NCBI GenBank assembly: GCA_020072585.1
Contig: JAIQGL010000011.1
Location: 124,001-188,000 of the forward strand
Direction of reading: 5' to 3'
Origin: Terriglobia bacterium
Lineage (GTDB): Bacteria; Acidobacteriota; Terriglobia; Terriglobales; Acidobacteriaceae
Length of the DNA stretch: 64,000 nt
The translations under genes and the position numbers were made by a program. Shown here in pieces: positions 1-64,000 of the stretch (within the stretch, counting starts at the first letter, position 1; each line of letters starts with the position of its first letter). Below the pieces are notes generated by a model. The model saw nothing but the letters and a program-made list of their open reading frames with translations, was not told where the DNA came from and did no database searches.

Positions 1-410
1 CGGCGGTTGGGTCGATCGCCGATCCAAAACTCAGGGCGGCATTTGTGAGTGCCAATCGAATGTTCCTGGAATCGCGCAGAATCAAGCTGCCCAGCATGTC
101 TGAGGACTCCCGTCGAATTCTGGACGATGCCGCATATTACATGGACGCGTACCCGATCCCTGGATTGGGCATAAGCCACTGGCGCGACGATCCGATTGTC
201 GCCTGGTTTGATGAGTTCTGCCAGGAACAGTTCGAAAGTGGCTCAACAGCACGCGCGCCAATCATTCTGTGTTTTCGTCCAAAGGAAACCGAGTTTTTCC
301 TCCAGATTATTGATGTCCTTCCTGTGTTAGTGCGGACGATAGCCGGACTCAGCGAATGGGTCCGTTTTGCTGCGGAGCTCGAAAATGCGTGTCACTACGG
401 AGATCGGTAA
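1..410 (+). CDS. PRTRC system protein (F-like?), C-terminal part, cut by window start
   Basis: The reading frame is open from base 3 to the stop at 408-410, so the gene almost certainly begins before the window; the GTG at 45 is only an internal candidate. About 135 residues are visible, acidic and rich in Phe/Trp, with no catalytic motif I recognise. It overlaps the start of the next gene by 26 bases and is followed by a PRTRC protein B-like and a ThiF-like gene, which suggests it is another PRTRC (ParB-related, ThiF-related cassette) component, possibly protein F. The family name comes from context only. Confidence 0.4.
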   Translation, partial: AVGSIADPKLRAAFVSANRMFLESRRIKLPSMSEDSRRILDDAAYYMDAYPIPGLGISHWRDDPIVAWFDEFCQEQFESGSTARAPIILCFRPKETEFFLQIIDVLPVLVRTIAGLSEWVRFAAELENACHYGDR

Positions 411-1107
411 TCGGCACGAGTTTGTTTTAAAGCGGGCATTGCTGATATATGAGGACCAGGTCTCACGACGCGACCAATTTGTCACCCTTCACGATGTTAC
501 TCGCGACAATTCCTCTCAAGAACTATCGCGGCTGGGCCCGGGCCGGCTTCTTACAACTGCCTTCCTGAAGGAACTGTGCCGCGGGCTCGAGCGTAGAGGA
601 AGAGCAATAATCCTGCCCGAAAATATCCTGGCGTACACATCGGATCTCCTGATGTGGTGGACTCCGCCGAGGCAGCATCGGATGTTTTTCTCCGATGGAG
701 CTGAGGATCGCCACGAACTCCATGGCCAGGTCTGTCCCCATCCAGCTCTGGTATGGCTGGTCAGACACGGACGCCTGTCCCTCCGGGCGCTCGACCACTC
801 CGTTCGGCCCACACCCACAACTCCTCTGACGGTTGCTCCTTACTGGAATACTGAACCTTCACGGGGAGACGTTTGCGCAGGTGACATGCGGAGGCCGCGT
901 GAGACCGATATCAGCAACATGCTCGAATGGGAAGAGGGGTTCTTCAACAGCCGATTTACGCACCCCAGCGGCGTGGGCAAGTTGACAAGTCATCCTGGAG
1001 GGTTCATCGGGCTGTGGACAGAACTGGCCGATACGCAACAGTTCCCCACTCAGTACCTCGTACCGGCAAGGCAGACTCTGCAGCAATTTGTGGGAGAGGC
1101 AGCATAA
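385..1107 (+). CDS. PRTRC system protein B-like
   Basis: A 240-residue protein from ATG 385, chosen over the TTG at 367 because GGAG lies about 8 bases upstream. The C-terminal half carries a W-(x)-FFNSRFTHP segment followed by KLTSHPGG and a GLW motif, a pattern I associate with PRTRC protein B. PRTRC cassettes occur on plasmids and integrative elements, commonly with ParB and single-strand-binding proteins; their biochemical role is not established. The stop at 1107 lies 4 bases before the next ATG, so the genes are likely co-transcribed. Assignment rests on remembered family patterns plus the ThiF neighbour. Confidence 0.65.
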   Translation: MRVTTEIGNRHEFVLKRALLIYEDQVSRRDQFVTLHDVTRDNSSQELSRLGPGRLLTTAFLKELCRGLERRGRAIILPENILAYTSDLLMWWTPPRQHRMFFSDGAEDRHELHGQVCPHPALVWLVRHGRLSLRALDHSVRPTPTTPLTVAPYWNTEPSRGDVCAGDMRRPRETDISNMLEWEEGFFNSRFTHPSGVGKLTSHPGGFIGLWTELADTQQFPTQYLVPARQTLQQFVGEAA

Positions 1108-1111
1108 GACC

Positions 1112-1837
1112 ATGAGAGTGCACAAGCTCAATCACTCGCGGGCGATGTACAGAATGATGGTGATCGGATGCGGCGGAACCGGATCTTCCCTCATCGGTGG
1201 GTTGCCGTTCCTTCACCAGGCCCTCCTCGCGACAGGGCATCCTGGCCTCCAGGTCATAGTGGCTGACGGCGACAAGGTATCGGCCACTAACTGTGTTCGG
1301 CAGCCATTCTCGAAATCGGAGATCGGCCTGTTCAAATCAACTGTCCTTGTGAACAGGCTAAACCTGTTTTGGGGGCTGAATTGGCAGGCTTCGACGGAAT
1401 ACGTAACCAGGAAAACCCAGGGGAGAGTGGACATTGTCATCTCTTGCGTGGATACGCGGTCGGCACGCTTTGAACTCATCCGCTCACCTTTGTTTAAGGA
1501 ATGCGCCTATTGGCTAGACATCGGTAACACAGCTGACGGCGGGCAATTCGTTTTGGGTCAACCGAGGAACAATCGGAATCGCAGAACACCCAATCGGTTG
1601 CCAACGGTTGCTGAACTGTTTCCGGAGATCGTTAAACCCAGATTGGACAAGAACGACGATCTTCCTTCGTGCAGCGCGGTCGAAGCGCTTAAACGGCAGG
1701 AGCCGTTCATCAATCAAACACTCGCATACCACGCGCTGGCAATGCTCGCCCGGCTATTCCGCCATGGGGCGATTACACACCAAGGCGGCTTCATCAATCT
1801 GGTAAGCGGGAGGTTAGCACCCCTTACTATTCAGTAG
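1112..1837 (+). CDS. PRTRC system ThiF family protein
   Basis: A 241-residue protein from ATG 1112, with GGGAGAGG about 13 bases upstream. It has an N-terminal Rossmann nucleotide-binding motif (VIGCGGTGSSL), then an acidic strand (VADGD) and a downstream SCVDTRSAR segment typical of the ThiF/E1-like adenylyltransferase fold. E1-like enzymes adenylate the C-terminus of a small protein or act as sensors; in PRTRC cassettes the substrate is unknown. A C-C zinc pair of classical ThiF is not obvious. It directly follows protein B. ThiF fold confidence is high, PRTRC membership moderately high from context. Confidence 0.8.
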   Translation: MRVHKLNHSRAMYRMMVIGCGGTGSSLIGGLPFLHQALLATGHPGLQVIVADGDKVSATNCVRQPFSKSEIGLFKSTVLVNRLNLFWGLNWQASTEYVTRKTQGRVDIVISCVDTRSARFELIRSPLFKECAYWLDIGNTADGGQFVLGQPRNNRNRRTPNRLPTVAELFPEIVKPRLDKNDDLPSCSAVEALKRQEPFINQTLAYHALAMLARLFRHGAITHQGGFINLVSGRLAPLTIQ

Positions 1838-1950
1838 TGTTGTGGAGAGGCGCAGACCGTGCATTAGGGAAACTTCCTCGCTGATTCCGAAAGATTTAGA
1901 TATGGCCCGCCTGCGATTGCGTAACACCAGCAAAATGTTACGATGAGCAC

Positions 1951-3291
1951 GTGCCGAGGTTAAGGTTGAAAGCAGCGCCGCCCCATGTCGAGACGACAGT
2001 TTCCGTACTGAAGGAACTATTTTCTCTGTGGGATTCCCGAGCGGTGTTCTACGGGGAAGTTCTCTTTTCATCCGTTTTGGCGAAAACGGACCGCGCGTGG
2101 AGGAATGTCTTCACGTTCTTTCGTCCGCTCCATAAGTGCGAACAGGCCCCCCTGTCAATTAAGTATGACTATGGGGACTTCATAATTGGCCAAGGCGTAA
2201 TGTCTCTCAGAGAGACAAAGGCAGTGCTGACCGGAATCGCAGAACGAGAGCAATTGCTGCTTCCACATTTTCCAGCAGTTCGGTTGTTAGCGTTTTTGTA
2301 TCCAGGTTCGTCACGGCATTTCTGGCGAAGCGATGCTCGAAATTATCCGGTTCATTTTCCATTTTCCGATTATCAATTTGCAGTAGATCAATCCTGCAAA
2401 GCGGTCCCTCCCAGTTCAGCGGTGTGGACCCATCATCTGCCTTTATATCCCTCAGGACGTGTTGCCATCGAGGATCTCTTACACACCCGACTTGGTGACG
2501 ACCGTGCTTACGAAGGTGTGCTAACCGCTTTGGTACCTGATTATCGTGGAAGGATTTCCGGAATCCGCCTGTTGAACAACGGCATATCTGTACAGATTGC
2601 GTATCCGCAGGGAGGAACGAGTTCCGCTCTTGGAGCAAAACTATACTACGAGGACGCCCAAGGAGCACGGCTGATGAAGGACCTGGACTTTGAAGGGAGC
2701 GACAATGTGTTTGTGGCTGCGAATTCATTTCCTCGCCGCCTCGTCGTCGTCTTGTTCTCGAAGGTCAGCCATGAGCTAATTGATGAAAGAATCTTCGACG
2801 CTGAGATCCCGTTTCGGCCAACAGACTTGACAATCGAAGAAGTTGCACAAAATGTTGAGACCCTTATAGCCGGCGGAGAATCTGATTCAGTTGAATTCAA
2901 AAGCCAGATCCCTCAGAAGCAAGAAGCCATCGCCGTGACTGCGGTGGCTTTCGCAAATCAGAAAGGAGGAAGGATTTTCATTGGTGTCGAAAACGACGGG
3001 CAGATAGTGGGCTACAGCTCGCCTAACGTTAAAGAAGCTGTGACAAACATATTACGAGATCGCTGCGAACCAACGCTCGATTTAGAGGTCGAAAATGTAA
3101 CCGTGCGCGGAACAGCAGTTTTGATGGTCACCGTTTTTGAAGGAAAAGACAAACCTTACCAAGTCAAAGAAAAGGGCTTCTATCTGCGCATGCAAGGTAC
3201 CAACAGGCTGGTTAGCCGTTACGAACTGGATGAAATCTATAGATTGAAATCAGGTAACTTACGCTTTAGTGTTCCTTCAATGGAGTTTTAA
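1951..3291 (+). CDS. AlbA_2 (Schlafen AlbA_2-type) domain protein
   Basis: A 446-residue protein starting at GTG 1951; no in-frame ATG lies near. The last ~140 residues form an AlbA_2 domain: SDSVEFKSQ, then AVAFANQKGGRIFIGVENDG, and a C-terminal strand with GFYLRMQGTNRLVSR. AlbA_2 domains are found in prokaryotic Schlafen-like and transcription-regulator proteins and are thought to bind nucleic acid or nucleotides. The N-terminal 300 residues match nothing I recognise. It stands alone between the PRTRC genes and a convergent minus-strand pair. AlbA_2 proteins are frequent in defence islands, which fits the neighbourhood but does not prove the role. Confidence 0.7.
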   Translation: MPRLRLKAAPPHVETTVSVLKELFSLWDSRAVFYGEVLFSSVLAKTDRAWRNVFTFFRPLHKCEQAPLSIKYDYGDFIIGQGVMSLRETKAVLTGIAEREQLLLPHFPAVRLLAFLYPGSSRHFWRSDARNYPVHFPFSDYQFAVDQSCKAVPPSSAVWTHHLPLYPSGRVAIEDLLHTRLGDDRAYEGVLTALVPDYRGRISGIRLLNNGISVQIAYPQGGTSSALGAKLYYEDAQGARLMKDLDFEGSDNVFVAANSFPRRLVVVLFSKVSHELIDERIFDAEIPFRPTDLTIEEVAQNVETLIAGGESDSVEFKSQIPQKQEAIAVTAVAFANQKGGRIFIGVENDGQIVGYSSPNVKEAVTNILRDRCEPTLDLEVENVTVRGTAVLMVTVFEGKDKPYQVKEKGFYLRMQGTNRLVSRYELDEIYRLKSGNLRFSVPSMEF

Positions 3292-3325
3292 GAAAAAACA
3301 CTGGCGGTCTTCAAACCACACATCA

Positions 3326-3613
3326 CTAACGGGACGATCCAGCTTCTGTCAACTCTCGTTTTATTTGCTTTAGATCGTCCAGGCAGGCAGCACAGCGGCC
3401 AATATGAGTCAGAGTGTATTCGTCTTCAAATTTTTCCTTTGCCAGGGCCAGCGCCATCAGCACTGACCGTCCCGGACAGCCCGTGCGCTCTCTGTTGGGG
3501 TACGCCGTGTGAACCCAACGATCAAACGCCTCCAGCAATTCGGGCTCGCCCGGTTCGACGTCAGTCGGCAGGTCATATCCGCCAGGGCCCGTTTTGAATT
3601 CATCCCTATTCAT
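3326..3613 (-). CDS. Small zinc-finger-like protein paired with sigma-like gene
   Basis: A 95-residue protein with a C-terminal [13 protein letters not shown] segment, resembling the H-x3-C-x2-C zinc motif of anti-sigma zf-HC2 proteins. It has no membrane segment, so it would be a soluble partner. Its start overlaps the end of the sigma-like gene by 4 bases (3610-3613), implying translational coupling. The plausible role is regulator or partner of that sigma-like protein; only the Cys/His pattern and the pairing support this. Confidence 0.5.
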
Positions 3614-4206
3614 TTCTCTCCTAATCCGTTTGTCTTTCCATCCCGGCCGTTCTTTCGCTTGAGTTTGGCAAGTGCTTCATGCACATCCTCCCAGAATCCG
3701 TTCCTGGCAGTCGAAGGAGCGATGCCGATCTTTTCCCCGATCTCCTTCCAGTCATGCCCCAGGCTCCGCATCCCGACTATGGTACAGCTTCTTTCATTCA
3801 GATAAGGCAGCAATTTTTCGAAATCGATGCGACGGTTAACATCGTCCACCCAATCAGGAACAGAGGCACATTCATCGATGTCTGCTGCGGCGCCTACCGC
3901 CTTGATCCGTCCGAAGCGGGCCGCTCGCCGCTTTAGTTCCTGGCAAAAATGAAGTTTTAGGAGCGAACGCACGCTGTCAGCAAAAAGTGGCACCTTGGCG
4001 CGATTCAGATGACGCGAGATATAGACAACCGCGGCTTCCATCAGTTCTGCTGCCTCACCGTCGTCTCCTAGAACGGAGCGCACACGGTTACACGCGCCTG
4101 GCCAGAGACTGTGTGCGGCCTGACGCACATCGGGACGAATCGGCGTGCCCTGATCGTCCACCTCTCGATCCCACCATTGGGGACCGTTATCAGGGATGGT
4201 AGCCAT
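3610..4206 (-). CDS. Sigma-70-like / HTH regulatory protein
   Basis: A 198-residue protein. The C-terminal third reads like a sigma-70 region 4 helix-turn-helix: [20 protein letters not shown] followed by [20 protein letters not shown]. The N-terminal part has the helical character of region 2 but no clear -10 recognition motif. It overlaps a small Cys/His-rich protein by 4 bases, a layout seen for ECF-like sigma and anti-sigma pairs. Upstream (4207-4400) is AT-rich non-coding DNA that may hold its promoter. It could also be a non-sigma HTH regulator. Confidence 0.55.
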
Positions 4207-4474
4207 AACAAATCCACTGGCACCTGGGCAAACATGCGGGCCAGAACGCGGTACTCGGTTGCTTACTTAGACGAATAAGGAACGAATTCGGTTCCGTAGT
4301 TTGCAAACAATTTTTAACTCAAAACATTTATGTTTTTGGCAGTACAGATTTCATTCTGACGGCGTTATATAGGTAAGGAGGAACTCTGGAAAAAAGAACG
4401 CCGGCAGGTTGAGCTACCGATGGGCCCAGGAAGACGGTAGACCAACGCTTTACAATTCTGGACTATCGGGAACC

Positions 4475-5209
4475 ATGGGTGATGTACATGACGGTGACTC
4501 CCGCCGCGAATTTCGCTGGTCGAAAGCGGCACGTGACCTTGTGCGAGCAAATATCAACGCGAGCGGAAAGGAATTGAGCGCTTTGCTTACCAAGCTGGTC
4601 GAAGAATCCGGCAACCCCAGATGGGCGTGCAGAAGATTTGTCCGGCGCATGGGACTTAAATCCAGGCGGCCCTATCGCGTCTGGAATCAACCGGAACAGC
4701 AACGCTTGCTGAAGCTCATTGATCTGCATCCGATTAACGAAGTCGCGAAACTGATGCGACGATCGGAAAGCTCGATCTGGCACATGCTTTACCGACTCGG
4801 CGCCAACGCGAAGATGGGCAAAGACAGCTTCACGAAGTACACGCTGGCCGTAGCGCTGCATGTTCGTCCGGAGACCGTGGAGTCCTGGATCAATCGCGGC
4901 TGGCTCAAGGCGACGGAGATCACAACAGGCCGCGGCATGCGCATAGTGATCGAGGCGGAGGATTTTTGCCAATTCTGCAGAGAGCACACAAGGGATGCCG
5001 TTGGAAACCGCCTGACTAAAGAACGATTAGATTTTGTCTACCATTTTGTGTTTCCGCCGAGTCACGCGGAGTTGCTGCCGGTGCGCGAGAGCAAGAAAGA
5101 AAGGCTCGCGTATGAGGCGCTGTTCAATGAATTTGGTGATGAGCCGCCGCCATCCTTTGGTCCCGAACGTTCTGAAGAGCCTGGCGAGGCGCCTGAGCGA
5201 ACCGCATGA
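4475..5209 (+). CDS. HTH-containing hypothetical protein
   Basis: About 244 residues from ATG 4475 (an upstream TTG at 4409 would add 22 residues). Two helix-turn-helix-like stretches are visible: HPINEVAKLMRRSESSIWHM and TLAVALHVRPETVESWINRG, the latter resembling a MerR/excisionase-type DNA-binding helix followed by W-L. Both suggest a DNA-binding regulator. The C-terminus is acidic and proline-rich, hence probably disordered. There is no close neighbour on the same strand. Function unknown; regulation of nearby mobile genes is only a guess. Confidence 0.55.
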   Translation: MGDVHDGDSRREFRWSKAARDLVRANINASGKELSALLTKLVEESGNPRWACRRFVRRMGLKSRRPYRVWNQPEQQRLLKLIDLHPINEVAKLMRRSESSIWHMLYRLGANAKMGKDSFTKYTLAVALHVRPETVESWINRGWLKATEITTGRGMRIVIEAEDFCQFCREHTRDAVGNRLTKERLDFVYHFVFPPSHAELLPVRESKKERLAYEALFNEFGDEPPPSFGPERSEEPGEAPERTA

Positions 5210-5772
5210 CGCAAGCAGCTGGGCCTCAGAACAAGGTCCGAGCGGCTTGCGTTGTCACCAAGCGAGACGGGATATCATGTTGCTCCGGAAGACCCTCATG
5301 CCCGCCTTAGTCAGTACCTAAGATTGAATCATTCCACCGGCACGGCGTTGGGCACAAAGATGACCACTGTGCCGTTGCATCTACATCGAGGCTCTGAATC
5401 CTGACTTATGAACTAGGAAAGCCGGATGAACGGGGATCACCGGCTTTGTTGGAATGAACCTTGGGGGCCGTCGAACAGAGATTCGCCGGCAACGCTTGCG
5501 ATTTCGTCGCCCAAATGCTAGAGCAACTGATCGCTGATCGTAATCGGTGATTCTTTAGCCACATCCAAAGTACGCGTAAATCGCACAAGACATTAAGCAT
5601 TGTGGGTTGGGCTGTGGGTTGAAGAATTACACCTATACATAGCAGCGGTTCATCACAATTTGACGTGACGCTTATCACAGCCACTCCCAAACCGCTGCGG
5701 GCAATATGTTAGCGCGCGTTAGTTCCTGACAGGATTGCCGCCGCATTCTGCTGAAAGGACCTTTGTTCGTCC
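5210..5772. other. Intergenic stretch upstream of radical-SAM/peptide unit
   Basis: No convincing gene is visible here; open frames are short and lack family motifs. The right-hand end presumably holds the promoter of the radical SAM gene. AAGGAC at about 5756 is a poor ribosome-binding site 13 bases before ATG 5773. Confidence 0.4.
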
Positions 5773-7116
5773 ATGGTTGCTCCCCTTTTTCAAATGCGCT
5801 GCATAGGTGACCATTCGCTCTTGGTCTTCGTGGCCAAATACGGGGACAAGATGATTTACCTGAACCAAACTGCCTCCAGGATCTATCAAGAAACATCTGA
5901 AGGCGCAGCCCCGGCTGAAATAATTGCAGGCTTTACGAGAGATTACCCCTCTGTCAGTCACGCTATTCTCGAACGAGATATTACGGGGTTTCTGCAACGT
6001 CTTGATCAATGCGTGCAGGGAACACCGACGCTCGAGGGAGCAATTTCAGATGGCCACTTCTCCGAAACTGTCTTACGTCGCGATGCACAACAAGCTTGGG
6101 TGCCAATTGAGGGGTCTTTAGAGCTCACATTTCGGTGCAACCTTCGTTGCCAGCATTGTTACTGCATATGGTGTCAGTGGCAACGTTCTGAACGGAGTAC
6201 GACTGAAATTCTCGATACGCTCGATCAAATCCGCGAGAGTGGCTGTCTTTGGCTCCTCCTCACGGGAGGTGAGCCGCTGTTACGACCCGATTTTAATCAA
6301 ATTTATAGCTATGCCCGGCAAAAAGGATTTCTGGTTTCAGTATTTACAAACGGGCTTTTACTGAATGAATCGATCTGCGAAGTTCTGGCTACATACCCCC
6401 CTATGCTTTTAGAACTGAGTGTCTATGGGATGTCCAATGGCACCTACAATAAGATTACGGGCCATAAAAGCGGATTTTCAAGATTCCAGCATGTTTGTGA
6501 TCTCCTTGAGCGCTACGACATCAATTACGCTCTCAAGTCAATGGTTCAACGAGACAATTGGTCAGAACTGCCGCAGATGCGACAATTTGCATATGACCAT
6601 GGCAAAAAGTTCCGGTTTGATGCGGATGTCCATGCCCGGCTCGACGGACAGGATGTTGGCCCAGATGTAAGGCTTAGCCCAATTGATATCGTAAATATCG
6701 AACTGGATGGCAACCCACATGAGATTGTGCGCGTGTGGTCTGAGTCAGCCAAAGATCGGCACCGCGCATATGATCAACGCCTTTTCTGTTGCCAAGCTGG
6801 TCGAACGAGTTTCAACATCGATCCCTTTGGCTATGTATCGATGTGTGGACGGGTGCGAAACCCTGAATTTTCCCTTACGGAGAATACCTTCGCGGCGATT
6901 TGGCAGGCCCTAAATCAAATGAATGCTCGCCCGGTTCCAAATGATTTTAGCTGTCGCTCTTGTCCTTCAATTGAATTCTGCCGAACTTGTCCTGCCGCTT
7001 ATTGGCTTCCAGCATCGTTGCGAGAGGTAGAATTCTGTGCCACCGCACGTCAGAGAGCCACGGCCTTTACTAATGTGATGATCAACAAAGGAGAAGACTG
7101 TCATGTCAAAATATGA
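5773..7116 (+). CDS. Radical SAM/SPASM peptide maturase with N-terminal PqqD-like RRE
   Basis: A 447-residue protein. Residues 1-80 resemble PqqD, the RiPP recognition element (MIYLNQTASRIYQ then two helices). A radical SAM core follows with the C-x3-C-x2-C cluster motif (CNLRCQHC, near residue 121) and LLLTGGEPLLRPDF. The C-terminus is a SPASM domain with many cysteines (CQAGRTSFNID, CGRV, CRSCPSIEFCRTCPA). Such enzymes install thioether or C-C crosslinks in ribosomal peptides using S-adenosylmethionine and Fe-S clusters. It overlaps by 14 bases with a 64-codon gene encoding a Cys-containing peptide, the likely substrate. No protease or transporter lies adjacent. Confidence 0.88.
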   Translation: MVAPLFQMRCIGDHSLLVFVAKYGDKMIYLNQTASRIYQETSEGAAPAEIIAGFTRDYPSVSHAILERDITGFLQRLDQCVQGTPTLEGAISDGHFSETVLRRDAQQAWVPIEGSLELTFRCNLRCQHCYCIWCQWQRSERSTTEILDTLDQIRESGCLWLLLTGGEPLLRPDFNQIYSYARQKGFLVSVFTNGLLLNESICEVLATYPPMLLELSVYGMSNGTYNKITGHKSGFSRFQHVCDLLERYDINYALKSMVQRDNWSELPQMRQFAYDHGKKFRFDADVHARLDGQDVGPDVRLSPIDIVNIELDGNPHEIVRVWSESAKDRHRAYDQRLFCCQAGRTSFNIDPFGYVSMCGRVRNPEFSLTENTFAAIWQALNQMNARPVPNDFSCRSCPSIEFCRTCPAAYWLPASLREVEFCATARQRATAFTNVMINKGEDCHVKI

Positions 7117-7297
7117 AACTCCTGTCCTAGAAGATCTCGACCTTAACTCGGATCACCGCGAAATGGCGGGACGTTGCCGTACGCGTTCGCAGATTTGTGG
7201 ACACGGGGAAGACGGTTGTTCGAGTCCCGGCGCTTTCGATAGTCCAGAAGTAGCACCTGCAATCCAAGGGACTCAAAAGATAATCGAGAAAAAGTAG
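7103..7297 (+). CDS. Putative RiPP precursor peptide, three Cys spaced by seven
   Basis: A 64-residue peptide from ATG 7103, with AAAGGAG about 10 bases upstream inside the maturase gene. The leader-like N-terminus (MSKYETPVLEDLDL) has the KYExPxL pattern common in radical-SAM RiPP leaders and is acidic. The middle part has Cys at 25, 32 and 39, evenly spaced by seven, with Gly, Arg and Ser between them; the tail is Pro/Ala-rich and ends in lysines. Overlap with the maturase gene implies coupled translation. Thioether (sactipeptide-like) or another Cys-centred modification is inferred. No exact family is recognised. Confidence 0.7.
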   Translation: MSKYETPVLEDLDLNSDHREMAGRCRTRSQICGHGEDGCSSPGAFDSPEVAPAIQGTQKIIEKK

Positions 7298-7427
7298 TTC
7301 GAGCATTAGTAATAGTTTTCCTAAAAAAAGACCGGTGGGTTGGAGAATCGGCTGGCGAGGCCCCTCCCCTCTTCCATGTGTACGGAAGAAATCCCTTTCC
7401 ATGCCAGCTCCTTATGCCTTACTGGCA
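7298..7427. other. Non-coding spacer after the peptide gene
   Basis: No gene is visible. An A-rich run (7320-7330) follows the precursor, but I see no strong hairpin. Confidence 0.3.
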
Positions 7428-7819
7428 CCGAAGCGGCATAATGCTGTGACGCCATAATGTCATGACATCGCAGTCCCAAGATGGCAAACAGTCGCAACGC
7501 CACAACATCACGCATCAAAGCGCCATAGTTTTTTGTAGTTGCGATACCGGAGCGACACGCCATTACGCAATCACAATGGTGGGCAATTGAAGCGGTATGC
7601 AGTTACGATGCCGCACCGTCACAATGGGGCAGCAGCAAGGTGGCGTAACTGCACAACACTATAACGTCACAACGGCATAGAACGATAACGGCAAGATGGC
7701 ACACCGTTACAGCGTCACGACAGCGAGAAGCTGAAACATCATGACGTCAAGCAATTTCGCATCTGTGCTTCTGCGGTGTCGCACGTTTGCAACGCCGCAA
7801 CGGCAAAATGTCGTGATGC
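7428..7819. repeat. Degenerate tandem repeat with strict 8-bp period
   Basis: The whole stretch can be cut into about 49 consecutive octamers without a phase break. Their consensus is roughly YACAACGK (Y = C/T, K = G/T). Near-identical units lie at exact multiples of eight: CACAATGG at 7572 and 7620, CACAACGG at 7668, CAAGATGG at 7692, CACACCGT at 7700, TACAGCGT at 7708, CATGACGT at 7740, CGCAACGG at 7796, TCGCAACG at 7492 and CCATAATG at 7452. The period is not a multiple of three and stops interrupt every frame, so it is not coding. It runs directly into the decayed end of a plasmid replication gene. Confidence 0.8.
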
Positions 7820-8450
7820 CATACCAGCCTTTGGGAGCCTGCCAGTTCATCCGCTTCCTGAAAATCACCGTGTCGTCCTCAAGGGCTACCTGGTAGTCGG
7901 GCAGGTGGTCGTTCTGCACTAACTCGCGGATCATCGACTTGAATTCCCGGTAATGACTGCTCGCGCCGGTTTTTTATGTAGGAGCTCAAGGCCTATCTTC
8001 CATTCATCCTGTTCGCCGCAATGCTTGCGCGCCAGCTCGTAGACGCGCCGGTCGATGGGTTTTCTGAGCCGGAAGTAATCGCGGCTTAGCGTAAGTACCT
8101 CGGAGCCCTGGATGATCCGGTAGACCCAGTCCGAAAGACGCACCTTGAATTCGCTCATGCGTCCTGACTTCGTCTACCGCACCACGCGCCAGCTCTCAAT
8201 CAGACCGAACCCCTCAGTGATCTCCTCGCCATTCGCCTTAATATTTGTGGTGATCCGAGTTCCGCTGAGGCGCTCAAGAGCCTCCTTGAGGCGGCGGTAT
8301 CCGTCGCCACTGGTTTCACGATTTGTCCAGACCAGGAGCTCGTGCGCGTTCAGATGAAGCGTTTGAGTAAGGGGCTCGCCCGCGTTCTTCTTCGCCATCA
8401 CCCGAGAAATGCAATAAATGAGGATGTCCTTGTCGTGTTCAACATCCTCA
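7820..8450 (-). pseudogene. Plasmid replication initiator RepA (RPA family), decayed
   Basis: Three minus-strand pieces together match the plasmid replication initiator protein A family. The first, from about 8450, reads EHDKDILIYCISRVM, TNRETSGDGYRRLKEALERL and TEGFGLIESWR. The second (8158-7931) reads LSDWVYRIIQGSEVLTLSRD and RPIDRRVYELARKHCG-like sequence with DEWKIGLELL. The third (7934 to about 7830) reads LPDYQVALEDDTVIFRKR. Frame breaks near 8165 and 7935 disrupt it, and the start is lost where hipA sequence begins. The last codons of the third frame read into the 8-bp repeat. It is a relic of an integrated plasmid or ICE. Confidence 0.85.
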
Positions 8451-8803
8451 TCTCCAACACCGACGACCATCTGCGCAACCACGGATTTCTGTATGCGGGC
8501 AGCGACGGCTGGCGCTTATCACCGGCCTATGATCTCAACCCTGTGCCGGTCGATGTGAAACCCCGCATCCTGACCACGGCCATCAACGAAGAGGACACCA
8601 CCGCTTCTCTGTCCCTGGCCATGGAGGTGGCCGGATATTTTGAGTTGGATGACGTCCAGGCGCGTGACATAGCTGCCCAGGTCGGCAAAGCCACCTCGAA
8701 ATGGCGGGACGAAGCGGCCGGGCAGGGCATCACCAAGAACGAGATCTACCGGATGGCATCGGCTTTTGAGCATGAGGATCTGAAAAAGGTGCTCAATGGA
8801 TGA
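8430..8803 (+). pseudogene. HipA-like kinase C-terminal fragment
   Basis: The frame ending at 8803 matches only the C-terminal part of HipA, the Ser/Thr kinase toxin of hipBA modules: VVFNILISNTDDHLRNHGF, then GWRLSPAYDLNPVP. The N-terminal kinase lobe and any hipB are absent. Upstream of about 8430 the frame runs antisense through repA sequence, so the fragment has no own start. It is inactive unless fused by chance. Origin by deletion or recombination within a mobile element is likely. Confidence 0.82.
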
Positions 8804-9062
8804 CGGCCAGATAAGGACTTGGGCGATAAATGTGCTAAGGCCCATGAGCCCGCACGTCTGCATATAATGTGGGCTATGCGCTCATCATCGCGCAGAATGC
8901 GGCGGCAGCGGCAGAGCGCGGTAAGCAGAGGGGCAGGGGCTAGCCTGCGTTATCCTATCGCGACACAAATTCCGTTCGGGCTTTTCCCAGTGACACGTAA
9001 AACAAAAAGAAGGTATAAACATTGTGGAATCAATTGCTCGCCGGAGATATTGAAGCACTCCA
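8804..9062. other. Spacer before hsdS
   Basis: No supported gene is visible. The promoter of the hsdS-hsdM operon is expected here. The last 60 bases are AT-rich, but I cannot place -35/-10 boxes with confidence. Confidence 0.3.
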
Positions 9063-10823
9063 ATGCCTGAAAACCTACCAAAAGGATGGGTAAAGACGAC
9101 CCTTGGCGATACCGTCGAGCCATCCCGGGAGCGCGCGTCGCCAATGGAATTCCCTGACATGCGGTATGTCGGATTAGAACACATCGAACCGCACTCGATG
9201 AAACTCCTTAAGTACGGCCATGCTCGTGAGGCGCGGAGTTCCGCGGTGCGGTTTTCCAAGGGGGACATTCTCTACGGCAAAATGCGTCCCTATCTAAACA
9301 AAGTCTGGGTTGCAGAATTCGATGGACTTTGCTCGGCAGAATTCCTCGTTTTCAAGAAACAAGACGGACTTAATACTCAGTTCCTTGGCAGCCGTTTGAA
9401 TTCAGAGGATTTCGTCTCTTTCGCAAACCGTCAAGTTAGCGGTGAACGGCCACGCGTCGATTTTGAGAAACTATCACATTTCCAAATCCTTCTCCCTCCG
9501 CTTTCGGAACAGGAAAGAATTGTTAACAAGCTGAGTGCCGCGTTCTCCAAAGTGGACCGAGCTGAAACAGCAGCGCGCCGGGCGAAGAAACGACTTGGCC
9601 GGTACCGTGGAGCCGTTCTTGATGCTGCTGTCAGCGGCGAACTCTCCCGCACCTGGCGCGAAGCTGACTGGAACGCCAAGAAAGGTAAGTCGAAAACCCC
9701 AGAAACTCCACTGCAAAACCTTCTAAATATTCGCCGCCACCTTTGGGAAATAGCCGAGTTGGAGCGTCTGCAAAAAACCCGTAAGACCGCCAAGGACAAC
9801 AAATCGAAATCTCGTTACTCAGAACCCGTTTCGCCGGACACTGAGAATATTACGGAACTCCCGCGAGAATGGTCGTGGGTGTCTCTTGACCAAGTTTTTT
9901 CATCCCTGCGGAACGGAATCTCGCAAGCGCCACGTGAAACAGACGGGCTCCCTATTTTACGGATCAGCGCCGTGCGCGCCCTGAGCGTAGAGCTGAAAGA
10001 TTGCCGCTATTTGCCAGTCTCCACAGCCGAGAAGTATAAGGATTACGCGTTGCAAGAGGGCGATCTCCTTTTCACTCGCTACAATGGCAGCCGTGATCTT
10101 GCCGGGGTATGCGGGCGGGTTCCATCAATTAACCAAACCGTTGTCTATCCAGACAAACTTATACGAGGCATCCCCGTCAAAATTAGCGCTCAGACCTCGT
10201 CCTTCGTTGCAATAGCCGCAAACAGTGGCGCATCGCGACGGTACATTGAGGCGCACCTGTTCACGACCGCTGGTCAATGGGGTATTTCCGGTCGGAACCT
10301 CAAGTGTACTCCTCTTCCATTTCCACCGGCACCTGAACAAGCCTATATTGTCCGTGAAGTGCTGAGTCGTCTGTCTGCAGCAGACCGGCTCCAAGCTTCG
10401 TTGGAACTGCAATTAATTCGCGCCACCGCCACACGCCAGTCTTTGCTGCACGAGGCATTCAGCGGTCACCTTCTCCCCCAAGACCCGAACGATGAACCTG
10501 CTTCGGGGCTGCTCAGAAATATCCGTGCCGCCCGCGAGAAGGCAGCCCAGAACCCAAGAGGTAAGCGTATGCCGAAATCCAAGCCTAAGTCGAAGTTGAT
10601 GCTCCGTCCGCTGCTGGACATTCTGCGCGAACACGGCGAGCCCATGACGCCGGAGCAACTCTTCAGGGACTCCGGTTACCAGCAGGAGTTTGAAGACAAC
10701 GAGTGTCGTCAGGAGGTCGTGGATAGGTTTTATGAAGAGTTACGTCAACAAGTCGGTCCGAAAGGACCAGTTCTTGAAAAACGTCCAGACCGAAACACGG
10801 TATTGCTGCAGGTCAAGCCATGA
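9063..10823 (+). CDS. hsdS: Type I restriction enzyme specificity subunit HsdS
   Basis: A 586-residue protein with the usual two target-recognition domains. TRD1 occupies residues ~5-150 (LPKGWVKTTLGD start, GDILYGKMRPYLNK, then LPPLSEQERIV) and is followed by a helical spacer. TRD2 runs from ~260 (LPREWSWVSLDQVF, GDLLFTRYNGS, PPAPEQAYIV) with a second helical spacer. About 100 extra C-terminal residues, Lys/Pro-rich, exceed the normal HsdS length. HsdS directs the HsdM methylase (and HsdR where present) to a bipartite DNA site. Its stop overlaps the next gene by 4 bases. Unusually, hsdS comes first and hsdM lies two frames downstream. Confidence 0.92.
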   Translation: MPENLPKGWVKTTLGDTVEPSRERASPMEFPDMRYVGLEHIEPHSMKLLKYGHAREARSSAVRFSKGDILYGKMRPYLNKVWVAEFDGLCSAEFLVFKKQDGLNTQFLGSRLNSEDFVSFANRQVSGERPRVDFEKLSHFQILLPPLSEQERIVNKLSAAFSKVDRAETAARRAKKRLGRYRGAVLDAAVSGELSRTWREADWNAKKGKSKTPETPLQNLLNIRRHLWEIAELERLQKTRKTAKDNKSKSRYSEPVSPDTENITELPREWSWVSLDQVFSSLRNGISQAPRETDGLPILRISAVRALSVELKDCRYLPVSTAEKYKDYALQEGDLLFTRYNGSRDLAGVCGRVPSINQTVVYPDKLIRGIPVKISAQTSSFVAIAANSGASRRYIEAHLFTTAGQWGISGRNLKCTPLPFPPAPEQAYIVREVLSRLSAADRLQASLELQLIRATATRQSLLHEAFSGHLLPQDPNDEPASGLLRNIRAAREKAAQNPRGKRMPKSKPKSKLMLRPLLDILREHGEPMTPEQLFRDSGYQQEFEDNECRQEVVDRFYEELRQQVGPKGPVLEKRPDRNTVLLQVKP

Positions 10824-11446
10824 AACTCGATTATCTATGGGTCGAGGATTTCAAGAACCTCCAGGACTTTAGGGTAGATTTCGACGAAAACCCGGAGGAA
10901 CTGTTCACCATTCTGCTCGGTCAGAATGGTCTGGGCAAGAGCAATCTGCTCGAAGCTTTGGTGGTTATTTTCCGAGATTTGTTTCGTGGAAACCAAACGG
11001 AGTTTGGCTATGAGCTGCGTTACACACTGAAGAGAGGTGAGACGAGGATCTGCGTTCGAAATCATCCTAAAGCAGAGTCTGCGCAGGCTCGATTTAGTTT
11101 CACCGTTACGCAGAAAGATGGGACTCAAGAAGAGTTTCGTCGGGATGATCTCAAGGACCTGGGAGGCCGCCCATGGTTGCCCCGGCATGTCTTCGCATAT
11201 TACTCCGGCCCGAGTGACCGACTTGAGGAGCACTTCCGCCCGCAGCAGAAACAGTTTTACCGCGATCTGCTCAAAGGGAAAGAGAGTCCTTTCCGCCCGA
11301 TGTTTTATGCGCGCCCCGTTCACAGCAATTTTGTCCTCTTGGCGTTCTTCACCAAGGAAGATCCGGTGGTTCGGGACTTTCTCCGGGAGACGTTGAGAAT
11401 CGAAGGACTTGAAAGCGTATTGTTTGTTCTCCGAAAACCGAGGTGA
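10820..11446 (+). pseudogene. Truncated AAA/SMC-like ATPase in the restriction locus
   Basis: A 209-residue frame with the start of an ABC/SMC-type ATPase: LDYLWVEDFKNLQDF, then Walker A GQNGLGKSNLLEAL. No signature motif, Walker B or D-loop is present. Such ATPases normally run 450 residues or more. The frame stops at 11446, and the different frame that follows does not continue an ATPase, so a deletion or frame-disrupting fusion near 11,430 is likely. It starts on the hsdS stop (ATGA overlap) and so belongs to this operon. ATPases of this kind occur in Septu, Gabija and retron-type defence. Confidence 0.6.
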
Positions 11447-11906
11447 GATACCAGTCTTCTTAGATCCCCGCAAATTGGACGATGTTTGCCTGGTGGCATA
11501 CGACGAGACGGGCGGGATGAGGCCGCGATCTGGTCTCCCAGAATGGGACCATCTTCGTGTTGTGATAACTAACGAGTGTTTTGGCCTAAGCCGGTTTCAA
11601 CCGCTAACGGAGGGGCGGCAAAGAATTTGGCAAACATGCTCAGGTTTGATTGAACGATATGTGAATGCAGCGACGAAGCAGCGTCAGGAGGGCACACCGA
11701 GTCCCGTTTTACAACAAGAAAAGGATGATGCATTGCTCGCCCTTCAAAAGTTACTTGACCCTGACGAGCCATTTGCCACAGTGGCTGCGAGCTGTCTTCA
11801 CAATTCACCTTATGAGTGGGCTAGGGTTTTGGCAACGCAGCCACAGCAACGATACCCTCGGATTCAACCCCCTGTTCCCAATACTGAGAATTCATGTCAA
11901 CTATAG
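11409..11906 (+). pseudogene. Orphan C-terminal fragment (possibly HNH nuclease partner)
   Basis: About 150 residues in a frame shifted relative to the ATPase and lacking a convincing start (only TTG 11409, inside the ATPase frame). The text ENRGEIPVFLDPRKLDD followed by VAYDETGG and PLTEGRQRIW is vaguely like the region downstream of the HNH motif in ATPase-associated nucleases (PtuB-like), but the HNH residues themselves are missing. I read it as the tail of a second gene joined to the ATPase head by a deletion. The family assignment is weak. Its stop overlaps the hsdM start by 13 bases. Confidence 0.4.
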
Positions 11907-13336
11907 CCACTAAGTTAGTTCAAAGGGTGTGGAACTACGCCCACGTCCTCAAGGATGACGGGTTGGCGTTCATGGATTACACCGAGCAAATTACATATCT
12001 TCTCTTTTTGAAAATGGTCCAGGAGCAGCGAAAAGCTGGGGTGGGTAAGATCCCGTCACGCTACAGCTGGGATGTATTGAAAAACATAAACGACAATAGG
12101 AAACGCTTGGAGCGATATCATCAGGGACTCCGTAAATTAAGTGAATTCCGAGGGCTGATTGGCCTGATTTTCACCAAGCCCCAGAGTAAGATCAACGACC
12201 CAGCAAAGCTTCACCTCCTCTTTCAAATGATTGACAGTGAGGACTGGTCCAAGCTCGACGTAGACGTAAAAGGCGAAGTATACGAAGGGTTGTTGGCCCG
12301 AAATGCTGATGATGTTAGGGGCGGCGCAGGTCAATACTTCACACCCCGCCCGGTTATCCGGGCGATGGTAGAGGTAATGCGACCGGAACCTATGATGCGG
12401 ATTTCTGACCCGGCATGTGGCACGGGCGGATTCTTATTGGCAGCGTTTGAGTATCTAGACCGCAGAAGCAAGAATGCGAAAGAGGCTGCTTTCCTCCGAA
12501 CGCGAGCCCTGCATGGGATAGACCTGGTTCCTAATGTCGCACGTTTGTGCGCCATGAATCTTTTCCTTCACGGCATTGGCACGGACGGTGATCATCCGCT
12601 AGTCAAGATTTGCGACAGCCTTGAATTGAAGGCGGAACCGGTAGATATGGTTCTTACGAATCCCCCGTTTGGGAAGAAAAGCAGCTTCACCATCATTGGT
12701 GCGGATGGAAAGAACCATACTGATAGAATCTCCTACGAACGAGAGGACTTCTGGGCCACAACCAGCAATAAGCAGCTTAATTTCATCCAGCACGTTTACT
12801 CGATGCTTAAGGAAAACGGTCGCGCTGCAGTGGTTGTCCCGGATAATGTGCTATTCGAGAGTGGCGCGGGCGAAAAAATTCGCCGGGCGTTGCTTCAGCA
12901 ATCCGATGTCCACACCCTGTTACGCCTGCCAACTGGTATTTGGTATTCACCCGGAGTGAAGGCGAATGTACTGTTCTTTGACAAGAAACCATCGGCAAAG
13001 ACCCCAGCAACCAAAGAGCTTTGGATCTATGATCTGCGCTCAGACCGGAGTTTTTCCATTAGGCAGAATCCGATTTCTTCTCAGGATCTAGCAGACTTTA
13101 TCCGGTGCTACCATGCGGATGATCGGACCAAGCGCAAGGAAACCGCGCGCTTTCGGAGATTCACATATGCTGAGATCGTTGCACGGGACAAACTGAACCT
13201 CGACATACTATGGCAGCAAGAGACCACCAATACTCCCCAAAGCGAAACTCCTCAGGCACTGATGAAAGAAATTCTCAAGGATCTAGAGGAAGCAATGCGA
13301 GAGTTCGCCGCTGCAGAGGATGAAATTCAGCGATGA
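11894..13336 (+). CDS. hsdM: Type I restriction-modification DNA methyltransferase HsdM
   Basis: A 480-residue N6-adenine methylase. Residues 1-130 form the helical HsdM N-terminal domain. The SAM-binding motif DPACGTGGFLLAAFEYL lies near residue 172 and the catalytic motif IV NPPFG near 256. The C-terminus is helical and Glu-rich. Working with HsdS it would methylate one adenine on each strand of a bipartite site. Length is normal and the gene looks intact. It overlaps the preceding fragment and ends without an hsdR next to it, so restriction would need another effector or has been lost. Confidence 0.93.
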   Translation: MSTIATKLVQRVWNYAHVLKDDGLAFMDYTEQITYLLFLKMVQEQRKAGVGKIPSRYSWDVLKNINDNRKRLERYHQGLRKLSEFRGLIGLIFTKPQSKINDPAKLHLLFQMIDSEDWSKLDVDVKGEVYEGLLARNADDVRGGAGQYFTPRPVIRAMVEVMRPEPMMRISDPACGTGGFLLAAFEYLDRRSKNAKEAAFLRTRALHGIDLVPNVARLCAMNLFLHGIGTDGDHPLVKICDSLELKAEPVDMVLTNPPFGKKSSFTIIGADGKNHTDRISYEREDFWATTSNKQLNFIQHVYSMLKENGRAAVVVPDNVLFESGAGEKIRRALLQQSDVHTLLRLPTGIWYSPGVKANVLFFDKKPSAKTPATKELWIYDLRSDRSFSIRQNPISSQDLADFIRCYHADDRTKRKETARFRRFTYAEIVARDKLNLDILWQQETTNTPQSETPQALMKEILKDLEEAMREFAAAEDEIQR

Positions 13337-13626
13337 ATGTTAGCGGCAGTTGCTTCCCCGTATCACCTAAGCACAATCCAACCCGTCATCCCGGCTGCCT
13401 CTTGGCAGCGCATACAGTACGTGATAATCCGGTTTATTCAAATGGTCCCGGCGGCTACGAGCATTTTCGAAACGTTTCCTCACGTGCAGGGGCTTCTGAA
13501 ATCTACGTGTGCAAATTACCGTATGCAGGTAAATACTTGCTAGAATTGCAGCTTCCATTTTAGCCCAATAAAGCTATAAGGTAGACTCTATCTTTGGCTC
13601 CGCAAGCTCATGGCCGAACAGACCAA
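13337..13626. other. Spacer between hsdM and helicase gene
   Basis: No supported gene; two overlapping open frames of 68-76 codons lack motifs and clear start signals. A promoter for the helicase gene may lie here. Confidence 0.3.
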
Positions 13627-16600
13627 ATGACTACGCATTTATCCGCCCGCCTGACGTGGCATGAAGACTCGTGGAACGGACGAATCTGCACCCATCCGAC
13701 GCTAAATGCTGCATGCATGGTTCATGAGCACGTCCGCAACTCACGTAAAGACGACATTGAGGAAGCCCATCGCGGAGAACCCCTCAATGTTGTGCGGTCT
13801 AAAACGCTTACTGTCATTCAGGGTAAACCAGACACTAAGATAGGCTACCTGCCGCCATGCCAGCGCGACGCCAATGCCTTCGGCGCGGAGCGCTTTGTCA
13901 TACGGCATGACGATCCTCTTGAGGGACGTGGTTTACCGAGCGCGGAGGAAGAGATACCGCCCTATTCCTGCTGTCCCACGCCCTACCGGTGGATGCTTGA
14001 AGAGAATTTCCGTGAAATTTGCGAAGAAGAAAACCTGCTGATACCCGAGCGCAAGAATCTCGATTCTTCCCCTACATGGGTGATGGAAGACAACCGCCAG
14101 CGCGCGCTGCTCACTCGCTTTTGGGGCAAGTTGAAGAAGGGCCAATCTCTCATTTTCTATTACTGCAATCGGGGTAACGCTGTCGATGAGGAGATTCCGC
14201 GCATGATTGTGGGCGTGTCTCGCATCGCTGATATTGGCGATCCGCTGTATTTCGGCAAACGCCCCGATAAGCCAGGCAATTTTCCGATTTGGTCGCGGCG
14301 CATCAGTAGCGCTTTCCCAAAACAGGGGGTCCGTCTTCCCTACCAAGAGTATCTTGCCCTCGGCAAAGACCCCGCACCGATTATCTGCAAGCCGCCCAAC
14401 GGACTCAGCCTTCCCTTTTCATATGTCGCGGAACATCTCTCCGACGGCCAGGCGGTGTCCGCTGTCCTTGCCATACTGAAGTCACTTGAACGGGTCCGCG
14501 CGGATGGCTTTATTCCAGGCACCTGGGACGACGCCATTGCATGGTGCAACGGCGTTCTGGATGAAGTGTGGTCAGGACGGGGCGCTTATCCGGGGATCGG
14601 CTCCGTCCTGCGTTACCTCGGCTGCACCCAGGGACATGACTACCATGCGACCGTGCTGCGTCCTCTCGAACGCTCACAAAAAGATCCCTGGGAATATGTC
14701 AAAAGCATTTTTGCCGGCCGAATTCTTCCCCCGTCCGATCACTATCAAGAAGGATTGCATATTGCGGCGAAGCAATGGCGCCAGATGCCATCACGCCACA
14801 ACCTGCTAGACACTCTTGTTCGATTTGAATTGACGGCGGACCAAGTAACCGGCATCGCTAACGAAAACTTACGCGAAAAGCGGGGCATCGCCGCCCGCGC
14901 CGACAAGATTGTCGAAAATCCTTACGTTCTATTCGAGCAAGATAGGGGCGACGAAGATAGCGAACCCATTGGGTTGGAAACCATTGACCAGGGCATGTGG
15001 CCGGAAGGCAATGCCGCACTTTTCCGCAAAGGGCCGCTCATGGCTCATGGTGACCGCCGACGAGTCCGCGCATCGGCCTGCGCTGTTTTGCGGCAGGCAG
15101 GCGAGGCTGGGGACACATTGCTGCCGTTTGAGACCCTCGTGCGCAAGGTGCACGAGCTGTTTCCAGACAAGCGCCGTTGCCTCATTGACCCGGAAGTATT
15201 TTGGGGAGGTGAGGACCGCAAGTTCCACGAGGCCATCCTCTGGCTTAAGGAGGAGGCGTACCCCGATTCTTGGCGTATCGCTGAAGCCGTGCCTAAAGCA
15301 AGCGTAGCGGCTGCAGGTGTGGACGATGACCTTGTGGAGGATCTTGGAGCCGGCGAAGCCGAAGAGGATGCTGACATTCCTGAAATCCGACTGGTGGCGC
15401 TGAAGTCGGTTCGCCGCCAGGAGGTCGAAATCGCGAAGGTGCTGGACGGATTGGGCAAATTAGATGACCTGCCTAAATCTCCTCCTAACTGGCGCGCCCT
15501 GCTGACGCGCAAGAAGGAACAAGGGGGATTCGGAGAGCCCAGCACGCTGCGGGAATCTGACGCCATCGCCGAGAAGGTGCGCGGGCTGGAAATCCTGTTC
15601 AACAACCGTATCAGCATTCTGACCGGCGGCGCAGGAACGGGAAAGACTTCCGTGCTGAGGGTCTTTTTGGAAGAATTGCGCAAGGTCGAAGGCCGGACAG
15701 CCACCCTTCTGGCGGCTCCAACGGGAAAGGCCCGTGTTCGACTCCGGGCAGTCACGGAGCGAGAGGCGAATACGATTCATCAGGTTCTCCACCGGGCCGG
15801 CATGCTTGGGCCGCAATACCGCATTCTGGACGAGCCCACGAAAGGCAAGACCCGCTATACCAACATCGTCATCGATGAGAGCTCCATGCCGTCCGTGGAG
15901 TTGCTGGCCGCGCTCTTCCGCGCTGTCGATACGAATGCCTTTCGCAGGCTCATTTTTGTCGGTGACCCCTATCAGCTGCCGCCGATTGGACCAGGCCGTC
16001 CGTTTGTCGATATTCTCCGCTGGATGCGCGAGCAACATCCCGAGTGCATTGCGGAGTTGGAAACGTGCATGCGAGTAGTCTCAATCGCCGGGGGAGAGAT
16101 GTTCAGCAAAGGACTGGAGCTGGCTGCGGGCTACAGAGACGAGGGTGGCCCCGGCGATGATGCTGTGTTGTCCGAACTCGTACAGAGGGGAGAGATTGGA
16201 GACGTTCGAATTGCTTTCTGGAACGATCACGCGGAGCTTCTATCGGAAATCGACAAGGTCCTGGCATCGGAATTCAACATCAAAGGCGACGATGACGCGG
16301 CCTTCGACCGTTCATTGGGAATTGACGAAGAGAATTGGAGGGCCTGCGAAAATTGGCAAATCCTGTCTGCAACCCGCATTCAGCCGTTTGGCACGGATGA
16401 ACTGAATCGCATCATTCAAGGCCGCTTCCGCGCCAAACTGCTGAGCCTGGCGCGGAATCCTTGGTCTAAATGGCCCATGCCCATGGGCGAGCAGGAGATT
16501 GTGTTTCACGACAAGGTCATGCAGACCGTCAATCAGGCGAAATGGCTGCCCAAGGACGCGGAAGGCCTGCGCTTCGTCGCCAACGGCGAGATCGGAATCA

Positions 16601-17379
16601 TTACAGAAGCATGGAAGGGCAGGGAGGGCAAGCCTGACAACGTGAAGGTGGTGTTCTCTACTCAGCCCGAAGCGCACTATGGCTACAGGAAATCAGAGGT
16701 AAAGGAGGCCCTGGAACTCGCTTACGCATTGACAGTGCACAAGGCCCAAGGCAGTGATTTTGAAACGGTCATTCTGATTGTGCCGCGCAAGGCGCAAACA
16801 CTTTCCCGCGAGCTTCTGTACACCGGACTCACCCGGTTCAAGGGCAAGTTAATCCTGCTCGTTGAAAGGGATAGCCAGCCGCTGCTCGACCTGCGCCGGC
16901 CGGAAGCCTCCGACACGATGCGCAGGACCACGCGCATGTTCAAACTGCTGATCGGCCAGGACGCCGGCGAGATCGGCGTTAAGGGGCCGTACCGCCCCGA
17001 GGGCCTCATTCACCGCACGTCCGATGGCACGGCAGTCCGCTCGAAAAGCGAGGTCATCGTGTACGACCTCCTTGCTTCCCTCGGCTTGTCGATCGAATAC
17101 GAAAAGGAGCTTCCGGCAAGAGATGGGAATCCCAAGAATTTCCGCTTGCCGGATTTCACCATCCATCATCAGGGCCGCACCTGGTACTGGGAGCATTTGG
17201 GTATGCTCGAAAAAGCGTCCTACAAGGAAGAGTGGGACTTGAAGAAGCAATGGTATCGAGATAACGGCTATTGGGACCGGGTAGTCACATCTGAGGACCA
17301 TCCAGGCGGATTAGGTGGCGTCGTATATGCCGATGAGATTCGCAAGACCGCCAATGGCCGAATTTTTGGTAGAAGGTAG
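13627..17379 (+). CDS. RecD-like superfamily 1 helicase with C-terminal nuclease-like domain
   Basis: About 1250 residues from ATG 13627; TTG 13594 would add eleven. The N-terminal ~600 residues match nothing I know, except that the opening (LTWHEDSWNGRIC) resembles other large defence-type ATPases. The SF1B helicase core follows: Walker A TGGAGTGKTS (~665), Walker B VIDESSMPS (~748), motif III GDPYQLPPIGPGRPF (~778), VHKAQGSDFE (~1036) and YTGLTRFKGKL (~1064). The last ~110 residues (KSEVIVYDLLASLG, RLPDFTIHHQGRTWYWEHLG) fit a PD-(D/E)XK nuclease pattern, with E, D and WEH as candidate residues. It follows an hsdR-less type I locus and may serve as its effector or a separate defence enzyme. 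Confidence 0.82.
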   Translation: MTTHLSARLTWHEDSWNGRICTHPTLNAACMVHEHVRNSRKDDIEEAHRGEPLNVVRSKTLTVIQGKPDTKIGYLPPCQRDANAFGAERFVIRHDDPLEGRGLPSAEEEIPPYSCCPTPYRWMLEENFREICEEENLLIPERKNLDSSPTWVMEDNRQRALLTRFWGKLKKGQSLIFYYCNRGNAVDEEIPRMIVGVSRIADIGDPLYFGKRPDKPGNFPIWSRRISSAFPKQGVRLPYQEYLALGKDPAPIICKPPNGLSLPFSYVAEHLSDGQAVSAVLAILKSLERVRADGFIPGTWDDAIAWCNGVLDEVWSGRGAYPGIGSVLRYLGCTQGHDYHATVLRPLERSQKDPWEYVKSIFAGRILPPSDHYQEGLHIAAKQWRQMPSRHNLLDTLVRFELTADQVTGIANENLREKRGIAARADKIVENPYVLFEQDRGDEDSEPIGLETIDQGMWPEGNAALFRKGPLMAHGDRRRVRASACAVLRQAGEAGDTLLPFETLVRKVHELFPDKRRCLIDPEVFWGGEDRKFHEAILWLKEEAYPDSWRIAEAVPKASVAAAGVDDDLVEDLGAGEAEEDADIPEIRLVALKSVRRQEVEIAKVLDGLGKLDDLPKSPPNWRALLTRKKEQGGFGEPSTLRESDAIAEKVRGLEILFNNRISILTGGAGTGKTSVLRVFLEELRKVEGRTATLLAAPTGKARVRLRAVTEREANTIHQVLHRAGMLGPQYRILDEPTKGKTRYTNIVIDESSMPSVELLAALFRAVDTNAFRRLIFVGDPYQLPPIGPGRPFVDILRWMREQHPECIAELETCMRVVSIAGGEMFSKGLELAAGYRDEGGPGDDAVLSELVQRGEIGDVRIAFWNDHAELLSEIDKVLASEFNIKGDDDAAFDRSLGIDEENWRACENWQILSATRIQPFGTDELNRIIQGRFRAKLLSLARNPWSKWPMPMGEQEIVFHDKVMQTVNQAKWLPKDAEGLRFVANGEIGIITEAWKGREGKPDNVKVVFSTQPEAHYGYRKSEVKEALELAYALTVHKAQGSDFETVILIVPRKAQTLSRELLYTGLTRFKGKLILLVERDSQPLLDLRRPEASDTMRRTTRMFKLLIGQDAGEIGVKGPYRPEGLIHRTSDGTAVRSKSEVIVYDLLASLGLSIEYEKELPARDGNPKNFRLPDFTIHHQGRTWYWEHLGMLEKASYKEEWDLKKQWYRDNGYWDRVVTSEDHPGGLGGVVYADEIRKTANGRIFGRR

Positions 17380-17439
17380 ATTCTCAGTGCTAACACTCGT
17401 AACATCTGTACATGTTTTCCACACGCGTGATAATCCCGT

Positions 17440-18282
17440 TCATTGCGGTTCCGGAGGCTCCGGCACTTCTGGTTTCAGCTCAGATGTTCGGTGATTTTTC
17501 AGCTCTTCATAATATTTGGTAACAAAGTAAGGGTTGCTACATTGGTCGGATTTGAAGGACACCGACCTCGTTTCGTAGAGGCCGCAATTCAGCACCTCCG
17601 CTGCATCGCAGTCAAATAAAGCAACGTTATAGCCTTCCGCCAGGAGGCTTCTGTACACAATCCCGTCGTATCCATGAGAACGAAACGCTTCAGCCAGCAC
17701 CTGCGTCGGAACGTACTCAGTGACGGGCTCATCGGGAGTGACTGGCCGTGAGAGCCCATAGGAGATGTCGCCCCATACCACTGCCTCGCGTTCCTCCGGG
17801 GGCATCTCCTGGGGCTCTCCGTTTACTAGCCAGAGGGGGAGCCTCCTCTTGTCCCGCGAGCAATCTACAACAACGACATCGCGCATGACGAGAAACTGCG
17901 CCAATGAAATATTCGAACCGACCCAGGGGCGCACTTCCGCGATGGCTGTATCCAGAGAGGATGCGAGATATAAGCATGGAATACCTTTCGGGTTTACGCG
18001 ACCGTCACCGACGAATTCCGGCAGCGGCTTCATCCGAGCCGGCGGAAAAGCATCAGGGACTTCCATTTCCTCAGGTTGCCCCTCATTGTCCTTGCGCCAC
18101 GTGTAGCCCCTCTGTGCGCGGAATAGCACCGAGAATTTTTTGATTGATTCCTTTCGGGACTGGCTGGTCTCAAGCACAGTGTTGAGGAAAGCCCGAACCT
18201 GCTCATCGTGAAAATAGCGGGTCTTGTGCTTGACCGTGTATTCAAACTGCCGATAGCTGTGAGCGGAAGCGAACTCTGCCAT
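17440..18282 (-). CDS. RES-domain protein
   Basis: A 280-residue protein with a RES domain: LFRAQRGY near residue 50, GRVNPKGIPCLYLASSLDTA with AIAEVRPWVG, then VVDCS. RES toxins degrade NAD+ and are normally paired with an Xre-type antitoxin carrying DUF2384. Here no such gene adjoins: upstream on this strand is a recombinase and downstream is the convergent helicase. It may be an orphan, or belong to the longer RES subfamily without antitoxin. The C-terminus is Pro/Glu-rich. Family call is strong, toxin activity inferred. Confidence 0.8.
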   Translation of the reverse strand: MAEFASAHSYRQFEYTVKHKTRYFHDEQVRAFLNTVLETSQSRKESIKKFSVLFRAQRGYTWRKDNEGQPEEMEVPDAFPPARMKPLPEFVGDGRVNPKGIPCLYLASSLDTAIAEVRPWVGSNISLAQFLVMRDVVVVDCSRDKRRLPLWLVNGEPQEMPPEEREAVVWGDISYGLSRPVTPDEPVTEYVPTQVLAEAFRSHGYDGIVYRSLLAEGYNVALFDCDAAEVLNCGLYETRSVSFKSDQCSNPYFVTKYYEELKNHRTSELKPEVPEPPEPQ

Positions 18283-18392
18283 TAATCAAGATTCCTATTA
18301 GGTACACTCTATATTTTTTGGTGTTTTGCATAAGTTATAACCTATATCCCGTCCACTTGGGCAGGCTTAACGCGATCAGGGAGCCTCCTCCA

Positions 18393-19271
18393 TTAAATCG
18401 GCACCTTGTGCGACGCGGAACCCCGCACCGACCGCCGCCGCTTATCGTAAATCTGGGTCGTAGTGATGTGTTTGTGATCGAGGAGCTCCTGCACAGACTC
18501 AATCGGCACGCTGGAATCCAGCAGCAGGGTCGCCGTCGTTGCCCGCAGCGAATGTGGCGAAAACACACATTCGCGGATTTTCTCGCCGGAGGGCAGCTCT
18601 TTTTCCTGAATTGCGCCGGGAATGCGCTCCAGATAGCTCATCAATATGCGGTACATGCTGCGCTGGGATGCGGCGCGGGGCGAGGCCGTCGCTGTATGCG
18701 GAGAGGCGAGGGCGGAAGAGGGGCCGCTCTCGATGTCGGGAGACTCGATGTACTCGGCGATGGACTCTGCCGCGCTGAAATGAATCCCCTTGGTCTTGGC
18801 GCGCGCGCCCTCGAGCTGAAAGCGCAGCGTCGCCTCGTCGCCGTCCTGGTGGAAGTCGGAGACGTTAAGCTTGCAGCCGGTTTCGATGCGCGCGCCCGTA
18901 TAGACATAAAACTTCAGGATGGCGCGGTCGCGCAGCTCCAGCAGCGAGTCGCCCGTCACCATCGCCACGAGCTGGCGCGCGCGAGTTTCCGAAAGCGCGC
19001 GAGTTTCATCGACGGGGTCCGATGATTCGCGCGAGATGAACTGCGCATGGGCGGGATTGGGCACGGTGATCGGGAGGCGCAGCTCGGCCGCGGCTCCGCT
19101 CAGAAATTTATAGAACGAGGACAACGACGATATACGCCGGTTAATAGTCTTCGGCGCGCCGCCGTGTTTCACCATGTGATCCTTGAACGCCTGCACGTCG
19201 AGAATGGAGACGCGCAGTAGATGGGAGGCATCCTGCGGCCAAGCCCAGCCACGGAACGCGACAAACGCCAT
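18393..19271 (-). CDS. Tyrosine recombinase / integrase
   Basis: A 292-residue phage-integrase-family recombinase. The N-terminal SAM-like domain (VQAFKDHMVKHGGAPKTINR) is followed by the catalytic domain with Arg128 (YTGARIETG), His240-x2-Arg243 (HSLRATTATLLL), His266 and Tyr275 (ITTTQIYDKR). It cuts and rejoins DNA via a 3'-phosphotyrosine intermediate. An Ala/Ser-rich insert at ~185-205 is unusual. The gene is intact and may have mobilised part of this island. No att site could be placed beside it, but the tRNA array begins 4.4 kb downstream. Confidence 0.92.
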   Translation of the reverse strand: MAFVAFRGWAWPQDASHLLRVSILDVQAFKDHMVKHGGAPKTINRRISSLSSFYKFLSGAAAELRLPITVPNPAHAQFISRESSDPVDETRALSETRARQLVAMVTGDSLLELRDRAILKFYVYTGARIETGCKLNVSDFHQDGDEATLRFQLEGARAKTKGIHFSAAESIAEYIESPDIESGPSSALASPHTATASPRAASQRSMYRILMSYLERIPGAIQEKELPSGEKIRECVFSPHSLRATTATLLLDSSVPIESVQELLDHKHITTTQIYDKRRRSVRGSASHKVPI

Positions 19272-19409
19272 AACATCGCCACGATATGCGCGGCGTGTAT
19301 GTTCGGATTTGCGGCGATTAGAACACGATAATGTATTTTATCGAGTTAGAAAACAACGGTTGATTCATACTGGACTTCGGTGTGTAAGCGACCGTTGCAT
19401 TTACGCAAC

Positions 19410-21020
19410 TCATTCTTTGTCCCAGAAGGAAAGCATATGTTTTCTGCCTTTCCACTCTTTGCCCTTGTTCACGAACCCAAACCGCTTCAGAGTGTCCTTC
19501 ATATATGGGCTGTAGGTGGTTGCAAAGAGCCGCCCTGTGTGGTGCCCAAGAAGCGTTCGCACAATGCAATGCGACAAGTGATGCCCACGGTGCTCGGGAG
19601 AAACTGCTACATATCCGAGTTCCAAGGTCTCCGGTGGAAATTCGACGCCGCTATTTTCCGCGATTCCGGCTGCATACTCGCGCCTTTCACGCTTGATGGC
19701 CCCGAGGCCGACGATCTGCTTGGCTTTTCGGGCAAGTACAAGCGCGCTCGCCCGATGCAGTTCCCCCTTCGCCGATTTCCAATCGACCGCTTCGCCGGTC
19801 TTGATGATGGCGATGCAGGCGGATAGATCCGAGGGAGTGAGTTCTTTAGGGGATATTGCCCTGACCTCGTAGCCCTCGCATTCAAATGCGTCCAGCGCAT
19901 TCGTCATGGCCCAGTCTAGTTTTTTGCGTCCCTCGGAAAACGCATTGCCCTCGCGGTCTTCCAGGCATATCCGCTGGCACTCGCGCGCATCGCGCAGATA
20001 CTCCGACTGCAGATGCTTCAATTCATTCAACGTCGCATAGCGAATGAGCACCCAGTAGCGTTGAGCGACCAACTCCGCCAGTTCCAGGTCGTGCAGATAC
20101 CGGCAGGCGGCCCAGCCGAGTTCAAACGTTATATGTCCTATCCGCCCAAGCAACCTGCAATCCTCCGGGGGAATCTCCTCCCCTCCTGGCCTCCACATAC
20201 CGCCGCAGCCGACCGGCATGAGCGCGCCCAAAACATCGTCCACCGACCGCGCCAATGCGATAGGCAGGGACTGCTGCGCCCTTCCGCTCACGACCATCAC
20301 CGCATCAAGAACCTCGTTTTTCACGATGTGGTCGAACTCCTGCGCGTACGGGATCAGTTTATCCACCAATGACTCAAGCGCTTTCGCATCCCTGCTCGCT
20401 TCCATCTCGAAGCGTATCTGCTTGACTTGCAACGCAGCGCCGCTCTCGCTCTCAAGTTTGGCTATTCTCTGCCTCAGCGGCTGCGTCTTCTCCTCGACGC
20501 GGCCTTCGAAAATGTCCAGCAGCCGCGCATGGATTGCCTCGCCGGTGAGTTCCACCTTGCGGTCGGATTTCCTCCCCCAGCACTGACCAGGCAAGAGCAG
20601 TGCCTGACCCTTGTCGCCCGAAAGCTTCTTGTTCACAACATAGAGGGTGCCGGGGTCAGGCTTCACAATCAGTACGCCGATGCGAGGCTGGCTCTTGTGC
20701 CCGTATTCTTCATACGCTACATTGACAGGTGGATAGATGTAGGAGTCGAGAATCTGACCAAACGTGGCACCGTCGTAATGTGCATCTCTAACGTCAAGGT
20801 GCTTGCCATTTTTGAAGCCGATGACGAGGTGCCCTTCCGCGCGGGGGCGTTCTCCTTCGGAATTCGCGAGAGAGAGCACATCCTTAATGAACTCCGCTTT
20901 TATCTCGGGAATGCTTACATCGATGCGAAGTTTGAATTCAAGGCGGGTATTTTCTTTCCTGTTCTTCTTGAGCCAGAGCCGAACTTGGCTCTCTAAGTCT
21001 GTTTGAGCACTCGTGGGCAT
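19410..21020 (-). CDS. AlbA_2 domain fused to GNAT acetyltransferase
   Basis: A 536-residue fusion. Residues ~10-175 form an AlbA_2-type domain: ENTRLEFKLRI, KDVLSLANSEGER, HLVIGFKNG and LPGQCWGRKSDR. A helical linker (180-390) includes a short coiled coil (LRQRIAKLESES). Residues ~400-536 form a GNAT fold with the acetyl-CoA loop VSPEHRGHHLSHCIV and a C-terminal FGFVNKGKEW strand. AlbA_2 proteins bind nucleic acid or nucleotides; GNATs acetylate amines. I know no characterised protein with this architecture. It lies between the recombinase and a divergent nuclease-like gene, typical defence-island company. Confidence 0.75.
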   Translation of the reverse strand: MPTSAQTDLESQVRLWLKKNRKENTRLEFKLRIDVSIPEIKAEFIKDVLSLANSEGERPRAEGHLVIGFKNGKHLDVRDAHYDGATFGQILDSYIYPPVNVAYEEYGHKSQPRIGVLIVKPDPGTLYVVNKKLSGDKGQALLLPGQCWGRKSDRKVELTGEAIHARLLDIFEGRVEEKTQPLRQRIAKLESESGAALQVKQIRFEMEASRDAKALESLVDKLIPYAQEFDHIVKNEVLDAVMVVSGRAQQSLPIALARSVDDVLGALMPVGCGGMWRPGGEEIPPEDCRLLGRIGHITFELGWAACRYLHDLELAELVAQRYWVLIRYATLNELKHLQSEYLRDARECQRICLEDREGNAFSEGRKKLDWAMTNALDAFECEGYEVRAISPKELTPSDLSACIAIIKTGEAVDWKSAKGELHRASALVLARKAKQIVGLGAIKRERREYAAGIAENSGVEFPPETLELGYVAVSPEHRGHHLSHCIVRTLLGHHTGRLFATTYSPYMKDTLKRFGFVNKGKEWKGRKHMLSFWDKE

Positions 21021-21193
21021 TGAAACAGCATATTCCAGGAACCCTGTTCAATCCACGGCCACTGTGGATGATAACGTCCTTTTATCATTCACGATTGGCC
21101 TCGACGTGTAATGCTGAGCTTGACAAGTCAATACAGGACACCACCGGCAACTCCAAGTTCACATCCGACTGATTTCGTTACCTGAGTCACTAA

Positions 21194-21481
21194 ATGGGTA
21201 ATCTCTGGCTCCCTGCTGCCATGCGCACGATCTCCGAAAAGAATGGGCTCATTGACTTTCGCTATATACTCGCCTACCATGCCACCGTGACCAACGGCAA
21301 TGAGGCACCGGCAAGGATCGGCTATCTTGGGGCTTGCCTCATCGCTGCGGTACGCCTCGCACGCGAGGAGCGATGGGATAACTCACCACGGGTAGTAAGC
21401 AGAATCGCAGATGCCATTCAACTCGCGAAGAGGATTTACGAGCGAATGCAGAGCGACTTTGGACGCGCTGCAGGATCCTGA
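21194..21481 (+). CDS. Small hypothetical protein upstream of nuclease-like gene
   Basis: A 95-residue, helix-rich protein of no family I recognise (ARIGYLGACLIAAVRLAREE). It ends 2 bases before the next gene, so the two are likely co-transcribed. An accessory or immunity role would fit but is not shown. Confidence 0.5.
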   Translation: MGNLWLPAAMRTISEKNGLIDFRYILAYHATVTNGNEAPARIGYLGACLIAAVRLAREERWDNSPRVVSRIADAIQLAKRIYERMQSDFGRAAGS

Positions 21482-21483
21482 TA

Positions 21484-22323
21484 ATGCTCGCTTCCAGCCA
21501 ATATGGTTCCCTTCTTCGCCAGGAGTTGTGTGCTCGGAACGCGTCATATGCGGCGCTGCACAATCTGCCGCACGTAACCAGCTACGGTGAGCCGCCTGTA
21601 ATTGTCTATCAGCCGTCAGTCTGCGGTCGTAAACACGGCAATTTCATCTCCTCCAGCTATCGGGCAATCATGCGCCGGCCCGAATGGCGCCGACGGCTCC
21701 AAAAGGTACACAGCCAAGCCAAACATGCACTGCCCGGAGTCGAATACGTCTGGCGAGAACTGGACTCATCAATGAGTTCCGATGCCTTGTTGATGAACAT
21801 ATTCTGCTACCCAGGAGTAACAAAAAGGCGGGAAGTCAGCCTTTTGCTAGGCACCGATATGGGGGACGTCCCTGAGTTTGGATTCAGGCCACATGTCCCG
21901 CTGTTCAGTGGAGGAAAAGAGCGAACTGAAGTTGATATGAAGCTTGGTGGTGTTCTGTTTGAAGCGAAGCTGACCGAGGGAGATTTTCAGATTCAAGGTC
22001 CCAGTACGCTTGAACAATATCGGGACTTCCGCGAGGTATTTGATTGTTCCCAGCTGCCGCGAAGAGGCCGCGATTATGTGTCATATCAACTGCTGCGAAA
22101 TGTACTCGCTGCATACGCACTGAGCCTGCAATTCTGTGTCTTGCTCGATGCGCGACGACCGGACTTGCTCGAACAGTGGTATGGAATTATCAGGTGCGTG
22201 CTGCCCGCCGATCTTCGGACCAGATGCAAGATCCTCACGTGGCAAGAACTTGCATCCTGCCTGCCGGCGACTCTCGAACGCTTTCTGAGTATCAAATATG
22301 GAATCATGTTCAAGCCGTTCTGA
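21484..22323 (+). CDS. PD-(D/E)XK-like nuclease family protein
   Basis: A 279-residue protein with a likely PD-(D/E)XK core: RTEVDMKLGGVLFEAKLTE near residue 145, giving E-x-D and E-A-K as metal-binding and catalytic residues. A helix with SYQLLRNVLAAYAL follows, then a strand FCVLLDARRPDLL. This resembles putative restriction endonucleases of the PGN_0703 type, though I cannot confirm the exact family. It sits two bases after a small gene and opposite an AlbA_2-GNAT gene, between mobile genes, so a defence function is plausible. Family confidence is moderate. Confidence 0.62.
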   Translation: MLASSQYGSLLRQELCARNASYAALHNLPHVTSYGEPPVIVYQPSVCGRKHGNFISSSYRAIMRRPEWRRRLQKVHSQAKHALPGVEYVWRELDSSMSSDALLMNIFCYPGVTKRREVSLLLGTDMGDVPEFGFRPHVPLFSGGKERTEVDMKLGGVLFEAKLTEGDFQIQGPSTLEQYRDFREVFDCSQLPRRGRDYVSYQLLRNVLAAYALSLQFCVLLDARRPDLLEQWYGIIRCVLPADLRTRCKILTWQELASCLPATLERFLSIKYGIMFKPF

Positions 22324-22368
22324 TCGGAACAGATTCTGATGATTCAACTCGGTAACGCTAGGCCTGCA

Positions 22369-23454
22369 TCATCCTTCTGAATCGCGCGCCGCGAAAAGAA
22401 ATTGTTGTGGACGCTGATCTTCAGGTTCATGAAAATTGCTCAAACCGACGCCGACCAATCGAAACAGCTGCTCTGGGCGCAACTGGACCCGATCCCGCAG
22501 TCCCAATGCGATTGCCGTTAACTCCTCACAGGACGACGGCGGCGACGCTGGCGTATGACTACGCGTCAAGAGATTGAACTCGCGTGTCTTCAGTTTGAGG
22601 ACCACAGTTCGCGCGGTGCGCGACTCCTTCCGCGAGGCGGCCCAGACCGTCTCGGCCAGGCGACGTATCATCGGCTCGGTTTCTGACAAAGAGACGTCCC
22701 GCTCAAACGTATCCTCGGCGGAGATCGACTTTGTAGGCCTGTTTGGAACGACTTGATTGTTATCGATGCCGCGGGCCAGCTCGTACAAGCGCAGACCATA
22801 GCGGCCAAAAGCGTTTTCCAGAGCTGGGTGATCCAATTCCCGCAATTCTTTGACTATTTTTGCCCCAAGTTCCCCAAGCCGCTTCTTGGTCACCTTGCCG
22901 ACACCGGGTAAGAGGTCCACCGACAGAGGAAGGAGAAATGAATCGACCTCCTCGGGTTGGATGACGAAGAGTCCATCTGGCTTGCGCCAGTCAGATGCAA
23001 GCTTCGCCAGGAATTTATTCGGTGCCACCCCGGCTGAGGCTGTGAGATTCAATTCCTGGCGAATTTGATCACGAATAGTAATGGCAACGCGGGTCGCGGT
23101 GGGCAATCCGGTCTTGTTTTCGGTCACGTCCAGATAGGCTTCATCCAGCGAAAGAGGCTCCACCAGATCAGTATGGCGCTTAAAGATCTCACGAGTGAGC
23201 CGTGAGACAGCCCGGTAGCGAGCGAAGTCCGGCGGGATGAAAACCGCGTCGGGGCAAAGGCGCTCAGCTCGGACGGCCGGCATTGCCGAACGTACACCGA
23301 ATTTACGGGCCTCGTAGGAAGCGGCACATACGACAGAACGATTTCCCTTCCATGCAACGATGACAGGTTTTCCGCGCAGTTCGGGATTGTCCCGCTGTTC
23401 AACTGAAGCATAGAAGGCGTCCATGTCAATGTGGACGATTTTGCGGATGCCCAT
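22369..23454 (-). CDS. dinB: DNA polymerase IV (Y-family translesion polymerase)
   Basis: About 361 residues from ATG 23454; a TTG at 23463 would add three. The catalytic palm has DMDAFYASVEQ near the N-terminus and LSLDEAYLDVT near residue 100, supplying the metal-binding Asp/Asp-Glu residues. The helix-hairpin-helix thumb (LLPGVGKVTKKRLGELG) and little-finger domain (DTFERDVSLSE) follow. It copies past DNA lesions at low fidelity. Length is normal. The upstream 200 bases hold the leader of the tRNA array on the opposite strand. Confidence 0.95.
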   Translation of the reverse strand: MGIRKIVHIDMDAFYASVEQRDNPELRGKPVIVAWKGNRSVVCAASYEARKFGVRSAMPAVRAERLCPDAVFIPPDFARYRAVSRLTREIFKRHTDLVEPLSLDEAYLDVTENKTGLPTATRVAITIRDQIRQELNLTASAGVAPNKFLAKLASDWRKPDGLFVIQPEEVDSFLLPLSVDLLPGVGKVTKKRLGELGAKIVKELRELDHPALENAFGRYGLRLYELARGIDNNQVVPNRPTKSISAEDTFERDVSLSETEPMIRRLAETVWAASRKESRTARTVVLKLKTREFNLLTRSHTPASPPSSCEELTAIALGLRDRVQLRPEQLFRLVGVGLSNFHEPEDQRPQQFLFAARDSEG

Positions 23455-23474
23455 CAAAGCCAATGATAATTCCT

Positions 23475-23651
23475 TATTTCCGTGCTATACTCGCTTTCGC
23501 AATGATGATACGGATTAAATCCATGATGAGACGGCGCGTCAATCGCGTTCGGCCTTCGGGATTTGTCTGTCCGTAATACTCTAAGTTCAGATCCAAATTC
23601 TCGAAGGCTCCGACTAAAAAGTCGGGGCCTTTTGCATTTTGCGGAGGTTTT
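23475..23651 (+). promoter_or_regulatory. Leader of tRNA block 1 with TATACT box and hairpin
   Basis: A TATACT box at 23482-23487 is a good -10 candidate; the -35 is unclear. A leader of ~110 nt begins with GCAATGATGATACG. It ends in a strong hairpin at 23604-23631: GGCTCCGAC pairs with GTCGGGGCC around the loop TAAAAA, followed by TTTT and GCATTTTGCGG. The form is that of a Rho-independent terminator or attenuator, yet it sits 20 bases before the first tRNA. A similar leader and hairpin precede block 2. Confidence 0.6.
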
Positions 23652-23728
23652 TGGCCGGTAGCCAAGCTGGAAAGGCACGTGACTGTTACTCACGCTATGC
23701 GCAGGTTCGAATCCTGCCCGGCCAGCCA
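23652..23728 (+). tRNA. tRNA-Asn(GTT)
   Basis: Acceptor TGGCCGG pairs with CCGGCCA. Anticodon stem CGTGA/TCACG encloses the loop CTGTTAC. T-loop TTCGAAT; discriminator G and encoded CCA. First gene of the array. Confidence 0.93.
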
Positions 23729-23744
23729 GATTTTTGTGAAAAGC

Positions 23745-23820
23745 GGCTCGCTAGTTCAGTAGGAAGAACGCGGCTCTCATAAAGCCGTTGTGGATGGTTC
23801 GAATCCATCGCGAGCCACCA
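23745..23820 (+). tRNA. tRNA-Met(CAT)
   Basis: Acceptor GGCTCGC pairs with GCGAGCC. Stem CGGCT/AGCCG encloses the loop CTCATAA. CCA is encoded. The elongator Met form seems most likely; an Ile2 (lysidine) identity cannot be excluded. Confidence 0.9.
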
Positions 23821-23822
23821 GT

Positions 23823-23912
23823 GGAGGGGCCTCCGGGAGGAGCAGTGCCTTATAAGCACTTCGGCGCCAGATTAGCGCGGCTAGGCAGGTTCGACTCCTG
23901 CACCCTCTACCA
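23823..23912 (+). tRNA. Atypical tRNA with UAU anticodon and long variable arm
   Basis: Acceptor GGAGGGG pairs with ACCCTCT, with a G-U end and a G7-A66 mismatch. Anticodon stem AGTGC/GCACT encloses CTTATAA, anticodon TAT (nominally Ile, AUA). The region between anticodon and T arms is about 24 nt and contains GCGC...GCGC, like a class II variable arm. The D arm is reduced (TCC/GGA), and the bases at 8-9 are CC rather than TA. T arm GCAGG/CCTGC and CCA are normal. Real amino-acid identity uncertain. Confidence 0.6.
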
Positions 23913-23922
23913 AAGATGCTTT

Positions 23923-23998
23923 GCGCCGGTAGTTCAACGGATCAGAACAGTTGGCCTACACCCAACAGATGCGGGTTCAACTCCCGAACGGCGCACCA
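23923..23998 (+). tRNA. tRNA-Val(TAC)
   Basis: Acceptor GCGCCGG pairs with ACGGCGC, with a G7-A66 mismatch. Stem GTTGG/CCAAC encloses CCTACAC. T-loop TTCAACT; CCA is encoded. Confidence 0.88.
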
Positions 23999-23999
23999 G

Positions 24000-24073
24000 G
24001 CAGGATTAGCTCGAAGGTCGAGCCCGCGATCGATAATCGCGAGGTGTTGGTTCGATTCCAACATCCTGCACCA
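24000..24073 (+). tRNA. tRNA-Ile(GAT) with C33
   Basis: Acceptor GCAGGAT pairs with ATCCTGC. Stem CGCGA/TCGCG encloses TCGATAA, so position 33 is C instead of the near-universal U. It begins one base after the preceding CCA plus G. CCA is encoded. Confidence 0.85.
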
Positions 24074-24084
24074 AGTTTGTATGA

Positions 24085-24160
24085 GGGCGTGTGGCTGAAC
24101 GGATCAGGCACTTGACTACGAATCAAGTTCATGTGGGTTCGATTCCCACCGCGCCTTCCA
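24085..24160 (+). tRNA. tRNA-Arg(ACG)
   Basis: Acceptor GGGCGTG pairs with CGCGCCT (two wobbles). Stem CTTGA/TCAAG encloses CTACGAA. Discriminator T, CCA encoded. It reads CGU, CGC and CGA if A34 is deaminated. Confidence 0.92.
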
Positions 24161-24169
24161 GAAGTTCAC

Positions 24170-24246
24170 GGGTGACTGGCAGAGATGGCTGATGCACTCG
24201 CCTCTTAAGCGAGACCAGGCTGGTTCGATTCCAGCGTCACCCACCA
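24170..24246 (+). tRNA. tRNA-Lys(CTT)
   Basis: Acceptor GGGTGAC pairs with GTCACCC. Stem CTCGC/GCGAG encloses CTCTTAA. CCA is encoded. Confidence 0.93.
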
Positions 24247-24252
24247 AGTTTT

Positions 24253-24328
24253 GCGGGATTGGCAGATGCGGCTATGCACTCGCCTTTTAAGCGAGACGAA
24301 GCAGGTTCGATTCCTGCATCCCGCACCA
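24253..24328 (+). tRNA. tRNA-Lys(TTT)
   Basis: Acceptor GCGGGAT pairs with ATCCCGC. Stem CTCGC/GCGAG encloses CTTTTAA. CCA is encoded. The anticodon arm differs from the neighbouring Lys(CTT) at one base only, suggesting local duplication. Confidence 0.93.
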
Positions 24329-24340
24329 GGTTTTATATGA

Positions 24341-24416
24341 GGGCGCTTCATTCAACAGGATCAGGACAGAGTCTTCTAAGCTCTGAATGTCGGTTCGAGT
24401 CCGGCAGCGCCTTCCA
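24341..24416 (+). tRNA. tRNA-Arg(TCT)
   Basis: Acceptor GGGCGCT pairs with AGCGCCT. Stem AGAGT/GCTCT encloses CTTCTAA. CCA is encoded. It reads AGA/AGG. Confidence 0.92.
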
Positions 24417-24422
24417 ACATTT

Positions 24423-24498
24423 GGGGATGTGGTCCAACGGATCAGGGCGCACGGCTTCGAACCGTGAGATCAGAGTTCAATTCTCTGCATCCCTTCCA
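24423..24498 (+). tRNA. tRNA-Arg(TCG)
   Basis: Acceptor GGGGATG pairs with CATCCCT. Stem CACGG/CCGTG encloses CTTCGAA. CCA is encoded. It reads CGA, normally served by ACG in bacteria, so this isoacceptor is unusual. Confidence 0.9.
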
Positions 24499-24505
24499 GT
24501 TCTTT

Positions 24506-24581
24506 GCTCGCGTGGTCTAACGCATGATGACGCTTCGGTCCTAACGAAGAGATCCGGGTTGGATTCCCGGCGCGAGTTCCA
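24506..24581 (+). tRNA. tRNA-Arg(CCT)
   Basis: Acceptor GCTCGCG pairs with CGCGAGT. Stem CTTCG/CGAAG encloses GTCCTAA. T-loop TTGGATT is slightly aberrant. CCA is encoded. Confidence 0.9.
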
Positions 24582-24585
24582 CGCT

Positions 24586-24661
24586 AGGCGGGTAGTGTAA
24601 CGGATGAACACGGCGCCGTCCGAAGGCGCAGATCCGAGTTCAATTCTCGGCCTGCCTGCCA
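24586..24661 (+). tRNA. tRNA-Arg(CCG)
   Basis: Acceptor AGGCGGG pairs with CCTGCCT. Stem GCGCC/GGCGC encloses GTCCGAA. CCA is encoded. It is the last tRNA of block 1; its 3' end is part of the direct repeat that brackets the next gene. Confidence 0.92.
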
Positions 24662-24675
24662 CTTTTTGCTGTTGA
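24651..24675 (+). repeat. Direct repeat, left copy (tRNA-Arg 3' end and flank)
   Basis: Twenty-five bases covering the last 11 bases of tRNA-Arg(CCG) and 14 bases after it. They recur at 26167-26191 with two mismatches. The repeats bracket the 443-codon gene, like attachment-site duplications. Confidence 0.75.
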
Positions 24676-24792
24676 GTCGTTGAGTCATTCGCTTGCCTTA
24701 CTGAAAGAGCGATAATCTATGTATTCACATCCTCGTCTTGCTGCTCGATGTGCAATGAGTCTCTTTGAGTCCAAGGCACCAAGGGAGTTTGT

Positions 24793-26124
24793 ATGGAAGT
24801 GCGTGAAGGCCCACCGCTGTGCAGTCATCTTGCCGATTTCGAGACCACCACGTCAGATCTCTTAAGACCGGGACAAGCTGTCGCACTGTTGAATTTTGCA
24901 GCCCTTTTTCACGAAGTGATCTATTTGCCAGACATAGCACTCGGCGATCACGAGCTGATCATCAAGAGTTTCCATGAAAGAGCTCACAGTGGCTTCTTCC
25001 GCCATTTGAAGGCTCTCATTGAACAAGGAATATTGCGCGTGTTGATGCGGGATAAAGTCGTTGTGGGTGAAGAAATCCGCGTTCCAAGCAACCCGACAAT
25101 ACGCCAAATTTTCGAAGGCTGGCTTTATCGCGACAAAACAAAATGGAAAGGAGAACAGGGATATACCACTCAAATTGATAAAAAGATCCGTTTGGCATAC
25201 TGCCGAGAAATCGACGATCTAATCGCGAGTCCAGGTACAATTCAGCGATACAACCCTGATTTGGTGAAAGCAGGGTTTAGGCGAATAATTCGCGAGCAAC
25301 TTGAGAATGGATCAACGAGGCTTTCACGAAGCGTTGCAGAATTGCCACGAGAGCTCCAACGCAAATATCGCGAAACTCTGAATGACCCTTGGTTTACCAA
25401 TGCTGAATTATGGCGAGTACTCAGAAAAGCAAAAAATGCAGGAGAATCGATTATCTTGCATGGACATGTTAATCAACAGTGTTTTGCCAATCTCGTCGAT
25501 GCTGGACAATCGGCGCAGGACATAACGCCCGAGTCCTTAGCATCTTTCAATCTTGAATTGCAACTACGCCGACCGCTGGCGCCTGAGGCGGACGCGACGC
25601 TTTATCCGCCTAAGAACCTCGATGACCTAATGGAAAGGGCCCCTGTCTTGTTGCCATCACCTAGCATTGAAATGTTTGAATGCCTTTCTGTTGAGAAGGT
25701 CATTGCGCTTCGTCGGAAGGCAAAGAAGGTGTTTGAAATCGCGCGTCGACAAATAGACCCAGCTCAGATGGAAGACGTGCGCAATGACTATCTGCACGCC
25801 CTCGAAGGTTATTGGCAGTACATATTGGAGACGTTCGAGGAAATGGATCCCGAGAAAATGAAGCGGCCAACTCGTCTCGGGCTTTTTATTGAGCAACAGC
25901 TTCCGAGTTTAGACTGGCTATATAAGAAGTTTGGCCGGAGCCTTTTTGCACTGCTTCTTCGAGTCAAGTTCGGTCCTGCAGGTGCCACTATTGGCGAGGC
26001 AGTGAACCATATTGGCATCTACGTCCTTCAGGAGAGAACGCCTCTCAATGAAAGCTTGCGTGGTGCCATTCCACCGGGGCGTTGGTACCGTAGAGGAATT
26101 CTCGGGCTTGATCGTTACAGCTAG
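24793..26124 (+). CDS. Unknown 443-residue protein inserted between tRNA blocks
   Basis: A 443-residue soluble protein from ATG 24793, with AAGGGAG 8 bases upstream. I recognise no family. It is mixed helical and charged, with PGQAVALLNFAALFHEVIYL near the start and a long helical segment at 290-400 (EKVIALRRKAKKVFEIARRQ). There is no signal peptide, membrane segment, Walker or zinc motif. It lies between two blocks of the tRNA array and is bracketed by a 25-bp direct repeat containing a tRNA 3' end, so it looks like an inserted cargo gene. A role in defence or tRNA biology is a guess based on location. Confidence 0.7.
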   Translation: MEVREGPPLCSHLADFETTTSDLLRPGQAVALLNFAALFHEVIYLPDIALGDHELIIKSFHERAHSGFFRHLKALIEQGILRVLMRDKVVVGEEIRVPSNPTIRQIFEGWLYRDKTKWKGEQGYTTQIDKKIRLAYCREIDDLIASPGTIQRYNPDLVKAGFRRIIREQLENGSTRLSRSVAELPRELQRKYRETLNDPWFTNAELWRVLRKAKNAGESIILHGHVNQQCFANLVDAGQSAQDITPESLASFNLELQLRRPLAPEADATLYPPKNLDDLMERAPVLLPSPSIEMFECLSVEKVIALRRKAKKVFEIARRQIDPAQMEDVRNDYLHALEGYWQYILETFEEMDPEKMKRPTRLGLFIEQQLPSLDWLYKKFGRSLFALLLRVKFGPAGATIGEAVNHIGIYVLQERTPLNESLRGAIPPGRWYRRGILGLDRYS

Positions 26125-26166
26125 GAGTGCTGCTTGGTTCGGGTGGTTACGAATTTCTATCTCCGC

Positions 26167-26191
26167 CCTGCCTACCACTTTTTGTTGTTGA
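26167..26191 (+). repeat. Direct repeat, right copy
   Basis: It matches 24651-24675 in 23 of 25 bases, including an ACCA end and ACTTTTTG. The preceding ~20 bases loosely resemble the T arm of the same tRNA, suggesting a decayed tRNA-Arg 3' half. Confidence 0.7.
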
Positions 26192-26412
26192 CGGTGTTAT
26201 AGAACAATGGCAGAGTAGTAATTGAGTTCAGCAATGATACGCAAGCCCCATACCGATTGCTTCGCGACTCCGGCCACGTGCCAAGGAGCCGGGAAAGGTA
26301 CGTTCATGTAACGGGGGCAATCATTTACGCGTGGTTTTTGAGGCCTCCGATGCAAAAATCGGGGGCCTTTTAGTTTTTGCGGGCATTTCAGCATGCGCCG
26401 GCGTCAGGAAGT
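26192..26412 (+). promoter_or_regulatory. Leader of tRNA block 2 with terminator-like hairpin
   Basis: A possible TTGACG box lies near 26188. A leader containing GCAATGATACG follows. The hairpin at 26342-26367 pairs GGCCTCCGAT with ATCGGGGGCC around GCAAAA and is followed by TTTTAGTTTTTGCGG. Hairpin sequence, T-run and the trailing TTTTGCGG match the leader of block 1, so the element is probably functional rather than chance. Confidence 0.6.
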
Positions 26413-26484
26413 GGCAGCGTCGTCTAACGGCCAGGATGCGGTCCTTTCAAGGCTGAGATGGGAGTTCGATTCTCCCCGCTGCTA
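26413..26484 (+). tRNA. tRNA-Glu(TTC)
   Basis: Acceptor GGCAGCG pairs with CGCTGCT. Stem CGGTC/GGCTG (two G-U pairs) encloses CTTTCAA. The three bases after the discriminator are CCG, so CCA is not encoded, unlike most of the array. Confidence 0.9.
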
Positions 26485-26525
26485 CCGGGAGTTTGTGTGT
26501 TTGAACGGACTGATTGGAGGTGTGA

Positions 26526-26599
26526 TGCCGGGTCGTTCAATGGTAGGACGCGAGTCTTTGAAGCTCGTCATGAGCGTTCGATTCGCTCCCCGGCAGCCA
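26526..26599 (+). tRNA. tRNA-Gln(TTG)
   Basis: Acceptor TGCCGGG pairs with CCCGGCA. Stem CGAGT/GCTCG encloses CTTTGAA. Discriminator G, CCA encoded. Confidence 0.92.
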
Positions 26600-26692
26600 G
26601 ATTTGTCGTGAATTGAAAGCGAGGAGTGGTGAAGGCTACGGTTACTTCTCATTTAAAGAAAACACCGTAACTGATTGTTCCCTCCTCATGTT

Positions 26693-26768
26693 TGCGAGGT
26701 CATTTAACTGGATAGGATCACCGGCTCTGACCCGGTTCATGCAGGTTCGAATCCTGCCCTCGCAGCCA
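26693..26768 (+). tRNA. tRNA-Gln(CTG)
   Basis: Acceptor TGCGAGG pairs with CCTCGCA. Stem ACCGG/CCGGT encloses CTCTGAC. CCA is encoded. The 93-base spacer before it can fold (CGGTTAC with GTAACTG) and may be a decayed tRNA. Confidence 0.9.
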
Positions 26769-26778
26769 AATTGAGTAT

Positions 26779-26852
26779 GGTCGCAGAGTCTAGCGGCAGG
26801 ATGCCTGACTGTCTATCAGGAGGGACGGGTTCAACTCCCGTTGCGACCGCCA
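26779..26852 (+). tRNA. tRNA-Asp(GTC)
   Basis: Acceptor GGTCGCA pairs with TGCGACC. Stem CCTGA/TCAGG encloses CTGTCTA. Discriminator G, CCA encoded. Confidence 0.93.
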
Positions 26853-26864
26853 AGTTTTGATGAA

Positions 26865-26939
26865 GCGAGCATGGTATAGCGGCTGGTGCCTCGGGCCTCC
26901 AACCCGATGACGCGAGTTCAACTCTCGCTGCTCGCTCCA
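26865..26939 (+). tRNA. tRNA-Gly(TCC)
   Basis: Acceptor GCGAGCA pairs with TGCTCGC. Stem TCGGG/CCCGA encloses CCTCCAA. Discriminator T, CCA encoded. Confidence 0.93.
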
Positions 26940-26941
26940 AG

Positions 26942-27015
26942 GCGGAGTTCGTATAGGAGCAGTACCCCGGATCGCCAGTCCGGAAGCACGGGTGCAATTC
27001 CCGTACTCCGCTCCA
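26942..27015 (+). tRNA. tRNA-Gly(GCC) with C33
   Basis: Acceptor GCGGAGT pairs with ACTCCGC. Stem CCGGA/TCCGG encloses TCGCCAG; position 33 is C, as in tRNA-Ile(GAT) of block 1. T-loop is TGCAATT. The D arm (GTATAGGAGCAGTAC) is irregular. CCA is encoded. Confidence 0.85.
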
Positions 27016-27023
27016 CAGTTTGA

Positions 27024-27099
27024 GGTGGCGTAGCCAAGACAGAAAGGCGTCTGCCTGCAAAGCAGATCATCGGGAGTGCAATTCTCCCCGCCACCTCCA
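27024..27099 (+). tRNA. tRNA-Cys(GCA)
   Basis: Acceptor GGTGGCG pairs with CGCCACC. Stem TCTGC/GCAGA encloses CTGCAAA. T-loop TGCAATT; CCA is encoded. Confidence 0.92.
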
Positions 27100-27108
27100 G
27101 GGTTTTGT

Positions 27109-27180
27109 GCTGGTGTAGCTCAGTGGGAAGAGCGCGGGCCTCGTAAGTCCGTGATCGGCGTTCGAATCGCCGCGCCAGCT
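27109..27180 (+). tRNA. tRNA-Thr(CGT)
   Basis: Acceptor GCTGGTG pairs with CGCCAGC. Stem CGGGC/GTCCG encloses CTCGTAA. The bases after the discriminator are CCG, so CCA is not encoded. The next tRNA begins three bases later. Confidence 0.9.
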
Positions 27181-27182
27181 CC

Positions 27183-27257
27183 GCTGGTATAGCTCAACGG
27201 GAAGAGCAGGCGCATGGTAAGCGCCCGACCGCAGTTCGAGGCTGCGTGCCAGCTCCA
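27183..27257 (+). tRNA. tRNA-Thr(GGT)
   Basis: Acceptor GCTGGTA pairs with TGCCAGC. Stem GGCGC/GCGCC encloses ATGGTAA. T-loop TTCGAGG; CCA is encoded. Confidence 0.92.
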
Positions 27258-27264
27258 AGGTTTT

Positions 27265-27338
27265 GCTGGTCTAGCACAGTGGCAGTGCAGAGAGCTTGTA
27301 CCTCTCCGACGAGTGTTCGATTCACTCGACCAGCTCCA
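27265..27338 (+). tRNA. tRNA-Thr(TGT)
   Basis: Acceptor GCTGGTC pairs with GACCAGC. Stem GAGAG/CTCTC encloses CTTGTAC. CCA is encoded. Third Thr tRNA in a row. Confidence 0.92.
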
Positions 27339-27347
27339 GATTTCGAT

Positions 27348-27423
27348 GGCGGGATTGGCCGAATGGCTTAGGCACCGGATTGTGGCTCCGGTCACGAGAG
27401 TTCGATTCTCTCATCTCGCCCCA
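27348..27423 (+). tRNA. tRNA-His(GTG)
   Basis: Acceptor GCGGGAT pairs with ATCTCGC, with the His-specific extra G at 27348 opposite discriminator C. Stem CCGGA/TCCGG encloses TTGTGGC. CCA is encoded. Confidence 0.93.
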
Positions 27424-27426
27424 AGT

Positions 27427-27500
27427 GGGCGGTTCGTATAAGGGGATTATCCACGGCCTGCACCCGTGAGATGCGAGTTCGAGTCTCGCACCGTCCACCA
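27427..27500 (+). tRNA. tRNA-Ala(TGC)
   Basis: Acceptor GGGCGGT pairs with ACCGTCC (one G-U). Stem CACGG/CCGTG encloses CCTGCAC. The canonical Ala G3-U70 wobble is present. CCA is encoded. Confidence 0.92.
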
Positions 27501-27505
27501 GATTT

Positions 27506-27579
27506 GGCTCGTGAACTCGACGGTAGAGTGCTGGTCTGAAAAGCCGGTGGACACGGTTCAATTCCGTGACGAGCCACCA
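27506..27579 (+). tRNA. tRNA-Phe(GAA)
   Basis: Acceptor GGCTCGT pairs with ACGAGCC. Stem CTGGT/GCCGG (two wobbles) encloses CTGAAAA. CCA is encoded. Confidence 0.92.
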
Positions 27580-27585
27580 AAGATT

Positions 27586-27664
27586 CGGGGAGTGGCCTAG
27601 CCTGGTTGAAGGCACGTGCCTCGGGCGCACGAGATCGGGAGTTCGAATCTCCCCTCCCCGACCA
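27586..27664 (+). tRNA. tRNA-Pro(CGG)
   Basis: Acceptor CGGGGAG pairs with CTCCCCG. Stem CGTGC/GCACG encloses CTCGGGC. CCA is encoded. It is the last intact tRNA and lies 43 bases before rtcB; a decayed copy follows rtcB. Confidence 0.93.
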
Positions 27665-27706
27665 GAATTAGGTGCAAGGTTCGTTGAGCGCAAAAAGGAA
27701 GAGACG

Positions 27707-28936
27707 ATGACAGACAAAACATACAACGTGATCAAGCTCGAAAACGGCGTACCGATCAAGGCGTGGACCAAGGGAGTCCCGCTGGAAGATGCTGCACGTC
27801 AGCAGCTTCTGAACGTTGCGCAGCTGCCCTTCATCTACAGGTGGGTGGCGGCGATGCCCGACGTGCATTGGGGTATCGGCGCTACTGTGGGCAGCGTGAT
27901 TCCCACGCGCGGGGCGATCATTCCCGCGGCTGTCGGCGTCGACATTGGTTGCGGCATGATGGCAGTAAAGACTTCTCTTCATGCCAACCATCTGCCGGAC
28001 GATCTGCACGGGATCCGCACCGCCATTGAAAAGGCAGTGCCGCACGGGCGAACCGACAACGGCGGTAAGAACGACCGTGGCGCGTGGTCGGACGCTCCCG
28101 CGCATCATCTTGACGTGTGGGCGACGATGGAGCCGGCATACAAGGCGATCATCGACAAGTATCCCAAGCTGAACCATGTGCAGCGCATCAATCACCTGGG
28201 AACGTTGGGAACTGGAAACCACTTCATCGAGGTCTGCCTTGATGAAAACGAGAACGTGTGGTTCCTATTGCACTCGGGATCGCGTGGAGTAGGCAATCGT
28301 TTCGGGACGTTTTTCATCGAGCTGGCCAAGAATGACATGCGCCAGTGGATGATTAACCTGCCGGACCAGGATCTCGCCTATCTGCCGCAGGGCACCGAGC
28401 ACTTCGAGGACTACGTCCGTGCGGTGCACTGGGCACAGGACTATGCACTGGCCAATCGCGATCTGATGATGCGCAACATGATCGCGGCCGTGCAGGGATC
28501 GGGAGAAGTCCCGGCGTTCGAAACCAATGTGGAAGTCGTGAGCTGCCATCACAACTACGTGACCTGGGAGCACCACTATGGCGAGAATGTCCTGATCACG
28601 CGTAAGGGCGCCGTTCGAGCGCGTGAGGGCGACATGGGAATCATTCCCGGCAGCATGGGAGCGCGCTCATACATCGTGCGCGGCAAGGGCAATCCGGAAA
28701 GCTTCATGAGCTGCAGCCATGGAGCGGGACGTGCCATGTCGCGCGCCGAGGCGAAGCGCCGCTTCACACTGGATGACCACGCGAAGGCAACGGCCGGCGT
28801 CGAATGCCGTAAGGACGCGGACGTCATCGACGAAACCCCGATGGCGTACAAGTCCATCGACGCCGTGATGGAAGCGCAGCGCGATCTGGTGGACGTGGTG
28901 CACACTCTTCGCCAGGTGGTCTGCGTGAAGGGATGA
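27707..28936 (+). CDS. rtcB: RNA-splicing ligase RtcB
   Basis: A 409-residue protein from ATG 27707, with AAGGAAGAG just upstream. The RtcB active site is complete: AVGVDIGCGMM (Asp and Cys metal ligands, near residue 79), NHLGTLGTGNHFIE, HHNY near 281, and CSHGAGR (guanylylated His, near 334). RtcB joins 2',3'-cyclic phosphate ends to 5'-OH ends using GTP and Mn2+, and repairs or splices tRNAs. Placement directly after 26 tRNA genes strongly suggests repair of cleaved tRNAs. No archease gene adjoins. Flanking by tRNA-Pro and a degenerate copy hints at insertion. Confidence 0.95.
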   Translation: MTDKTYNVIKLENGVPIKAWTKGVPLEDAARQQLLNVAQLPFIYRWVAAMPDVHWGIGATVGSVIPTRGAIIPAAVGVDIGCGMMAVKTSLHANHLPDDLHGIRTAIEKAVPHGRTDNGGKNDRGAWSDAPAHHLDVWATMEPAYKAIIDKYPKLNHVQRINHLGTLGTGNHFIEVCLDENENVWFLLHSGSRGVGNRFGTFFIELAKNDMRQWMINLPDQDLAYLPQGTEHFEDYVRAVHWAQDYALANRDLMMRNMIAAVQGSGEVPAFETNVEVVSCHHNYVTWEHHYGENVLITRKGAVRAREGDMGIIPGSMGARSYIVRGKGNPESFMSCSHGAGRAMSRAEAKRRFTLDDHAKATAGVECRKDADVIDETPMAYKSIDAVMEAQRDLVDVVHTLRQVVCVKG

Positions 28937-29012
28937 ACAGGGGAGGGTTCGAAAGGCCCTCTCCAACAATCCTGGTGTAGGGTAGCGGCCACGCCTGATT
29001 CGCCAACAAGCT

Positions 29013-29087
29013 CGGGAGTGGCTTAGCTTGGTTGAAGGCGCGTGCTTCGGGGGAAGATTGGGAGTCCGAATCTCCGCTTCCCGACCA
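29013..29087 (+). pseudogene. Degenerate tRNA-Pro copy
   Basis: The sequence aligns along its length with tRNA-Pro(CGG) at 27586-27664, sharing GGTTGAAGGC and the CCCGACCA end. Bases are lost in the anticodon arm, so the stem CGTGC no longer has a partner, and the T stem and acceptor carry mismatches. About 40 bases upstream, GGTGTAGGGTAGCGGCCACG resembles a further tRNA 5' half. Confidence 0.7.
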
Positions 29088-29134
29088 GATCGTTAGCTAA
29101 GTCTAGTTTTTGTCACTAGCAGAAGAGGAATGCC

Positions 29135-30016
29135 ATGAAACCACTTTCCTTGTCAGATTTCCGCGCCCGGCGATATATGCTCGAAAAGAAGGACTTCGCG
29201 ATGGCATCTGGCCGCTACGGAGGGCCAACAAACCTCATCGACAAAGCCACTTGGAAGAGTATCGTCAGTCTGCCCGACGACGTGAGTATCCGCACTTCGG
29301 ACAAGTATGGTGGTCAACTCGAGACCATGTGGGACTACTGGGGCATGTGGACTCGTGTAATTGGGGGCGTTCAAGCCCTCAGCAAGAAGCCACAAGAATC
29401 GGCGATGGCGATAGCGGCTTTGGACGCTTGTGACGAATTTCAAGCAGCCACGTACGCCTCACTGGTTGGCTACTATCGCGTAGCCTTCTCGTGTCTGCGC
29501 AATGTACTAGAACAAATGACAATCGCGACACAACTCAGCCTCAGTCAAGACCCGAAGGATTTCGCAGACTGGAGAGGAGGGGACGAACGAATCAAGTTTG
29601 GGTGGGCCTGCGATTTCCTTCAGAAGAACGCAGTTGTGGCAGGACTCGAACTGCACCTGAAGACTACGACAAAGGACACGCTATTTGATCAGACCCCCAA
29701 GGGACTGGCTCGCAGATTCTTTCGACTTGTCTCAAAGTACACACACGGGACATCTGGTTTCGCAGACGGAGACGTGCGGGAAAGCAACGGGCCGATCTTC
29801 CTGCCCAAAACCTTCCTTGAATGGTGTGTTGCAGCTTTGAAAACTTATTTGATTGCCCTCCACGAACTTAAACTCGCACACTCGCAACTCGATGCCCTGC
29901 CGTGGGGTCCACCGGACTTGAGCCTTAACGAATTCCGTCGCAGCGTGCTTGCAAACATACCTTCGACCGATCAGGAGCGGCCATTTTTTCAAGCCCTCGT
30001 CGACTTTTGGATCTGA
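29135..30016 (+). CDS. Hypothetical protein downstream of the tRNA array
   Basis: A 293-residue soluble protein from ATG 29135, with AGAGGAATGCC upstream. I recognise no family. Features are a long helical centre (ATYASLVGYYRVAFSCLRNV) and a FFRLVSKYTHGTSG segment that recalls C-terminal parts of helical defence or DUF5677-like proteins. No catalytic motif or membrane segment is visible. It is the last gene of the tRNA island before insertion-sequence debris. Confidence 0.6.
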   Translation: MKPLSLSDFRARRYMLEKKDFAMASGRYGGPTNLIDKATWKSIVSLPDDVSIRTSDKYGGQLETMWDYWGMWTRVIGGVQALSKKPQESAMAIAALDACDEFQAATYASLVGYYRVAFSCLRNVLEQMTIATQLSLSQDPKDFADWRGGDERIKFGWACDFLQKNAVVAGLELHLKTTTKDTLFDQTPKGLARRFFRLVSKYTHGTSGFADGDVRESNGPIFLPKTFLEWCVAALKTYLIALHELKLAHSQLDALPWGPPDLSLNEFRRSVLANIPSTDQERPFFQALVDFWI

Positions 30017-30059
30017 ACAGCATATCGAGTAAGTGATCCCGGTCTCGCTGGCCGGGACA

Positions 30060-30160
30060 GCTGAACTACCATCAGCATATCTGGGCAACAATCGGTACCA
30101 ATCTTTCTTTTTTCATCTCATTCCTATAGCTATCATGTGATATCAATCGCAAAAATCACT
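30060..30160. repeat. Left copy of island-flanking repeat (IS-end-like)
   Basis: CAGCATATCTGGGC followed by ATCGGTACCAATCTTTC, TTTTTTCATCT and ATCATGTGATATCAATCG. The same elements in the same order and orientation recur at 56,315-56,405. They resemble the repeated ends of an insertion sequence. The rest of 30,161-30,355 shows no supported gene. Confidence 0.6.
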
Positions 30161-30355
30161 GCCCCCTGGTGGTAACAGGTGAGTGCTGACTCTTGGTTCT
30201 TACACCTTGCAGAAGTGTCTGGGAATGTGCGGGTTACTGCCGAGAGTGCAGGAAATAGGGATTGCCTGATTTCGACGAGCTACGAAAGTCCACCTTTGGA
30301 ACAGGCTTCAATGCGAGTGGCTGGCAAACTACAGCGGACTCAAAGCGGCCATTCG

Positions 30356-32254
30356 CTATTTGCCTGATCCGCAAAACTCGTGGGTGGAAGCGGTGGGGTG
30401 GATGGCGGCAGAGCTGGACTGGCGGCGGGACACGAAGAAATCAAAGATGGCAGAGTGGACTCTGGCGGTGCAGGCTTTCACGGATTCACGATCGGTCTTG
30501 CATTCCACTTCGGGCAGCAAAGGAGGCTGATAGGGGGCATCAATTCCTGTAAATCCTGCAATCTCCCCGTTGCGGGCACGTTTGTATAATCCTTTTGGAT
30601 CGCGCTGTTCGCATACTTTAAGCGGGGCATTCACATACACTTCGAGAAAATAAGGAATGCTTCTCCGAATCTCGGCTCTTACATCCCGATAGGGAGAAAT
30701 TGCGGCAACCAATACAATGATCCCGTGCTTCGCCAATAATTGAGCGACAAACGCTATTCTGCGAATATTCTCACGGCGATCTTCTGGGCTGAAGCCGAGA
30801 TCATTGTTCAGTTTATTGCGTATGACATCGCCATCCAGCGTCTCCACTTTAAAGCCTTGCGCCAGTAGCTCGATATACACAGCATTGCAAATGGTGCTTT
30901 TGCCGGCGCCGCTCAACCCTGTAAACCACACTATAAGACCGGCAGGCTGGCCGAGCAGCAGGGAGGAGGGCTCGCCCCTATTCTTTTCATCGGCTTTAGC
31001 GATGACCTGTTCTGAAACGATTCCCGCCGCGATCGTATCGTTCGTGCCAGGATCAATCAGGATGAAGCCGCCCATGGCACGGTTCGCCGAATATGGCTCG
31101 AAGAACATCGGTTGATGTGTTTCAATTTCCACTCTGCCGATGTCGTTTTGTTCCAGTATATTGGCCGCTTTGGCGCTGAATCGATGGATGTCACATTGGT
31201 CAAGTACGTTCGATATGCTGCAACATAGGACCCTGGTGTGTTGTTTAAGTAAGTAAAGCGCATTTGTGCGAAGCGGTACCGGCGACATCCAGATCAGTTC
31301 GGCAATGAACCGGTTCGATATCGCAGGCATTTTTCGAGGGTCGACAAGCATGTCTCCTCTCCCTAAATCTATGTGATCTTCCAACGTAAGCGCCACAGAT
31401 TGCGGAGAAGATGCTTCTTGGAGTGACTGCTTATACAACATAATTTCCCGGATCCGGGTGCGATGGCCCGAAGGGAGAGCGACAACTTCTTGCTGCCTTC
31501 TTACTGTTCCTGATGCAATCTGTCCGGCATATCCGCGAAAATTAGGGCTGGAACGGATTACGCTTTGTACGGGAAACCTGAAGGCAACATCGTCCAGGCT
31601 GTCTTCCACGTCGATTGCTTCCAGAAGCTCTAGGAGTGTAGGTCCGGTATACCAGCGGATGTTTGCGCTGGGACGAACAACGTTTTCTCCGACCAAGGCG
31701 CTGATCGGAATAAAATGTTTTTGCGCACCCTTCATGAAAGCGGTGCATTCTTCAAATTCATTTCGGATTCTGCTGAATACCTGCTCAGAGTAGCCCGTCA
31801 GATCCATTTTATTCACTGCCAGCACCACACAGCGTATTCCCAGCAGCCAAATAATGTAGGCATGGCGCCGCGTCTGCGGAAGGAGACCTTTTTGGGCATC
31901 CACCAGCAGAACCGCCAGATCGGCGGTGGATGCTCCCGTCACCATATTCCGCGTATATTCCTCATGACCTGGTGTGTCAGCGATAATGAATTTTCTTTTG
32001 TTTGTGGAAAAGTAACGGTATGCGACGTCGATGGTAATTGCTTGTTCCCGTTCTGCGCGAAGGCCGTCCGTGACCAGGGACAAATCGATCTGCCGGCCTC
32101 TTTCCTGGGAAGCTTTCCGGACCGAATCCAACTGGTCCTCATAGATGCCTTGCGATTCGTAAAGCAGCCGTCCGATGAGCGTGGATTTGCCGTCGTCCAC
32201 GCTGCCGGCGGTGAGAAAACGCAAAAGCCCTCTTGGTCCGGCAGGGCACATCAA
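30356..32254 (-). CDS. cysNC: Bifunctional sulfate adenylyltransferase subunit 1 / APS kinase (CysNC)
   Basis: A 632-residue fusion. Residues 1-~430 form an EF-Tu-like GTPase: G1 [21 protein letters not shown], and NKMD. The C-terminal ~200 residues form an APS kinase with Walker [11 protein letters not shown] and [16 protein letters not shown]. With CysD it makes adenosine 5'-phosphosulfate, then phosphorylates it to PAPS, the universal sulfate donor. It overlaps cysD by 4 bases. Co-location with a sulfotransferase points to PAPS supply for sulfating the cluster product rather than cysteine synthesis, since no reductase genes are present. Confidence 0.96.
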
Positions 32255-33201
32255 AAGTATCCTTCCCGCTTTTTTAGTTCCATGGAAGCTTCCTGGTCAT
32301 GATCGATAACGCGGTTCTCTCGCTCGGAGCGCCGGAAGCCCTTCAGTTCCTTGATGATCTTGGGGATGGTATCCGCCTGCGAAGGAATCGCTCCAGTGCA
32401 ATACGTACAGCCCAGGGAGCGCATGCGGCACATAACTTTCACGGGTTTCTCTCCCGGGAGCAATGGAACCATGTTCTCTGTTGGGATCAGAGATTTGCCC
32501 CGCACGATCACTTCACGCTCGCGCGCCAGATATAGCGGGACCACTGGAATCTTCTCGGCCTCGATGTATTGCCATATATCCAGTTCTGTCCAGTTGGACA
32601 GAGGAAAAATCCGGATGCTTTGGTTGCCCCGAATACGGCCATTGAACACGTTCCATATTTCCGGCCGCTGGTTTTTCGGATCCCATTGGCCGAAGGCATC
32701 GCGAAGAGAAAAGATGCGCTCCTTGGCGCGAGATTTTTCCTCGTCTCTTCGCGCCCCGCCAATTGCGGCGTCAATGCCATATTTCTTTAATGCATCCAGC
32801 AGCGCCTGCGTTTTGAGCAAACCGCAACAGCGCTGCGTGCCCAAAAGAAATGGGTTTGCTCCATCGCGAATTGCCGCAGTGTTGGTATGAACAATCAGTT
32901 CCACGCCAAGTTTCCGGCAATAGGCATCGCGAAATTCAATCATTTCGCGAAATTTGAAGGTCGTATCCACGTGCAACAGGGGAAATGGCACGTTGCCTGG
33001 ATAGAAGGCTTTTTGGGCCAACCGGAGCATGACTGAGGAATCTTTTCCGACGGAATACAGCATCGCCGGACCAGAGAATTCCGCCGCGACCTCGCGCAGA
33101 ATGTGGATGCTTTCCGCCTCCAGCATGTCCAGATGCGAGAGCCGCCTTATCCCAGGGGGGCCGATCAAATCGGATTGTGAAATGGAAGTAAGGGCTGCCA
33201 T
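32251..33201 (-). CDS. cysD: Sulfate adenylyltransferase subunit 2 (CysD)
   Basis: A 316-residue PP-loop ATP pyrophosphatase: [11 protein letters not shown] (PP motif), [33 protein letters not shown] and the C-terminal RERENRVID segment. It adenylates sulfate, driven by the CysN GTPase. Its stop overlaps the cysNC start by 4 bases. Length is normal. Confidence 0.96.
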
Positions 33202-33232
33202 CGTCAGCTTGCACCGCCTGGGTCCTGGAGAA

Positions 33233-34030
33233 TTATGCGTGCAGTGGGCAGGAGCATTCTGCTGTCACGCTGTTCCACAGCGCTATTCTTGCTTGGAGTG
33301 CTTCATTGGCAGCGGCAGTTGCTTCTTCCCAAAGCCGGGCGTCGTCTCCGCACAACTCGCACACCAGGCTGTGCGCCAGCGGGCCGTGGTCATCGCCATC
33401 AAGTTCGATATGCCGTTGCAGGTAATAATAAAACAGTTCCAAACCGGGAATGCTCTGCTTCATTTCGCGAACGATAGCGCTAAACATCTGGGGAATGAGA
33501 TCCTCGCGCCCGAATGCGAATGCAGCCGCAACCTGGTGGAGCTTTTTGCTATGGATGATGCGAAAAGTGCTTTTGACGAATTCACGGGCTCCTGCGGGAG
33601 CATCGCTTTGCTCCAGGGCTGCCGCTATGGAGTACCCTAGTTGAAGATGGCGCAGAAAGCGGTCCATGCAAGCCATACCAGCCCCGGCTTCGCACATTGC
33701 CGACCGGTAGATAGAAAAGTGGCTGGCTGGCTTTCCCTCGGGGTCCAGATCGCTTTCTTCATCGCGAACAATATCATTGATGAGGCGGCCACCTGCGTGT
33801 TCCCGTGGGATCCATGGCACTTCAACGCACGTAATTCCTCTCTGTAAAGCTTTCAAGAGAGACATAAAATCCCATACGGCAAAGACATGGATTTCCATGA
33901 ATTTCCGTAAATTCTCCAGGCTGGTAATGCTGGAGTATATGGGATGGTTGTGAAGTTGATTTCTCAGTGATTGAGTTTTCTCAAATAAGGCATTTAGTTC
34001 TTTGCGGGTCTCTTTCATAGATCCTCTCAT
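33233..34030 (-). CDS. DUF3050 (heme-oxygenase-like fold) protein
   Basis: A 265-residue protein (an internal ATG at 34018 is possible). It has [36 protein letters not shown], and [13 protein letters not shown] near the C-terminus. These His/Glu-containing helices fit DUF3050, a heme-oxygenase-like family. Related HDO-type folds include di-iron oxidases, so an oxidative tailoring role is possible: conserved His, Glu and Asp are present, but I cannot verify a metal site. It lies 31 bases upstream of cysD in the operon. Confidence 0.8.
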
Positions 34031-34104
34031 TCAAAAATGAAGATCACACCTGTGGATGGGAAATGAATCGCGTGGCGGATGGGAGGTTTGGAATCCGGGG
34101 GCCG

Positions 34105-35409
34105 CTAAGCTGCTGTGCCGCTACCGGCATCGACGGTGATTAACTGGCTCGGTGTAGCGTCCCTCTGGCTTCCTTCGGCAAGTTTGCTTTGTATCATCCT
34201 GGAAGACATCCATCGCATCACCGGTGTAGTCATGCTGGTAGTCGCCAGGGTCATGATGACCATCATGGAAAATATGGTCGGCGAAATGATCTTCAGTTCA
34301 AGCCCGATATTTAAGATAACCAATTCCAGTAAGCCGCGGGTATTCATCAGTGTGCCTAGTCCTGCCGCCTCCCAAGCATTCATCCCCATTAAAAAAGAAG
34401 CTATGCCAGATCCGCTCATTTTCCCCACAGTAGCCACTAGTATGAGGAGAATGGTCCACATCCACAGCCCGGGCCCATGGATCAGAGTAATACTGGTATT
34501 CAAACCATTAACGGCAAAAAACAATGGGAGCAACAACGCCAGCACGATAGTCTCAATCTGGCTTCTCAGGTAACGTACGAGATCATTGTGCTTGGGCATG
34601 ATTGCGCCTGTCAAAAAAGCCCCGAAGAGAGGATGTACGCCAATCCTTTCTGTAAGAAAGGCGGAGATCATGATGAGTATCAGCAAAAGCGCCCATCCGT
34701 CGGTAGAGAGGCCACCCTGCTTCTGGTAAATGCGCTGGAAATATTTGGCGACGGGGCGTACGCCATAAACCATGATCAGACAAAACACCGCTATTCCGCC
34801 TATTGTGGCCAGCAGGCTGTTGATGCCTAACGCGCGCATCAGTATGACAATGAATGCCAGAATGCACCAACCCGTCACGTCGTCGACTGCGGCGCAGGCT
34901 ATGGCGACTGTGCCCAGCCTGGTCTGCATCAGGCCGGTTTCCGAGAGAATGCGAGCGAGCACTGGAAATGCTGTGATGCTCATGGACGCGCCAATGAAAA
35001 GCGTAAAGACCGTGAACGATACGGTATGTTCCGCAAAGCGAGGGTAAAGATAAATGCACAGAACAGCCCCGCAGAAAAATGGAATCGTGATGCTGGCATG
35101 GCTGGCCAATACCACGGCGTGCCCAGCGCGCCTCAATTCCCCCATGTCGATATTCAGGCCAACCACAAATAAAAAAATGATCAGACCGATTTGGCTCAGC
35201 ACATTTAAGTTTCCAATACTGGATGGAGGAAACAGCCAAAGGTACCATGATGGGGCGAGCCAGCCGAAAAGCGACGGCCCCAGGAGAATCCCTGCCACAA
35301 TTTCTCCGATGACTCTTGTTTGCCCAGTGAGTCGAGCCAGCTTGCCCGTGGCCCAACACATCGTCAAGATAACAACAATCTGCAACATCAATCTGGATAC
35401 TGGGTTCAT
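34105..35409 (-). CDS. Cation:proton antiporter (CPA2 / KefB-like)
   Basis: A 434-residue integral membrane protein with about 12 hydrophobic segments. Signature stretches are GEIVAGILLGPSLFGWL, IFLFVVGLNIDMGELR and AIACAAVDDVTGW (the ion-binding Asp pair). The soluble KTN/TrkA domain of Kef proteins is absent. It exchanges Na+ or K+ for H+ across the inner membrane. In biosynthetic clusters such antiporters can serve resistance or pH balance; export of the product is only a guess. It is encoded 15 bases after the lipocalin-like gene. Confidence 0.9.
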   Translation of the reverse strand: MNPVSRLMLQIVVILTMCWATGKLARLTGQTRVIGEIVAGILLGPSLFGWLAPSWYLWLFPPSSIGNLNVLSQIGLIIFLFVVGLNIDMGELRRAGHAVVLASHASITIPFFCGAVLCIYLYPRFAEHTVSFTVFTLFIGASMSITAFPVLARILSETGLMQTRLGTVAIACAAVDDVTGWCILAFIVILMRALGINSLLATIGGIAVFCLIMVYGVRPVAKYFQRIYQKQGGLSTDGWALLLILIMISAFLTERIGVHPLFGAFLTGAIMPKHNDLVRYLRSQIETIVLALLLPLFFAVNGLNTSITLIHGPGLWMWTILLILVATVGKMSGSGIASFLMGMNAWEAAGLGTLMNTRGLLELVILNIGLELKIISPTIFSMMVIMTLATTSMTTPVMRWMSSRMIQSKLAEGSQRDATPSQLITVDAGSGTAA

Positions 35410-35424
35410 TGTCTTCCTATGTCA

Positions 35425-35880
35425 CTACTCAGTCGAAAGCGCGCGGAATACGAAAAGGCCACAAACACGGCCGCCTTCCAAATCAAATTCTCCCTCAATT
35501 ACTTTTGGATCCTCCTTATCTTTGACGCGTCCTTTCATCGATATTTTTCTCTGCCAGACACGATCAGCAGCCGGGAGCGAGGAAGGAAAAAGCAAAATAG
35601 AAGCCATAAAATCGCTTCGCTCTACTGCTCCCTCCCCAATGCGCATGCTGTTCAGATAAAACACGAGATTCTTGCCGGATTGCATGATAGTAATGTCCTG
35701 GAGCGGAATGCCCGATGGCCCGCACCGCGAATCCTCTACAAGTAGCTTCCATGTTCCCTGCAGCCCAGTCGGTGCAGCCACATTCCTTCCATATCTCAAT
35801 ATCCCAACCATCCCGCTCAGGGGGAGTCCAACCAGAAAGATATAGGCCAGGAAAAATCTCAAATTGTTTTTCATATTCAC
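35425..35880 (-). CDS. Exported or membrane-anchored lipocalin-like hypothetical protein
   Basis: A 151-residue protein with an N-terminal hydrophobic segment (FFLAYIFLVGLPLSGMVGIL) acting as signal or anchor. The remainder is beta-rich: LQGTWKLLVEDS looks like the start of a lipocalin-like barrel. No lipobox is clear. It sits between antiporter and sulfotransferase genes. Function unknown. Confidence 0.65.
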   Translation of the reverse strand: MNMKNNLRFFLAYIFLVGLPLSGMVGILRYGRNVAAPTGLQGTWKLLVEDSRCGPSGIPLQDITIMQSGKNLVFYLNSMRIGEGAVERSDFMASILLFPSSLPAADRVWQRKISMKGRVKDKEDPKVIEGEFDLEGGRVCGLFVFRALSTE

Positions 35881-35895
35881 GCCTCTCGCACTCAG

Positions 35896-36492
35896 TTATG
35901 CGGTATTCAGCCGGTATCTTTGCCGGTATAGTGTTCCATCTATGATGGAAGCCATTGACTTGACGTCGCCTCGTCCGATAAACTCCCTCATCCGCATTGC
36001 TTCTTTCAGTGGCTCAGATAATAGGCGATCATGCCAGAGATGAAGAGTTGAGATGTTTTTTTGCTGTTGCAGCCATGTTTGAAATCTCGAAAGCTCGTCC
36101 TGGAACAATTCGATGAGGCGAGCGTTCGGTATATCACTTGCTGCGGCACGGTTCCGACGCAGCATCGCGGATTGAGAAGCGACTACCTCGGCAAGATTTC
36201 GCTGGACTAGCAGAACACGATATCTATAGCGAGGCGGAAGATAATAGGTAAGCCGATAGATTATCTTTATCGCCTTTCCTGTGGCTTCATCCAGCCATAA
36301 AGAGCTGCGGCGGATTTCTTTCACCGCTTGCAATTCGAAATAACCATTAGGATTGTCTGTATCAGGTTTTCGCAGGCCGTCGGCCATGACCGGCACGCCC
36401 CCCGCAACAAGCATTTGCATTACAAGGGATGTGCCGGAGCGAGGCAAGCCCGTTACGATGATTATTTCCGTGTCATTGGGTAATGCGGACAT
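35896..36492 (-). CDS. Sulfotransferase family protein (short)
   Basis: A 198-residue P-loop protein. The 5'-phosphosulfate loop TGLPRSGTSLVMQML sits at the N-terminus, GVPVMADGLRKPDTDNPNGY follows, and VLLVQRNLAEVVASQ matches the 3'-phosphate-binding R-x-P/S region. PAPS-dependent sulfotransferases move sulfate to hydroxyl or amino groups. The protein is shorter than typical (250-300), but this subfamily is compact. Together with CysD/CysNC in the same operon it strongly suggests a sulfated product. Confidence 0.85.
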   Translation of the reverse strand: MSALPNDTEIIIVTGLPRSGTSLVMQMLVAGGVPVMADGLRKPDTDNPNGYFELQAVKEIRRSSLWLDEATGKAIKIIYRLTYYLPPRYRYRVLLVQRNLAEVVASQSAMLRRNRAAASDIPNARLIELFQDELSRFQTWLQQQKNISTLHLWHDRLLSEPLKEAMRMREFIGRGDVKSMASIIDGTLYRQRYRLNTA

Positions 36493-36534
36493 GGAGATAG
36501 AAGAACAGCCGCAGCTTGTTCGACGATGATCGGG

Positions 36535-37122
36535 TTAGCTCCCGATTTTATAACGCATGATGGGGCGCTTGGCAGATCTGCGGGCGGCAACATGGAAACC
36601 CGCCCGTTTGAAGGCAGGAGAAAGCCCGGTCCAGACGAATGCATCGGGAAGCTTCTGCTCTTTCAGGTCTTGGGGATACCCTTCCACGATTTTTCCGCCT
36701 TGTTTGCGCACCAAATCCACGGCGGCTTTGATCAATTGCGAGCTGACGCCTTTATTCCGGTATGGCTTGGCAATGAATATGCATGAGATTGACCATACGG
36801 ACTGGGAATCGATGGGGGCAAAAATACGCGATCGAGCCAGAGCAGGATATCGTTCCCTGGGAGCAACAGCGCACCATCCTACGGCTCGTTCTCCGTCAAA
36901 GGCCAGGATTCCAGGAGCAGGCCCGGATGCCACGATGCGCTTCATGCTCTCACGATTGCGCTCTCCTTTATTTGCATTGAATTCCGCCCGTGACAGCCTC
37001 CATGACATGCACCAGCAGCCCCCGCAAGCGCCGCGCTGGCCAAAAAGGCTTTCAAAATCCTTCCATAACTCCTTTGTCAGCGGTTTGAATGTCAACGTCG
37101 AAGTCGTTTTGGGGGAGGGCAT
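36535..37122 (-). CDS. GNAT-family N-acetyltransferase
   Basis: A 195-residue GNAT of the GGCWCM subgroup: RGACGGCWCMSWRLSR near residue 30, then AVGWCAVAPRERYP, ISCIFIAKPYRNKGVSSQLI (acetyl-CoA loop) and a C-terminal VWTGLSPAFKRAGF. It would transfer an acyl group from acyl-CoA to an amine, either as tailoring or self-protection. It is the first gene of the right-to-left segment below the divergent gene at 37,347. Confidence 0.88.
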   Translation of the reverse strand: MPSPKTTSTLTFKPLTKELWKDFESLFGQRGACGGCWCMSWRLSRAEFNANKGERNRESMKRIVASGPAPGILAFDGERAVGWCAVAPRERYPALARSRIFAPIDSQSVWSISCIFIAKPYRNKGVSSQLIKAAVDLVRKQGGKIVEGYPQDLKEQKLPDAFVWTGLSPAFKRAGFHVAARRSAKRPIMRYKIGS

Positions 37123-37346
37123 CTATAAGTTCCTTATGTGAACGTGCGTGCTTTTCAAACACTTATCATAGATGATCGGGTTGCGTTTACAAGCAAGCGC
37201 ATTGTTCCCACGCAGCCAGAGTCCCCTCGTCCAGTTTTGTATGACTTACTATTTTTATCGCTCCTTAAAGCTAATATTAATGATAAATACAAATAGTGTT
37301 CGTCAGATAGAGAAGATAGGTTAGTATCATGCTTAAGGAGCGTAGC

Positions 37347-37670
37347 ATGTACATTGATTTCTCTTTATATGATCTGAATAGCGCAGCCAAAGATGACTTT
37401 ATCAATCAGGCAAAAGCGCTGCTTGCATCGCGCAGCATAAGTATAGAAATAAAGTCCACCAAGAGCGGCAATGAGGGTATAACTGTTTACGATGATCATG
37501 GCAGGCATTTTGAATATCCTATTGGAAAAGGAGTCCCCACTCCCTCGGACTTTGTCGATTGGCTCGAGAAGCTTGCCATTATGCCAAGAGCTTTGCCCAC
37601 GCCTTCTCCCGTATCTCCCGACGAGGAACGGGTACTCCTGAAGCGTTTGACCGAGCTTGGATATTTATAA
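37347..37670 (+). CDS. Small hypothetical protein, opposite to the operon
   Basis: A 107-residue protein. ATG 37347 is preferred to 37329 because AAGGAG lies 7 bases upstream. No family is recognised: an N-terminal alpha/beta part (NQAKALLASRSISIEI, TVYDDHGRHFEYPIGKG) then Pro-rich residues and a helical end. It is the only plus-strand gene inside the minus-strand operon, with its own AT-rich upstream region (37,123-37,328). A regulator or late insertion is possible. Confidence 0.6.
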   Translation: MYIDFSLYDLNSAAKDDFINQAKALLASRSISIEIKSTKSGNEGITVYDDHGRHFEYPIGKGVPTPSDFVDWLEKLAIMPRALPTPSPVSPDEERVLLKRLTELGYL

Positions 37671-37689
37671 ACATTTCGCGCTTTGATGA

Positions 37690-37781
37690 AGCCAAGCCAC
37701 CTGAGAACCTGTAGGTGAGAATCGGAAAATCAACTCACCCCAAGGATAAGCTATGAGCCTGCTCGATAAGATGGCTTGGCT
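37690..37781. terminator. Nested inverted repeats between convergent genes
   Basis: AGCCAAGCCA at 37690-37699 is perfectly complementary to TGGCTTGGCT at 37772-37781. Inside lies GGTGAG (37714-37719) opposite CTCACC (~37733). Lying between convergent gene ends, it may act as a bidirectional terminator or a structured RNA; no long T-run follows. Confidence 0.5.
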
Positions 37782-37797
37782 GTCACCCTCCATCCGG

Positions 37798-39057
37798 CTA
37801 GAAATCTACCGGAAGCGTTCGCAAACCGCGGAAATTGAAATGTTCCCGCCACACAGGGCTCTTCGTCCCTAACCGAATTCCAGGCAACCGCTGCAAAGCA
37901 AGCTGGATTGCGATTTCGGCTTGCGTGCACGCCAGTGAGGCCCCCAAGCAGGCATGAGCTCCATTGCCGAAAGTGGTATGCCTTTTGGCATTTTTGCGAG
38001 TTATATCCAATATATCGGGGTTGGCGAATTGCGCCGGATCACGGTTTGCGGCGCCGAGGCCGACGATAATGCGTTGCCCTTTTTTGATTTTGTAACCGTG
38101 GAGCTCAAGATCCTCCCGTGCGGCTCGATCATGCCTCATGACAGGGCTTTCATAGCGGAGAAATTCGCTGACCGCGCTGCCGATCAATTCCGGCTTCTTT
38201 TTAAGCAAGGCCATCTGATCGGGGTTCTTGAGCAGTGAAAACATGCCGGAGCCGATCAGGTTTACGGTTGAATCGTGGCCAGCGAAAAGAATCATGATGC
38301 CGGTAGCGAGAAGCTGGTCTTCGGTAAGAACTCTTCCTTCCTCCTCGGCGCGAATCAGGCTGCCTAGAATGTTGTCCTTGGGGTTGGCGCGGTTTTCATT
38401 GACCACCGTGCGCAGATATTCGGTCATATCGTTCACGGTCTGGATCATGTTGTCGAGCACTTCAACTTTTGCCGGGCCCACCTCGAAAAAGGTGGAAATG
38501 TTTTTCGACCATGAACTGAGGACGACATGGCTGTCTTCCGGCATCCCGAACAATTCTCCGATCACTCGCACTGGAAGCGGATGCGCGAACTGCTTCACGA
38601 AATCCATGTGCCCGTCCTCTTGAACGGCATCCAGCAATTCGTTTGCGATCTGTTCGATCCGTGGCCGCATGTTGTCCATGGCCCGCGGTGTAAATGCCTT
38701 GCTGAGCAGCACCCGCAAATGGTGGTGCTCGGGATCATCGAGATTCAGCACCCATAAGAGCAGGAACCGGTCGATAGGTGCCATTTTCTCGCGCAACTGC
38801 GGTGAAAGCTGGGCTGTTCCGATCGCCCGTCGCATGGCATTGGACAACCTCGGGTCTTTCAAGGCAGCCATCACGTCATCATAGCGAGTCAGAATCCAGG
38901 CATTCAGAACCTGGCTCCAATGCACAGGTTCTGAGTATCGCAGCATGTGATAAAGGGGATGCGGGTTGAAGAAGATTTCCGGCGAGACCAAGCCATAAGG
39001 GTCGCGCGCGTCTATGTTCGTTGCCGACATGTCATAAATTTTCGGTGAAGCTGCCAT
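37798..39057 (-). CDS. Cytochrome P450
   Basis: About 419 residues from ATG 39057 (GAGGAGAAATGT upstream); longer frames lack a ribosome site. It has a complete class I P450 signature: I-helix AGHDSTVNL, ExxR in EFLRYESP, and heme Cys loop FGNGAHACLGASLA. It is soluble, CYP107-like in style, and hydroxylates or couples small molecules with an electron supply from ferredoxin. No ferredoxin gene lies in the island. It follows the BtrH-like gene by 14 bases in the operon, so it probably tailors the product. Confidence 0.96.
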   Translation of the reverse strand: MAASPKIYDMSATNIDARDPYGLVSPEIFFNPHPLYHMLRYSEPVHWSQVLNAWILTRYDDVMAALKDPRLSNAMRRAIGTAQLSPQLREKMAPIDRFLLLWVLNLDDPEHHHLRVLLSKAFTPRAMDNMRPRIEQIANELLDAVQEDGHMDFVKQFAHPLPVRVIGELFGMPEDSHVVLSSWSKNISTFFEVGPAKVEVLDNMIQTVNDMTEYLRTVVNENRANPKDNILGSLIRAEEEGRVLTEDQLLATGIMILFAGHDSTVNLIGSGMFSLLKNPDQMALLKKKPELIGSAVSEFLRYESPVMRHDRAAREDLELHGYKIKKGQRIIVGLGAANRDPAQFANPDILDITRKNAKRHTTFGNGAHACLGASLACTQAEIAIQLALQRLPGIRLGTKSPVWREHFNFRGLRTLPVDF

Positions 39058-39071
39058 ACATTTCTCCTCGA

Positions 39072-40112
39072 CTAAGCTGATGAACTGGGAATTGCCGTTT
39101 TCAAGCGGAGGGACAAAAGATGCTCGCTGCATTTCTTGACTGCGGGCGCAAGCTTCCATTCCGCGTCAATGGCTGCGGCAATGCAATCAAGAATATGCTG
39201 CCTGCATTTGGATGGGTCTTGGGTCAAGCATTTGATCAGGAGATCGCGCGCTTTTTGCACATATGCAAGCGCCGCATAATATTTGTCTATCTCCACGAGC
39301 AGTGGCCCATCTTCGATATACTTGCCCGCCGTTTTGAGAAAAGCGCACATAAAGACGCGGGAACTTAATTCGCTGCGCAGCAGCAGGCTGGCGACCCGCA
39401 GCCGCTCAATTTGTAAAGCGCGAGAGGCCGTGAATGCCACCGTAAGGCCATTCAGGAATTCGCTCATGGCGCATAATCCATATAAGCCGTCATGGTTTCG
39501 CGCGGAAGATACCGCTTCCTCATACATTGAGATCAGGACTTCTCCCAGCCACAATCCAGGATTGTCCGGCCTTCGCCCGTCCATCTCCAAATGGAACCAT
39601 TCTCCCCGGATTTTACCGCCGGCAAAGACCGGCTCACGCACAGGATCGAGAGGAACTTCTGAGTATCTGGCTGCTTCCAAACAGCGCACAGGAACCGGAC
39701 CGTGATAGGCAGGCGGCCATTCATCTTCAACCAATACCCCCGTGGGATCCAACCCCTGGCGCACAAGAATTGTTCGATGGCTATGAACGCGACCGAATGC
39801 CGGCCGGTAAGGCAGATGAAAGCTATCAACCACTGCAATTGCTGTTTGTCCGGTTGCCAGGAAACTAAAAAGACTGGAACTGCGCGCTCCATCCTGTTGA
39901 ACAATCTTCACGCCGGTACGTGAAGCTATCCGCTCAGAAAATGATAAGACTCCTCCAGGCAAACTATACTCTGTCAGGCTTGCGAGAGATTCTGGAGATG
40001 GTAAAAAGAAGGACCACCGGGCTCCTAGTAAAATTCGCCCATGCATTAACCCGGAAAGCTCCGCTAGTCTATCCAGGTTGAGAAACATGCTGCTTACTGA
40101 TGGCCGTACCAC
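39072..40112 (-). CDS. BtrH-like (BtrH_N / DUF4872) acyltransferase-type protein
   Basis: A 346-residue protein from GTG 40112 (ATG 40088 is an alternative; neither has a strong ribosome site). The middle shows AIAVVDSFHLPYRPAF followed by RVHSHRTILVRQG and VLVEDEWPP, matching the BtrH N-terminal papain-like domain of butirosin biosynthesis. The C-terminal half is helical, as in DUF4872. BtrH moves an acyl group from a carrier protein to an aminoglycoside. Here the usual N-terminal Cys region seems missing, so catalysis is uncertain, and no carrier protein is found nearby. Confidence 0.65.
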   Translation of the reverse strand: MVRPSVSSMFLNLDRLAELSGLMHGRILLGARWSFFLPSPESLASLTEYSLPGGVLSFSERIASRTGVKIVQQDGARSSSLFSFLATGQTAIAVVDSFHLPYRPAFGRVHSHRTILVRQGLDPTGVLVEDEWPPAYHGPVPVRCLEAARYSEVPLDPVREPVFAGGKIRGEWFHLEMDGRRPDNPGLWLGEVLISMYEEAVSSARNHDGLYGLCAMSEFLNGLTVAFTASRALQIERLRVASLLLRSELSSRVFMCAFLKTAGKYIEDGPLLVEIDKYYAALAYVQKARDLLIKCLTQDPSKCRQHILDCIAAAIDAEWKLAPAVKKCSEHLLSLRLKTAIPSSSA

Positions 40113-40120
40113 TGGGTCAC

Positions 40121-40675
40121 CTAAGAATGGAAAAGTGTAATCGCAAACACGTGAAATAGAGGATTAAATCCAAGAGTCAGTTTTTCGACATACATGGGTT
40201 CTTTAAAAGGCATGGAGTGCATCCAAATCACAGGACGCAGCAGGCTCAGCTCATAGTCTCCCGGGTAGTGGAGATGACTGAAGACCAGAGAAGCTGTTCC
40301 CGCGCGTAGAGCCCCTTTATCATCCACCAACCAGCCTTTCGTTCGGACCCATATAGAAATGGTTTTCTCTCCTCTGAATTCAATTTCAAGCTCCTGGTCG
40401 CCCATCTCGCCACAGCAGAGGAAGGCGGCACCGCTGACGGGACATCGAACGGACGAGGGAAGAGTTTGCCCAAGAGACTCCAGATGATCCCCGGTAATGC
40501 TCTTTGGCATGACAAAAAAAGGGATTCCATGCACGGCGACGTTACGCCCTGACGGCATTTCTTCAGCAGGAAAAGAATTTCCCCACGCATTCATGCTCCC
40601 CTCAGTGCGTTCATAATCACAAGTTGCCGCGCAGGCATTGCGATAGGGATGAAGATCGAGGATGCTGTGTTTCAT
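40121..40675 (-). CDS. Beta-sandwich hypothetical protein (galactose-binding-like)
   Basis: A 184-residue beta-rich protein. The pattern GNSFPAEEMPSGR with VHGIPFFVM, followed by a terminal LTLGFNPLFHVFAITL, resembles jelly-roll domains appended to glycoside hydrolases. That suggests carbohydrate or sugar-like ligand binding without a catalytic centre. It is tightly packed between the BtrH-like gene and the TldE-like partner (3-8 base gaps). I would not assign a function. Confidence 0.45.
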   Translation of the reverse strand: MKHSILDLHPYRNACAATCDYERTEGSMNAWGNSFPAEEMPSGRNVAVHGIPFFVMPKSITGDHLESLGQTLPSSVRCPVSGAAFLCCGEMGDQELEIEFRGEKTISIWVRTKGWLVDDKGALRAGTASLVFSHLHYPGDYELSLLRPVIWMHSMPFKEPMYVEKLTLGFNPLFHVFAITLFHS

Positions 40676-40678
40676 CGC

Positions 40679-41656
40679 CTACCAAATCTCCAGGTCGTGT
40701 GCTTTGAGTTCGGTAACCATGGTGGCCGCCCGCCCATAACGGTTGCCCAAAATGGGATCGCATACAACGCCTGGTTCAGGTGGTCTAACCGAGGCGACAG
40801 CCGCGCCGAGCATCTTTTCAGGGCTGGTCTTAATACGGATAGGCGACTCGCCTTTTTCAATGGCGGAAGATGCGCCCAGCACATGAAACTCGCATTCAAA
40901 GTAAGAGTCTGGCCCCGTTCCCAAAGGCAGCGCGCTATCCAGAACGAGCGCTGGCTGGGGCAGCGCTCCATTCTTTCTATGCTGGATGATCAAGCTGCCA
41001 TATTGCATGGGCAATGCCAAAAGGGGCGACGTCCAGGTTTCCGGGTCACACGAGACATAACCGTAAACTCCCATCGCCGCGATTGCCTGAGGAATGCAAT
41101 GAGGAGGATAAGGGGATATGTCTGTTTCAAGGACTGCTATCGGGTTCTCGCTTTCATTTTCGCACCACTGGCTCTCTGGTTTTTCCCTAAGCTCCAGCGT
41201 AAGGCTCAAAATCGCCGAGGGCCCCAGGATCACGGGAAGACTTCCGGGAACCTGCTGGAACGAGATAACGGAAAGGGGCTTCAACTTGCGCACGTCGAGT
41301 AGGTATTGTTCCAGGTGAAGCACCATGCCACACCAGTGCACCAGACAATAAGGATGCTGGCCTGCGTCATGGCGCCTTCCTTTAGACAGGAATTGTTCAC
41401 GGACTTCTCCCGTTTCGATGTATAGATTTTCCGCGCGCGGCAGCGGGATGTGCGCCGCTAACCTTAGCTGCAATCTGCCGGTTGCTCTTTGAAACTTGGC
41501 GGTCGGTCTTGCCGGCGGTATTAGATTTCCGCAAAGGCCATGCTTATTGGCCCTAAGCCGCACTCTGATATTGCGTTCCACCAAAGGGTTGGCCCCATGA
41601 ATAACAGCAGAGATTGTTTCGCGTTCATAGGCAAAGCCTGGCGGGAATCCGTTCAT
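40679..41656 (-). CDS. Partner of TldD-type protease (TldE-like?) or novel protein
   Basis: A 325-residue protein overlapping the upstream TldD-type gene by 4 bases, which mirrors TldD/TldE pairs. The C-terminal half has AVLETDISPYPPHCIPQAIA and YFECEFHVLGASSAIE, beta-rich and without a metal motif. TldE subunits lack the zinc site and pair with TldD. Sequence similarity to TldE is not clear by eye, so the call rests on layout. It may contribute substrate binding to the protease. Confidence 0.45.
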   Translation of the reverse strand: MNGFPPGFAYERETISAVIHGANPLVERNIRVRLRANKHGLCGNLIPPARPTAKFQRATGRLQLRLAAHIPLPRAENLYIETGEVREQFLSKGRRHDAGQHPYCLVHWCGMVLHLEQYLLDVRKLKPLSVISFQQVPGSLPVILGPSAILSLTLELREKPESQWCENESENPIAVLETDISPYPPHCIPQAIAAMGVYGYVSCDPETWTSPLLALPMQYGSLIIQHRKNGALPQPALVLDSALPLGTGPDSYFECEFHVLGASSAIEKGESPIRIKTSPEKMLGAAVASVRPPEPGVVCDPILGNRYGRAATMVTELKAHDLEIW

Positions 41657-42852
41657 GCGACGACTCGGAGCTGTCTAATGAGCAATGCTGGAGATGCAGT
41701 CCCGACATCAAATAAAATCTGGCCGTCCTTACCGCAGAGCGCGTTGTTATAGAAAGTGGAGTTGTTTGCTAAACCGGTCACGCGTAGAAGAAGACCGGCA
41801 TGCTCTTTAATCTGCCCGCCGGTCATGTATTGGCCAGTGCGCTTTCCGTTCCGGATCTGTTCTGCCAGGACAATATCAGCTTCCACGTCCGCACCATTGT
41901 AGATTCCATTGGCCAGCCGAATCAGGTAGATCCCATTGTGGATTGCATCAACCAATTGTTCTTCCGTGCTCTCTCCCGGAACGCATATCAGATTGGAAAA
42001 ACGCGGAAGCACCGGCTTCCACACGCAAGAAAGACGCCCATTCGCTGTAGGCAGGGTGCCCGTCCGCGCGGCCGATCCATAAGAATGAAGCTGCCTGATA
42101 AGGATTCCCTGATGCACCAGATGGGTAGGCCCTAGGCATTTGACATTTTCATCATCCGATTCGTAGTGCGCCGGGCCGCCCGTCTCCAAGGCGTGATCAT
42201 AGGCTGAAACATATTCACTGGCGATCCTTTTTGGCACGAAAGCCCGTTGTCCTGTGGAAAGATGGGCTGCTTCCGCAACATGGCCTATGGCTTCGTGCAG
42301 GAGCACTGCTGCTGCCGCCGGTGATAACACCGCATCAAACGCTCCGGAAGGACAAGCGGTTGCCCGTTCCAGTTTTATGTTTAACTCCCGAAGTTCGCGC
42401 GCGCCATGATCTGAAATCCATTGCAGGCCGTCGCCTCTTCCACTCCAGCCTATCGGGCCACGGACTCCGGTCAGTGTCTCAAGAAATCCAGTGATTCCCC
42501 ACACCGCGAGAGAACGTATCGCGGAGGTGAATGACTCATCCAGAATGGTCCTGTTGCCGGTAACGGCCGTGTAATACAACATGGTGCGTCCCCGGTACGG
42601 CAATACAAGCCGCTTAAGGATCGCGGACGTCTCTGCAATGGACGATTGGTGCTTCGGAGCGTCCAGATCGCATTTCCATGATTGCGGTGGAGGCCCGGAA
42701 AAAAGATCATATTCCCCCCCCTGCTTTGCGCAACCACGGCCGCCGCTGCATTGCAGGAACGTAAAGTCACTGCCATTGTGTCTTTGAAAAGCCGCAAAGC
42801 GTACATTCGTCCATTCGAACAACCGAACTGAAGCTGCCTTTCCGGAACCCAC
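41653..42852 (-). CDS. TldD/PmbA-family metalloprotease
   Basis: A 399-residue protein with the TldD zinc site HEAIGHVAEA (HExxxH), then AEAAHLSTGQRAFVPKRIAS. The usual TldD C-terminal part follows: NGIYLIRLANGIYNG, QYMTGGQIKEHAG, and a terminal CGKDGQILFDVGTASPALLI. TldD/TldE cleave unfolded peptides and remove leader or scaffold peptides in microcin B17, PQQ and other pathways. In this operon it sits beside two radical SAM genes, hinting at peptide processing, although no precursor gene is evident. The N-terminus is shorter and more divergent than typical TldD (480 aa). Confidence 0.85.
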   Translation of the reverse strand: MGSGKAASVRLFEWTNVRFAAFQRHNGSDFTFLQCSGGRGCAKQGGEYDLFSGPPPQSWKCDLDAPKHQSSIAETSAILKRLVLPYRGRTMLYYTAVTGNRTILDESFTSAIRSLAVWGITGFLETLTGVRGPIGWSGRGDGLQWISDHGARELRELNIKLERATACPSGAFDAVLSPAAAAVLLHEAIGHVAEAAHLSTGQRAFVPKRIASEYVSAYDHALETGGPAHYESDDENVKCLGPTHLVHQGILIRQLHSYGSAARTGTLPTANGRLSCVWKPVLPRFSNLICVPGESTEEQLVDAIHNGIYLIRLANGIYNGADVEADIVLAEQIRNGKRTGQYMTGGQIKEHAGLLLRVTGLANNSTFYNNALCGKDGQILFDVGTASPALLIRQLRVVA

Positions 42853-42856
42853 AGCG

Positions 42857-44038
42857 TCAGCTCACTTTAGCGACAGAACGCAGGGCTCTTCTGGAATCAA
42901 GCATTACTTCATCCGGCCTGTCTTTGCCGAGAAAGTTACTGAACATCGACCGGCAATAGGCTCCGGCATGGTGAAAGACCAGATGCTCTCCCTGCTCAGG
43001 CATGGGCAATGAAATACCCTGAGCCAAAAAATCCTGCGAATAGGTGGAATTGCCACAAACATAGATCGGGAGAGAACAATTCGGACGCTCTTGGGCTTCT
43101 ACAATCTCGCAAGGATGACGCGCCTGCTCGCCATAAATAAGCGGCCGGGGAAATGTAGCCACCGAACCCGTGGTACCGACAAATACGCGATCAGGACGAA
43201 CTTTGCAATCCACCACTTTTACGAAGTAATAACCGCAATCGGCCACGGTGTATCGCCCGGGCTCTATAAACAAGGTGAGTTCGCGATCCAATGCCCGTTC
43301 CGCCTGGGCGAGCAAATTCGCCGCCTGGCGACCGTAGGCATCTATATCGAACTCGTTTTCCCCCCTTTTGCCTGGTACCCCCATCCCGCCCGCGACATCA
43401 AGGTATTCAAGATGCGGCAACGCCGAAGCGGCTTCCGCCAGCCGCTGCAACCCTGCGACCAGCACTTCTTCGCTCATCAACCCGGTGCCAAAATACGAAT
43501 GGGCCCCCTTAATCGTGATTTTTGCCTGCCTTGCAATGGCCACTGCCTCGGGAATCTCGCTGGGGAGAAGTCCAAACCTGTAATTAGGATCAAGATGTAT
43601 CTTCGGAAGGTCCGGCGTGCTCCTTCCTACGTTCAGCCGGACACCAATGCCGAGCGAACGGCCATTTAGCACCTGCCCCAGTGTCTTGACCTGTCCAATG
43701 GAGTCTAGAACAAGGTTTACCTTTTTGCGGACGCACATCTCCATTTCCGAGGGAAGCATGTTTGTTGCCGCATAAATAATTTGTTCCGCGGGAAAGCCGG
43801 CTTCCTGCGCCAGGCGCAAATGGGCTGGAGAATTCACGAAGGCGCCGAATCCGCAGCCATGAATGCAGGCAAGCACTTCAGGATGATCGTTCGCCATGGT
43901 GGCAAAGAATATGCGTTTTCTTGCCGGCATAATGCCGGCAAAACGTTTGCATCGAAACCGCAATGCAGCCAGATCGTATACATATACCGGCGAACTGTCC
44001 GATATCCCTGCTGACAGCACTTCTTTGTCGAGTTTCAT
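42857..44038 (-). CDS. PLP decarboxylase-fold (type III) protein lacking the PLP lysine
   Basis: A 394-residue protein from ATG 44038, whose ATGA overlaps the upstream stop. It has the Orn/DAP/Arg decarboxylase-2 fold: IFFATMANDHPEVL (strand 1), VNSPAHL, HSYFGTGL, LDVAGGMG, FIEPGRYTVAD, VCGNSTYSQDFL and HHAGAYCRSMF. The Schiff-base lysine of the YAVKAN motif is Met48 here (codon at 43895-43897). The other PLP-binding elements are kept. Without the lysine it may bind PLP non-covalently, act as a partner, or have a different chemistry. Butirosin BtrK is a relative by fold, and a BtrH-like gene lies in the same operon. Confidence 0.85.
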   Translation of the reverse strand: MKLDKEVLSAGISDSSPVYVYDLAALRFRCKRFAGIMPARKRIFFATMANDHPEVLACIHGCGFGAFVNSPAHLRLAQEAGFPAEQIIYAATNMLPSEMEMCVRKKVNLVLDSIGQVKTLGQVLNGRSLGIGVRLNVGRSTPDLPKIHLDPNYRFGLLPSEIPEAVAIARQAKITIKGAHSYFGTGLMSEEVLVAGLQRLAEAASALPHLEYLDVAGGMGVPGKRGENEFDIDAYGRQAANLLAQAERALDRELTLFIEPGRYTVADCGYYFVKVVDCKVRPDRVFVGTTGSVATFPRPLIYGEQARHPCEIVEAQERPNCSLPIYVCGNSTYSQDFLAQGISLPMPEQGEHLVFHHAGAYCRSMFSNFLGKDRPDEVMLDSRRALRSVAKVS

Positions 44039-46032
44039 AATGTCACCTCGCGAATCCATCCGCGGCAGCACAGGTCGTCCAGTACCTGCATCCCGTGATG
44101 AAATCTGCCCCCTGACAGGCCGAAAAGGGCGCTCAATTGTTCAACCGACTGCGGAACGCGGACCAGCTCAAGAAGTTGTTTGCCTGCCGCTGTCATCTGC
44201 AGCGTGTCGATGTAGTCTGCGCCGGTTCTTCCTACTACAACCCACATTTCCTGGTTTTCAGAAAATTTCAGGACGCTTTCCTGCGCAAGTAAAGCTTTCA
44301 TGTCGTATTGCACTCTTGCCGCCAGATATTGGCAGCGGCTCTGTATCACGATATTTCCCTCCAGCGGGTGGCGAAGATTAGATCCCGGCAGCGGCTCCGG
44401 CAACGCGCGGGCTGCCAGCTTGATCTCTTCGTAGCGGACCAGGTCGCCGAGGATTCCGGAAGCGAGATCGAGGTGCACGAGTTCTTCCTTGATGAATTGC
44501 AGCAAATCGTAGGCATTCCCCTGATGGATTAACCTGGATGCCGGGCGGCGTTGCGCGTTGTATTCTTCGATCCAATTGACCCACCGGCAATACCAATCCA
44601 GAGCGGACTCATAATGCGGCAGCAGCAAAGGCCAGATCGATTTCAGCACCACTAGATGGCAAGAAACTTCCTCCGTGGCATCGATAAATCTGGCGGGAAC
44701 CTCCGGGGTGGAATAACGGAAGGTGCTGGAAAAAACATCCTTGTTGCGCTGTTTGAGCTCCTCCCATTCGGAAGACAGGGCGCCGGCCAGGGGCAAGTCT
44801 GCATATTCGGCCGACCTCTCGATGGCAGGGGCAAACTTTTTGTACATAGGCGCTTCGTGAAACGGGCACAAAGTGAACAGGTGGCCCCTGCCTTTGCCGA
44901 TCGCAAGAAATTCGAAGAACTTTTCCAACGTCTGGCCGAGGCTGCCGAGGGTTTCCGTGGGATGCCCGGTAATGAATCCCGTCACGGGCCGTATGCCTAA
45001 ATCGGCCGTAATGGCGACAATTTCTCGCGAATAGTTGAGGTCCAGCCCTTTGTCGATGGTTTGCTGAGTAGCGTCAGAGCCGCTTTCAATCCCGTAATAG
45101 ATCTCAACGCATCCCGCGCCAGCAAGACTCTCCAGCACTTCACGGTCGATAATGTCTGTACGCGTGCTGCAACTCCAGGTCATATTTAATTTTGCCTCGC
45201 GGAGCGACCGGCAAAAGCCAAGCGTCCATTTTCGATCGCAAGTAAAAATGTCATGAGAAAAGTTGACGTGCGTGCGCCCCAGAAGCTCTTTCGCCATTTT
45301 CATCTGCTGAAGGATCTTCTGCGTGGATTTCATCCGATAGCGCCTGTTCCAGAAAGGCGCGGTAGCACAGAATCTGCAGCGGAAAGGGCAGCCTCGCCCC
45401 ACATCCAGGTACAGAGCCGAGTCGCTGTTCGTGCCGTACGCTTCCAACTCGGGAAACGCCAAGGCGTCCAGATCGTCCAGTATGGGCCGCTCGGGGTTAG
45501 CAAAAACTTTTTCCCCGATTCGCCAGGTAATCCCAGCCACCTCCTGCATCGGCCGAAAACCATGGAGTGCCTGAATCAGCTCGGAGAAAGTTGCTTCACC
45601 TTCTCCACGAACAACAAAGTCTATAAAAGGAAACCGTTCCAGAAGCAAAGAACTAATGGGAGAAGAGGCTGGCCCTCCCAGGCATACCCTGGTCCGAGGA
45701 GAGCGTCTCTTGATCCGCTCGGCCAGAAGGATCGTATGAGGAAGCGAGTCGGCATCTGTCATCAGACCGGCGAGATCGTCGTCCTCGGCTAAAAAAGCAT
45801 CCAGGATGTTCTCGTAAAAGTTCTCATTGTTAAGAACAATGTTTCGATTGATGAGCCCGTTGATCTCGGTGACGCGAACGTCGGCTTCCACCCTGGCTTG
45901 TTTCACCGCAGCCTTGAGCGAGAGCAATCCTATGGGGACAAAGCTTTGCATCGGTGGCTGGTCACCCGGCTGCTGATCGAGCAAAAGCTTGCCATGATCA
46001 AGGTGCAGACTGCTGCAGAGTGTAATTTTCAT
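44035..46032 (-). CDS. B12-binding-domain radical SAM protein
   Basis: A 665-residue class B-style radical SAM protein. Residues ~30-180 form a Rossmann domain like B12-binding domains (IGLLSLKAAVKQ, RVCLGGPASSP, FVVRGEGE). The C-x3-C-x2-C motif is CPFRCRFC at 215-222. The radical SAM barrel continues to ~430 (EIYYGIESGSDATQQ). The last ~75 residues look like a small winged-helix or RRE-like domain. Such enzymes methylate or rearrange unreactive carbons. It overlaps its neighbours by 4 bases at both ends, so it is tightly coupled to the SPASM protein and PLP-fold genes. Confidence 0.9.
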   Translation of the reverse strand: MKITLCSSLHLDHGKLLLDQQPGDQPPMQSFVPIGLLSLKAAVKQARVEADVRVTEINGLINRNIVLNNENFYENILDAFLAEDDDLAGLMTDADSLPHTILLAERIKRRSPRTRVCLGGPASSPISSLLLERFPFIDFVVRGEGEATFSELIQALHGFRPMQEVAGITWRIGEKVFANPERPILDDLDALAFPELEAYGTNSDSALYLDVGRGCPFRCRFCATAPFWNRRYRMKSTQKILQQMKMAKELLGRTHVNFSHDIFTCDRKWTLGFCRSLREAKLNMTWSCSTRTDIIDREVLESLAGAGCVEIYYGIESGSDATQQTIDKGLDLNYSREIVAITADLGIRPVTGFITGHPTETLGSLGQTLEKFFEFLAIGKGRGHLFTLCPFHEAPMYKKFAPAIERSAEYADLPLAGALSSEWEELKQRNKDVFSSTFRYSTPEVPARFIDATEEVSCHLVVLKSIWPLLLPHYESALDWYCRWVNWIEEYNAQRRPASRLIHQGNAYDLLQFIKEELVHLDLASGILGDLVRYEEIKLAARALPEPLPGSNLRHPLEGNIVIQSRCQYLAARVQYDMKALLAQESVLKFSENQEMWVVVGRTGADYIDTLQMTAAGKQLLELVRVPQSVEQLSALFGLSGGRFHHGMQVLDDLCCRGWIREVTL

Positions 46033-47375
46033 GCCTTGCCCCCGATTTCTTCATCGCTCGAGATTAGAAAGGAGGGAACAGCTTCCACCCGTGGTTCCGA
46101 ACGCACGTTTTCCCGGAACAGTTCTTCGCGCCTCAAGACGCTGCGCCGCAGGAATTCTGTCATTCCACAACCATTTAAAGTGTTGTTGTGAACGCTCGAG
46201 CTGCCGGGGCAGCGGCCGGTGCAAAAATATTTATCGTCATTGATCGGGCAGTCCTGGCAAGTTTTTTCAAAGTCCTTCCAGGTTATCCGCCTGATTGCCC
46301 AGTTCTCATCATTCTTCCAGATGTCTTGAAACTGGTTGTACTGCACATTGCCGCCGCAAAGCACCCGTGCTCCGGAGCAGGTAGTGCAGGGATAAACATC
46401 GCCGGAAGAATCCACATAGCATAAGCCGCGGCCGCTCATGCAGCGGCGGCTGGCGAACACCATAGTGAGAAGAAAGTTGAAAATCTTTCCAGTGCAGAGC
46501 CCGAGCTTATGGTCCCGCACACGCTCCCATTTTTCTTCTGCCAGCCAGAAGCGCGCAGCCAATTCAACATCGGCCGTTGTGTTCAACATCATTCTATAGA
46601 GCGATCCCCGGCCCATCGGTACGAAGGGCACGCTCCTCAGACTTATGTCGTTGGCCAACGCCCAATCAATGATTCGCTCCAGGCCACGCGCGTTTTCGTG
46701 CGTGGTGGTGGTCATGATGCTGGTATTGAAGCCATAATCCCGGACTTGCAGTAATCGCTGGGTAACGTATTCGAAGTCCGAGACGCCGCGCGCCGCCCCC
46801 TGCCCATGCGCTTCGTCGATGCTCATGCTGATAATGACGTCATCTTGAGGAATCTGGTCGAGCAGTTTTGGGCGCAAAGCCATGCCGTTGGTTGCAATGC
46901 TTACGGCAAAACCCAGTTCGTAAGCGTGGCGAACAATGGTAATGAAGTCCGGATGAATGGTCGGTTCCCCGCCGGTAATCACGACAGAGAAGACGCCCAT
47001 CTCCGCCCATTCCTCGAGCAATTGCAATATTCTGCCGGTCGACAACTCAGAGCTGCGCTTTTGTCCGCCTTCCACAAAACAGTGAGGGCATTGCAGGTTG
47101 CACTTGCGCGTGATTTCCAGCCATGCCATCAGTGGGGTGCTGAAATGAAACTCCGTGGGAACGGACAATTGGGACAACAGATGCGGGCGGCATTCCTCGA
47201 TTGTGGCCCCTTTGACTAAAAGGGGCAGCACAGAATGCTTGTACATTCCAACTTTGCCGCTGGGGAATGCCACAAGGTATCCGAAAGACTCCTCATGGTA
47301 TCGGATGATCGGACGGCATTTATCGGGTAGGCTGGGTTTCGCTTCTACCGGGTAGGGAGTTGTATATCGATACAT
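46029..47375 (-). CDS. Radical SAM/SPASM protein with N-terminal PqqD-like domain
   Basis: About 448 residues from ATG 47375 (GGAG 7 bases upstream), which overlaps the transketolase C gene by 56 bases. Residues ~25-75 resemble a PqqD-like element. Cys92, Cys96 and Cys99 (CNLQCPHC) bind the radical SAM cluster, followed by VVITGGEPTIHPDF. The C-terminal SPASM region has clustered Cys (CMSGRGLCYVDSSGDVYPCT, CQDCPINDDKYFCTGRC). SPASM enzymes act on peptides, but also on sugars or aminoglycosides. Adjacent TldD-type genes favour a peptide; a transketolase and aminotransferase favour a sugar. Substrate unknown. Confidence 0.9.
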   Translation of the reverse strand: MYRYTTPYPVEAKPSLPDKCRPIIRYHEESFGYLVAFPSGKVGMYKHSVLPLLVKGATIEECRPHLLSQLSVPTEFHFSTPLMAWLEITRKCNLQCPHCFVEGGQKRSSELSTGRILQLLEEWAEMGVFSVVITGGEPTIHPDFITIVRHAYELGFAVSIATNGMALRPKLLDQIPQDDVIISMSIDEAHGQGAARGVSDFEYVTQRLLQVRDYGFNTSIMTTTTHENARGLERIIDWALANDISLRSVPFVPMGRGSLYRMMLNTTADVELAARFWLAEEKWERVRDHKLGLCTGKIFNFLLTMVFASRRCMSGRGLCYVDSSGDVYPCTTCSGARVLCGGNVQYNQFQDIWKNDENWAIRRITWKDFEKTCQDCPINDDKYFCTGRCPGSSSVHNNTLNGCGMTEFLRRSVLRREELFRENVRSEPRVEAVPSFLISSDEEIGGKA

Positions 47376-48297
47376 AAGAATCTCCGGACAGAATCGCTGC
47401 AATTCGTTCAGCGATGCAGGCGGCGTCAAGCCGGCAATAGCCCAGCAGCCATTCAGGGGCTCCCGCGGGCAGGAATTCATCGGGCAACGCCAGCCGGAAA
47501 TGCGGCACGCCGACCGGTCCGATGGCCTGAGCTATGAGATCGCTGGCGCCTCCCGAAGACACATGGTTTTCGATAGTAAACAGGCGCCCGCTTCTTGCAA
47601 TGGAATGCAGGATTGGTGCGGCGTCGAGAGGACGTATTCTGGAAATATGTATTAAATCCAGTGCACAGCCATAATCCTGCAAAAGCTCGGCGGCCCGCAT
47701 CACCGTTTCCAGCATAGAACCGCATGCAACAAGAGTGCATTGGGGAGCATTTGAAGCATGCACCAGCGTTGTTCCTGGGATGTGTTCGCGCTCCGGCAAA
47801 AGATTTTGCGGCGCTCCATGCCGGCGCAGGCGCAAATAGCATGGTCCCGGGGTGTTCACGGCCCATGATAACAACGATTCTGTTTGCGCCATATCTCCTG
47901 GTTCCAGAACGGCCATGCCGGGCAGCGCGCATATCCCGCTCAAATCGTCGATCGCAGTATGAGAAGGGCCGTTTCGCCCATCGAATAATCCGCAAGATCC
48001 CGCAACGAGCTTTACATGACAACCAGGCCAAGCTACGGAGAGAGCGATCTGGTCGTGCGCTCTTCTCGACAAAAAATTGGAAAATGTATGCACCAGTGGA
48101 ATAAACCCCTGGCGAGCAAGCCCGGCTGCCACACTGACCGCATTCTGTTCCGCTATGCCCAGATTGAAATACCGATCGGGAAAAGCGCGGGCAAAACCTT
48201 CCGTCTGCATGGACGTACCGAGTCCTGCATCGAGAACTACAACAAGGCCGTTTACTTCGCCAATGGCGAGGAGCAGATCGCGATAGCTATGATTCAT
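47320..48297 (-). CDS. Transketolase, C-terminal subunit
   Basis: A 325-residue protein matching the pyrimidine-binding and C-terminal domains of transketolase: FNLGIAEQN (catalytic Glu), AAGLARQGFIPLVHTFSNF, and HTAIDDL. Split transketolases use this subunit with a thiamine-binding partner, encoded 2 bases upstream. They transfer two-carbon ketol units between sugar phosphates. Split copies also occur in C7N/AHBA antibiotic clusters, which fits the adjacent DegT-type aminotransferase. Confidence 0.93.
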   Translation of the reverse strand: MNHSYRDLLLAIGEVNGLVVVLDAGLGTSMQTEGFARAFPDRYFNLGIAEQNAVSVAAGLARQGFIPLVHTFSNFLSRRAHDQIALSVAWPGCHVKLVAGSCGLFDGRNGPSHTAIDDLSGICALPGMAVLEPGDMAQTESLLSWAVNTPGPCYLRLRRHGAPQNLLPEREHIPGTTLVHASNAPQCTLVACGSMLETVMRAAELLQDYGCALDLIHISRIRPLDAAPILHSIARSGRLFTIENHVSSGGASDLIAQAIGPVGVPHFRLALPDEFLPAGAPEWLLGYCRLDAACIAERIAAILSGDSYVSIYNSLPGRSETQPTR

Positions 48298-48299
48298 TT

Positions 48300-49139
48300 T
48301 CAGAAACGTTGCAGCCGGTATTGCACCAGCGCCAGTTCTTCTTCCGATAAAGCCGGAGGGTAGTGGGACTCTGTCCGGTTCTCAAGAAAATCCACACCGC
48401 ATCCTTTCACGGTGCGCGCGTGGAGCAACTTTGGCATGCTCCCTTTAGTGGCAAGAAGAACGTCCAGAGCCGTTTCAATCGCATTGCAAGCGTGTCCATT
48501 GCATTCGGCAACGGCCCACCCCATGGCGCTCCAGGAAGCCGGGAGATCAGCCATGCGCATGATATCCGGCGTAGGACCATCCTGCTGCATCTGATTGTCG
48601 TCAAGAATAACCACCAGATTGGAAAGGCCAAGCATCGTTGCGCTTCTCGCCGCCTCCCAAACCTGCCCCTCATTTGCTTCTCCATCGCCAATGAGGACGA
48701 ATGTTCGCCCGCCTGTCTGGCGCAATCGCATTCCCAGAGCTAAACCCACGGCGGCCGAAATGCCCTGTCCAAGTGAACCGGTAGAAACATGCACCTGAGG
48801 CAGAAGATTTTCATTCGGATGCGGCTCCAGGGCGGATCCATTTTTTCCGAAAGTGGCCAATTGTGGAGCGCTTATCTGTCCCGTACTCTCCAGAGTGCAA
48901 TAAAGAGCAAGTGCGGCGTGACCCTTAGAAAGGACAAATCTGTCCCCGGACCATGTTTTTTCCTCCGGCTGAATAGGCCGGATGTGACGATGAAACAGCA
49001 CAGCCATGATTTCAACAATGGAAAGAGAGCTTCCCAAATGCCCCCCGCCGGCCGTGCGGTGGGTGCGCAGAATAGAGAGACGGATATCCCGGCTTAAGTC
49101 TCTCGTGGAACGGCGATCGAAAAGGTTGGTCTCCTGCAT
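48300..49139 (-). CDS. Transketolase, N-terminal (thiamine-diphosphate) subunit
   Basis: About 280 residues from ATG 49139, two bases after the upstream stop. It has the ThDP domain: GGGHLGSSLSIVEIMAVLF and the GDG...N motif (GDGEANEGQVWEAAR, ending VVILDDNQMQ). It pairs with the C-terminal subunit encoded next. The pair is shorter than fused transketolase, as usual for split forms. Confidence 0.94.
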   Translation of the reverse strand: MQETNLFDRRSTRDLSRDIRLSILRTHRTAGGGHLGSSLSIVEIMAVLFHRHIRPIQPEEKTWSGDRFVLSKGHAALALYCTLESTGQISAPQLATFGKNGSALEPHPNENLLPQVHVSTGSLGQGISAAVGLALGMRLRQTGGRTFVLIGDGEANEGQVWEAARSATMLGLSNLVVILDDNQMQQDGPTPDIMRMADLPASWSAMGWAVAECNGHACNAIETALDVLLATKGSMPKLLHARTVKGCGVDFLENRTESHYPPALSEEELALVQYRLQRF

Positions 49140-49140
49140 A

Positions 49141-50538
49141 TCAGAACAATCTTGCTGGTGAAGTCCAGGGCGGAGCTGACGGCAAGGAAGAAGCAATCCG
49201 TATGAAGCGGCGGAAATTCTGTTTTAGCTTAAGGAAAGCTTCAACATATCCATCCACAAGTTCTGGATTCGCCAGCGGTGCCTGTGCCGGATAGCCGACC
49301 ACAAGCGAATGGCGAATTGCGTCAAGAGAGCCAGGGTAATCCGCAATGCTATAGGAAATATCATTGCGCTGATGGCACGACCACGGATGTCCTTGTTTGC
49401 GCTGCAGGAGGGCATGGCCTGGAAGCGGCACATTTTGAAATTCCACAAGAGGGAGGCCTTCGGCCAGGAAAATTTGTTGCAAAGCCAGGCGAGCCTGGTC
49501 AGCGGAAATGGGCCATCCGCCTTTCTCCGGATCAAACCTGAAGCGATACATGTGGTAGACATGGCGACTATTTTGGAGCGCTACGGGAGCACTAAATCCC
49601 TGCAGCTCTGCCAGTACGCTTCCGATCTTCGCCGCGGATGCAATCCGGGTATCATTATATTTGTCCAGCCTGAACAATTGCCGGCTCACCATCGCAGCCG
49701 ATAAAACATTGATGCGATAGTTCCAGCCTTCCGTCTCATGGATCAGGGAGTAGCGGCCGTTCTCGCCGATGGCTTCTCCGAAGCACTTCAGGCTGGCAGC
49801 ACGGTTTCTGACTTCGCGCACGTTGGTAATGAGAATGCCGCCCTCACCCAGGCTGGGAAGATTTTTACCTGCCATGAGGCTGGCAGCGCCCACTGCGCCA
49901 ATCCCTCCAACAGATCGGCCGTTATAAGCTGCTCCCGCCGCCTGGGAAAAGTCTTCCAAAACCGGCACGCCATAGCGGCTTGCCATGGCGATGATTGAAT
50001 CCATGTCAGCGGGAAGCCCATGCAAATGCACCACCATAATAGCTTTGGTTCGCGGTGTGATTTTGGGTTCGATGGTTTCTGCGGCCACGTTGTAAGTGTA
50101 CGGATCCACATCGGCAAATATCGGAATTGCATGCTGTTGTAAGACCGCTGCCGCACAAGCGATGTAGCTCAATGCCGGCACGATCACTTCATCACCCGCT
50201 TCCACCCCGATCCCTGCAAGAGCACAATGCAGAGCCGCCGTCCCACTGTTTGTGCCCATGGCATACCGGCTGCCGAAATAGAGGGCAATGTCCGACTCAA
50301 ATTGCTGTATGAGTCCCCTGCCGGACATCTCCGTGAGCAGTCCCGCTTTCAGGATTGCTGTCAGTGCTTCGACATCTTCAGGCTCAATCCGCGGCCAGCG
50401 GGAATGCAAAATGAAGCCTTGGGGAATTACCGGCTTGCCGCCGTCGACCGCAAGAAGATTGTGCGTCGAGGGCAGGACGATGGGAGCCCCAGGCTTCTCC
50501 TGGTCCAAGGATGCAGTTTTCAATACAGAGCTATTCAT
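49141..50538 (-). CDS. DegT/DnrJ/EryC1/StrS-family aminotransferase
   Basis: About 465 residues from ATG 50538 (AAAGGCGAG upstream). It has the sugar-aminotransferase fold: GTNSGTAALHCALAGIGV, VIVPALSYIACAAAVLQ, VLEDFSQAAGA, and the PLP lysine in LMAGKNLPSLGEGG. These enzymes make amino sugars, aminocyclitols or AHBA from keto precursors. The lysine is present. With the split transketolase next door, an amino-sugar or C7N-like unit is plausible, though AHBA partner enzymes (aminoDHQ synthase etc.) are missing. Confidence 0.93.
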   Translation of the reverse strand: MNSSVLKTASLDQEKPGAPIVLPSTHNLLAVDGGKPVIPQGFILHSRWPRIEPEDVEALTAILKAGLLTEMSGRGLIQQFESDIALYFGSRYAMGTNSGTAALHCALAGIGVEAGDEVIVPALSYIACAAAVLQQHAIPIFADVDPYTYNVAAETIEPKITPRTKAIMVVHLHGLPADMDSIIAMASRYGVPVLEDFSQAAGAAYNGRSVGGIGAVGAASLMAGKNLPSLGEGGILITNVREVRNRAASLKCFGEAIGENGRYSLIHETEGWNYRINVLSAAMVSRQLFRLDKYNDTRIASAAKIGSVLAELQGFSAPVALQNSRHVYHMYRFRFDPEKGGWPISADQARLALQQIFLAEGLPLVEFQNVPLPGHALLQRKQGHPWSCHQRNDISYSIADYPGSLDAIRHSLVVGYPAQAPLANPELVDGYVEAFLKLKQNFRRFIRIASSLPSAPPWTSPARLF

Positions 50539-50548
50539 AGTCTCGCCT

Positions 50549-52393
50549 TTATAAAAGAACAGGTATGTTTTGGTCCGCAAACAGCATGTTCATTGAATTG
50601 CCCTGGCATTGCTGCGGAGCGGGAATTCCGAGCACACTGCAGATCGTGGGAGCAACATCTATGATTCGCGCCAAGCTGCTGCAACGAAACCCTCGGCGAA
50701 ACGATGGGCCTGACGCAAACATGCGCGTTTGTATTTTTTCGTCGAGCGGCCAGTAATGATCATGGCCGCTGGTAAACTCGTGAAAGACCCTGGTTCCGCT
50801 TAGAACGTTTCCTCTGCCATTGGTGGCCTGGTACCCTGAGTGGCAGCAAAAAACTATATCTCCAACGCCTGCTCCGTCTCCGCCAAGTTCCGCAAATGCC
50901 TCCTTGGGATCGGCAATCAGAATCACAGGCTGTCCTCGCGTGGGATCTTGCAACTTTCGCAATTTTGTAACAACTGTTGAAATTAAATCTGGGATTTCGC
51001 TGCTTTTGACAATTCCTTTGGGCTCCCTGCCGACCAGGTTCAAATAAATGTAATTGCCGGCGGCATAAGCGCGCGTATGGTCCCAATCCACCTCTTGGCC
51101 GTCGTCTTTCCATGCCAGCAAGTCATGGGTTGCTAGCCACTCGTTAGTCCGGAAGGTGGAATGCTGGACGTCCTGCCCATGGTCGCCCATTACAATAAGG
51201 TTGGCTTCGCTGCCGATAGTTTCGGCTACCGCGCCCACCAACTCATCCACCATCCGATAGCACTGCAACATAACGCCGGTATAATACTCTGCCATTTTCT
51301 CCTCGTAGTCAGGATGGGCAGGATCGATTTTCCCGTGAAGTAGATGGTGCGCCCAATCGATTATGTGCACTTGCATCATGAACAGATCCCATGGTTCTCG
51401 GGAAAGCAGGCCGACAGAGACACGCGTGAGCCAGTCCACGTTTAAGCGAAAAATCTCCAACTGGGTCTCCAGATCAAGGCCCGCATGGAAGACAAGCGAA
51501 GGTTCGCTCTGTTCTTCAATCGGACCTGCAATCTCCCTGTATCGCGACCATAGATCTTCAGGATAAGAATGGCCTGAAAGCTCATGCAGCACGGTATTGA
51601 ACAATCGGAGCACGGGAGGGCCGGTTGAACATTCCAGAACTTTCACCCGAAATGCGCAGGGAACGGTCCCACGGCGAGAAGGAGCTGAAATAACCAGCGG
51701 AGGGCTCCATTCACCTTGACACAGGCTTACCCATGCCTGCTCCGCGTCGCTCGATGGCGACACGATCACTTGAAGATTTTGACCGGAGTCCAGCAAGGCA
51801 ATATGCACATCCACATGGTTGTTATTCCACAAGCAGGGCAGCCGCCAGACTCCCCGCCACTGGATCTCTCCTTTGATTGCCTTTTCATTGCGCCATGGTT
51901 CTAAGGAGGCGGCAATTTTAGTGCTTCCCGGCCGGGCATATTGGTTTGCGCCGACGGAACTGGAGGCCGATTCGTGCAGACACTTAATCCCTCCCCATCC
52001 CGCAGCACCATCGAGACGAAATGTCCCTTCGTTTGAAGGATAGGAAAGCGGAAATTTGACCACATAGGAACGCTTGCCATTCCTGGCTGCCGTAGACCAA
52101 ATTGGTTCTGCTTGGCACCGGTGCGCATAACAACCGCTGATGCGCTCGTCAAATTGGCATCCCTGCCGGTGAAGCAGAAATCCTTCGATTCCCGTCACCG
52201 ATGGAAAGGCTCCGGTGGCCATTGAAGCCCAAGCCACCGGAGTGCACGCAGGCAAGGTTGAGATCAATGGAACGTAAACTCCGCTTCGAACAACCGCGCC
52301 GATATTCGGCAACGCGTCCTGCGAGAGATAGAAATCCATCTGTTTCGGCGAGAAACCGTCAATGCCGATAACTGCCACTTTTGGGGGTTGCAT
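50549..52393 (-). CDS. Alkaline-phosphatase-superfamily phosphodiesterase / nucleotide pyrophosphatase
   Basis: A 614-residue protein. The N-terminus has VIGIDGFSP (metal Asp) and TLPACTPVAWASMATG with a Thr nucleophile. Later, IDWAHHLLHGKIDP and VMGDHGQDVQH supply the remaining metal ligands. There is no signal peptide, so it should be cytoplasmic. The superfamily hydrolyses phosphodiesters, phosphomonoesters or sulfates. An inserted ~170-residue beta region (190-260) is unusual. In this operon it may remove phosphate or a nucleotide from an intermediate. Confidence 0.85.
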   Translation of the reverse strand: MQPPKVAVIGIDGFSPKQMDFYLSQDALPNIGAVVRSGVYVPLISTLPACTPVAWASMATGAFPSVTGIEGFLLHRQGCQFDERISGCYAHRCQAEPIWSTAARNGKRSYVVKFPLSYPSNEGTFRLDGAAGWGGIKCLHESASSSVGANQYARPGSTKIAASLEPWRNEKAIKGEIQWRGVWRLPCLWNNNHVDVHIALLDSGQNLQVIVSPSSDAEQAWVSLCQGEWSPPLVISAPSRRGTVPCAFRVKVLECSTGPPVLRLFNTVLHELSGHSYPEDLWSRYREIAGPIEEQSEPSLVFHAGLDLETQLEIFRLNVDWLTRVSVGLLSREPWDLFMMQVHIIDWAHHLLHGKIDPAHPDYEEKMAEYYTGVMLQCYRMVDELVGAVAETIGSEANLIVMGDHGQDVQHSTFRTNEWLATHDLLAWKDDGQEVDWDHTRAYAAGNYIYLNLVGREPKGIVKSSEIPDLISTVVTKLRKLQDPTRGQPVILIADPKEAFAELGGDGAGVGDIVFCCHSGYQATNGRGNVLSGTRVFHEFTSGHDHYWPLDEKIQTRMFASGPSFRRGFRCSSLARIIDVAPTICSVLGIPAPQQCQGNSMNMLFADQNIPVLL

Positions 52394-52411
52394 GTGAAAA
52401 ACCGCTCCTGG

Positions 52412-52906
52412 TTATTTCGGCGTGCCTGTCATCGCGGAGGCCGAAGCCACCCTTTCTTCCAGAACGCTGATATTCATTGCGCTTGCGGCGTCTGCGAAAG
52501 TCGGCAGAGCGGTGGGTTGGCCCAATGGAGAATTATGCATGTGGACGCACTTCAATGCTCCGGCATTGTCCCGGATAAAAACCACACTTCCACGGATATT
52601 GGTGGCGACATTTCCCGACAAAATACGGTTGTGGAATGTCATCATTGCCGCATCCTCGCCCAGCAGCCGCACTTCAGGGCTGAGAATCTGCGAATTGCGT
52701 TTGGTATTGAGAAAGAACTGCTCAAATCCACGGCGATAAACATCGCGTCCATCCACACGCGTCGGTGAGCTCAGGGTAAAGAGGCTGACAGAATGATCGA
52801 AAAAGTCGAAGAACTTCGGACTTCCACTTTCGTATGCTTCCTGCCACGCTTTCATGTTACTTACGACTTCTTCCTCTGTGAGTGGTTTTCTTCTTTCTGC
52901 GTTCAT
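52412..52906 (-). CDS. SnoaL-like / NTF2-fold protein
   Basis: 164 residues from ATG 52906 (AAGGAGAAAAAC upstream). It has an NTF2-like cone: AWQEAYESGSPKFFDFFDHS, RVDGRDVYRRGFEQFF and VRLLGEDAAMMTFHNRI. SnoaL-like proteins act as cyclases, isomerases or binding proteins in natural product pathways; catalytic residues vary. Second gene of the operon. Confidence 0.75.
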   Translation of the reverse strand: MNAERRKPLTEEEVVSNMKAWQEAYESGSPKFFDFFDHSVSLFTLSSPTRVDGRDVYRRGFEQFFLNTKRNSQILSPEVRLLGEDAAMMTFHNRILSGNVATNIRGSVVFIRDNAGALKCVHMHNSPLGQPTALPTFADAASAMNISVLEERVASASAMTGTPK

Positions 52907-53040
52907 GTTTTTCTCCTTTGTAGTGCGATCTAGGATCCGTTGAAAATATCGAGCAGCCTTACTAATTCTTAGAGCTGGGTAGATGCGACTTGGCGCGCGT
53001 AGACGTGCACTGCCGAAAAACAAACCGGGAGAGATCTATT

Positions 53041-53580
53041 TCAGCACTGAATCGCTGTAGCGGAGTGTGAGTCCAGGGTGACAAACACCGACCTGTTCAG
53101 CAGGCTTAAGGCAATCACAAGGTACCGTTCCTTCTTGATCATATGCAGTACGCCTTCTATATTTCTCAGCGGTCCGTCCTGAATGCGCACTTTGGTTCCG
53201 ATACGCAACCCAGAGAGAGAATGGAGAGGCGATCCTGATTTTACGGCGGTCATTACGGCAAATAGCTCTGCTTCATCGACGGCAATCCAGGTTTTTCCGC
53301 TGCCAACAACGCGAATGACTCCTGGCGTGCCAAGAATCGGAGATGAGACTTGTGAGTTCAACTTGCAGAAGATGTAGCCGGGAAAAAGAGGCAGCTCAAG
53401 TTGTCTGGAAACTCGACCATAACATCGCTTCACCTGGCAAGTAGGCGAGAATTCTTCGTATCCCTTATAGCGCAGCACGGCAGCCACCCACTTTTCCGCA
53501 CGGGATCGTACTTGGACTGCAAACCACTTCCCTTCCATTGTGCCCGATGCCATAGCCACACCCGAACAGGCTGCCGCCAT
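53041..53580 (-). CDS. Specialised NusG paralog (UpxY/LoaP/RfaH-type antiterminator)
   Basis: A 179-residue NusG-like protein (ATG 53580; 53553 and 53538 are alternatives). The NGN domain reads KWFAVQVRSRAEKWVAAVL, then LPLFPGYIFCKL. A KOW domain follows: GTKVRIQDGPLRNIEGVLHM. Specialised NusG paralogs bind paused polymerase at the start of a long operon and suppress termination. Placement as first gene of a minus-strand operon of ~16-23 kb fits this role exactly. Housekeeping NusG would lie next to rplK or secE, absent here. Confidence 0.9.
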   Translation of the reverse strand: MAAACSGVAMASGTMEGKWFAVQVRSRAEKWVAAVLRYKGYEEFSPTCQVKRCYGRVSRQLELPLFPGYIFCKLNSQVSSPILGTPGVIRVVGSGKTWIAVDEAELFAVMTAVKSGSPLHSLSGLRIGTKVRIQDGPLRNIEGVLHMIKKERYLVIALSLLNRSVFVTLDSHSATAIQC

Positions 53581-54044
53581 TCATAAGTAAAACTCTTGCT
53601 TATGCATATTCTTGCCTGACGGCAAAAAACAATTTGATTGCAGTTTAATCTTTATCGGCGCAACGTCAATGGCACGTTGTTCTCAAAAGTGGTCTACATC
53701 TTTTCGCTCATTGCTTCTCATTCTTTCCACGCACTTGATCGAGGCAAGTTGACAAATCGACTTATTAAAATATTTTAATTCAGATGAATGAGCGGCCTTA
53801 GTCCTCTTACATCCAGATTACATGTTTACAAGTGAGTTAATGCGCTGCATAATGTCAGGTCGTTTTTTGGTAATCTATCAACTCACTCTTCGACGGTGCA
53901 AGTTAGAGGTACGTCGTCGTAAGTGGATGCTCATGCAGGATTGAACTTTCCTGGCGAGAATTTGCTGAACGTTTCCTTGCGCTCGTCGATCGGGGACAAT
54001 TGATCGACTCCTCAAACTTTTTCAGCGCGTGAAAGGAAGCGACC
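53581..54044. promoter_or_regulatory. Divergent promoter region of the biosynthetic island
   Basis: 464 bases without a gene, AT-rich around 53,755-53,790 (TTAAAATATTTTAATT). It should hold promoters for the NusG-led operon to the left and the LuxR-type regulator to the right, plus any pause or antiterminator site in the operon leader. I cannot place boxes reliably. Confidence 0.6.
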
Positions 54045-54713
54045 GTGTTTCAGATTCGTATCGCCACGATCAGCCACTGCCTGTTTTATGCTGAAGCATT
54101 GAGTACAGCCTTAAATATAGATAACAGATTCCAGGCATCAATAATCATGCCCGAGGATCTGCATCTCAATACGACCTTGCATACAGATCTCTATGATGCG
54201 GTCCTCGTTGATATCCGCTCTTTTAAGACCGAAGAACCAGATTGGACAGCAACCATCGCGCGTCTATTTTCACGCGCGCAACTCATTCTCCTGGGGGCTC
54301 AGGCTTCTTCCGCTATTCCCGGCGTCACTGCTTTTGTTCCTGATCATTCTTCTCTGGATCTAGTAAAGAAAAATCTGGAATCCTTGTGTATGGGACAACT
54401 CCTGATGTTTCCAGGTCCTTCTCTTGCTCCGCCTGCTCAGCCATATACACCGGGCAGAAACGGATTAGCTGACAAATTGATTCGTACAAAGCATTTGAGC
54501 GTCCGCGAAATAGAGGTGCTGCAACAACTGTCATACGGCTGCACAAATTATGAAATCGCCTGCCACTTGAACCTGTCACAACATACCGTCAAAAATCACA
54601 TTTACAGTATTTTCAAAAAACTGGGCATTCAGAAGAGATCTCATGCCTTCGTTCTTGCTAATCGGCTTCTTGGCCAATCGCTCCCTAGCGCAAGGATAAA
54701 GGCTGAAAAATGA
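54045..54713 (+). CDS. LuxR/NarL-type response regulator
   Basis: 222 residues. The N-terminal ~115 residues have a receiver-like pattern with Asp at LYDAVLVDIRSF, but weak conservation elsewhere. The C-terminal HTH is typical LuxR: LSVREIEVLQQLSYGCTNYE then HTVKNHIYSIFKKLGI. It binds DNA as a dimer. It faces away from the biosynthetic operon across a shared 464-base promoter region, so it is the best candidate activator. No histidine kinase lies in the window. Confidence 0.85.
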   Translation: MFQIRIATISHCLFYAEALSTALNIDNRFQASIIMPEDLHLNTTLHTDLYDAVLVDIRSFKTEEPDWTATIARLFSRAQLILLGAQASSAIPGVTAFVPDHSSLDLVKKNLESLCMGQLLMFPGPSLAPPAQPYTPGRNGLADKLIRTKHLSVREIEVLQQLSYGCTNYEIACHLNLSQHTVKNHIYSIFKKLGIQKRSHAFVLANRLLGQSLPSARIKAEK

Positions 54714-54777
54714 TCTAAATCCTTTTTGATACCTATGGCTTATTACCTTTCAATATTGCGCGATATATAGTAGAGCG

Positions 54778-55140
54778 ATGCCCGAGCGCAAAATTAGAAT
54801 TTTGTTCGGTGCAATGGATCCTTTTTCCGGTGAAGAGCTGCGGACCATGATAGAGGCGCAGCAGGATATGGAAGTGATAGGCAGTTGTGCGTCATCCGTT
54901 GCTCTGTTGGTTGGGGCGCGTGAACTGTCGCCGGATGCCGTTATACTGCGATTGCTGGAGAATGATCGGGTTCCCGGCATTTGGAGTCATTTACTGGAAG
55001 AATATCCAAAGATAATACTTGCGGCTCTTTCCAACAAGAATGTTGTCATGATCGCACTACCCAACATCTTCAACAAGCCAAAGAACTCCAGTGCAATGCT
55101 AATAACGATGATCCGTCTGATCATGCGATCCATGCAGTGA
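54778..55140 (+). CDS. Degenerate receiver-domain protein
   Basis: 120 residues. IRILFGAMDPFSGEELRTMI followed by SPDAVILRLL matches a receiver fold, but the usual phospho-acceptor position seems to hold Arg, and the active Lys is not evident. No HTH is present. It may be a stand-alone protein that titrates or dimerises with the neighbouring regulators. It starts 64 bases after the LuxR gene. Confidence 0.6.
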   Translation: MPERKIRILFGAMDPFSGEELRTMIEAQQDMEVIGSCASSVALLVGARELSPDAVILRLLENDRVPGIWSHLLEEYPKIILAALSNKNVVMIALPNIFNKPKNSSAMLITMIRLIMRSMQ

Positions 55141-55167
55141 TCCAGTTCTATCATACGAGGGGACGCT

Positions 55168-55803
55168 ATGGGCAACTCGGCACAAATCGTAGTTACCGGA
55201 GGGGCAAAGCTAATGAGAGACAGCCTTGTCAGCGCATTGCGTGCCGCTGGATTCGAAATCGCGGAATTGGTGCTAGAAAAAAATTATGTGACAAGCAATC
55301 TCATCCTGGTGCTGCTCACGAAGAGCATGCTGCCTGGAACGATAACAACACAGATACAAACGTGCCGGAAAGTTTGCGCCAATTGTGCGGCCCTTGCAAT
55401 CGTGGAAGCACAGGAGTATTCCAAGCGCGCAGATTTGCTTCACGAGGGCGTCGCAATATGTGTTGATGATTCAGCCCCCCTTGAGCAATTGATTTCCGCC
55501 ATTACTCAATTGAGAAATAGCCAGTATTCGGCTGAAAACAACGCGCATACGGAAATGACGCTATTGGACAACCAGATCAACTTCCGTCTGTCTGCGCGGG
55601 AACGCGAGATATTCCGCCTCATCGAAGTTGGGTTAAGCAACAAAGAGATTAGCCAGGAATTAGCCATCAGTCTCAGCACCGTGAAGACACACGTCCATAA
55701 TATCCTTTCGAAACTTCAGTTGCGCCGCAGAAGCCAGGCATTATCTTGGATAGGCATCTGTAGCCGTAACTCCCTCGTCCGCAGAACCCAACGCGCCGGA
55801 TAA
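55168..55803 (+). CDS. LuxR-type regulator with atypical receiver
   Basis: 211 residues from ATG 55168, with GAGGGGACG upstream. The N-terminal ~130 residues resemble a receiver without a clear phospho-Asp. The C-terminal HTH is LuxR type: LSAREREIFRLIEVGLSNKE then STVKTHVHNILSKLQL. It probably acts with the two preceding genes on the biosynthetic operon. Phosphorylation-independent control is inferred from the atypical receiver. Confidence 0.82.
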   Translation: MGNSAQIVVTGGAKLMRDSLVSALRAAGFEIAELVLEKNYVTSNLILVLLTKSMLPGTITTQIQTCRKVCANCAALAIVEAQEYSKRADLLHEGVAICVDDSAPLEQLISAITQLRNSQYSAENNAHTEMTLLDNQINFRLSAREREIFRLIEVGLSNKEISQELAISLSTVKTHVHNILSKLQLRRRSQALSWIGICSRNSLVRRTQRAG

Positions 55804-55849
55804 GAATTAAGGGTATTTGGTCAGGTGGGTTAGCGGAGACTGCATCCTT

Positions 55850-56165
55850 CGCCATTCCTTGGTTTTGCCCTTCAAATCGTTCTCTTGGTTGTCCCTGGGC
55901 CACCTTCGCTTTTAGGATCAGACCGTTGCGATTCTCCACCAGCAGATTGCCGCTGTAGCTCAACTTGGCTTCCTTGCCCTCGCCCTTGCGAGCCAGTTGC
56001 GCATCCGCTTCCGTGGTGGACACGTGCGTTTCATTCGATAGCCGCTCGCCGTGAAAGTTCACCGTCGGATTACCCGGATCGTCATCGCTATCCGACCGTC
56101 GCCCATTCGGCTGGAGGCTCTTCAGGTTCGCCATTCTATTGAGGTCTCTGCCAGCCTTATTGAAA
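55850..56165 (-). pseudogene. IS5-family transposase fragment
   Basis: A minus-strand stretch reads as the middle of an IS5-type DDE transposase: DDDPGNPTVNFHGERLSNET, then HVSTTEADAQLARKGEGKEA, LSYSGNLLVENRNGLILKAK. N- and C-terminal parts are lost and no terminal repeats could be defined. It marks the right side of the biosynthetic island. Confidence 0.8.
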
Positions 56166-56239
56166 TGCGCGCGAGCGGCGGAATTCTTTGAAGCAGCAGG
56201 CGGACGCGTAGGTGGAATGGCTCGCTTGAGCAAGCTGAC

Positions 56240-56405
56240 AAAAAATCGGCATATGAGCTTGACATCGGTACCAAAACTCAGCATATCGGGTCTGGAGAAT
56301 CGGTACCAGCGATCAGCATGTCGGCCCCGAGAATCGGTACCAAAAACCGGTACCAATTTTTCCTTTTTCATCTGTTTTCCACAGCTGTCATGTGATATCA
56401 ATCGA
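56240..56405. repeat. IS-end-like tandem motifs and right copy of island-flanking repeat
   Basis: A ~35-bp unit ending in ATCGGTACCA occurs three times (56,240-56,273, 56,274-56,309, 56,310-56,343); the last two contain CAGCATATCGGG or CAGCATGTCGGC. The segment from 56,315 to 56,405 then matches 30,070-30,155 in the same orientation, including TTTTTCATCT and GTCATGTGATATCAATCG. Multiple end repeats are typical of IS21-type elements. Confidence 0.6.
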
Positions 56406-56524
56406 TGTCATGCGGTGCTTCAGTGCATCGCAAATCCACTGAAAAGAAAGGAATTTCCTGGGAAGTCAGTAGAACCGCAGGAATTCCGCAGAATCAAAAG
56501 TCGCTTGCCTCTGGATCAGCATAT

Positions 56525-56552
56525 CGGGGTTCGAATCCCTGGGGGACAGCCA
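56525..56552 (+). other. tRNA 3'-end fragment joined to IS-end-like motif
   Basis: GGGGTTCGAATCCCTG reads as a T arm, followed by GGGGACAGCCA, an acceptor strand with CCA. No anticodon or D arm precedes it; instead CAGCATATCGGG of the repeat abuts it. It may be an attachment-site remnant. Confidence 0.55.
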
Positions 56553-57138
56553 AATTAGAATCAACGACTTACCAGCCGTTAATTCGCCCCAAAAAGCCCA
56601 CTCTTACCAAGACATTCGTGACAGCGCAGGAACACCTGGGAAAGCGTTGGAACAAACACTGGTAACAACACCAAGAGTGGGGATGGCGGGATTCGCGGCT
56701 AGATTAGAGCTTGTGCAACGGGGTCGTGCCAAGCACATTTTTCAGGTTTTGTATCAACGACCCTGCACGTGGGAACGCCTGGTAAGGCTGGGCCTGAACA
56801 CGTGCTCGAATTAGAACTGGCACACATTTGGTCGTGCCCTACGTTCTGGCTACGTATTGGTGTTCTATCAGCACCAGACCAATCGCAGCGGTGCTCATTG
56901 GATTGAGCCAAAGAAAATGCAATTCGAGGGAGCATTGAGCATTGGCCAAGGAAGCTCCACGGTTGCACGAGCGGCTGAAATTGCACGGGACGTGGCTTTC
57001 TTCTTCCTTGAGATGGATGATAAGGACCCTTTGGAACGCCCGCAGGAACACGATCTCTAGAAAAAGAGATGTCCTCATCAGTGATTTTCACCGGCGCCGG
57101 CATGGACAGGTACTTTCTCATCTTCTACTCTTTCTCGA
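56553..57138. other. Non-coding spacer with no supported gene
   Basis: Overlapping short frames on both strands carry no family motifs. Probably degraded mobile-element DNA. Confidence 0.4.
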
Positions 57139-57440
57139 TTGGCGTCAGAACCGGGTTCCATGGAGGAGCAGATCTTGACAGTATTGCGGCAGGTGGAAGC
57201 AGGAGCCAAGGTGGCCGAGATCTGCCGCAAAGTGGGAATCAGCCAGGCGACGTACTATCTGTGGAAGCGGCAGTATTCGGGAGTGGGAGTAAGCGAGCTG
57301 CGTGAACTGCGCCAGCTGCGGGAGAGAACGGGCGTCTGAAGCGGCTGGTGGCAGACCTGAGTATGGACCGGCAGATCCTGCAGGAGATCGTTTCACAAAA
57401 GCTGTAAAGCCTCGTGCGCGTCGCAAGTTGGCGCGCTGAA
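57139..57440 (+). pseudogene. IS3-family transposase OrfA remnant
   Basis: The frame from 57,139 reads EEQILTVLRQVEAGAKVAEI, then CRKVGISQATYYLWKRQYSG and ELRELRQL, the HTH and leucine-zipper start of IS3 OrfA. A frameshift near 57,325 moves the continuation RLKRLVADLSMDRQILQEIV to another frame. Only ~10 codons resembling OrfB follow. It is dead. Confidence 0.85.
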
Positions 57441-57659
57441 CCGAGATTTCCTGAGTCTCATGATCACTGGCACGGGTTTCCACAACAAGTTTGTTGGCGC
57501 CCGCTTGGGTTATCGCCGATCTCAAGCGCCTTCTCAATGGATACTCGATATTAAGCTTTATGGGTGAACCCACAAGAGGGGCACGCATGTTACATTAATT
57601 TGCGTTCACCGGTGTATTGGAAAAGCATTTGCCAACAAAGGTTTCTCAAGTGCCTGAAC

Positions 57660-60600
57660 ATGGGTGCAGCCACGATGTCGGAGTCAAAAAACCGACCTCG
57701 CCTTGAAAAGAGACCCTGTGCGGGTGCAGATGCGAACTTTGTTGGATTGGGGAGACGCCTGAGTGTGTCGAAACAGTCTCGGGAGATCAGCCATTGGGAT
57801 ATAGTGCAATCATATCCAGCGCCGATCGCTATCGCCTACCAACAGTACTGCTCTGTTTCTGGTCAGGATGTCGTGCGGAAAGCGAGGACCCTTTTCGCTG
57901 TCGCTGAGGTTACTGTTAGGTACCTGACGCTTGTTATTACAGCGGACTTCCTCTCCATTGATCCGTTGAGACCAGCAAAGACCCTCCTTGACCGCGTAAC
58001 GAGCTACTGGTCCCAAACACCAAGGTCAGCTGATCTTAAGGAGCCTGTTCTCATTCCTGATTGGCTAAACACTCTCCAGCCGGGTCGCGCGCTCCAGTTC
58101 GGTGTTTGGTTACGCGCGCTGCAAGAGGTCGGGAATTTGACGAGCGGGCGGGCGCCGTTCATGTCGGAGGCACCTAACCTCGTAAAGAATCGCGATGTGT
58201 TCTCCCTGATTTCGAATTTAGTCACGCTTAGAAATAAGTTCGTCCATCCGGGCGGTGCTTTCGAACTAACTGATGACGAGATCTCTGCATTATTGCGTCA
58301 AGGCAAGCCCTTCTTGGCGCGTTGGCTCGGCCATCTGCATTTCCTGAGGCAGTACTCGCTGTGCATCGCAAGACGCCAGGATCCTTTTGGCTCATCGCGT
58401 CGCGCCTCGGAGAACCACTATTCAGTTATGAGAGCAATGGGCTTGTCACCGAACCACAATGAAGTGAACGTTGAGTTGTCGGTGTCACTCAAAGAGCATC
58501 TACCTTTTCTCGTGCATCCAGACGGAGGTCGACTCCTATATCTTTGGCCTTTCGTGATCGCTTCCGAGCCGGAAGAAAAAGGAGCATTCGGAAGGCTCTT
58601 CGTTTTTGAACGCCAGACCCGTGCACATTTCAATTCGCTCGAATATGTCGGAATAGGTCCGCGCCTTCATTTTGAACAGGCTGAGCATGTAGAACACCGA
58701 GACCTGTCTTGGCTGCGCGAGCGTCGTCGGACGCTCCCAGGTCGGCTCGAGACCAGCCGCCAGTCTTTGTTGCCGTTGCACCGGGAAACCGTGGACCGAC
58801 TAGTTGGCGCCGTCTTTGGTGAGGAAAGGCGATACACGATCGTGCGTAGAATAGGACACGGCGGTATGGGAGTCGTATATGTTGCCACTGATGAAACTGG
58901 TCGCGCCTATGCGCTCAAGGTTCTTCAACATCGCGACAATCGAACCCAACGGAGGTTCGAACGCGAGATCAATGAATTGGGGAAGCTCAAGAGCAGCACC
59001 GGAATCGTTGGCCTGATTGATTGGGGCATCGGGAAAGATGTTAATAACAATCCGTGCCCATATTACGTGATGGAGTATGCGGAACGTGGAGACTTATCAA
59101 CTTTTATCCGGACGATGTGTGTCCCGCTTCAGGAGAGCAAGGATCCCATCCGCTGGGACCTAGAGCCCCGTCTCAAGATTCTTGAGCAGGTTGCCCTTGC
59201 CTTGGAGCAGCTGCACGAACTCAACGTTGTCCATCGGGATATCAAACCGGAGAACGTCCTATTGATGGGTGATGACAGTATCCGCCTAGCGGACTTTGGG
59301 CTCGCAAAAGCGCTTGAGTCGCGCACGAACGAACCCGCTCTAACTGAAGTGTTCAGCGTGCTAGGGACTCTTGAGTATATGGCACCGGAACAACTTGCTG
59401 GAAGCGTCGCCTCAAAAGCTACGGACGTATTCGCCTTCGGCGTGATGATGTTCGAGCTGCTCATGGGGAGGTTGCCAACTCGTAAAGGAATTTCTAAGAC
59501 TGGTGACTCTGGAACACTGTTCGAGCAGCAGGCGATCCAATCGATTCCTGAGGGTCTGCGACGGATTCTTCTAAAATGCACTCGTTACGAAGCCTCTGAA
59601 AGATATGAAGACGGCAAAAAGCTCATGCGTGCCATTTACGAAGGGTTGCCCAAAATCCGGCGGGGAGAACTTCGAGTGCGAACAGAGCCTTCCGGTGCTC
59701 TTGTGGAATTAGACGGAAAACAGATTACAAACGAGAATGTGGAAGTAGAATCAGGGGTACACATCCTAAGTGCCACGAAACTACAGCTCCTATGTGCGCC
59801 AAAAGTGGTTAGAATCCCGCCCCTGGCCACCGTCGAAGTGGTCCTTGTGCTGGAACAGCCTTCGATGGAACCCGAAGAAGTGAAGAAAAGCGGTCGCGCT
59901 GTAAGGCCCACTGTTGCTGTGGACTCAGTTCTGCCATTCATTCAAGCTGTCAGGCTCAAAATTGTAACGCGATCCGTTGGCTACGGCACCTCGAAGGGAG
60001 TTGAGGACCAGAATTCGCACATTATGTGGCAATCAATGCGTAGTCAACTCGGCACGTCGCCGGTGCCTTCTCTTCATGAATTGGTGGAATCGAAAGATCC
60101 AGACACGCGCATGAAAGCCCTCCAGTTCCTGCTCTACTATGCAATGGATACACCCGACGCAGTTGATAAGATAAGAGTGCAAACGCGGATGCGTGAGGAG
60201 ATCGTTCCCGTAATTCTTGGAGCGTGGATCAATTACTTGGAGCAATCGCCGGAGCAAAACTGGACGCTGCTGCTGGACCTGCTTACCGCAGAACAGCTCG
60301 GTTCCAGCGCCGCCGGAATTCCGTCAATTCTGCGCAGACTAGGTGACAACGCTGAAATGATCAATCGGCTGGTATTGATACTTCCCACGATCCCCTACAG
60401 AATAACTCGAGAGGAGGCCGTGCGAGCGTTATCGGGGCGGCACCCGCAGGCAACAGCCGCACTCATTGAGAGAATGAATCACGACCCAGAACAATCAGTG
60501 CGCTTGGCGGCAGTACACGCGGTCACAAATGGAGCGCCCCAGAGTGCGTTCGAGCAGCTGCTCAAGGGACTTGAAACAGACCCTGCGGCGAGCGTTCGGA

Positions 60601-60719
60601 CTGCCTGCGCTCGAGCAATGATTTCAGTAGACCCTACGAGGGCTGAACTTGAATTTAAGAGGCTTAATACCAAACGCGATCCTGCGATTGACGCAGCAAT
60701 AGAAGGAGCTAAGTTCTGA
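57660..60719 (+). CDS. Ser/Thr protein kinase with N-terminal unknown domain, PEGA and HEAT repeats
   Basis: About 1019 residues from ATG 57660; ATG 57675 is also possible. The N-terminal ~380 residues are unrecognised. The kinase domain (~390-660) is complete: GHGGMGVVY loop, YALKVL lysine, HRDIKPEN catalytic loop, ADFGLAKA, and TLEYMAPEQLAG. A PEGA domain follows (RVRTEPSGALVELDGKQI), then HEAT-type helical repeats (~800-1010, for example DPEQSVRLAAVHAVTNG). There is no membrane segment. It ends 13 bases before a glycosyltransferase gene, so they may be co-transcribed. Confidence 0.9.
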   Translation: MGAATMSESKNRPRLEKRPCAGADANFVGLGRRLSVSKQSREISHWDIVQSYPAPIAIAYQQYCSVSGQDVVRKARTLFAVAEVTVRYLTLVITADFLSIDPLRPAKTLLDRVTSYWSQTPRSADLKEPVLIPDWLNTLQPGRALQFGVWLRALQEVGNLTSGRAPFMSEAPNLVKNRDVFSLISNLVTLRNKFVHPGGAFELTDDEISALLRQGKPFLARWLGHLHFLRQYSLCIARRQDPFGSSRRASENHYSVMRAMGLSPNHNEVNVELSVSLKEHLPFLVHPDGGRLLYLWPFVIASEPEEKGAFGRLFVFERQTRAHFNSLEYVGIGPRLHFEQAEHVEHRDLSWLRERRRTLPGRLETSRQSLLPLHRETVDRLVGAVFGEERRYTIVRRIGHGGMGVVYVATDETGRAYALKVLQHRDNRTQRRFEREINELGKLKSSTGIVGLIDWGIGKDVNNNPCPYYVMEYAERGDLSTFIRTMCVPLQESKDPIRWDLEPRLKILEQVALALEQLHELNVVHRDIKPENVLLMGDDSIRLADFGLAKALESRTNEPALTEVFSVLGTLEYMAPEQLAGSVASKATDVFAFGVMMFELLMGRLPTRKGISKTGDSGTLFEQQAIQSIPEGLRRILLKCTRYEASERYEDGKKLMRAIYEGLPKIRRGELRVRTEPSGALVELDGKQITNENVEVESGVHILSATKLQLLCAPKVVRIPPLATVEVVLVLEQPSMEPEEVKKSGRAVRPTVAVDSVLPFIQAVRLKIVTRSVGYGTSKGVEDQNSHIMWQSMRSQLGTSPVPSLHELVESKDPDTRMKALQFLLYYAMDTPDAVDKIRVQTRMREEIVPVILGAWINYLEQSPEQNWTLLLDLLTAEQLGSSAAGIPSILRRLGDNAEMINRLVLILPTIPYRITREEAVRALSGRHPQATAALIERMNHDPEQSVRLAAVHAVTNGAPQSAFEQLLKGLETDPAASVRTACARAMISVDPTRAELEFKRLNTKRDPAIDAAIEGAKF

Positions 60720-60732
60720 GAGGCACGGCAAT

Positions 60733-61605
60733 ATGGATTCGAAATTAGGATCCCTGTCGATTGTTATAGCGGCGCATAATAAAGCACCCATCACAGAGTT
60801 GTGTCTCTGTAGCCTTCTCGAGTTAACGTTTCGACCACTTGAAGTGATTGTCGTCGACAATGGATCGACTGACGGGACTCCGGCAACGCTTGAGGCCTTC
60901 GGACCAATTGCAGAAAAGGTGGGAATTCTGTTCCGAACGGTGCGACTCGCAAGAAACTTTGGTCCGATCGTAGCTCGCAATCGGGCTATTCACATATGCC
61001 ACGGCGAATACATAGCTTTCTTGGATAACGACGTCATCATAAGATCGCGGGGTTTATTCGAGCGCCTCATCGGGCACCTAAGGGAAGATCAGAGAGCAGG
61101 CGCCGTGACTCCAAAGTTTGTGTACCCATGCTCACCGTTCAGGATCCAATGTGCAGGCGGAGGCATTACCAGGGAAGGAGATTGCTATTTGATTGGGCGA
61201 GGCGAAGAGCGCGAGAAACCGGAGTTTAACTATGTTACCTGTTGTCCTTGGACAATCAGTGCTTGCATGGTGTTGTCAGCCGAACTGATACGGCTGATCG
61301 GACCAATGGACGAAGTCTTCAATCCAATTGGCTGCGAAGACGTGGATTACTGTTTTAGAGTCAGAGCGAGAAATCGCCAGATAGTGTACCGGCCAGACGT
61401 TGAAATCTACCATATCGAGAACACCACCTCATTTCGTACACCCACGCTTAACATACAGCGAGCAATGAAGCGCAGTCAGCGAATTATCAAACGCAAGTGG
61501 TGCCACATGTTTCCAGTCGAACCCAGCACTAAAGAATTGCCACTGATGCACGTGCCGGCGCCTCGCGTGCCATTGTGGACGTTGCGTGAATTACCCACTC
61601 TCTAA
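60733..61605 (+). CDS. Family 2 glycosyltransferase
   Basis: A 290-residue GT-A glycosyltransferase: LSIVIAAHNKAPITELCL, EVIVVDNGSTDGTP, EYIAFLDNDVIIRS (metal-binding D-x-D region) and GCEDVDYCFRVRAR (ED acceptor motif). It transfers a sugar from a nucleotide donor, typically to polysaccharide or lipid carriers. No membrane segment. The location after the kinase gene suggests a shared transcript. Confidence 0.92.
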   Translation: MDSKLGSLSIVIAAHNKAPITELCLCSLLELTFRPLEVIVVDNGSTDGTPATLEAFGPIAEKVGILFRTVRLARNFGPIVARNRAIHICHGEYIAFLDNDVIIRSRGLFERLIGHLREDQRAGAVTPKFVYPCSPFRIQCAGGGITREGDCYLIGRGEEREKPEFNYVTCCPWTISACMVLSAELIRLIGPMDEVFNPIGCEDVDYCFRVRARNRQIVYRPDVEIYHIENTTSFRTPTLNIQRAMKRSQRIIKRKWCHMFPVEPSTKELPLMHVPAPRVPLWTLRELPTL

Positions 61606-61788
61606 TCTTCTTGCGATGCTGGGTATAAAGGAGAAGCGAAGCTGATTTACTCTGAGTGGGGTACATAGCCCCTTTGGCCTTCTTGCGATCGCTGTTGGCA
61701 CGGTGGACGTCGCCTTCGCCAATGCTTCATTGTAGAATGCGTCCAAAGTGTAAACTCAGCGATTTGGAACGGATTTCTTTCGTAGCCA

Positions 61789-63456
61789 TTGAGGATGCTT
61801 CGAATGCATACATTTAATTCAGACCTTGTCGGACCGACCGAAATTCAAACACGGTTTTTGTTTCCTTTCTTTTTCCGAAGGAACCATGTCAGGGAAGTGT
61901 GTGCGGTGCTCGAGCAAGTCACTATCGTTGGCAAAGACAACAAATCGCTGGTCTTATGGGAGTGTTCTGAACCGCACGACCTGTATAAGGAAGAACTTCT
62001 TGAACACGTCGTTAAGATGCTCTTCCTGAGCCCCGAGAAGGCGGAATGCGGTTACCTGAAACTGTCTCCGTCAATTAGTAACATGTGGTTCAACAAGTTG
62101 GAAGTTGTATTGCCGGCTCGGAGGCTTCAAGGGAAGAGTTCCGAACGACGACTTCCCATCCGTTTGTTGTCGGAAAGAATCGAGCTGTTTTTCTCTAAGT
62201 ACGGTGTTGGCGTATTATCCGTAGCGCTCGCTCTGGATCGGGAACCTGTCAGTCTTGATGAGGCATTGGAATTCAACTATAGGCTTTCTCAGGCCAGGGA
62301 GCACACTGCTGCGAAGCTACGCACTCCTCATCCTTCCGACAATCCTGAGAAATGGTCTGCCCTACCTGAGCATATCAAGGCACAAGTTCCGGAACCTCCT
62401 GCAACGAATGCGCCGCTTTTGGAGCAGCTCGGGCGGGTCGGTGGTGAGTTCACTCTCTTCGGGTTGGCCCACGAACTTCTGCGGCCTCTTGAGAAGCTGG
62501 GTTTCCGTTCAGCGCAAGAAGAACTCTCTCCCTACACGGTGGCGAGGTTTGGCGAGAAGGTCGATCTGCAGAATGCCGAGGCTTGTGCCGACATGGCGGC
62601 TTTTCTGTCAGCACTCGCCCAAGTGGAGGAACCCGGCCACGCAGGTGCGGCACGCGGTGAAATCGGCGTGACCAATGAAATGTTGAATCGGCGGCACTGG
62701 GTGGGCGTTGGCCTTCTTGGTGCAGCGCATATTGTTGCGGATCAAGTGCCTCTGAGCCACCCTTTCAATACTGCTCGTGTACCTCGCGTCGTGCTGAAGT
62801 ATTTCATTCCTTATTTGTTGGCGTTGCTGCAGCGACTTACTCTCCACCGGATTATTGATGAGGCCAGCATCTTGGTGATGTCAAAAGAGGATGATGCAGG
62901 GCGCGCTCTCAGCGACCTCCGGAACCACTTGTTGGAGTTCGCTTTGGTGGGTCATTTTACAGAGGTCAGTACCAGGGAAGCTCTTCACCGGTATTATCGA
63001 ATGTGCCAGCAGGGCCTGGATGTCCGAAATGCTTTGAGCGACGCTCGCCAGGCTATAGCCGATCTCGATGCACGACATTCTGCGGAGAACCAGGCTCAGA
63101 TCGCACAGGAAACTTCGCGAAGCGTGGCTGCAACACGCGACTTACAACAAGACATGGCGAAAAACGTTGAGGCAACCAGGAAGCTCCACGAGCAGATGGC
63201 CCAACACTTAGATGTGGTTGCGCGTGTTCAGCTTATGGTCGAGTGGCTAGAGGTCTTCGTGGTTTCCGTTGCGGCTGCCGATCTGTGGCATTTGTTCTCC
63301 TATGAAAATAAAGGGTGGTTTCCGACATGGGCGGCCAAGTTTTTCAGGGACCGTGACTCATTTGTTTCATGGGGTGTCGTCTTAGCCGCTTTGTTTGCTG
63401 GAGCTATTACACTCTCTTTTATCCAACCCTGGCGTCACAGGAAGCATGGGTCCTAG
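61789..63456 (+). CDS. Coiled-coil membrane-anchored hypothetical protein
   Basis: A 555-residue protein of no known family. A mixed soluble region (1-~400) precedes a heptad-rich coiled coil (ARHSAENQAQIAQETSRSVA through KLHEQMAQHLDVVARV, ~420-480). Two hydrophobic helices follow (~480-505 and ~525-545), and the protein ends in basic residues. It is probably an inner-membrane protein with a large cytoplasmic head, similar in layout to stress or signalling sensors. Function unknown. Confidence 0.65.
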   Translation: MRMLRMHTFNSDLVGPTEIQTRFLFPFFFRRNHVREVCAVLEQVTIVGKDNKSLVLWECSEPHDLYKEELLEHVVKMLFLSPEKAECGYLKLSPSISNMWFNKLEVVLPARRLQGKSSERRLPIRLLSERIELFFSKYGVGVLSVALALDREPVSLDEALEFNYRLSQAREHTAAKLRTPHPSDNPEKWSALPEHIKAQVPEPPATNAPLLEQLGRVGGEFTLFGLAHELLRPLEKLGFRSAQEELSPYTVARFGEKVDLQNAEACADMAAFLSALAQVEEPGHAGAARGEIGVTNEMLNRRHWVGVGLLGAAHIVADQVPLSHPFNTARVPRVVLKYFIPYLLALLQRLTLHRIIDEASILVMSKEDDAGRALSDLRNHLLEFALVGHFTEVSTREALHRYYRMCQQGLDVRNALSDARQAIADLDARHSAENQAQIAQETSRSVAATRDLQQDMAKNVEATRKLHEQMAQHLDVVARVQLMVEWLEVFVVSVAAADLWHLFSYENKGWFPTWAAKFFRDRDSFVSWGVVLAALFAGAITLSFIQPWRHRKHGS

Positions 63457-63646
63457 CCACAGAGTGGAAACGACGCATATGTGGGCGTCGATCGAGATAG
63501 TTTCAACACTTGAGACCGTTCAAAGAGCGACTCGTGATGTGGTAGTGCCACAAAATGGCTCGGGGCCAAGTGATTCCATCGCCACCGCTTTATTCCTCGT
63601 GTCCGTCCCGCGGCTGCATTCCGCCTGCGAAGCCATACTCCCAAAC

Positions 63647-64000
63647 CTATTGGCCTAGTGTGAAGTTGAGATTAATCTCCGTCCTCATCTCGATCACCTT
63701 GCCATCTAACCGGCCAGGCTGATATATCCACTCTTTTACGGCTTGTATTGCGGCCTCAGTCAGGAGAGGATTTCCAGAGATCACGTGAATGTCGCGAAGG
63801 CGGCCATCGGAGTCGATGAGTGCGTCCAGGCGCACGATTCCTTGCACATGCGCTTGCTTGGCGAACGAAGGATATCTGGGAGACGTGCTTTTCAACAAAC
63901 GCGGTTGCTCCACATTTCCACCTACCCGTGGAGCCGCTCTGGAGTCATCACCAAAACGATGCCAACCTTGATCTGACGGCGGAGCTTCATGGTCGGCCGG
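63647..64000 (-). CDS. TonB C-terminal domain protein, cut by window end
   Basis: The frame is open from 63,647 to the window end, so the 5' part lies outside; GTG 63,913 is only an internal candidate. The visible C-terminus is a TonB fold: KSTSPRYPSFAKQAHVQGIV, VRLDALIDSDGRLRDIHVIS and AAIQAVKEWIYQPGRLDGK. TonB C-terminal domains link inner-membrane energy to outer-membrane receptors, and Acidobacteria carry many such periplasmic proteins. An N-terminal anchor cannot be seen. Confidence 0.85.
   Translation of the reverse strand, partial: PADHEAPPSDQGWHRFGDDSRAAPRVGGNVEQPRLLKSTSPRYPSFAKQAHVQGIVRLDALIDSDGRLRDIHVISGNPLLTEAAIQAVKEWIYQPGRLDGKVIEMRTEINLNFTLGQ

Follow-up and report, generated by a model that had tools for sequence, protein, structure and literature searches.

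A putative inducible tRNA-replacement and repair island whose short leader ORFs match the amino acids of their own tRNA operons

Large additional sets of tRNA genes occur in mobile elements, in phages and on some chromosomes. The reason for them is a long-standing question, which is raised again by the window analysed here (the whole stretch of 64,000 nucleotides). The window was found to contain 26 tRNA genes within 4.0 kb, all on the + strand (ARAGORN and Rfam). ARAGORN found 25 tRNA genes at 23652-27664, on the + strand only, and Rfam found 25 canonical tRNAs with scores of 32.5-62.9 bits (gathering score 29); the tRNA-Phe(GAA) gene at 27506 was found by Rfam and missed by ARAGORN. The 26 tRNA genes and rtcB of a preliminary description were thereby confirmed, as was its statement that nearly all of the tRNAs encode CCA (24/26 in the sequences read, the exceptions being Glu(UUC) and Thr(CGU)). 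The ligase gene, placed there 43 bases after the last tRNA, was found to have its ATG at 27707, 42 bases past tRNA-Pro(CGG). The end of the span of 23652-29087 given for the array includes a broken tail with two tRNA-Pro remnants; the tRNA-Pro(UGG) gene was found intact in loci L060, L067, L068, L069 and L279 (ARAGORN). The ORF inserted between operons 1 and 2, with no relative among the 28 other loci searched, is flanked by a 28-bp repeat of the 3′ end of tRNA-Arg(CCG) (about 24648-24675 and 26164-26191). The array appears to consist of separately controlled operons, each headed by a short ORF, with the probable boundaries given in Table 1.

Table 1. Features of the tRNA array and of its leader regions, in window positions
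Feature	Position	Strand	Evidence or remark
Candidate operon 1 promoter: ATGATA, 17 nt, TATACT, TG before the -10 box	23463..23491	+	9/12 consensus positions
Leader ORF 1, MMIRIKSMMRRRVNRVRPSGFVCP then stop	23502..23576	+	All operon 1 amino acids: N, M, I, V, R, K
Possible antiterminator 5′ strand GGCCUUCGGGA, in last codons of leader ORF 1	23551..23561	+	Can pair with 23599-23609
Intrinsic terminator-like hairpin 1, upstream of first tRNA	23603..23632	+	100% of cells paired, 6 sequences
Operon 1 tRNAs (position for all 12), first six: Asn GUU, Met CAU, allo-tRNA UAU, Val UAC, Ile GAU, Arg ACG	23652..24661	+	ARAGORN, Rfam
Operon 1 tRNAs, second half: Lys CUU, Lys UUU, Arg UCU, Arg UCG, Arg CCU, Arg CCG	within 23652..24661	+	
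Long-variable-arm, tRNA-Sec-like tRNA, anticodon UAU (allo-tRNA-UAU type)	23820..23912	+	Rfam
ORF, 443 aa, family not recognised, inserted between operons 1 and 2	24793..26124	+	
Leader ORF 2, MIRKPHTDCFATPATCQGAGKGTFM then stop	26234..26311	+	9/10 operon 2 amino acids; Glu missing
Intrinsic terminator-like hairpin 2, upstream of tRNA-Glu gene	26340..26369	+	100% of cells paired, 4 sequences
Operon 2 tRNAs (position for all 14), first seven: Glu UUC, Gln UUG, Gln CUG, Asp GUC, Gly UCC, Gly GCC, Cys GCA	26413..27664	+	ARAGORN, Rfam
Operon 2 tRNAs, second half: Thr CGU, Thr GGU, Thr UGU, His GUG, Ala UGC, Phe GAA, Pro CGG	within 26413..27664	+	
rtcB, 409 aa, 3′-phosphate RNA ligase	27707..28936	+	PF01139 at 1.5e-130
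tRNA-Pro(UGG) gene, 5′ fragment	28971..28992	+	Comparison with relatives
Decayed tRNA-Pro(CGG)-like copy	29014..29089	+	86% to Pro(CGG) gene of L060

The array was found to be a high-density one, additional to the ordinary tRNA set. The genome-wide list, from which two array tRNA genes were missing, contained 70 tRNA matches, 24 in the array and 46 outside (150 of 252 candidates scored), and 45 of the 46 listed outside form an ordinary set serving all 20 amino acids. The case that had been named as fatal to the preliminary description, an array holding the only tRNA copies, therefore does not apply. The array represents a second, diverged tRNA set, and 24/26 of its anticodons duplicate those of the host set, which lacks UAU and UCG. 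The UAU tRNA is an allo-tRNA of the UAU type, having a tRNA-Sec-like cloverleaf, a long variable arm and a non-Sec anticodon, and its geometry may be 8/4 or 9/3; its tRNA-Sec match (31.1 bits) lies below the family cut-off of 47, and ARAGORN calls it Ile(UAU).

The main result, absent from the preliminary description, is the match between leader and operon, and it is the leaders that give the unit its logic. Each was found to be a short ORF whose codons point to the products under its control, as in an attenuator, and is presumably translated. In the fuller orthologous arrays, which also have tRNAs for Trp, Leu, Ser and Tyr, a third operon is present, and the leader sets were found to be N/M/I/V/R/K for operon 1, E/Q/D/W/G/C/T/H/A/F/P for operon 2 and L/S/Y for operon 3. 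Together, operons 1 and 2 and the relatives' operon 3 account for all 20 amino acids, in three groups without overlap. The L/S/Y content of the operon 3 leader was predicted before its sequence was read and was borne out. The complete amino-acid set of the operon was found in 11/12 leader rows, the twelfth being window leader 2 with 9/10. The joint p per leader was 0.0005-0.015 against 1006-1961 length-matched random short ORFs (0.0005 for leader ORF 1 and 0.001 for leader ORF 2), and Fisher's combination over 10 leaders gave p 8.7e-18, or 6.6e-12 and 1.7e-9 with a fivefold and a tenfold penalty for the choice of ORF. The leader regions contained 1-4 sense ORFs each, the leader included, and the leader was top-ranked in 11/12.

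The match was found to follow the tRNA content of the arrays. The leader-operon pairing was the best one in 4/4 arrays, differently composed ones included (chance 1/432); the leaders outside the window-type arrays were chosen with knowledge of the idea. In L286 the L/S/Y operon includes tRNA-Cys and its leader has Cys residues, and in L338 Asp and Glu occur in the leader of the operon having those tRNAs; in the window itself, leader 2 has lost its Trp codon and the array its tRNA-Trp gene. Residues outside the set are also present, such as Arg in leader 3, and in operon B of L286 one antisense ORF lies slightly above the longest leader form in its share of in-set residues. Leader ORF 1 was also found in L065, L067, L279, L283 and L285. 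Orthologue changes in leader ORF 2 fall mostly at third codon positions; leaders 1 and 3 contained no clear excess of such changes between orthologues. By eye, no comparable leader was evident in the array of L335 (4 tRNAs) or upstream of the viral 29-tRNA array L155.

A terminator was found 25-43 nt past the leader stop in 18/25 leader rows, including both window leaders. The script search found no terminator after the ORF in the other 7/25, namely operon 3 in five loci of the window type, operon A of L286 and operon B of L338, which leaves these seven operons under some other control or under none. Hairpin 2 contained one pair with a two-sided change among 4 sequences. The region as a whole is not enriched in terminator-like sites (4 against 5.6 in shuffles) or in promoter-like sites (3 against 3.2 expected). 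The TGCTATACT block at the candidate operon 1 promoter was invariant in 6/6 aligned leaders. In 18/18 terminator-bearing rows a candidate antiterminator strand was present close to the end of the ORF, the best strand missing the terminator arm in 2/18. Antiterminator strength against shuffles gave a Fisher p of 2.3e-5 over 11 rows, 7/11 being singly above 0.05; for leader 1 the p was 0.002, and among the 6 sequences compared its antiterminator had no compensatory change on both sides. As far as sequence can tell, this layout of leader and terminator is the anatomy of ribosome-mediated attenuation. The attenuators of trp, his, ilv and thr operons likewise contain a short leader ORF with diagnostic codons, an antiterminator and, ahead of the first gene, an intrinsic terminator. 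The window has a similar diagnostic ORF, possible antiterminator near its end and terminator, but the products are tRNAs instead of biosynthetic enzymes, and a leader of this type names as many as 11 amino acids, each of them one to a few times, and matches the tRNAs of its own operon.

The unit is probably an inducible tRNA-replacement and repair island, a second tRNA set in leader-controlled operons, a reading that draws its backing from the additional tRNA set, the leaders and how they match their operons, the terminator hairpins present in most operons, rtcB in the array and the repair genes of relatives. RNA polymerase would start at each operon and transcribe the leader ORF, in whose codons all or nearly all amino acids of that operon's tRNAs are represented. 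With the host tRNAs intact, the ribosome would reach the stop codon and cover the antiterminator strand at the ORF end, the terminator hairpin would form and the spare tRNAs would stay silent. If any listed tRNA ran short, for example through cleavage by an anticodon nuclease, the ribosome would stall upstream, the antiterminator would form and the polymerase would read on into the spare tRNA genes, followed in operon 2 by rtcB. The spare tRNAs would decode the leader again and the switch would close, a feedback loop which would explain why the leader matches the operon. RtcB, joined in some arrays by Pnkp/Hen1/RlaP or Ro60, would mend the cut RNAs. Ribosome stalling and antitermination are thus the presumed means of control, nuclease attack may be the natural trigger and the spare tRNAs may be nuclease-resistant. 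It also seems rather likely that the leader peptides are inventories, testing codon by codon for each tRNA that can be supplied, any missing one opening the operon, and that the whole is a movable homeostat on the chromosome, self-sensing and self-limiting, in which a near-complete tRNA backup is combined with RNA repair against tRNA-cutting toxins and immune systems.

If so, ribosome-mediated attenuation would apply to tRNA genes as well as to amino-acid synthesis, and backup tRNAs would be tied to RNA repair. Each leader appears to name its own trigger, the loss of the tRNAs encoded, and reporter fusions could address the purpose of such arrays. Leader composition equal to operon composition is a signature by which similar systems could be searched for, and the leader switch is a possible ready-made biosensor for tRNA cleavage.

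The ligase itself contained PF01139 over its full length, with Asp, Cys and four His present at the metal-binding and guanylate-accepting positions of known RtcB structures. The rtcB gene lies downstream of the tRNAs of operon 2, in the same orientation, and is therefore presumably under leader 2 as well. It was present inside six orthologous arrays, and an unrelated RtcB subfamily was found at three non-orthologous ones; rtcB was not seen in the stretch examined at L281 (a partial orthologous array) and L288 (another array). Close relatives occur away from arrays too (L061, L062, L280, L282 and L284). Genes for Pnkp/Hen1/RlaP or Ro60 were found in some arrays, the Pnkp/Hen1/RlaP families in L069, L279 and L281, the same families as in known Pnkp/Hen1/RlaP and RtcB repair systems, from which the arrays differ in combining repair with spare tRNA genes in leader-headed operons; no match to Pnkp/Hen1 repair genes was found in the window. 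The "tRNA replacement plus repair" of the preliminary description is thus well supported, and the anticodon nucleases it suggested as the threat are a plausible one, with which the excess of C33 in the array tRNAs (5/26 against 0/45 ordinary tRNAs having C33 in place of U33) is consistent. PIN nucleases leave 5′-phosphate and 3′-OH ends, and RtcB joins 2′,3′-cyclic-phosphate or 3′-phosphate to 5′-OH ends; on this chemistry VapC is a poor fit for RtcB.

A general translation-stress operon, in which any slow-down of the ribosome by antibiotic or starvation induces, the spare tRNAs aid translation during stress of any kind and nucleases are beside the point, is an unlikely reading, for which the trn operon of Anabaena sp. 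PCC 7120 is the model. In the parts of PMC10272220 consulted, that operon has 26 tRNA genes outside the housekeeping set, on a plasmid, is normally silent and is induced by translational stress, including translation-targeting antibiotics, a behaviour predicted for the array of the window too. Its regulator TrcR also represses rtcB, and an HNH nuclease gene also rises in the deletion mutant of this regulator (PMC10272220). It differs in that control is by a DNA-binding repressor and rtcB is a separate chromosomal gene, and the words "leader" and "attenuat-" are absent from PMC10272220. Starvation for amino acids and certain ribosome inhibitors would trigger a leader-peptide switch too, but a general stalling sensor needs no residue match between leader and operon; the match found is strong and co-varies between arrays, and the RNA-repair genes adjoining the tRNAs point to RNA damage.

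Equally improbable is counter-defence cargo of a plasmid, ICE or phage against tRNA-cutting immunity, constitutive or phage-like in expression, with idle leaders. Orthologous arrays of relatives sit in surroundings without a match to the flanks in the window; homology to L060, L067, L068 and L069 was found for the array only, save one distant 277-bp match in L060, and a TrbI-type conjugation gene is present about 3 kb before the array in L067. Among viral RtcB loci, 24/80 contained a tRNA within 300 bp, and phage tRNAs have been proposed to evade tRNA-cutting defences (PMC10264068, in part). In a quick tree, however, the array RtcBs were found among bacterial ones (Acidobacteriota and Nitrospirota), not viral ones, and the leader match is left unexplained. 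Spread by mobile elements fits the leader-controlled island too, so the two readings compete only on control and beneficiary. The mycobacterial plasmid and phage arrays, which are horizontally spread and often have HNH genes, are similar in being extra near-complete sets (PMC5966550 and PMC12803027, each in part); they differ in that, by word counts over the text available, RtcB and a leader are unmentioned in PMC5966550 and RtcB in PMC12803027. In the M. avium plasmid array an HNH-like gene was present by eye, and no leader with a terminator was evident by eye.

Decaying or non-canonical, allo-tRNA-like tRNAs acting as regulatory or mistranslating RNAs, with no spare set, are very unlikely. 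The array tRNAs score below most host tRNAs in Rfam, contain the C33 loops and include an allo-tRNA-UAU, a type described as inactive in E. coli in the part of the review PMC7609411 consulted. Against this, 48/58 comparisons with same-anticodon tRNAs of four related arrays gave at least 0.90 identity, and G3:U70 in the Ala tRNA and G-1:C73 in the His tRNA, which are key identity elements, persist in the sequences read. That the array merely supplements codons poorly read by the host set is hardly credible: UAU and UCG are new, but the other anticodons are already there and near-complete sets of diverged tRNAs are retained.

Allo-tRNAs and irregular tRNA polycistrons of Acidobacteria were reportedly described by Mukai et al. 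in 2017. The allo-tRNAs resemble the window in including a tRNA-Sec-like tRNA with a UAU anticodon, which in the window belongs to a near-complete set that also has leaders and rtcB. Irregular tRNA polycistrons have been seen in soil metatranscriptomes (review PMC7609411, in part).

In the genome carrying the window (6.9 Mb, 74 contigs), at least 70 tRNA matches were found in a genome-wide search (150 of 252 candidates scored), with 24 inside the array and at least 46 outside it. Among the matches listed, 45 of the 46 outside the array were found to form an ordinary set covering all 20 amino acids, and the remaining one, on contig 74, duplicates the tRNA-Asn of the array. The preliminary description had suggested that the array may be a tRNA replacement plus repair module; the possibility that it is the sole tRNA complement of the genome was ruled out by the 45 ordinary tRNAs. 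The array was found to contain 25 tRNA genes by ARAGORN; Rfam added a tRNA-Phe(GAA), scored the gene called Ile(UAU) by ARAGORN as tRNA-Sec-like, and the rtcB gene, encoding a 3′-phosphate RNA ligase, was present 42 bases beyond the last array tRNA.

Of the 26 array tRNAs, 22 had an identity of 0.60-0.76 to the ordinary tRNA carrying the same anticodon. For tRNA-Asn and tRNA-Cys this comparison was obscured by the array-type copies found on contigs 74 and 58, whereas the array anticodons UAU and UCG had no counterpart in the ordinary set. Compared with same-anticodon tRNAs of four related arrays, the array tRNAs reached an identity of at least 0.90 in 48 of 58 comparisons. The nucleotide U33 was found to be replaced by C33 in five of the 26 array tRNAs versus none of the 45 ordinary tRNAs (p 0.005); all 11 other array loci counted contained one or more C33 tRNAs. 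Several anticodon nucleases cut at or next to U33, so C33 may let the spare tRNAs escape such enzymes.

Bacterial relatives of the window RtcB were taken as the best 80 loci among the matches listed in a protein search with it as query. The closest named records among those matches were from Acidobacteriota, one of them Candidatus Sulfotelmatobacter (class Terriglobia), and three loci among them (L067, L068, and L069) contained an RtcB with 93% identity to that of the window. The window tRNA order around rtcB was found to be conserved, over the sequence covered, in these three loci and in L060 (genome G001, same genus as the window), apart from differences in the Arg genes and a small number of genes gained or lost. 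A DNA search across the class (399 genomes) recovered the orthologous array L279 and the partial arrays L281, L283, and L285, as well as the non-orthologous arrays L286, L287, and L288; a further non-orthologous array, L338, came from a later search. Arrays or array parts were present in 7 of the 14 regions retrieved, and the other seven (L280, L282, L284, and L289-L292) contained 0-4 tRNAs.

The fuller window-type arrays were found to contain, in addition, tRNA-Trp, a tRNA-Pro(UGG) about 37 bp after rtcB and, on the opposite strand, Leu(CAA), Ser(GCU), Tyr, and Leu(UAG); L060 and L069 also contained Ser(UGA). In the window, no Trp gene was found between Asp and Gly, the Pro(UGG) gene was broken off, and the Leu/Ser/Tyr block (operon 3) was not found anywhere in the genome (assembly 96.8% complete). 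Beyond the array, the window flanks contained no match to L060, L067, L068, or L069 except a 277-bp L060 match about 27 kb away, so either the unit has changed place or the DNA around it has been rearranged.

The alignable unit was found to start near 23480, about 170 bases upstream of the first tRNA, and the sequence up to that tRNA contained a TATACT box, a short ORF, and a hairpin resembling a terminator; an ORF and hairpin of this kind were also found ahead of the second tRNA block. Leader 1 contained the sequence MMIRIKSMMRRRVNRVRPSGFVCP and heads the tRNAs Asn, Met, Ile, Val, Arg, and Lys (operon 1), and leader 2 contained MIRKPHTDCFATPATCQGAGKGTFM and heads Glu, Gln, Asp, Gly, Cys, Thr, His, Ala, Phe, and Pro (operon 2). 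A leader rich in Leu, Ser, and Tyr was predicted for the third block of the relatives before it was found, as MKRLLQLRSSLRLSPSRLSY in L068 and as near versions in L060, L067, L069, and L279. The Trp codon of leader 2 and the tRNA-Trp gene were both present in L060, L067, and L279 and both absent in the window; the tRNA-Trp of L060, missed by ARAGORN, was identified by eye (loop CCCCAAA). In the non-orthologous arrays the tRNA groupings differed and the leader content was found to track the grouping. The Leu/Ser/Tyr group of L286 also includes tRNA-Cys and is headed by MKKLLSILCSFDCLSSRYCSYLSL; that of L338 also includes Asp and Glu and is headed by VKNLFKSYLSESLSDLLGMEGCG; the L288 operon of Trp/Asp/Met/Ile/Lys/Arg/Glu/Val/Gly is headed by MKHLMEQIVVDNIPETWMRRSGMRKDVRVREGAVSV. 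No leader was evident by eye in a Mycobacterium avium plasmid array, in the viral array L155 (upstream only), or in the four-tRNA array L335.

The leaders were compared with 2850 random short ORFs from the array and related loci, length-matched per leader. The joint p for amino-acid coverage and in-set residue share was 0.0005-0.015 in each of 12 rows, with leaders beyond the window-type arrays chosen with the hypothesis in mind, and the operon amino acids were fully covered in 11 of the 12 leaders (9 of 10 in window leader 2). Over 10 leaders the Fisher p was 8.7e-18, or 6.6e-12 and 1.7e-9 with each p multiplied by 5 or 10 for ORF choice; type II and III leaders may be partly of common ancestry, and rows II-B L288 and I-2 L067 were excluded from this combination as homologues of rows already included. 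The statistics as a whole excluded L287 operon A, with only three tRNAs detected, and, as homologues of tested rows, L287 operon B and the additional orthologues of leaders 1-3. The operon sets rest on ARAGORN calls, some of them doubtful (Ala(AGC) in L286), and on operon boundaries assigned by us. Each leader region contained 1-4 sense ORFs, the leader counted, and the leader ranked first by in-set share in 11 of 12. The true leader-operon pairing was the best within the array in all four arrays (chance 1/432). The in-set leader codons were mostly readable by anticodons of the same operon: in leader 1, 13 of 16 by strict wobble and all 16 with U34 superwobble, and in the poorest of the 12 rows, L286 operon A, 12 of 17.

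Between leader 2 orthologues, third-position changes were found to dominate (2, 0, and 7 changes in one pair and 3, 1, and 10 in another, at positions 1, 2, and 3), and length changes kept the frame; leaders 1 and 3 contained no third-position excess between orthologues. A terminator began 25-43 nt past the stop codon in 18 of 25 leader rows. Near the ORF end, a possible antiterminator strand able to pair with or beside the 5′ arm of the terminator was found, as in leader 1, where GGCCUUCGGGA would pair with UCUCGAAGGCU. Against shuffles the combined p was 2.3e-5 over 11 rows that are not all independent, seven of them above 0.05 singly. The leader 1 helix showed a register shift in L067 and L279; a compensatory change in it was rejected, no pair being altered on both sides. 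The promoter and terminator elements rest on place and conservation, because in a consensus scan such sites were no commoner in the region than in shuffles. Operon 3 of the window-type arrays contained a hairpin at the ORF end with no T-run, and the leader of L286 operon A leads straight into tRNA-Cys.

Judged from sequence, the array leaders are built on the predicted anatomy of ribosome-mediated attenuation, with the twist that each leader names the tRNAs of its own operon. If any listed tRNA ran short, the ribosome would halt ahead of the antiterminator strand and the operon would be switched on, in operon 2 together with the downstream rtcB; as spare tRNAs build up, the leader would be read through and the operon closed. 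Because repair genes and loop changes accompany the arrays, host tRNA cleavage by toxins or immune nucleases is the most likely natural trigger, and starvation or antibiotics would also act.

The closest known system was found to be the trn operon of Anabaena, an inducible backup operon of 26 tRNAs whose repressor also governs rtcB (available text of PMC10272220), and mycobacterial array units likewise contain an extra tRNA set and HNH genes (PMC5966550 and PMC12803027, in the portions available). The idea of phage tRNAs as an anti-nuclease measure is already published (PMC10264068, available part). Control of tRNA genes by a leader peptide is not described in the available text of these papers, and literature searches for such control, or for attenuators of tRNA operons, gave no title on it among those listed, with few subscription papers covered; the control is therefore called new within that scope. 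The array is accordingly called a backup tRNA island, already known in kind, under a new, self-referring predicted attenuator control.

The rtcB gene was found within the array in six window-type loci (the window, L060, L067, L068, L069, and L279), and none was found in the sequence covered at the partial array L281 and at L288. A second RtcB subfamily, with 30-34% identity to the window RtcB, adjoins the arrays in L287 and L338 and lies between operon B tRNAs in L286 (longest open stretch 269 aa). Past tRNA-Pro(UGG), Hen1 and Pnkp were present in L069, L279, and L281, with two RlaP genes in the latter two, and a Ro60/TROVE gene was present in L286. These families have known roles in the repair or handling of damaged RNA.

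Coordinates of features in the window, elsewhere in its genome and in the comparison loci
Feature	Locus	Position	Remark
25 tRNA genes (ARAGORN)	window	23652-27664	
Extra tRNA-Phe(GAA) (Rfam)	window	27506	
rtcB	window	27707-28936	
Broken-off Pro(UGG) gene	window	28992	
tRNA-Sec-like, anticodon UAU	window	23820-23912	allo-tRNA-UAU
443-aa ORF insertion with flanking repeats	window	24648-26191	no Pfam family
Region resembling a defence island	window	1951-23463	ahead of array
Partial second operon 1 start	L065	4830-5317	contig 74, window's genome; leader 1 intact, one ARAGORN tRNA
Lone array-type tRNA-Cys	L066	18612-18687	contig 58, window's genome
Hen1/Pnkp genes	L069	2434-6374	operon 3 beyond them
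Hen1/Pnkp and two RlaP genes	L279	10242-16084	operon 3 beyond them
Hen1/Pnkp and two RlaP genes	L281	2814-7999	sequence covered ends before operon 3
Short Leu tRNAs	L067	13160-13236, 13543-13620	
Short Leu tRNAs	L060	6644-6720, 7026-7103	
Short Leu tRNAs	L069	7327-7403, 7712-7789	
HNH nuclease gene	L286	4883-5383	
HNH nuclease gene	L287	7161-7649	
HNH nuclease gene	L288	4182-4685	
HNH nuclease gene	L338	6081-6569	
HNH nuclease gene	L342		

The tRNA-Sec-like gene has a class II shape and would read the Ile codon AUA, and in its L067 homologue an anticodon-stem pair was changed on both sides (by eye); a review covers allo-tRNA-UAU as well as the irregular tRNA polycistrons found in soil bacteria (PMC7609411, available text). 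The Leu tRNAs of L060, L067, and L069 were found to be 77-78 nt in length and to lack the long variable arm that is typical of tRNA-Leu. The inserted ORF of the window lies behind tRNA-Arg(CCG) and was flanked on both sides by about 28 bp of the 3′ end of that gene; between operons 1 and 2 elsewhere, ORFs of 413 and 211 aa (L067) and a ThiF/JAB protein (L279) were present. In type II and III arrays, the Asn/Gln/Gly operon was found to contain an HNH nuclease gene of one family, and an HNH-like gene was visible by eye in the M. avium plasmid array. The region ahead of the array contained two AlbA/Schlafen proteins, type I methylase and specificity subunits, a RES-domain protein, REase-ARP, a tyrosine recombinase, and a RecD-like helicase, and PADLOC gave no match for three of its proteins tested.

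A quick tree placed the five RtcBs from arrays in one group (support 99) within a group of 25 bacterial RtcBs (support 98), mostly of Acidobacteriota and Nitrospirota; with the array RtcBs nested among bacterial ones, a viral origin of the window rtcB was unsupported. Close RtcB relatives outside arrays were found at L061, L062, L280, L282, and L284; a lone tRNA(UAU) was present 53 bp before rtcB on the contig shared by L062 and L070. The position of rtcB beside tRNAs as a general rule was unsupported by the surveys: any ARAGORN tRNA was found in the sequence covered at 18 of the best 80 genome loci and at 38 of 80 viral loci, and a tRNA within 300 bp in one of 22 cultured-phage loci (hand-picked among 645 records, 1.5 kb either side of rtcB).

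In the viral contigs L147-L226, rtcB was repeatedly found to adjoin tRNA-Pro(UGG), upstream or downstream. This tRNA was present in 13 of the 18 viral rtcB clusters with a tRNA within 300 bp (65 dereplicated clusters in all) and made up 13 of 34 near versus 5 of 104 far tRNAs (Fisher 6e-6); the adjacency label required 12 changes on the RtcB tree against a shuffled mean of 14.5. The adjacency was not seen in the 22 hand-picked cultured-phage loci. An Acinetobacter phage record (L227) was found to contain rtcR, rtcB, and rtcA together.
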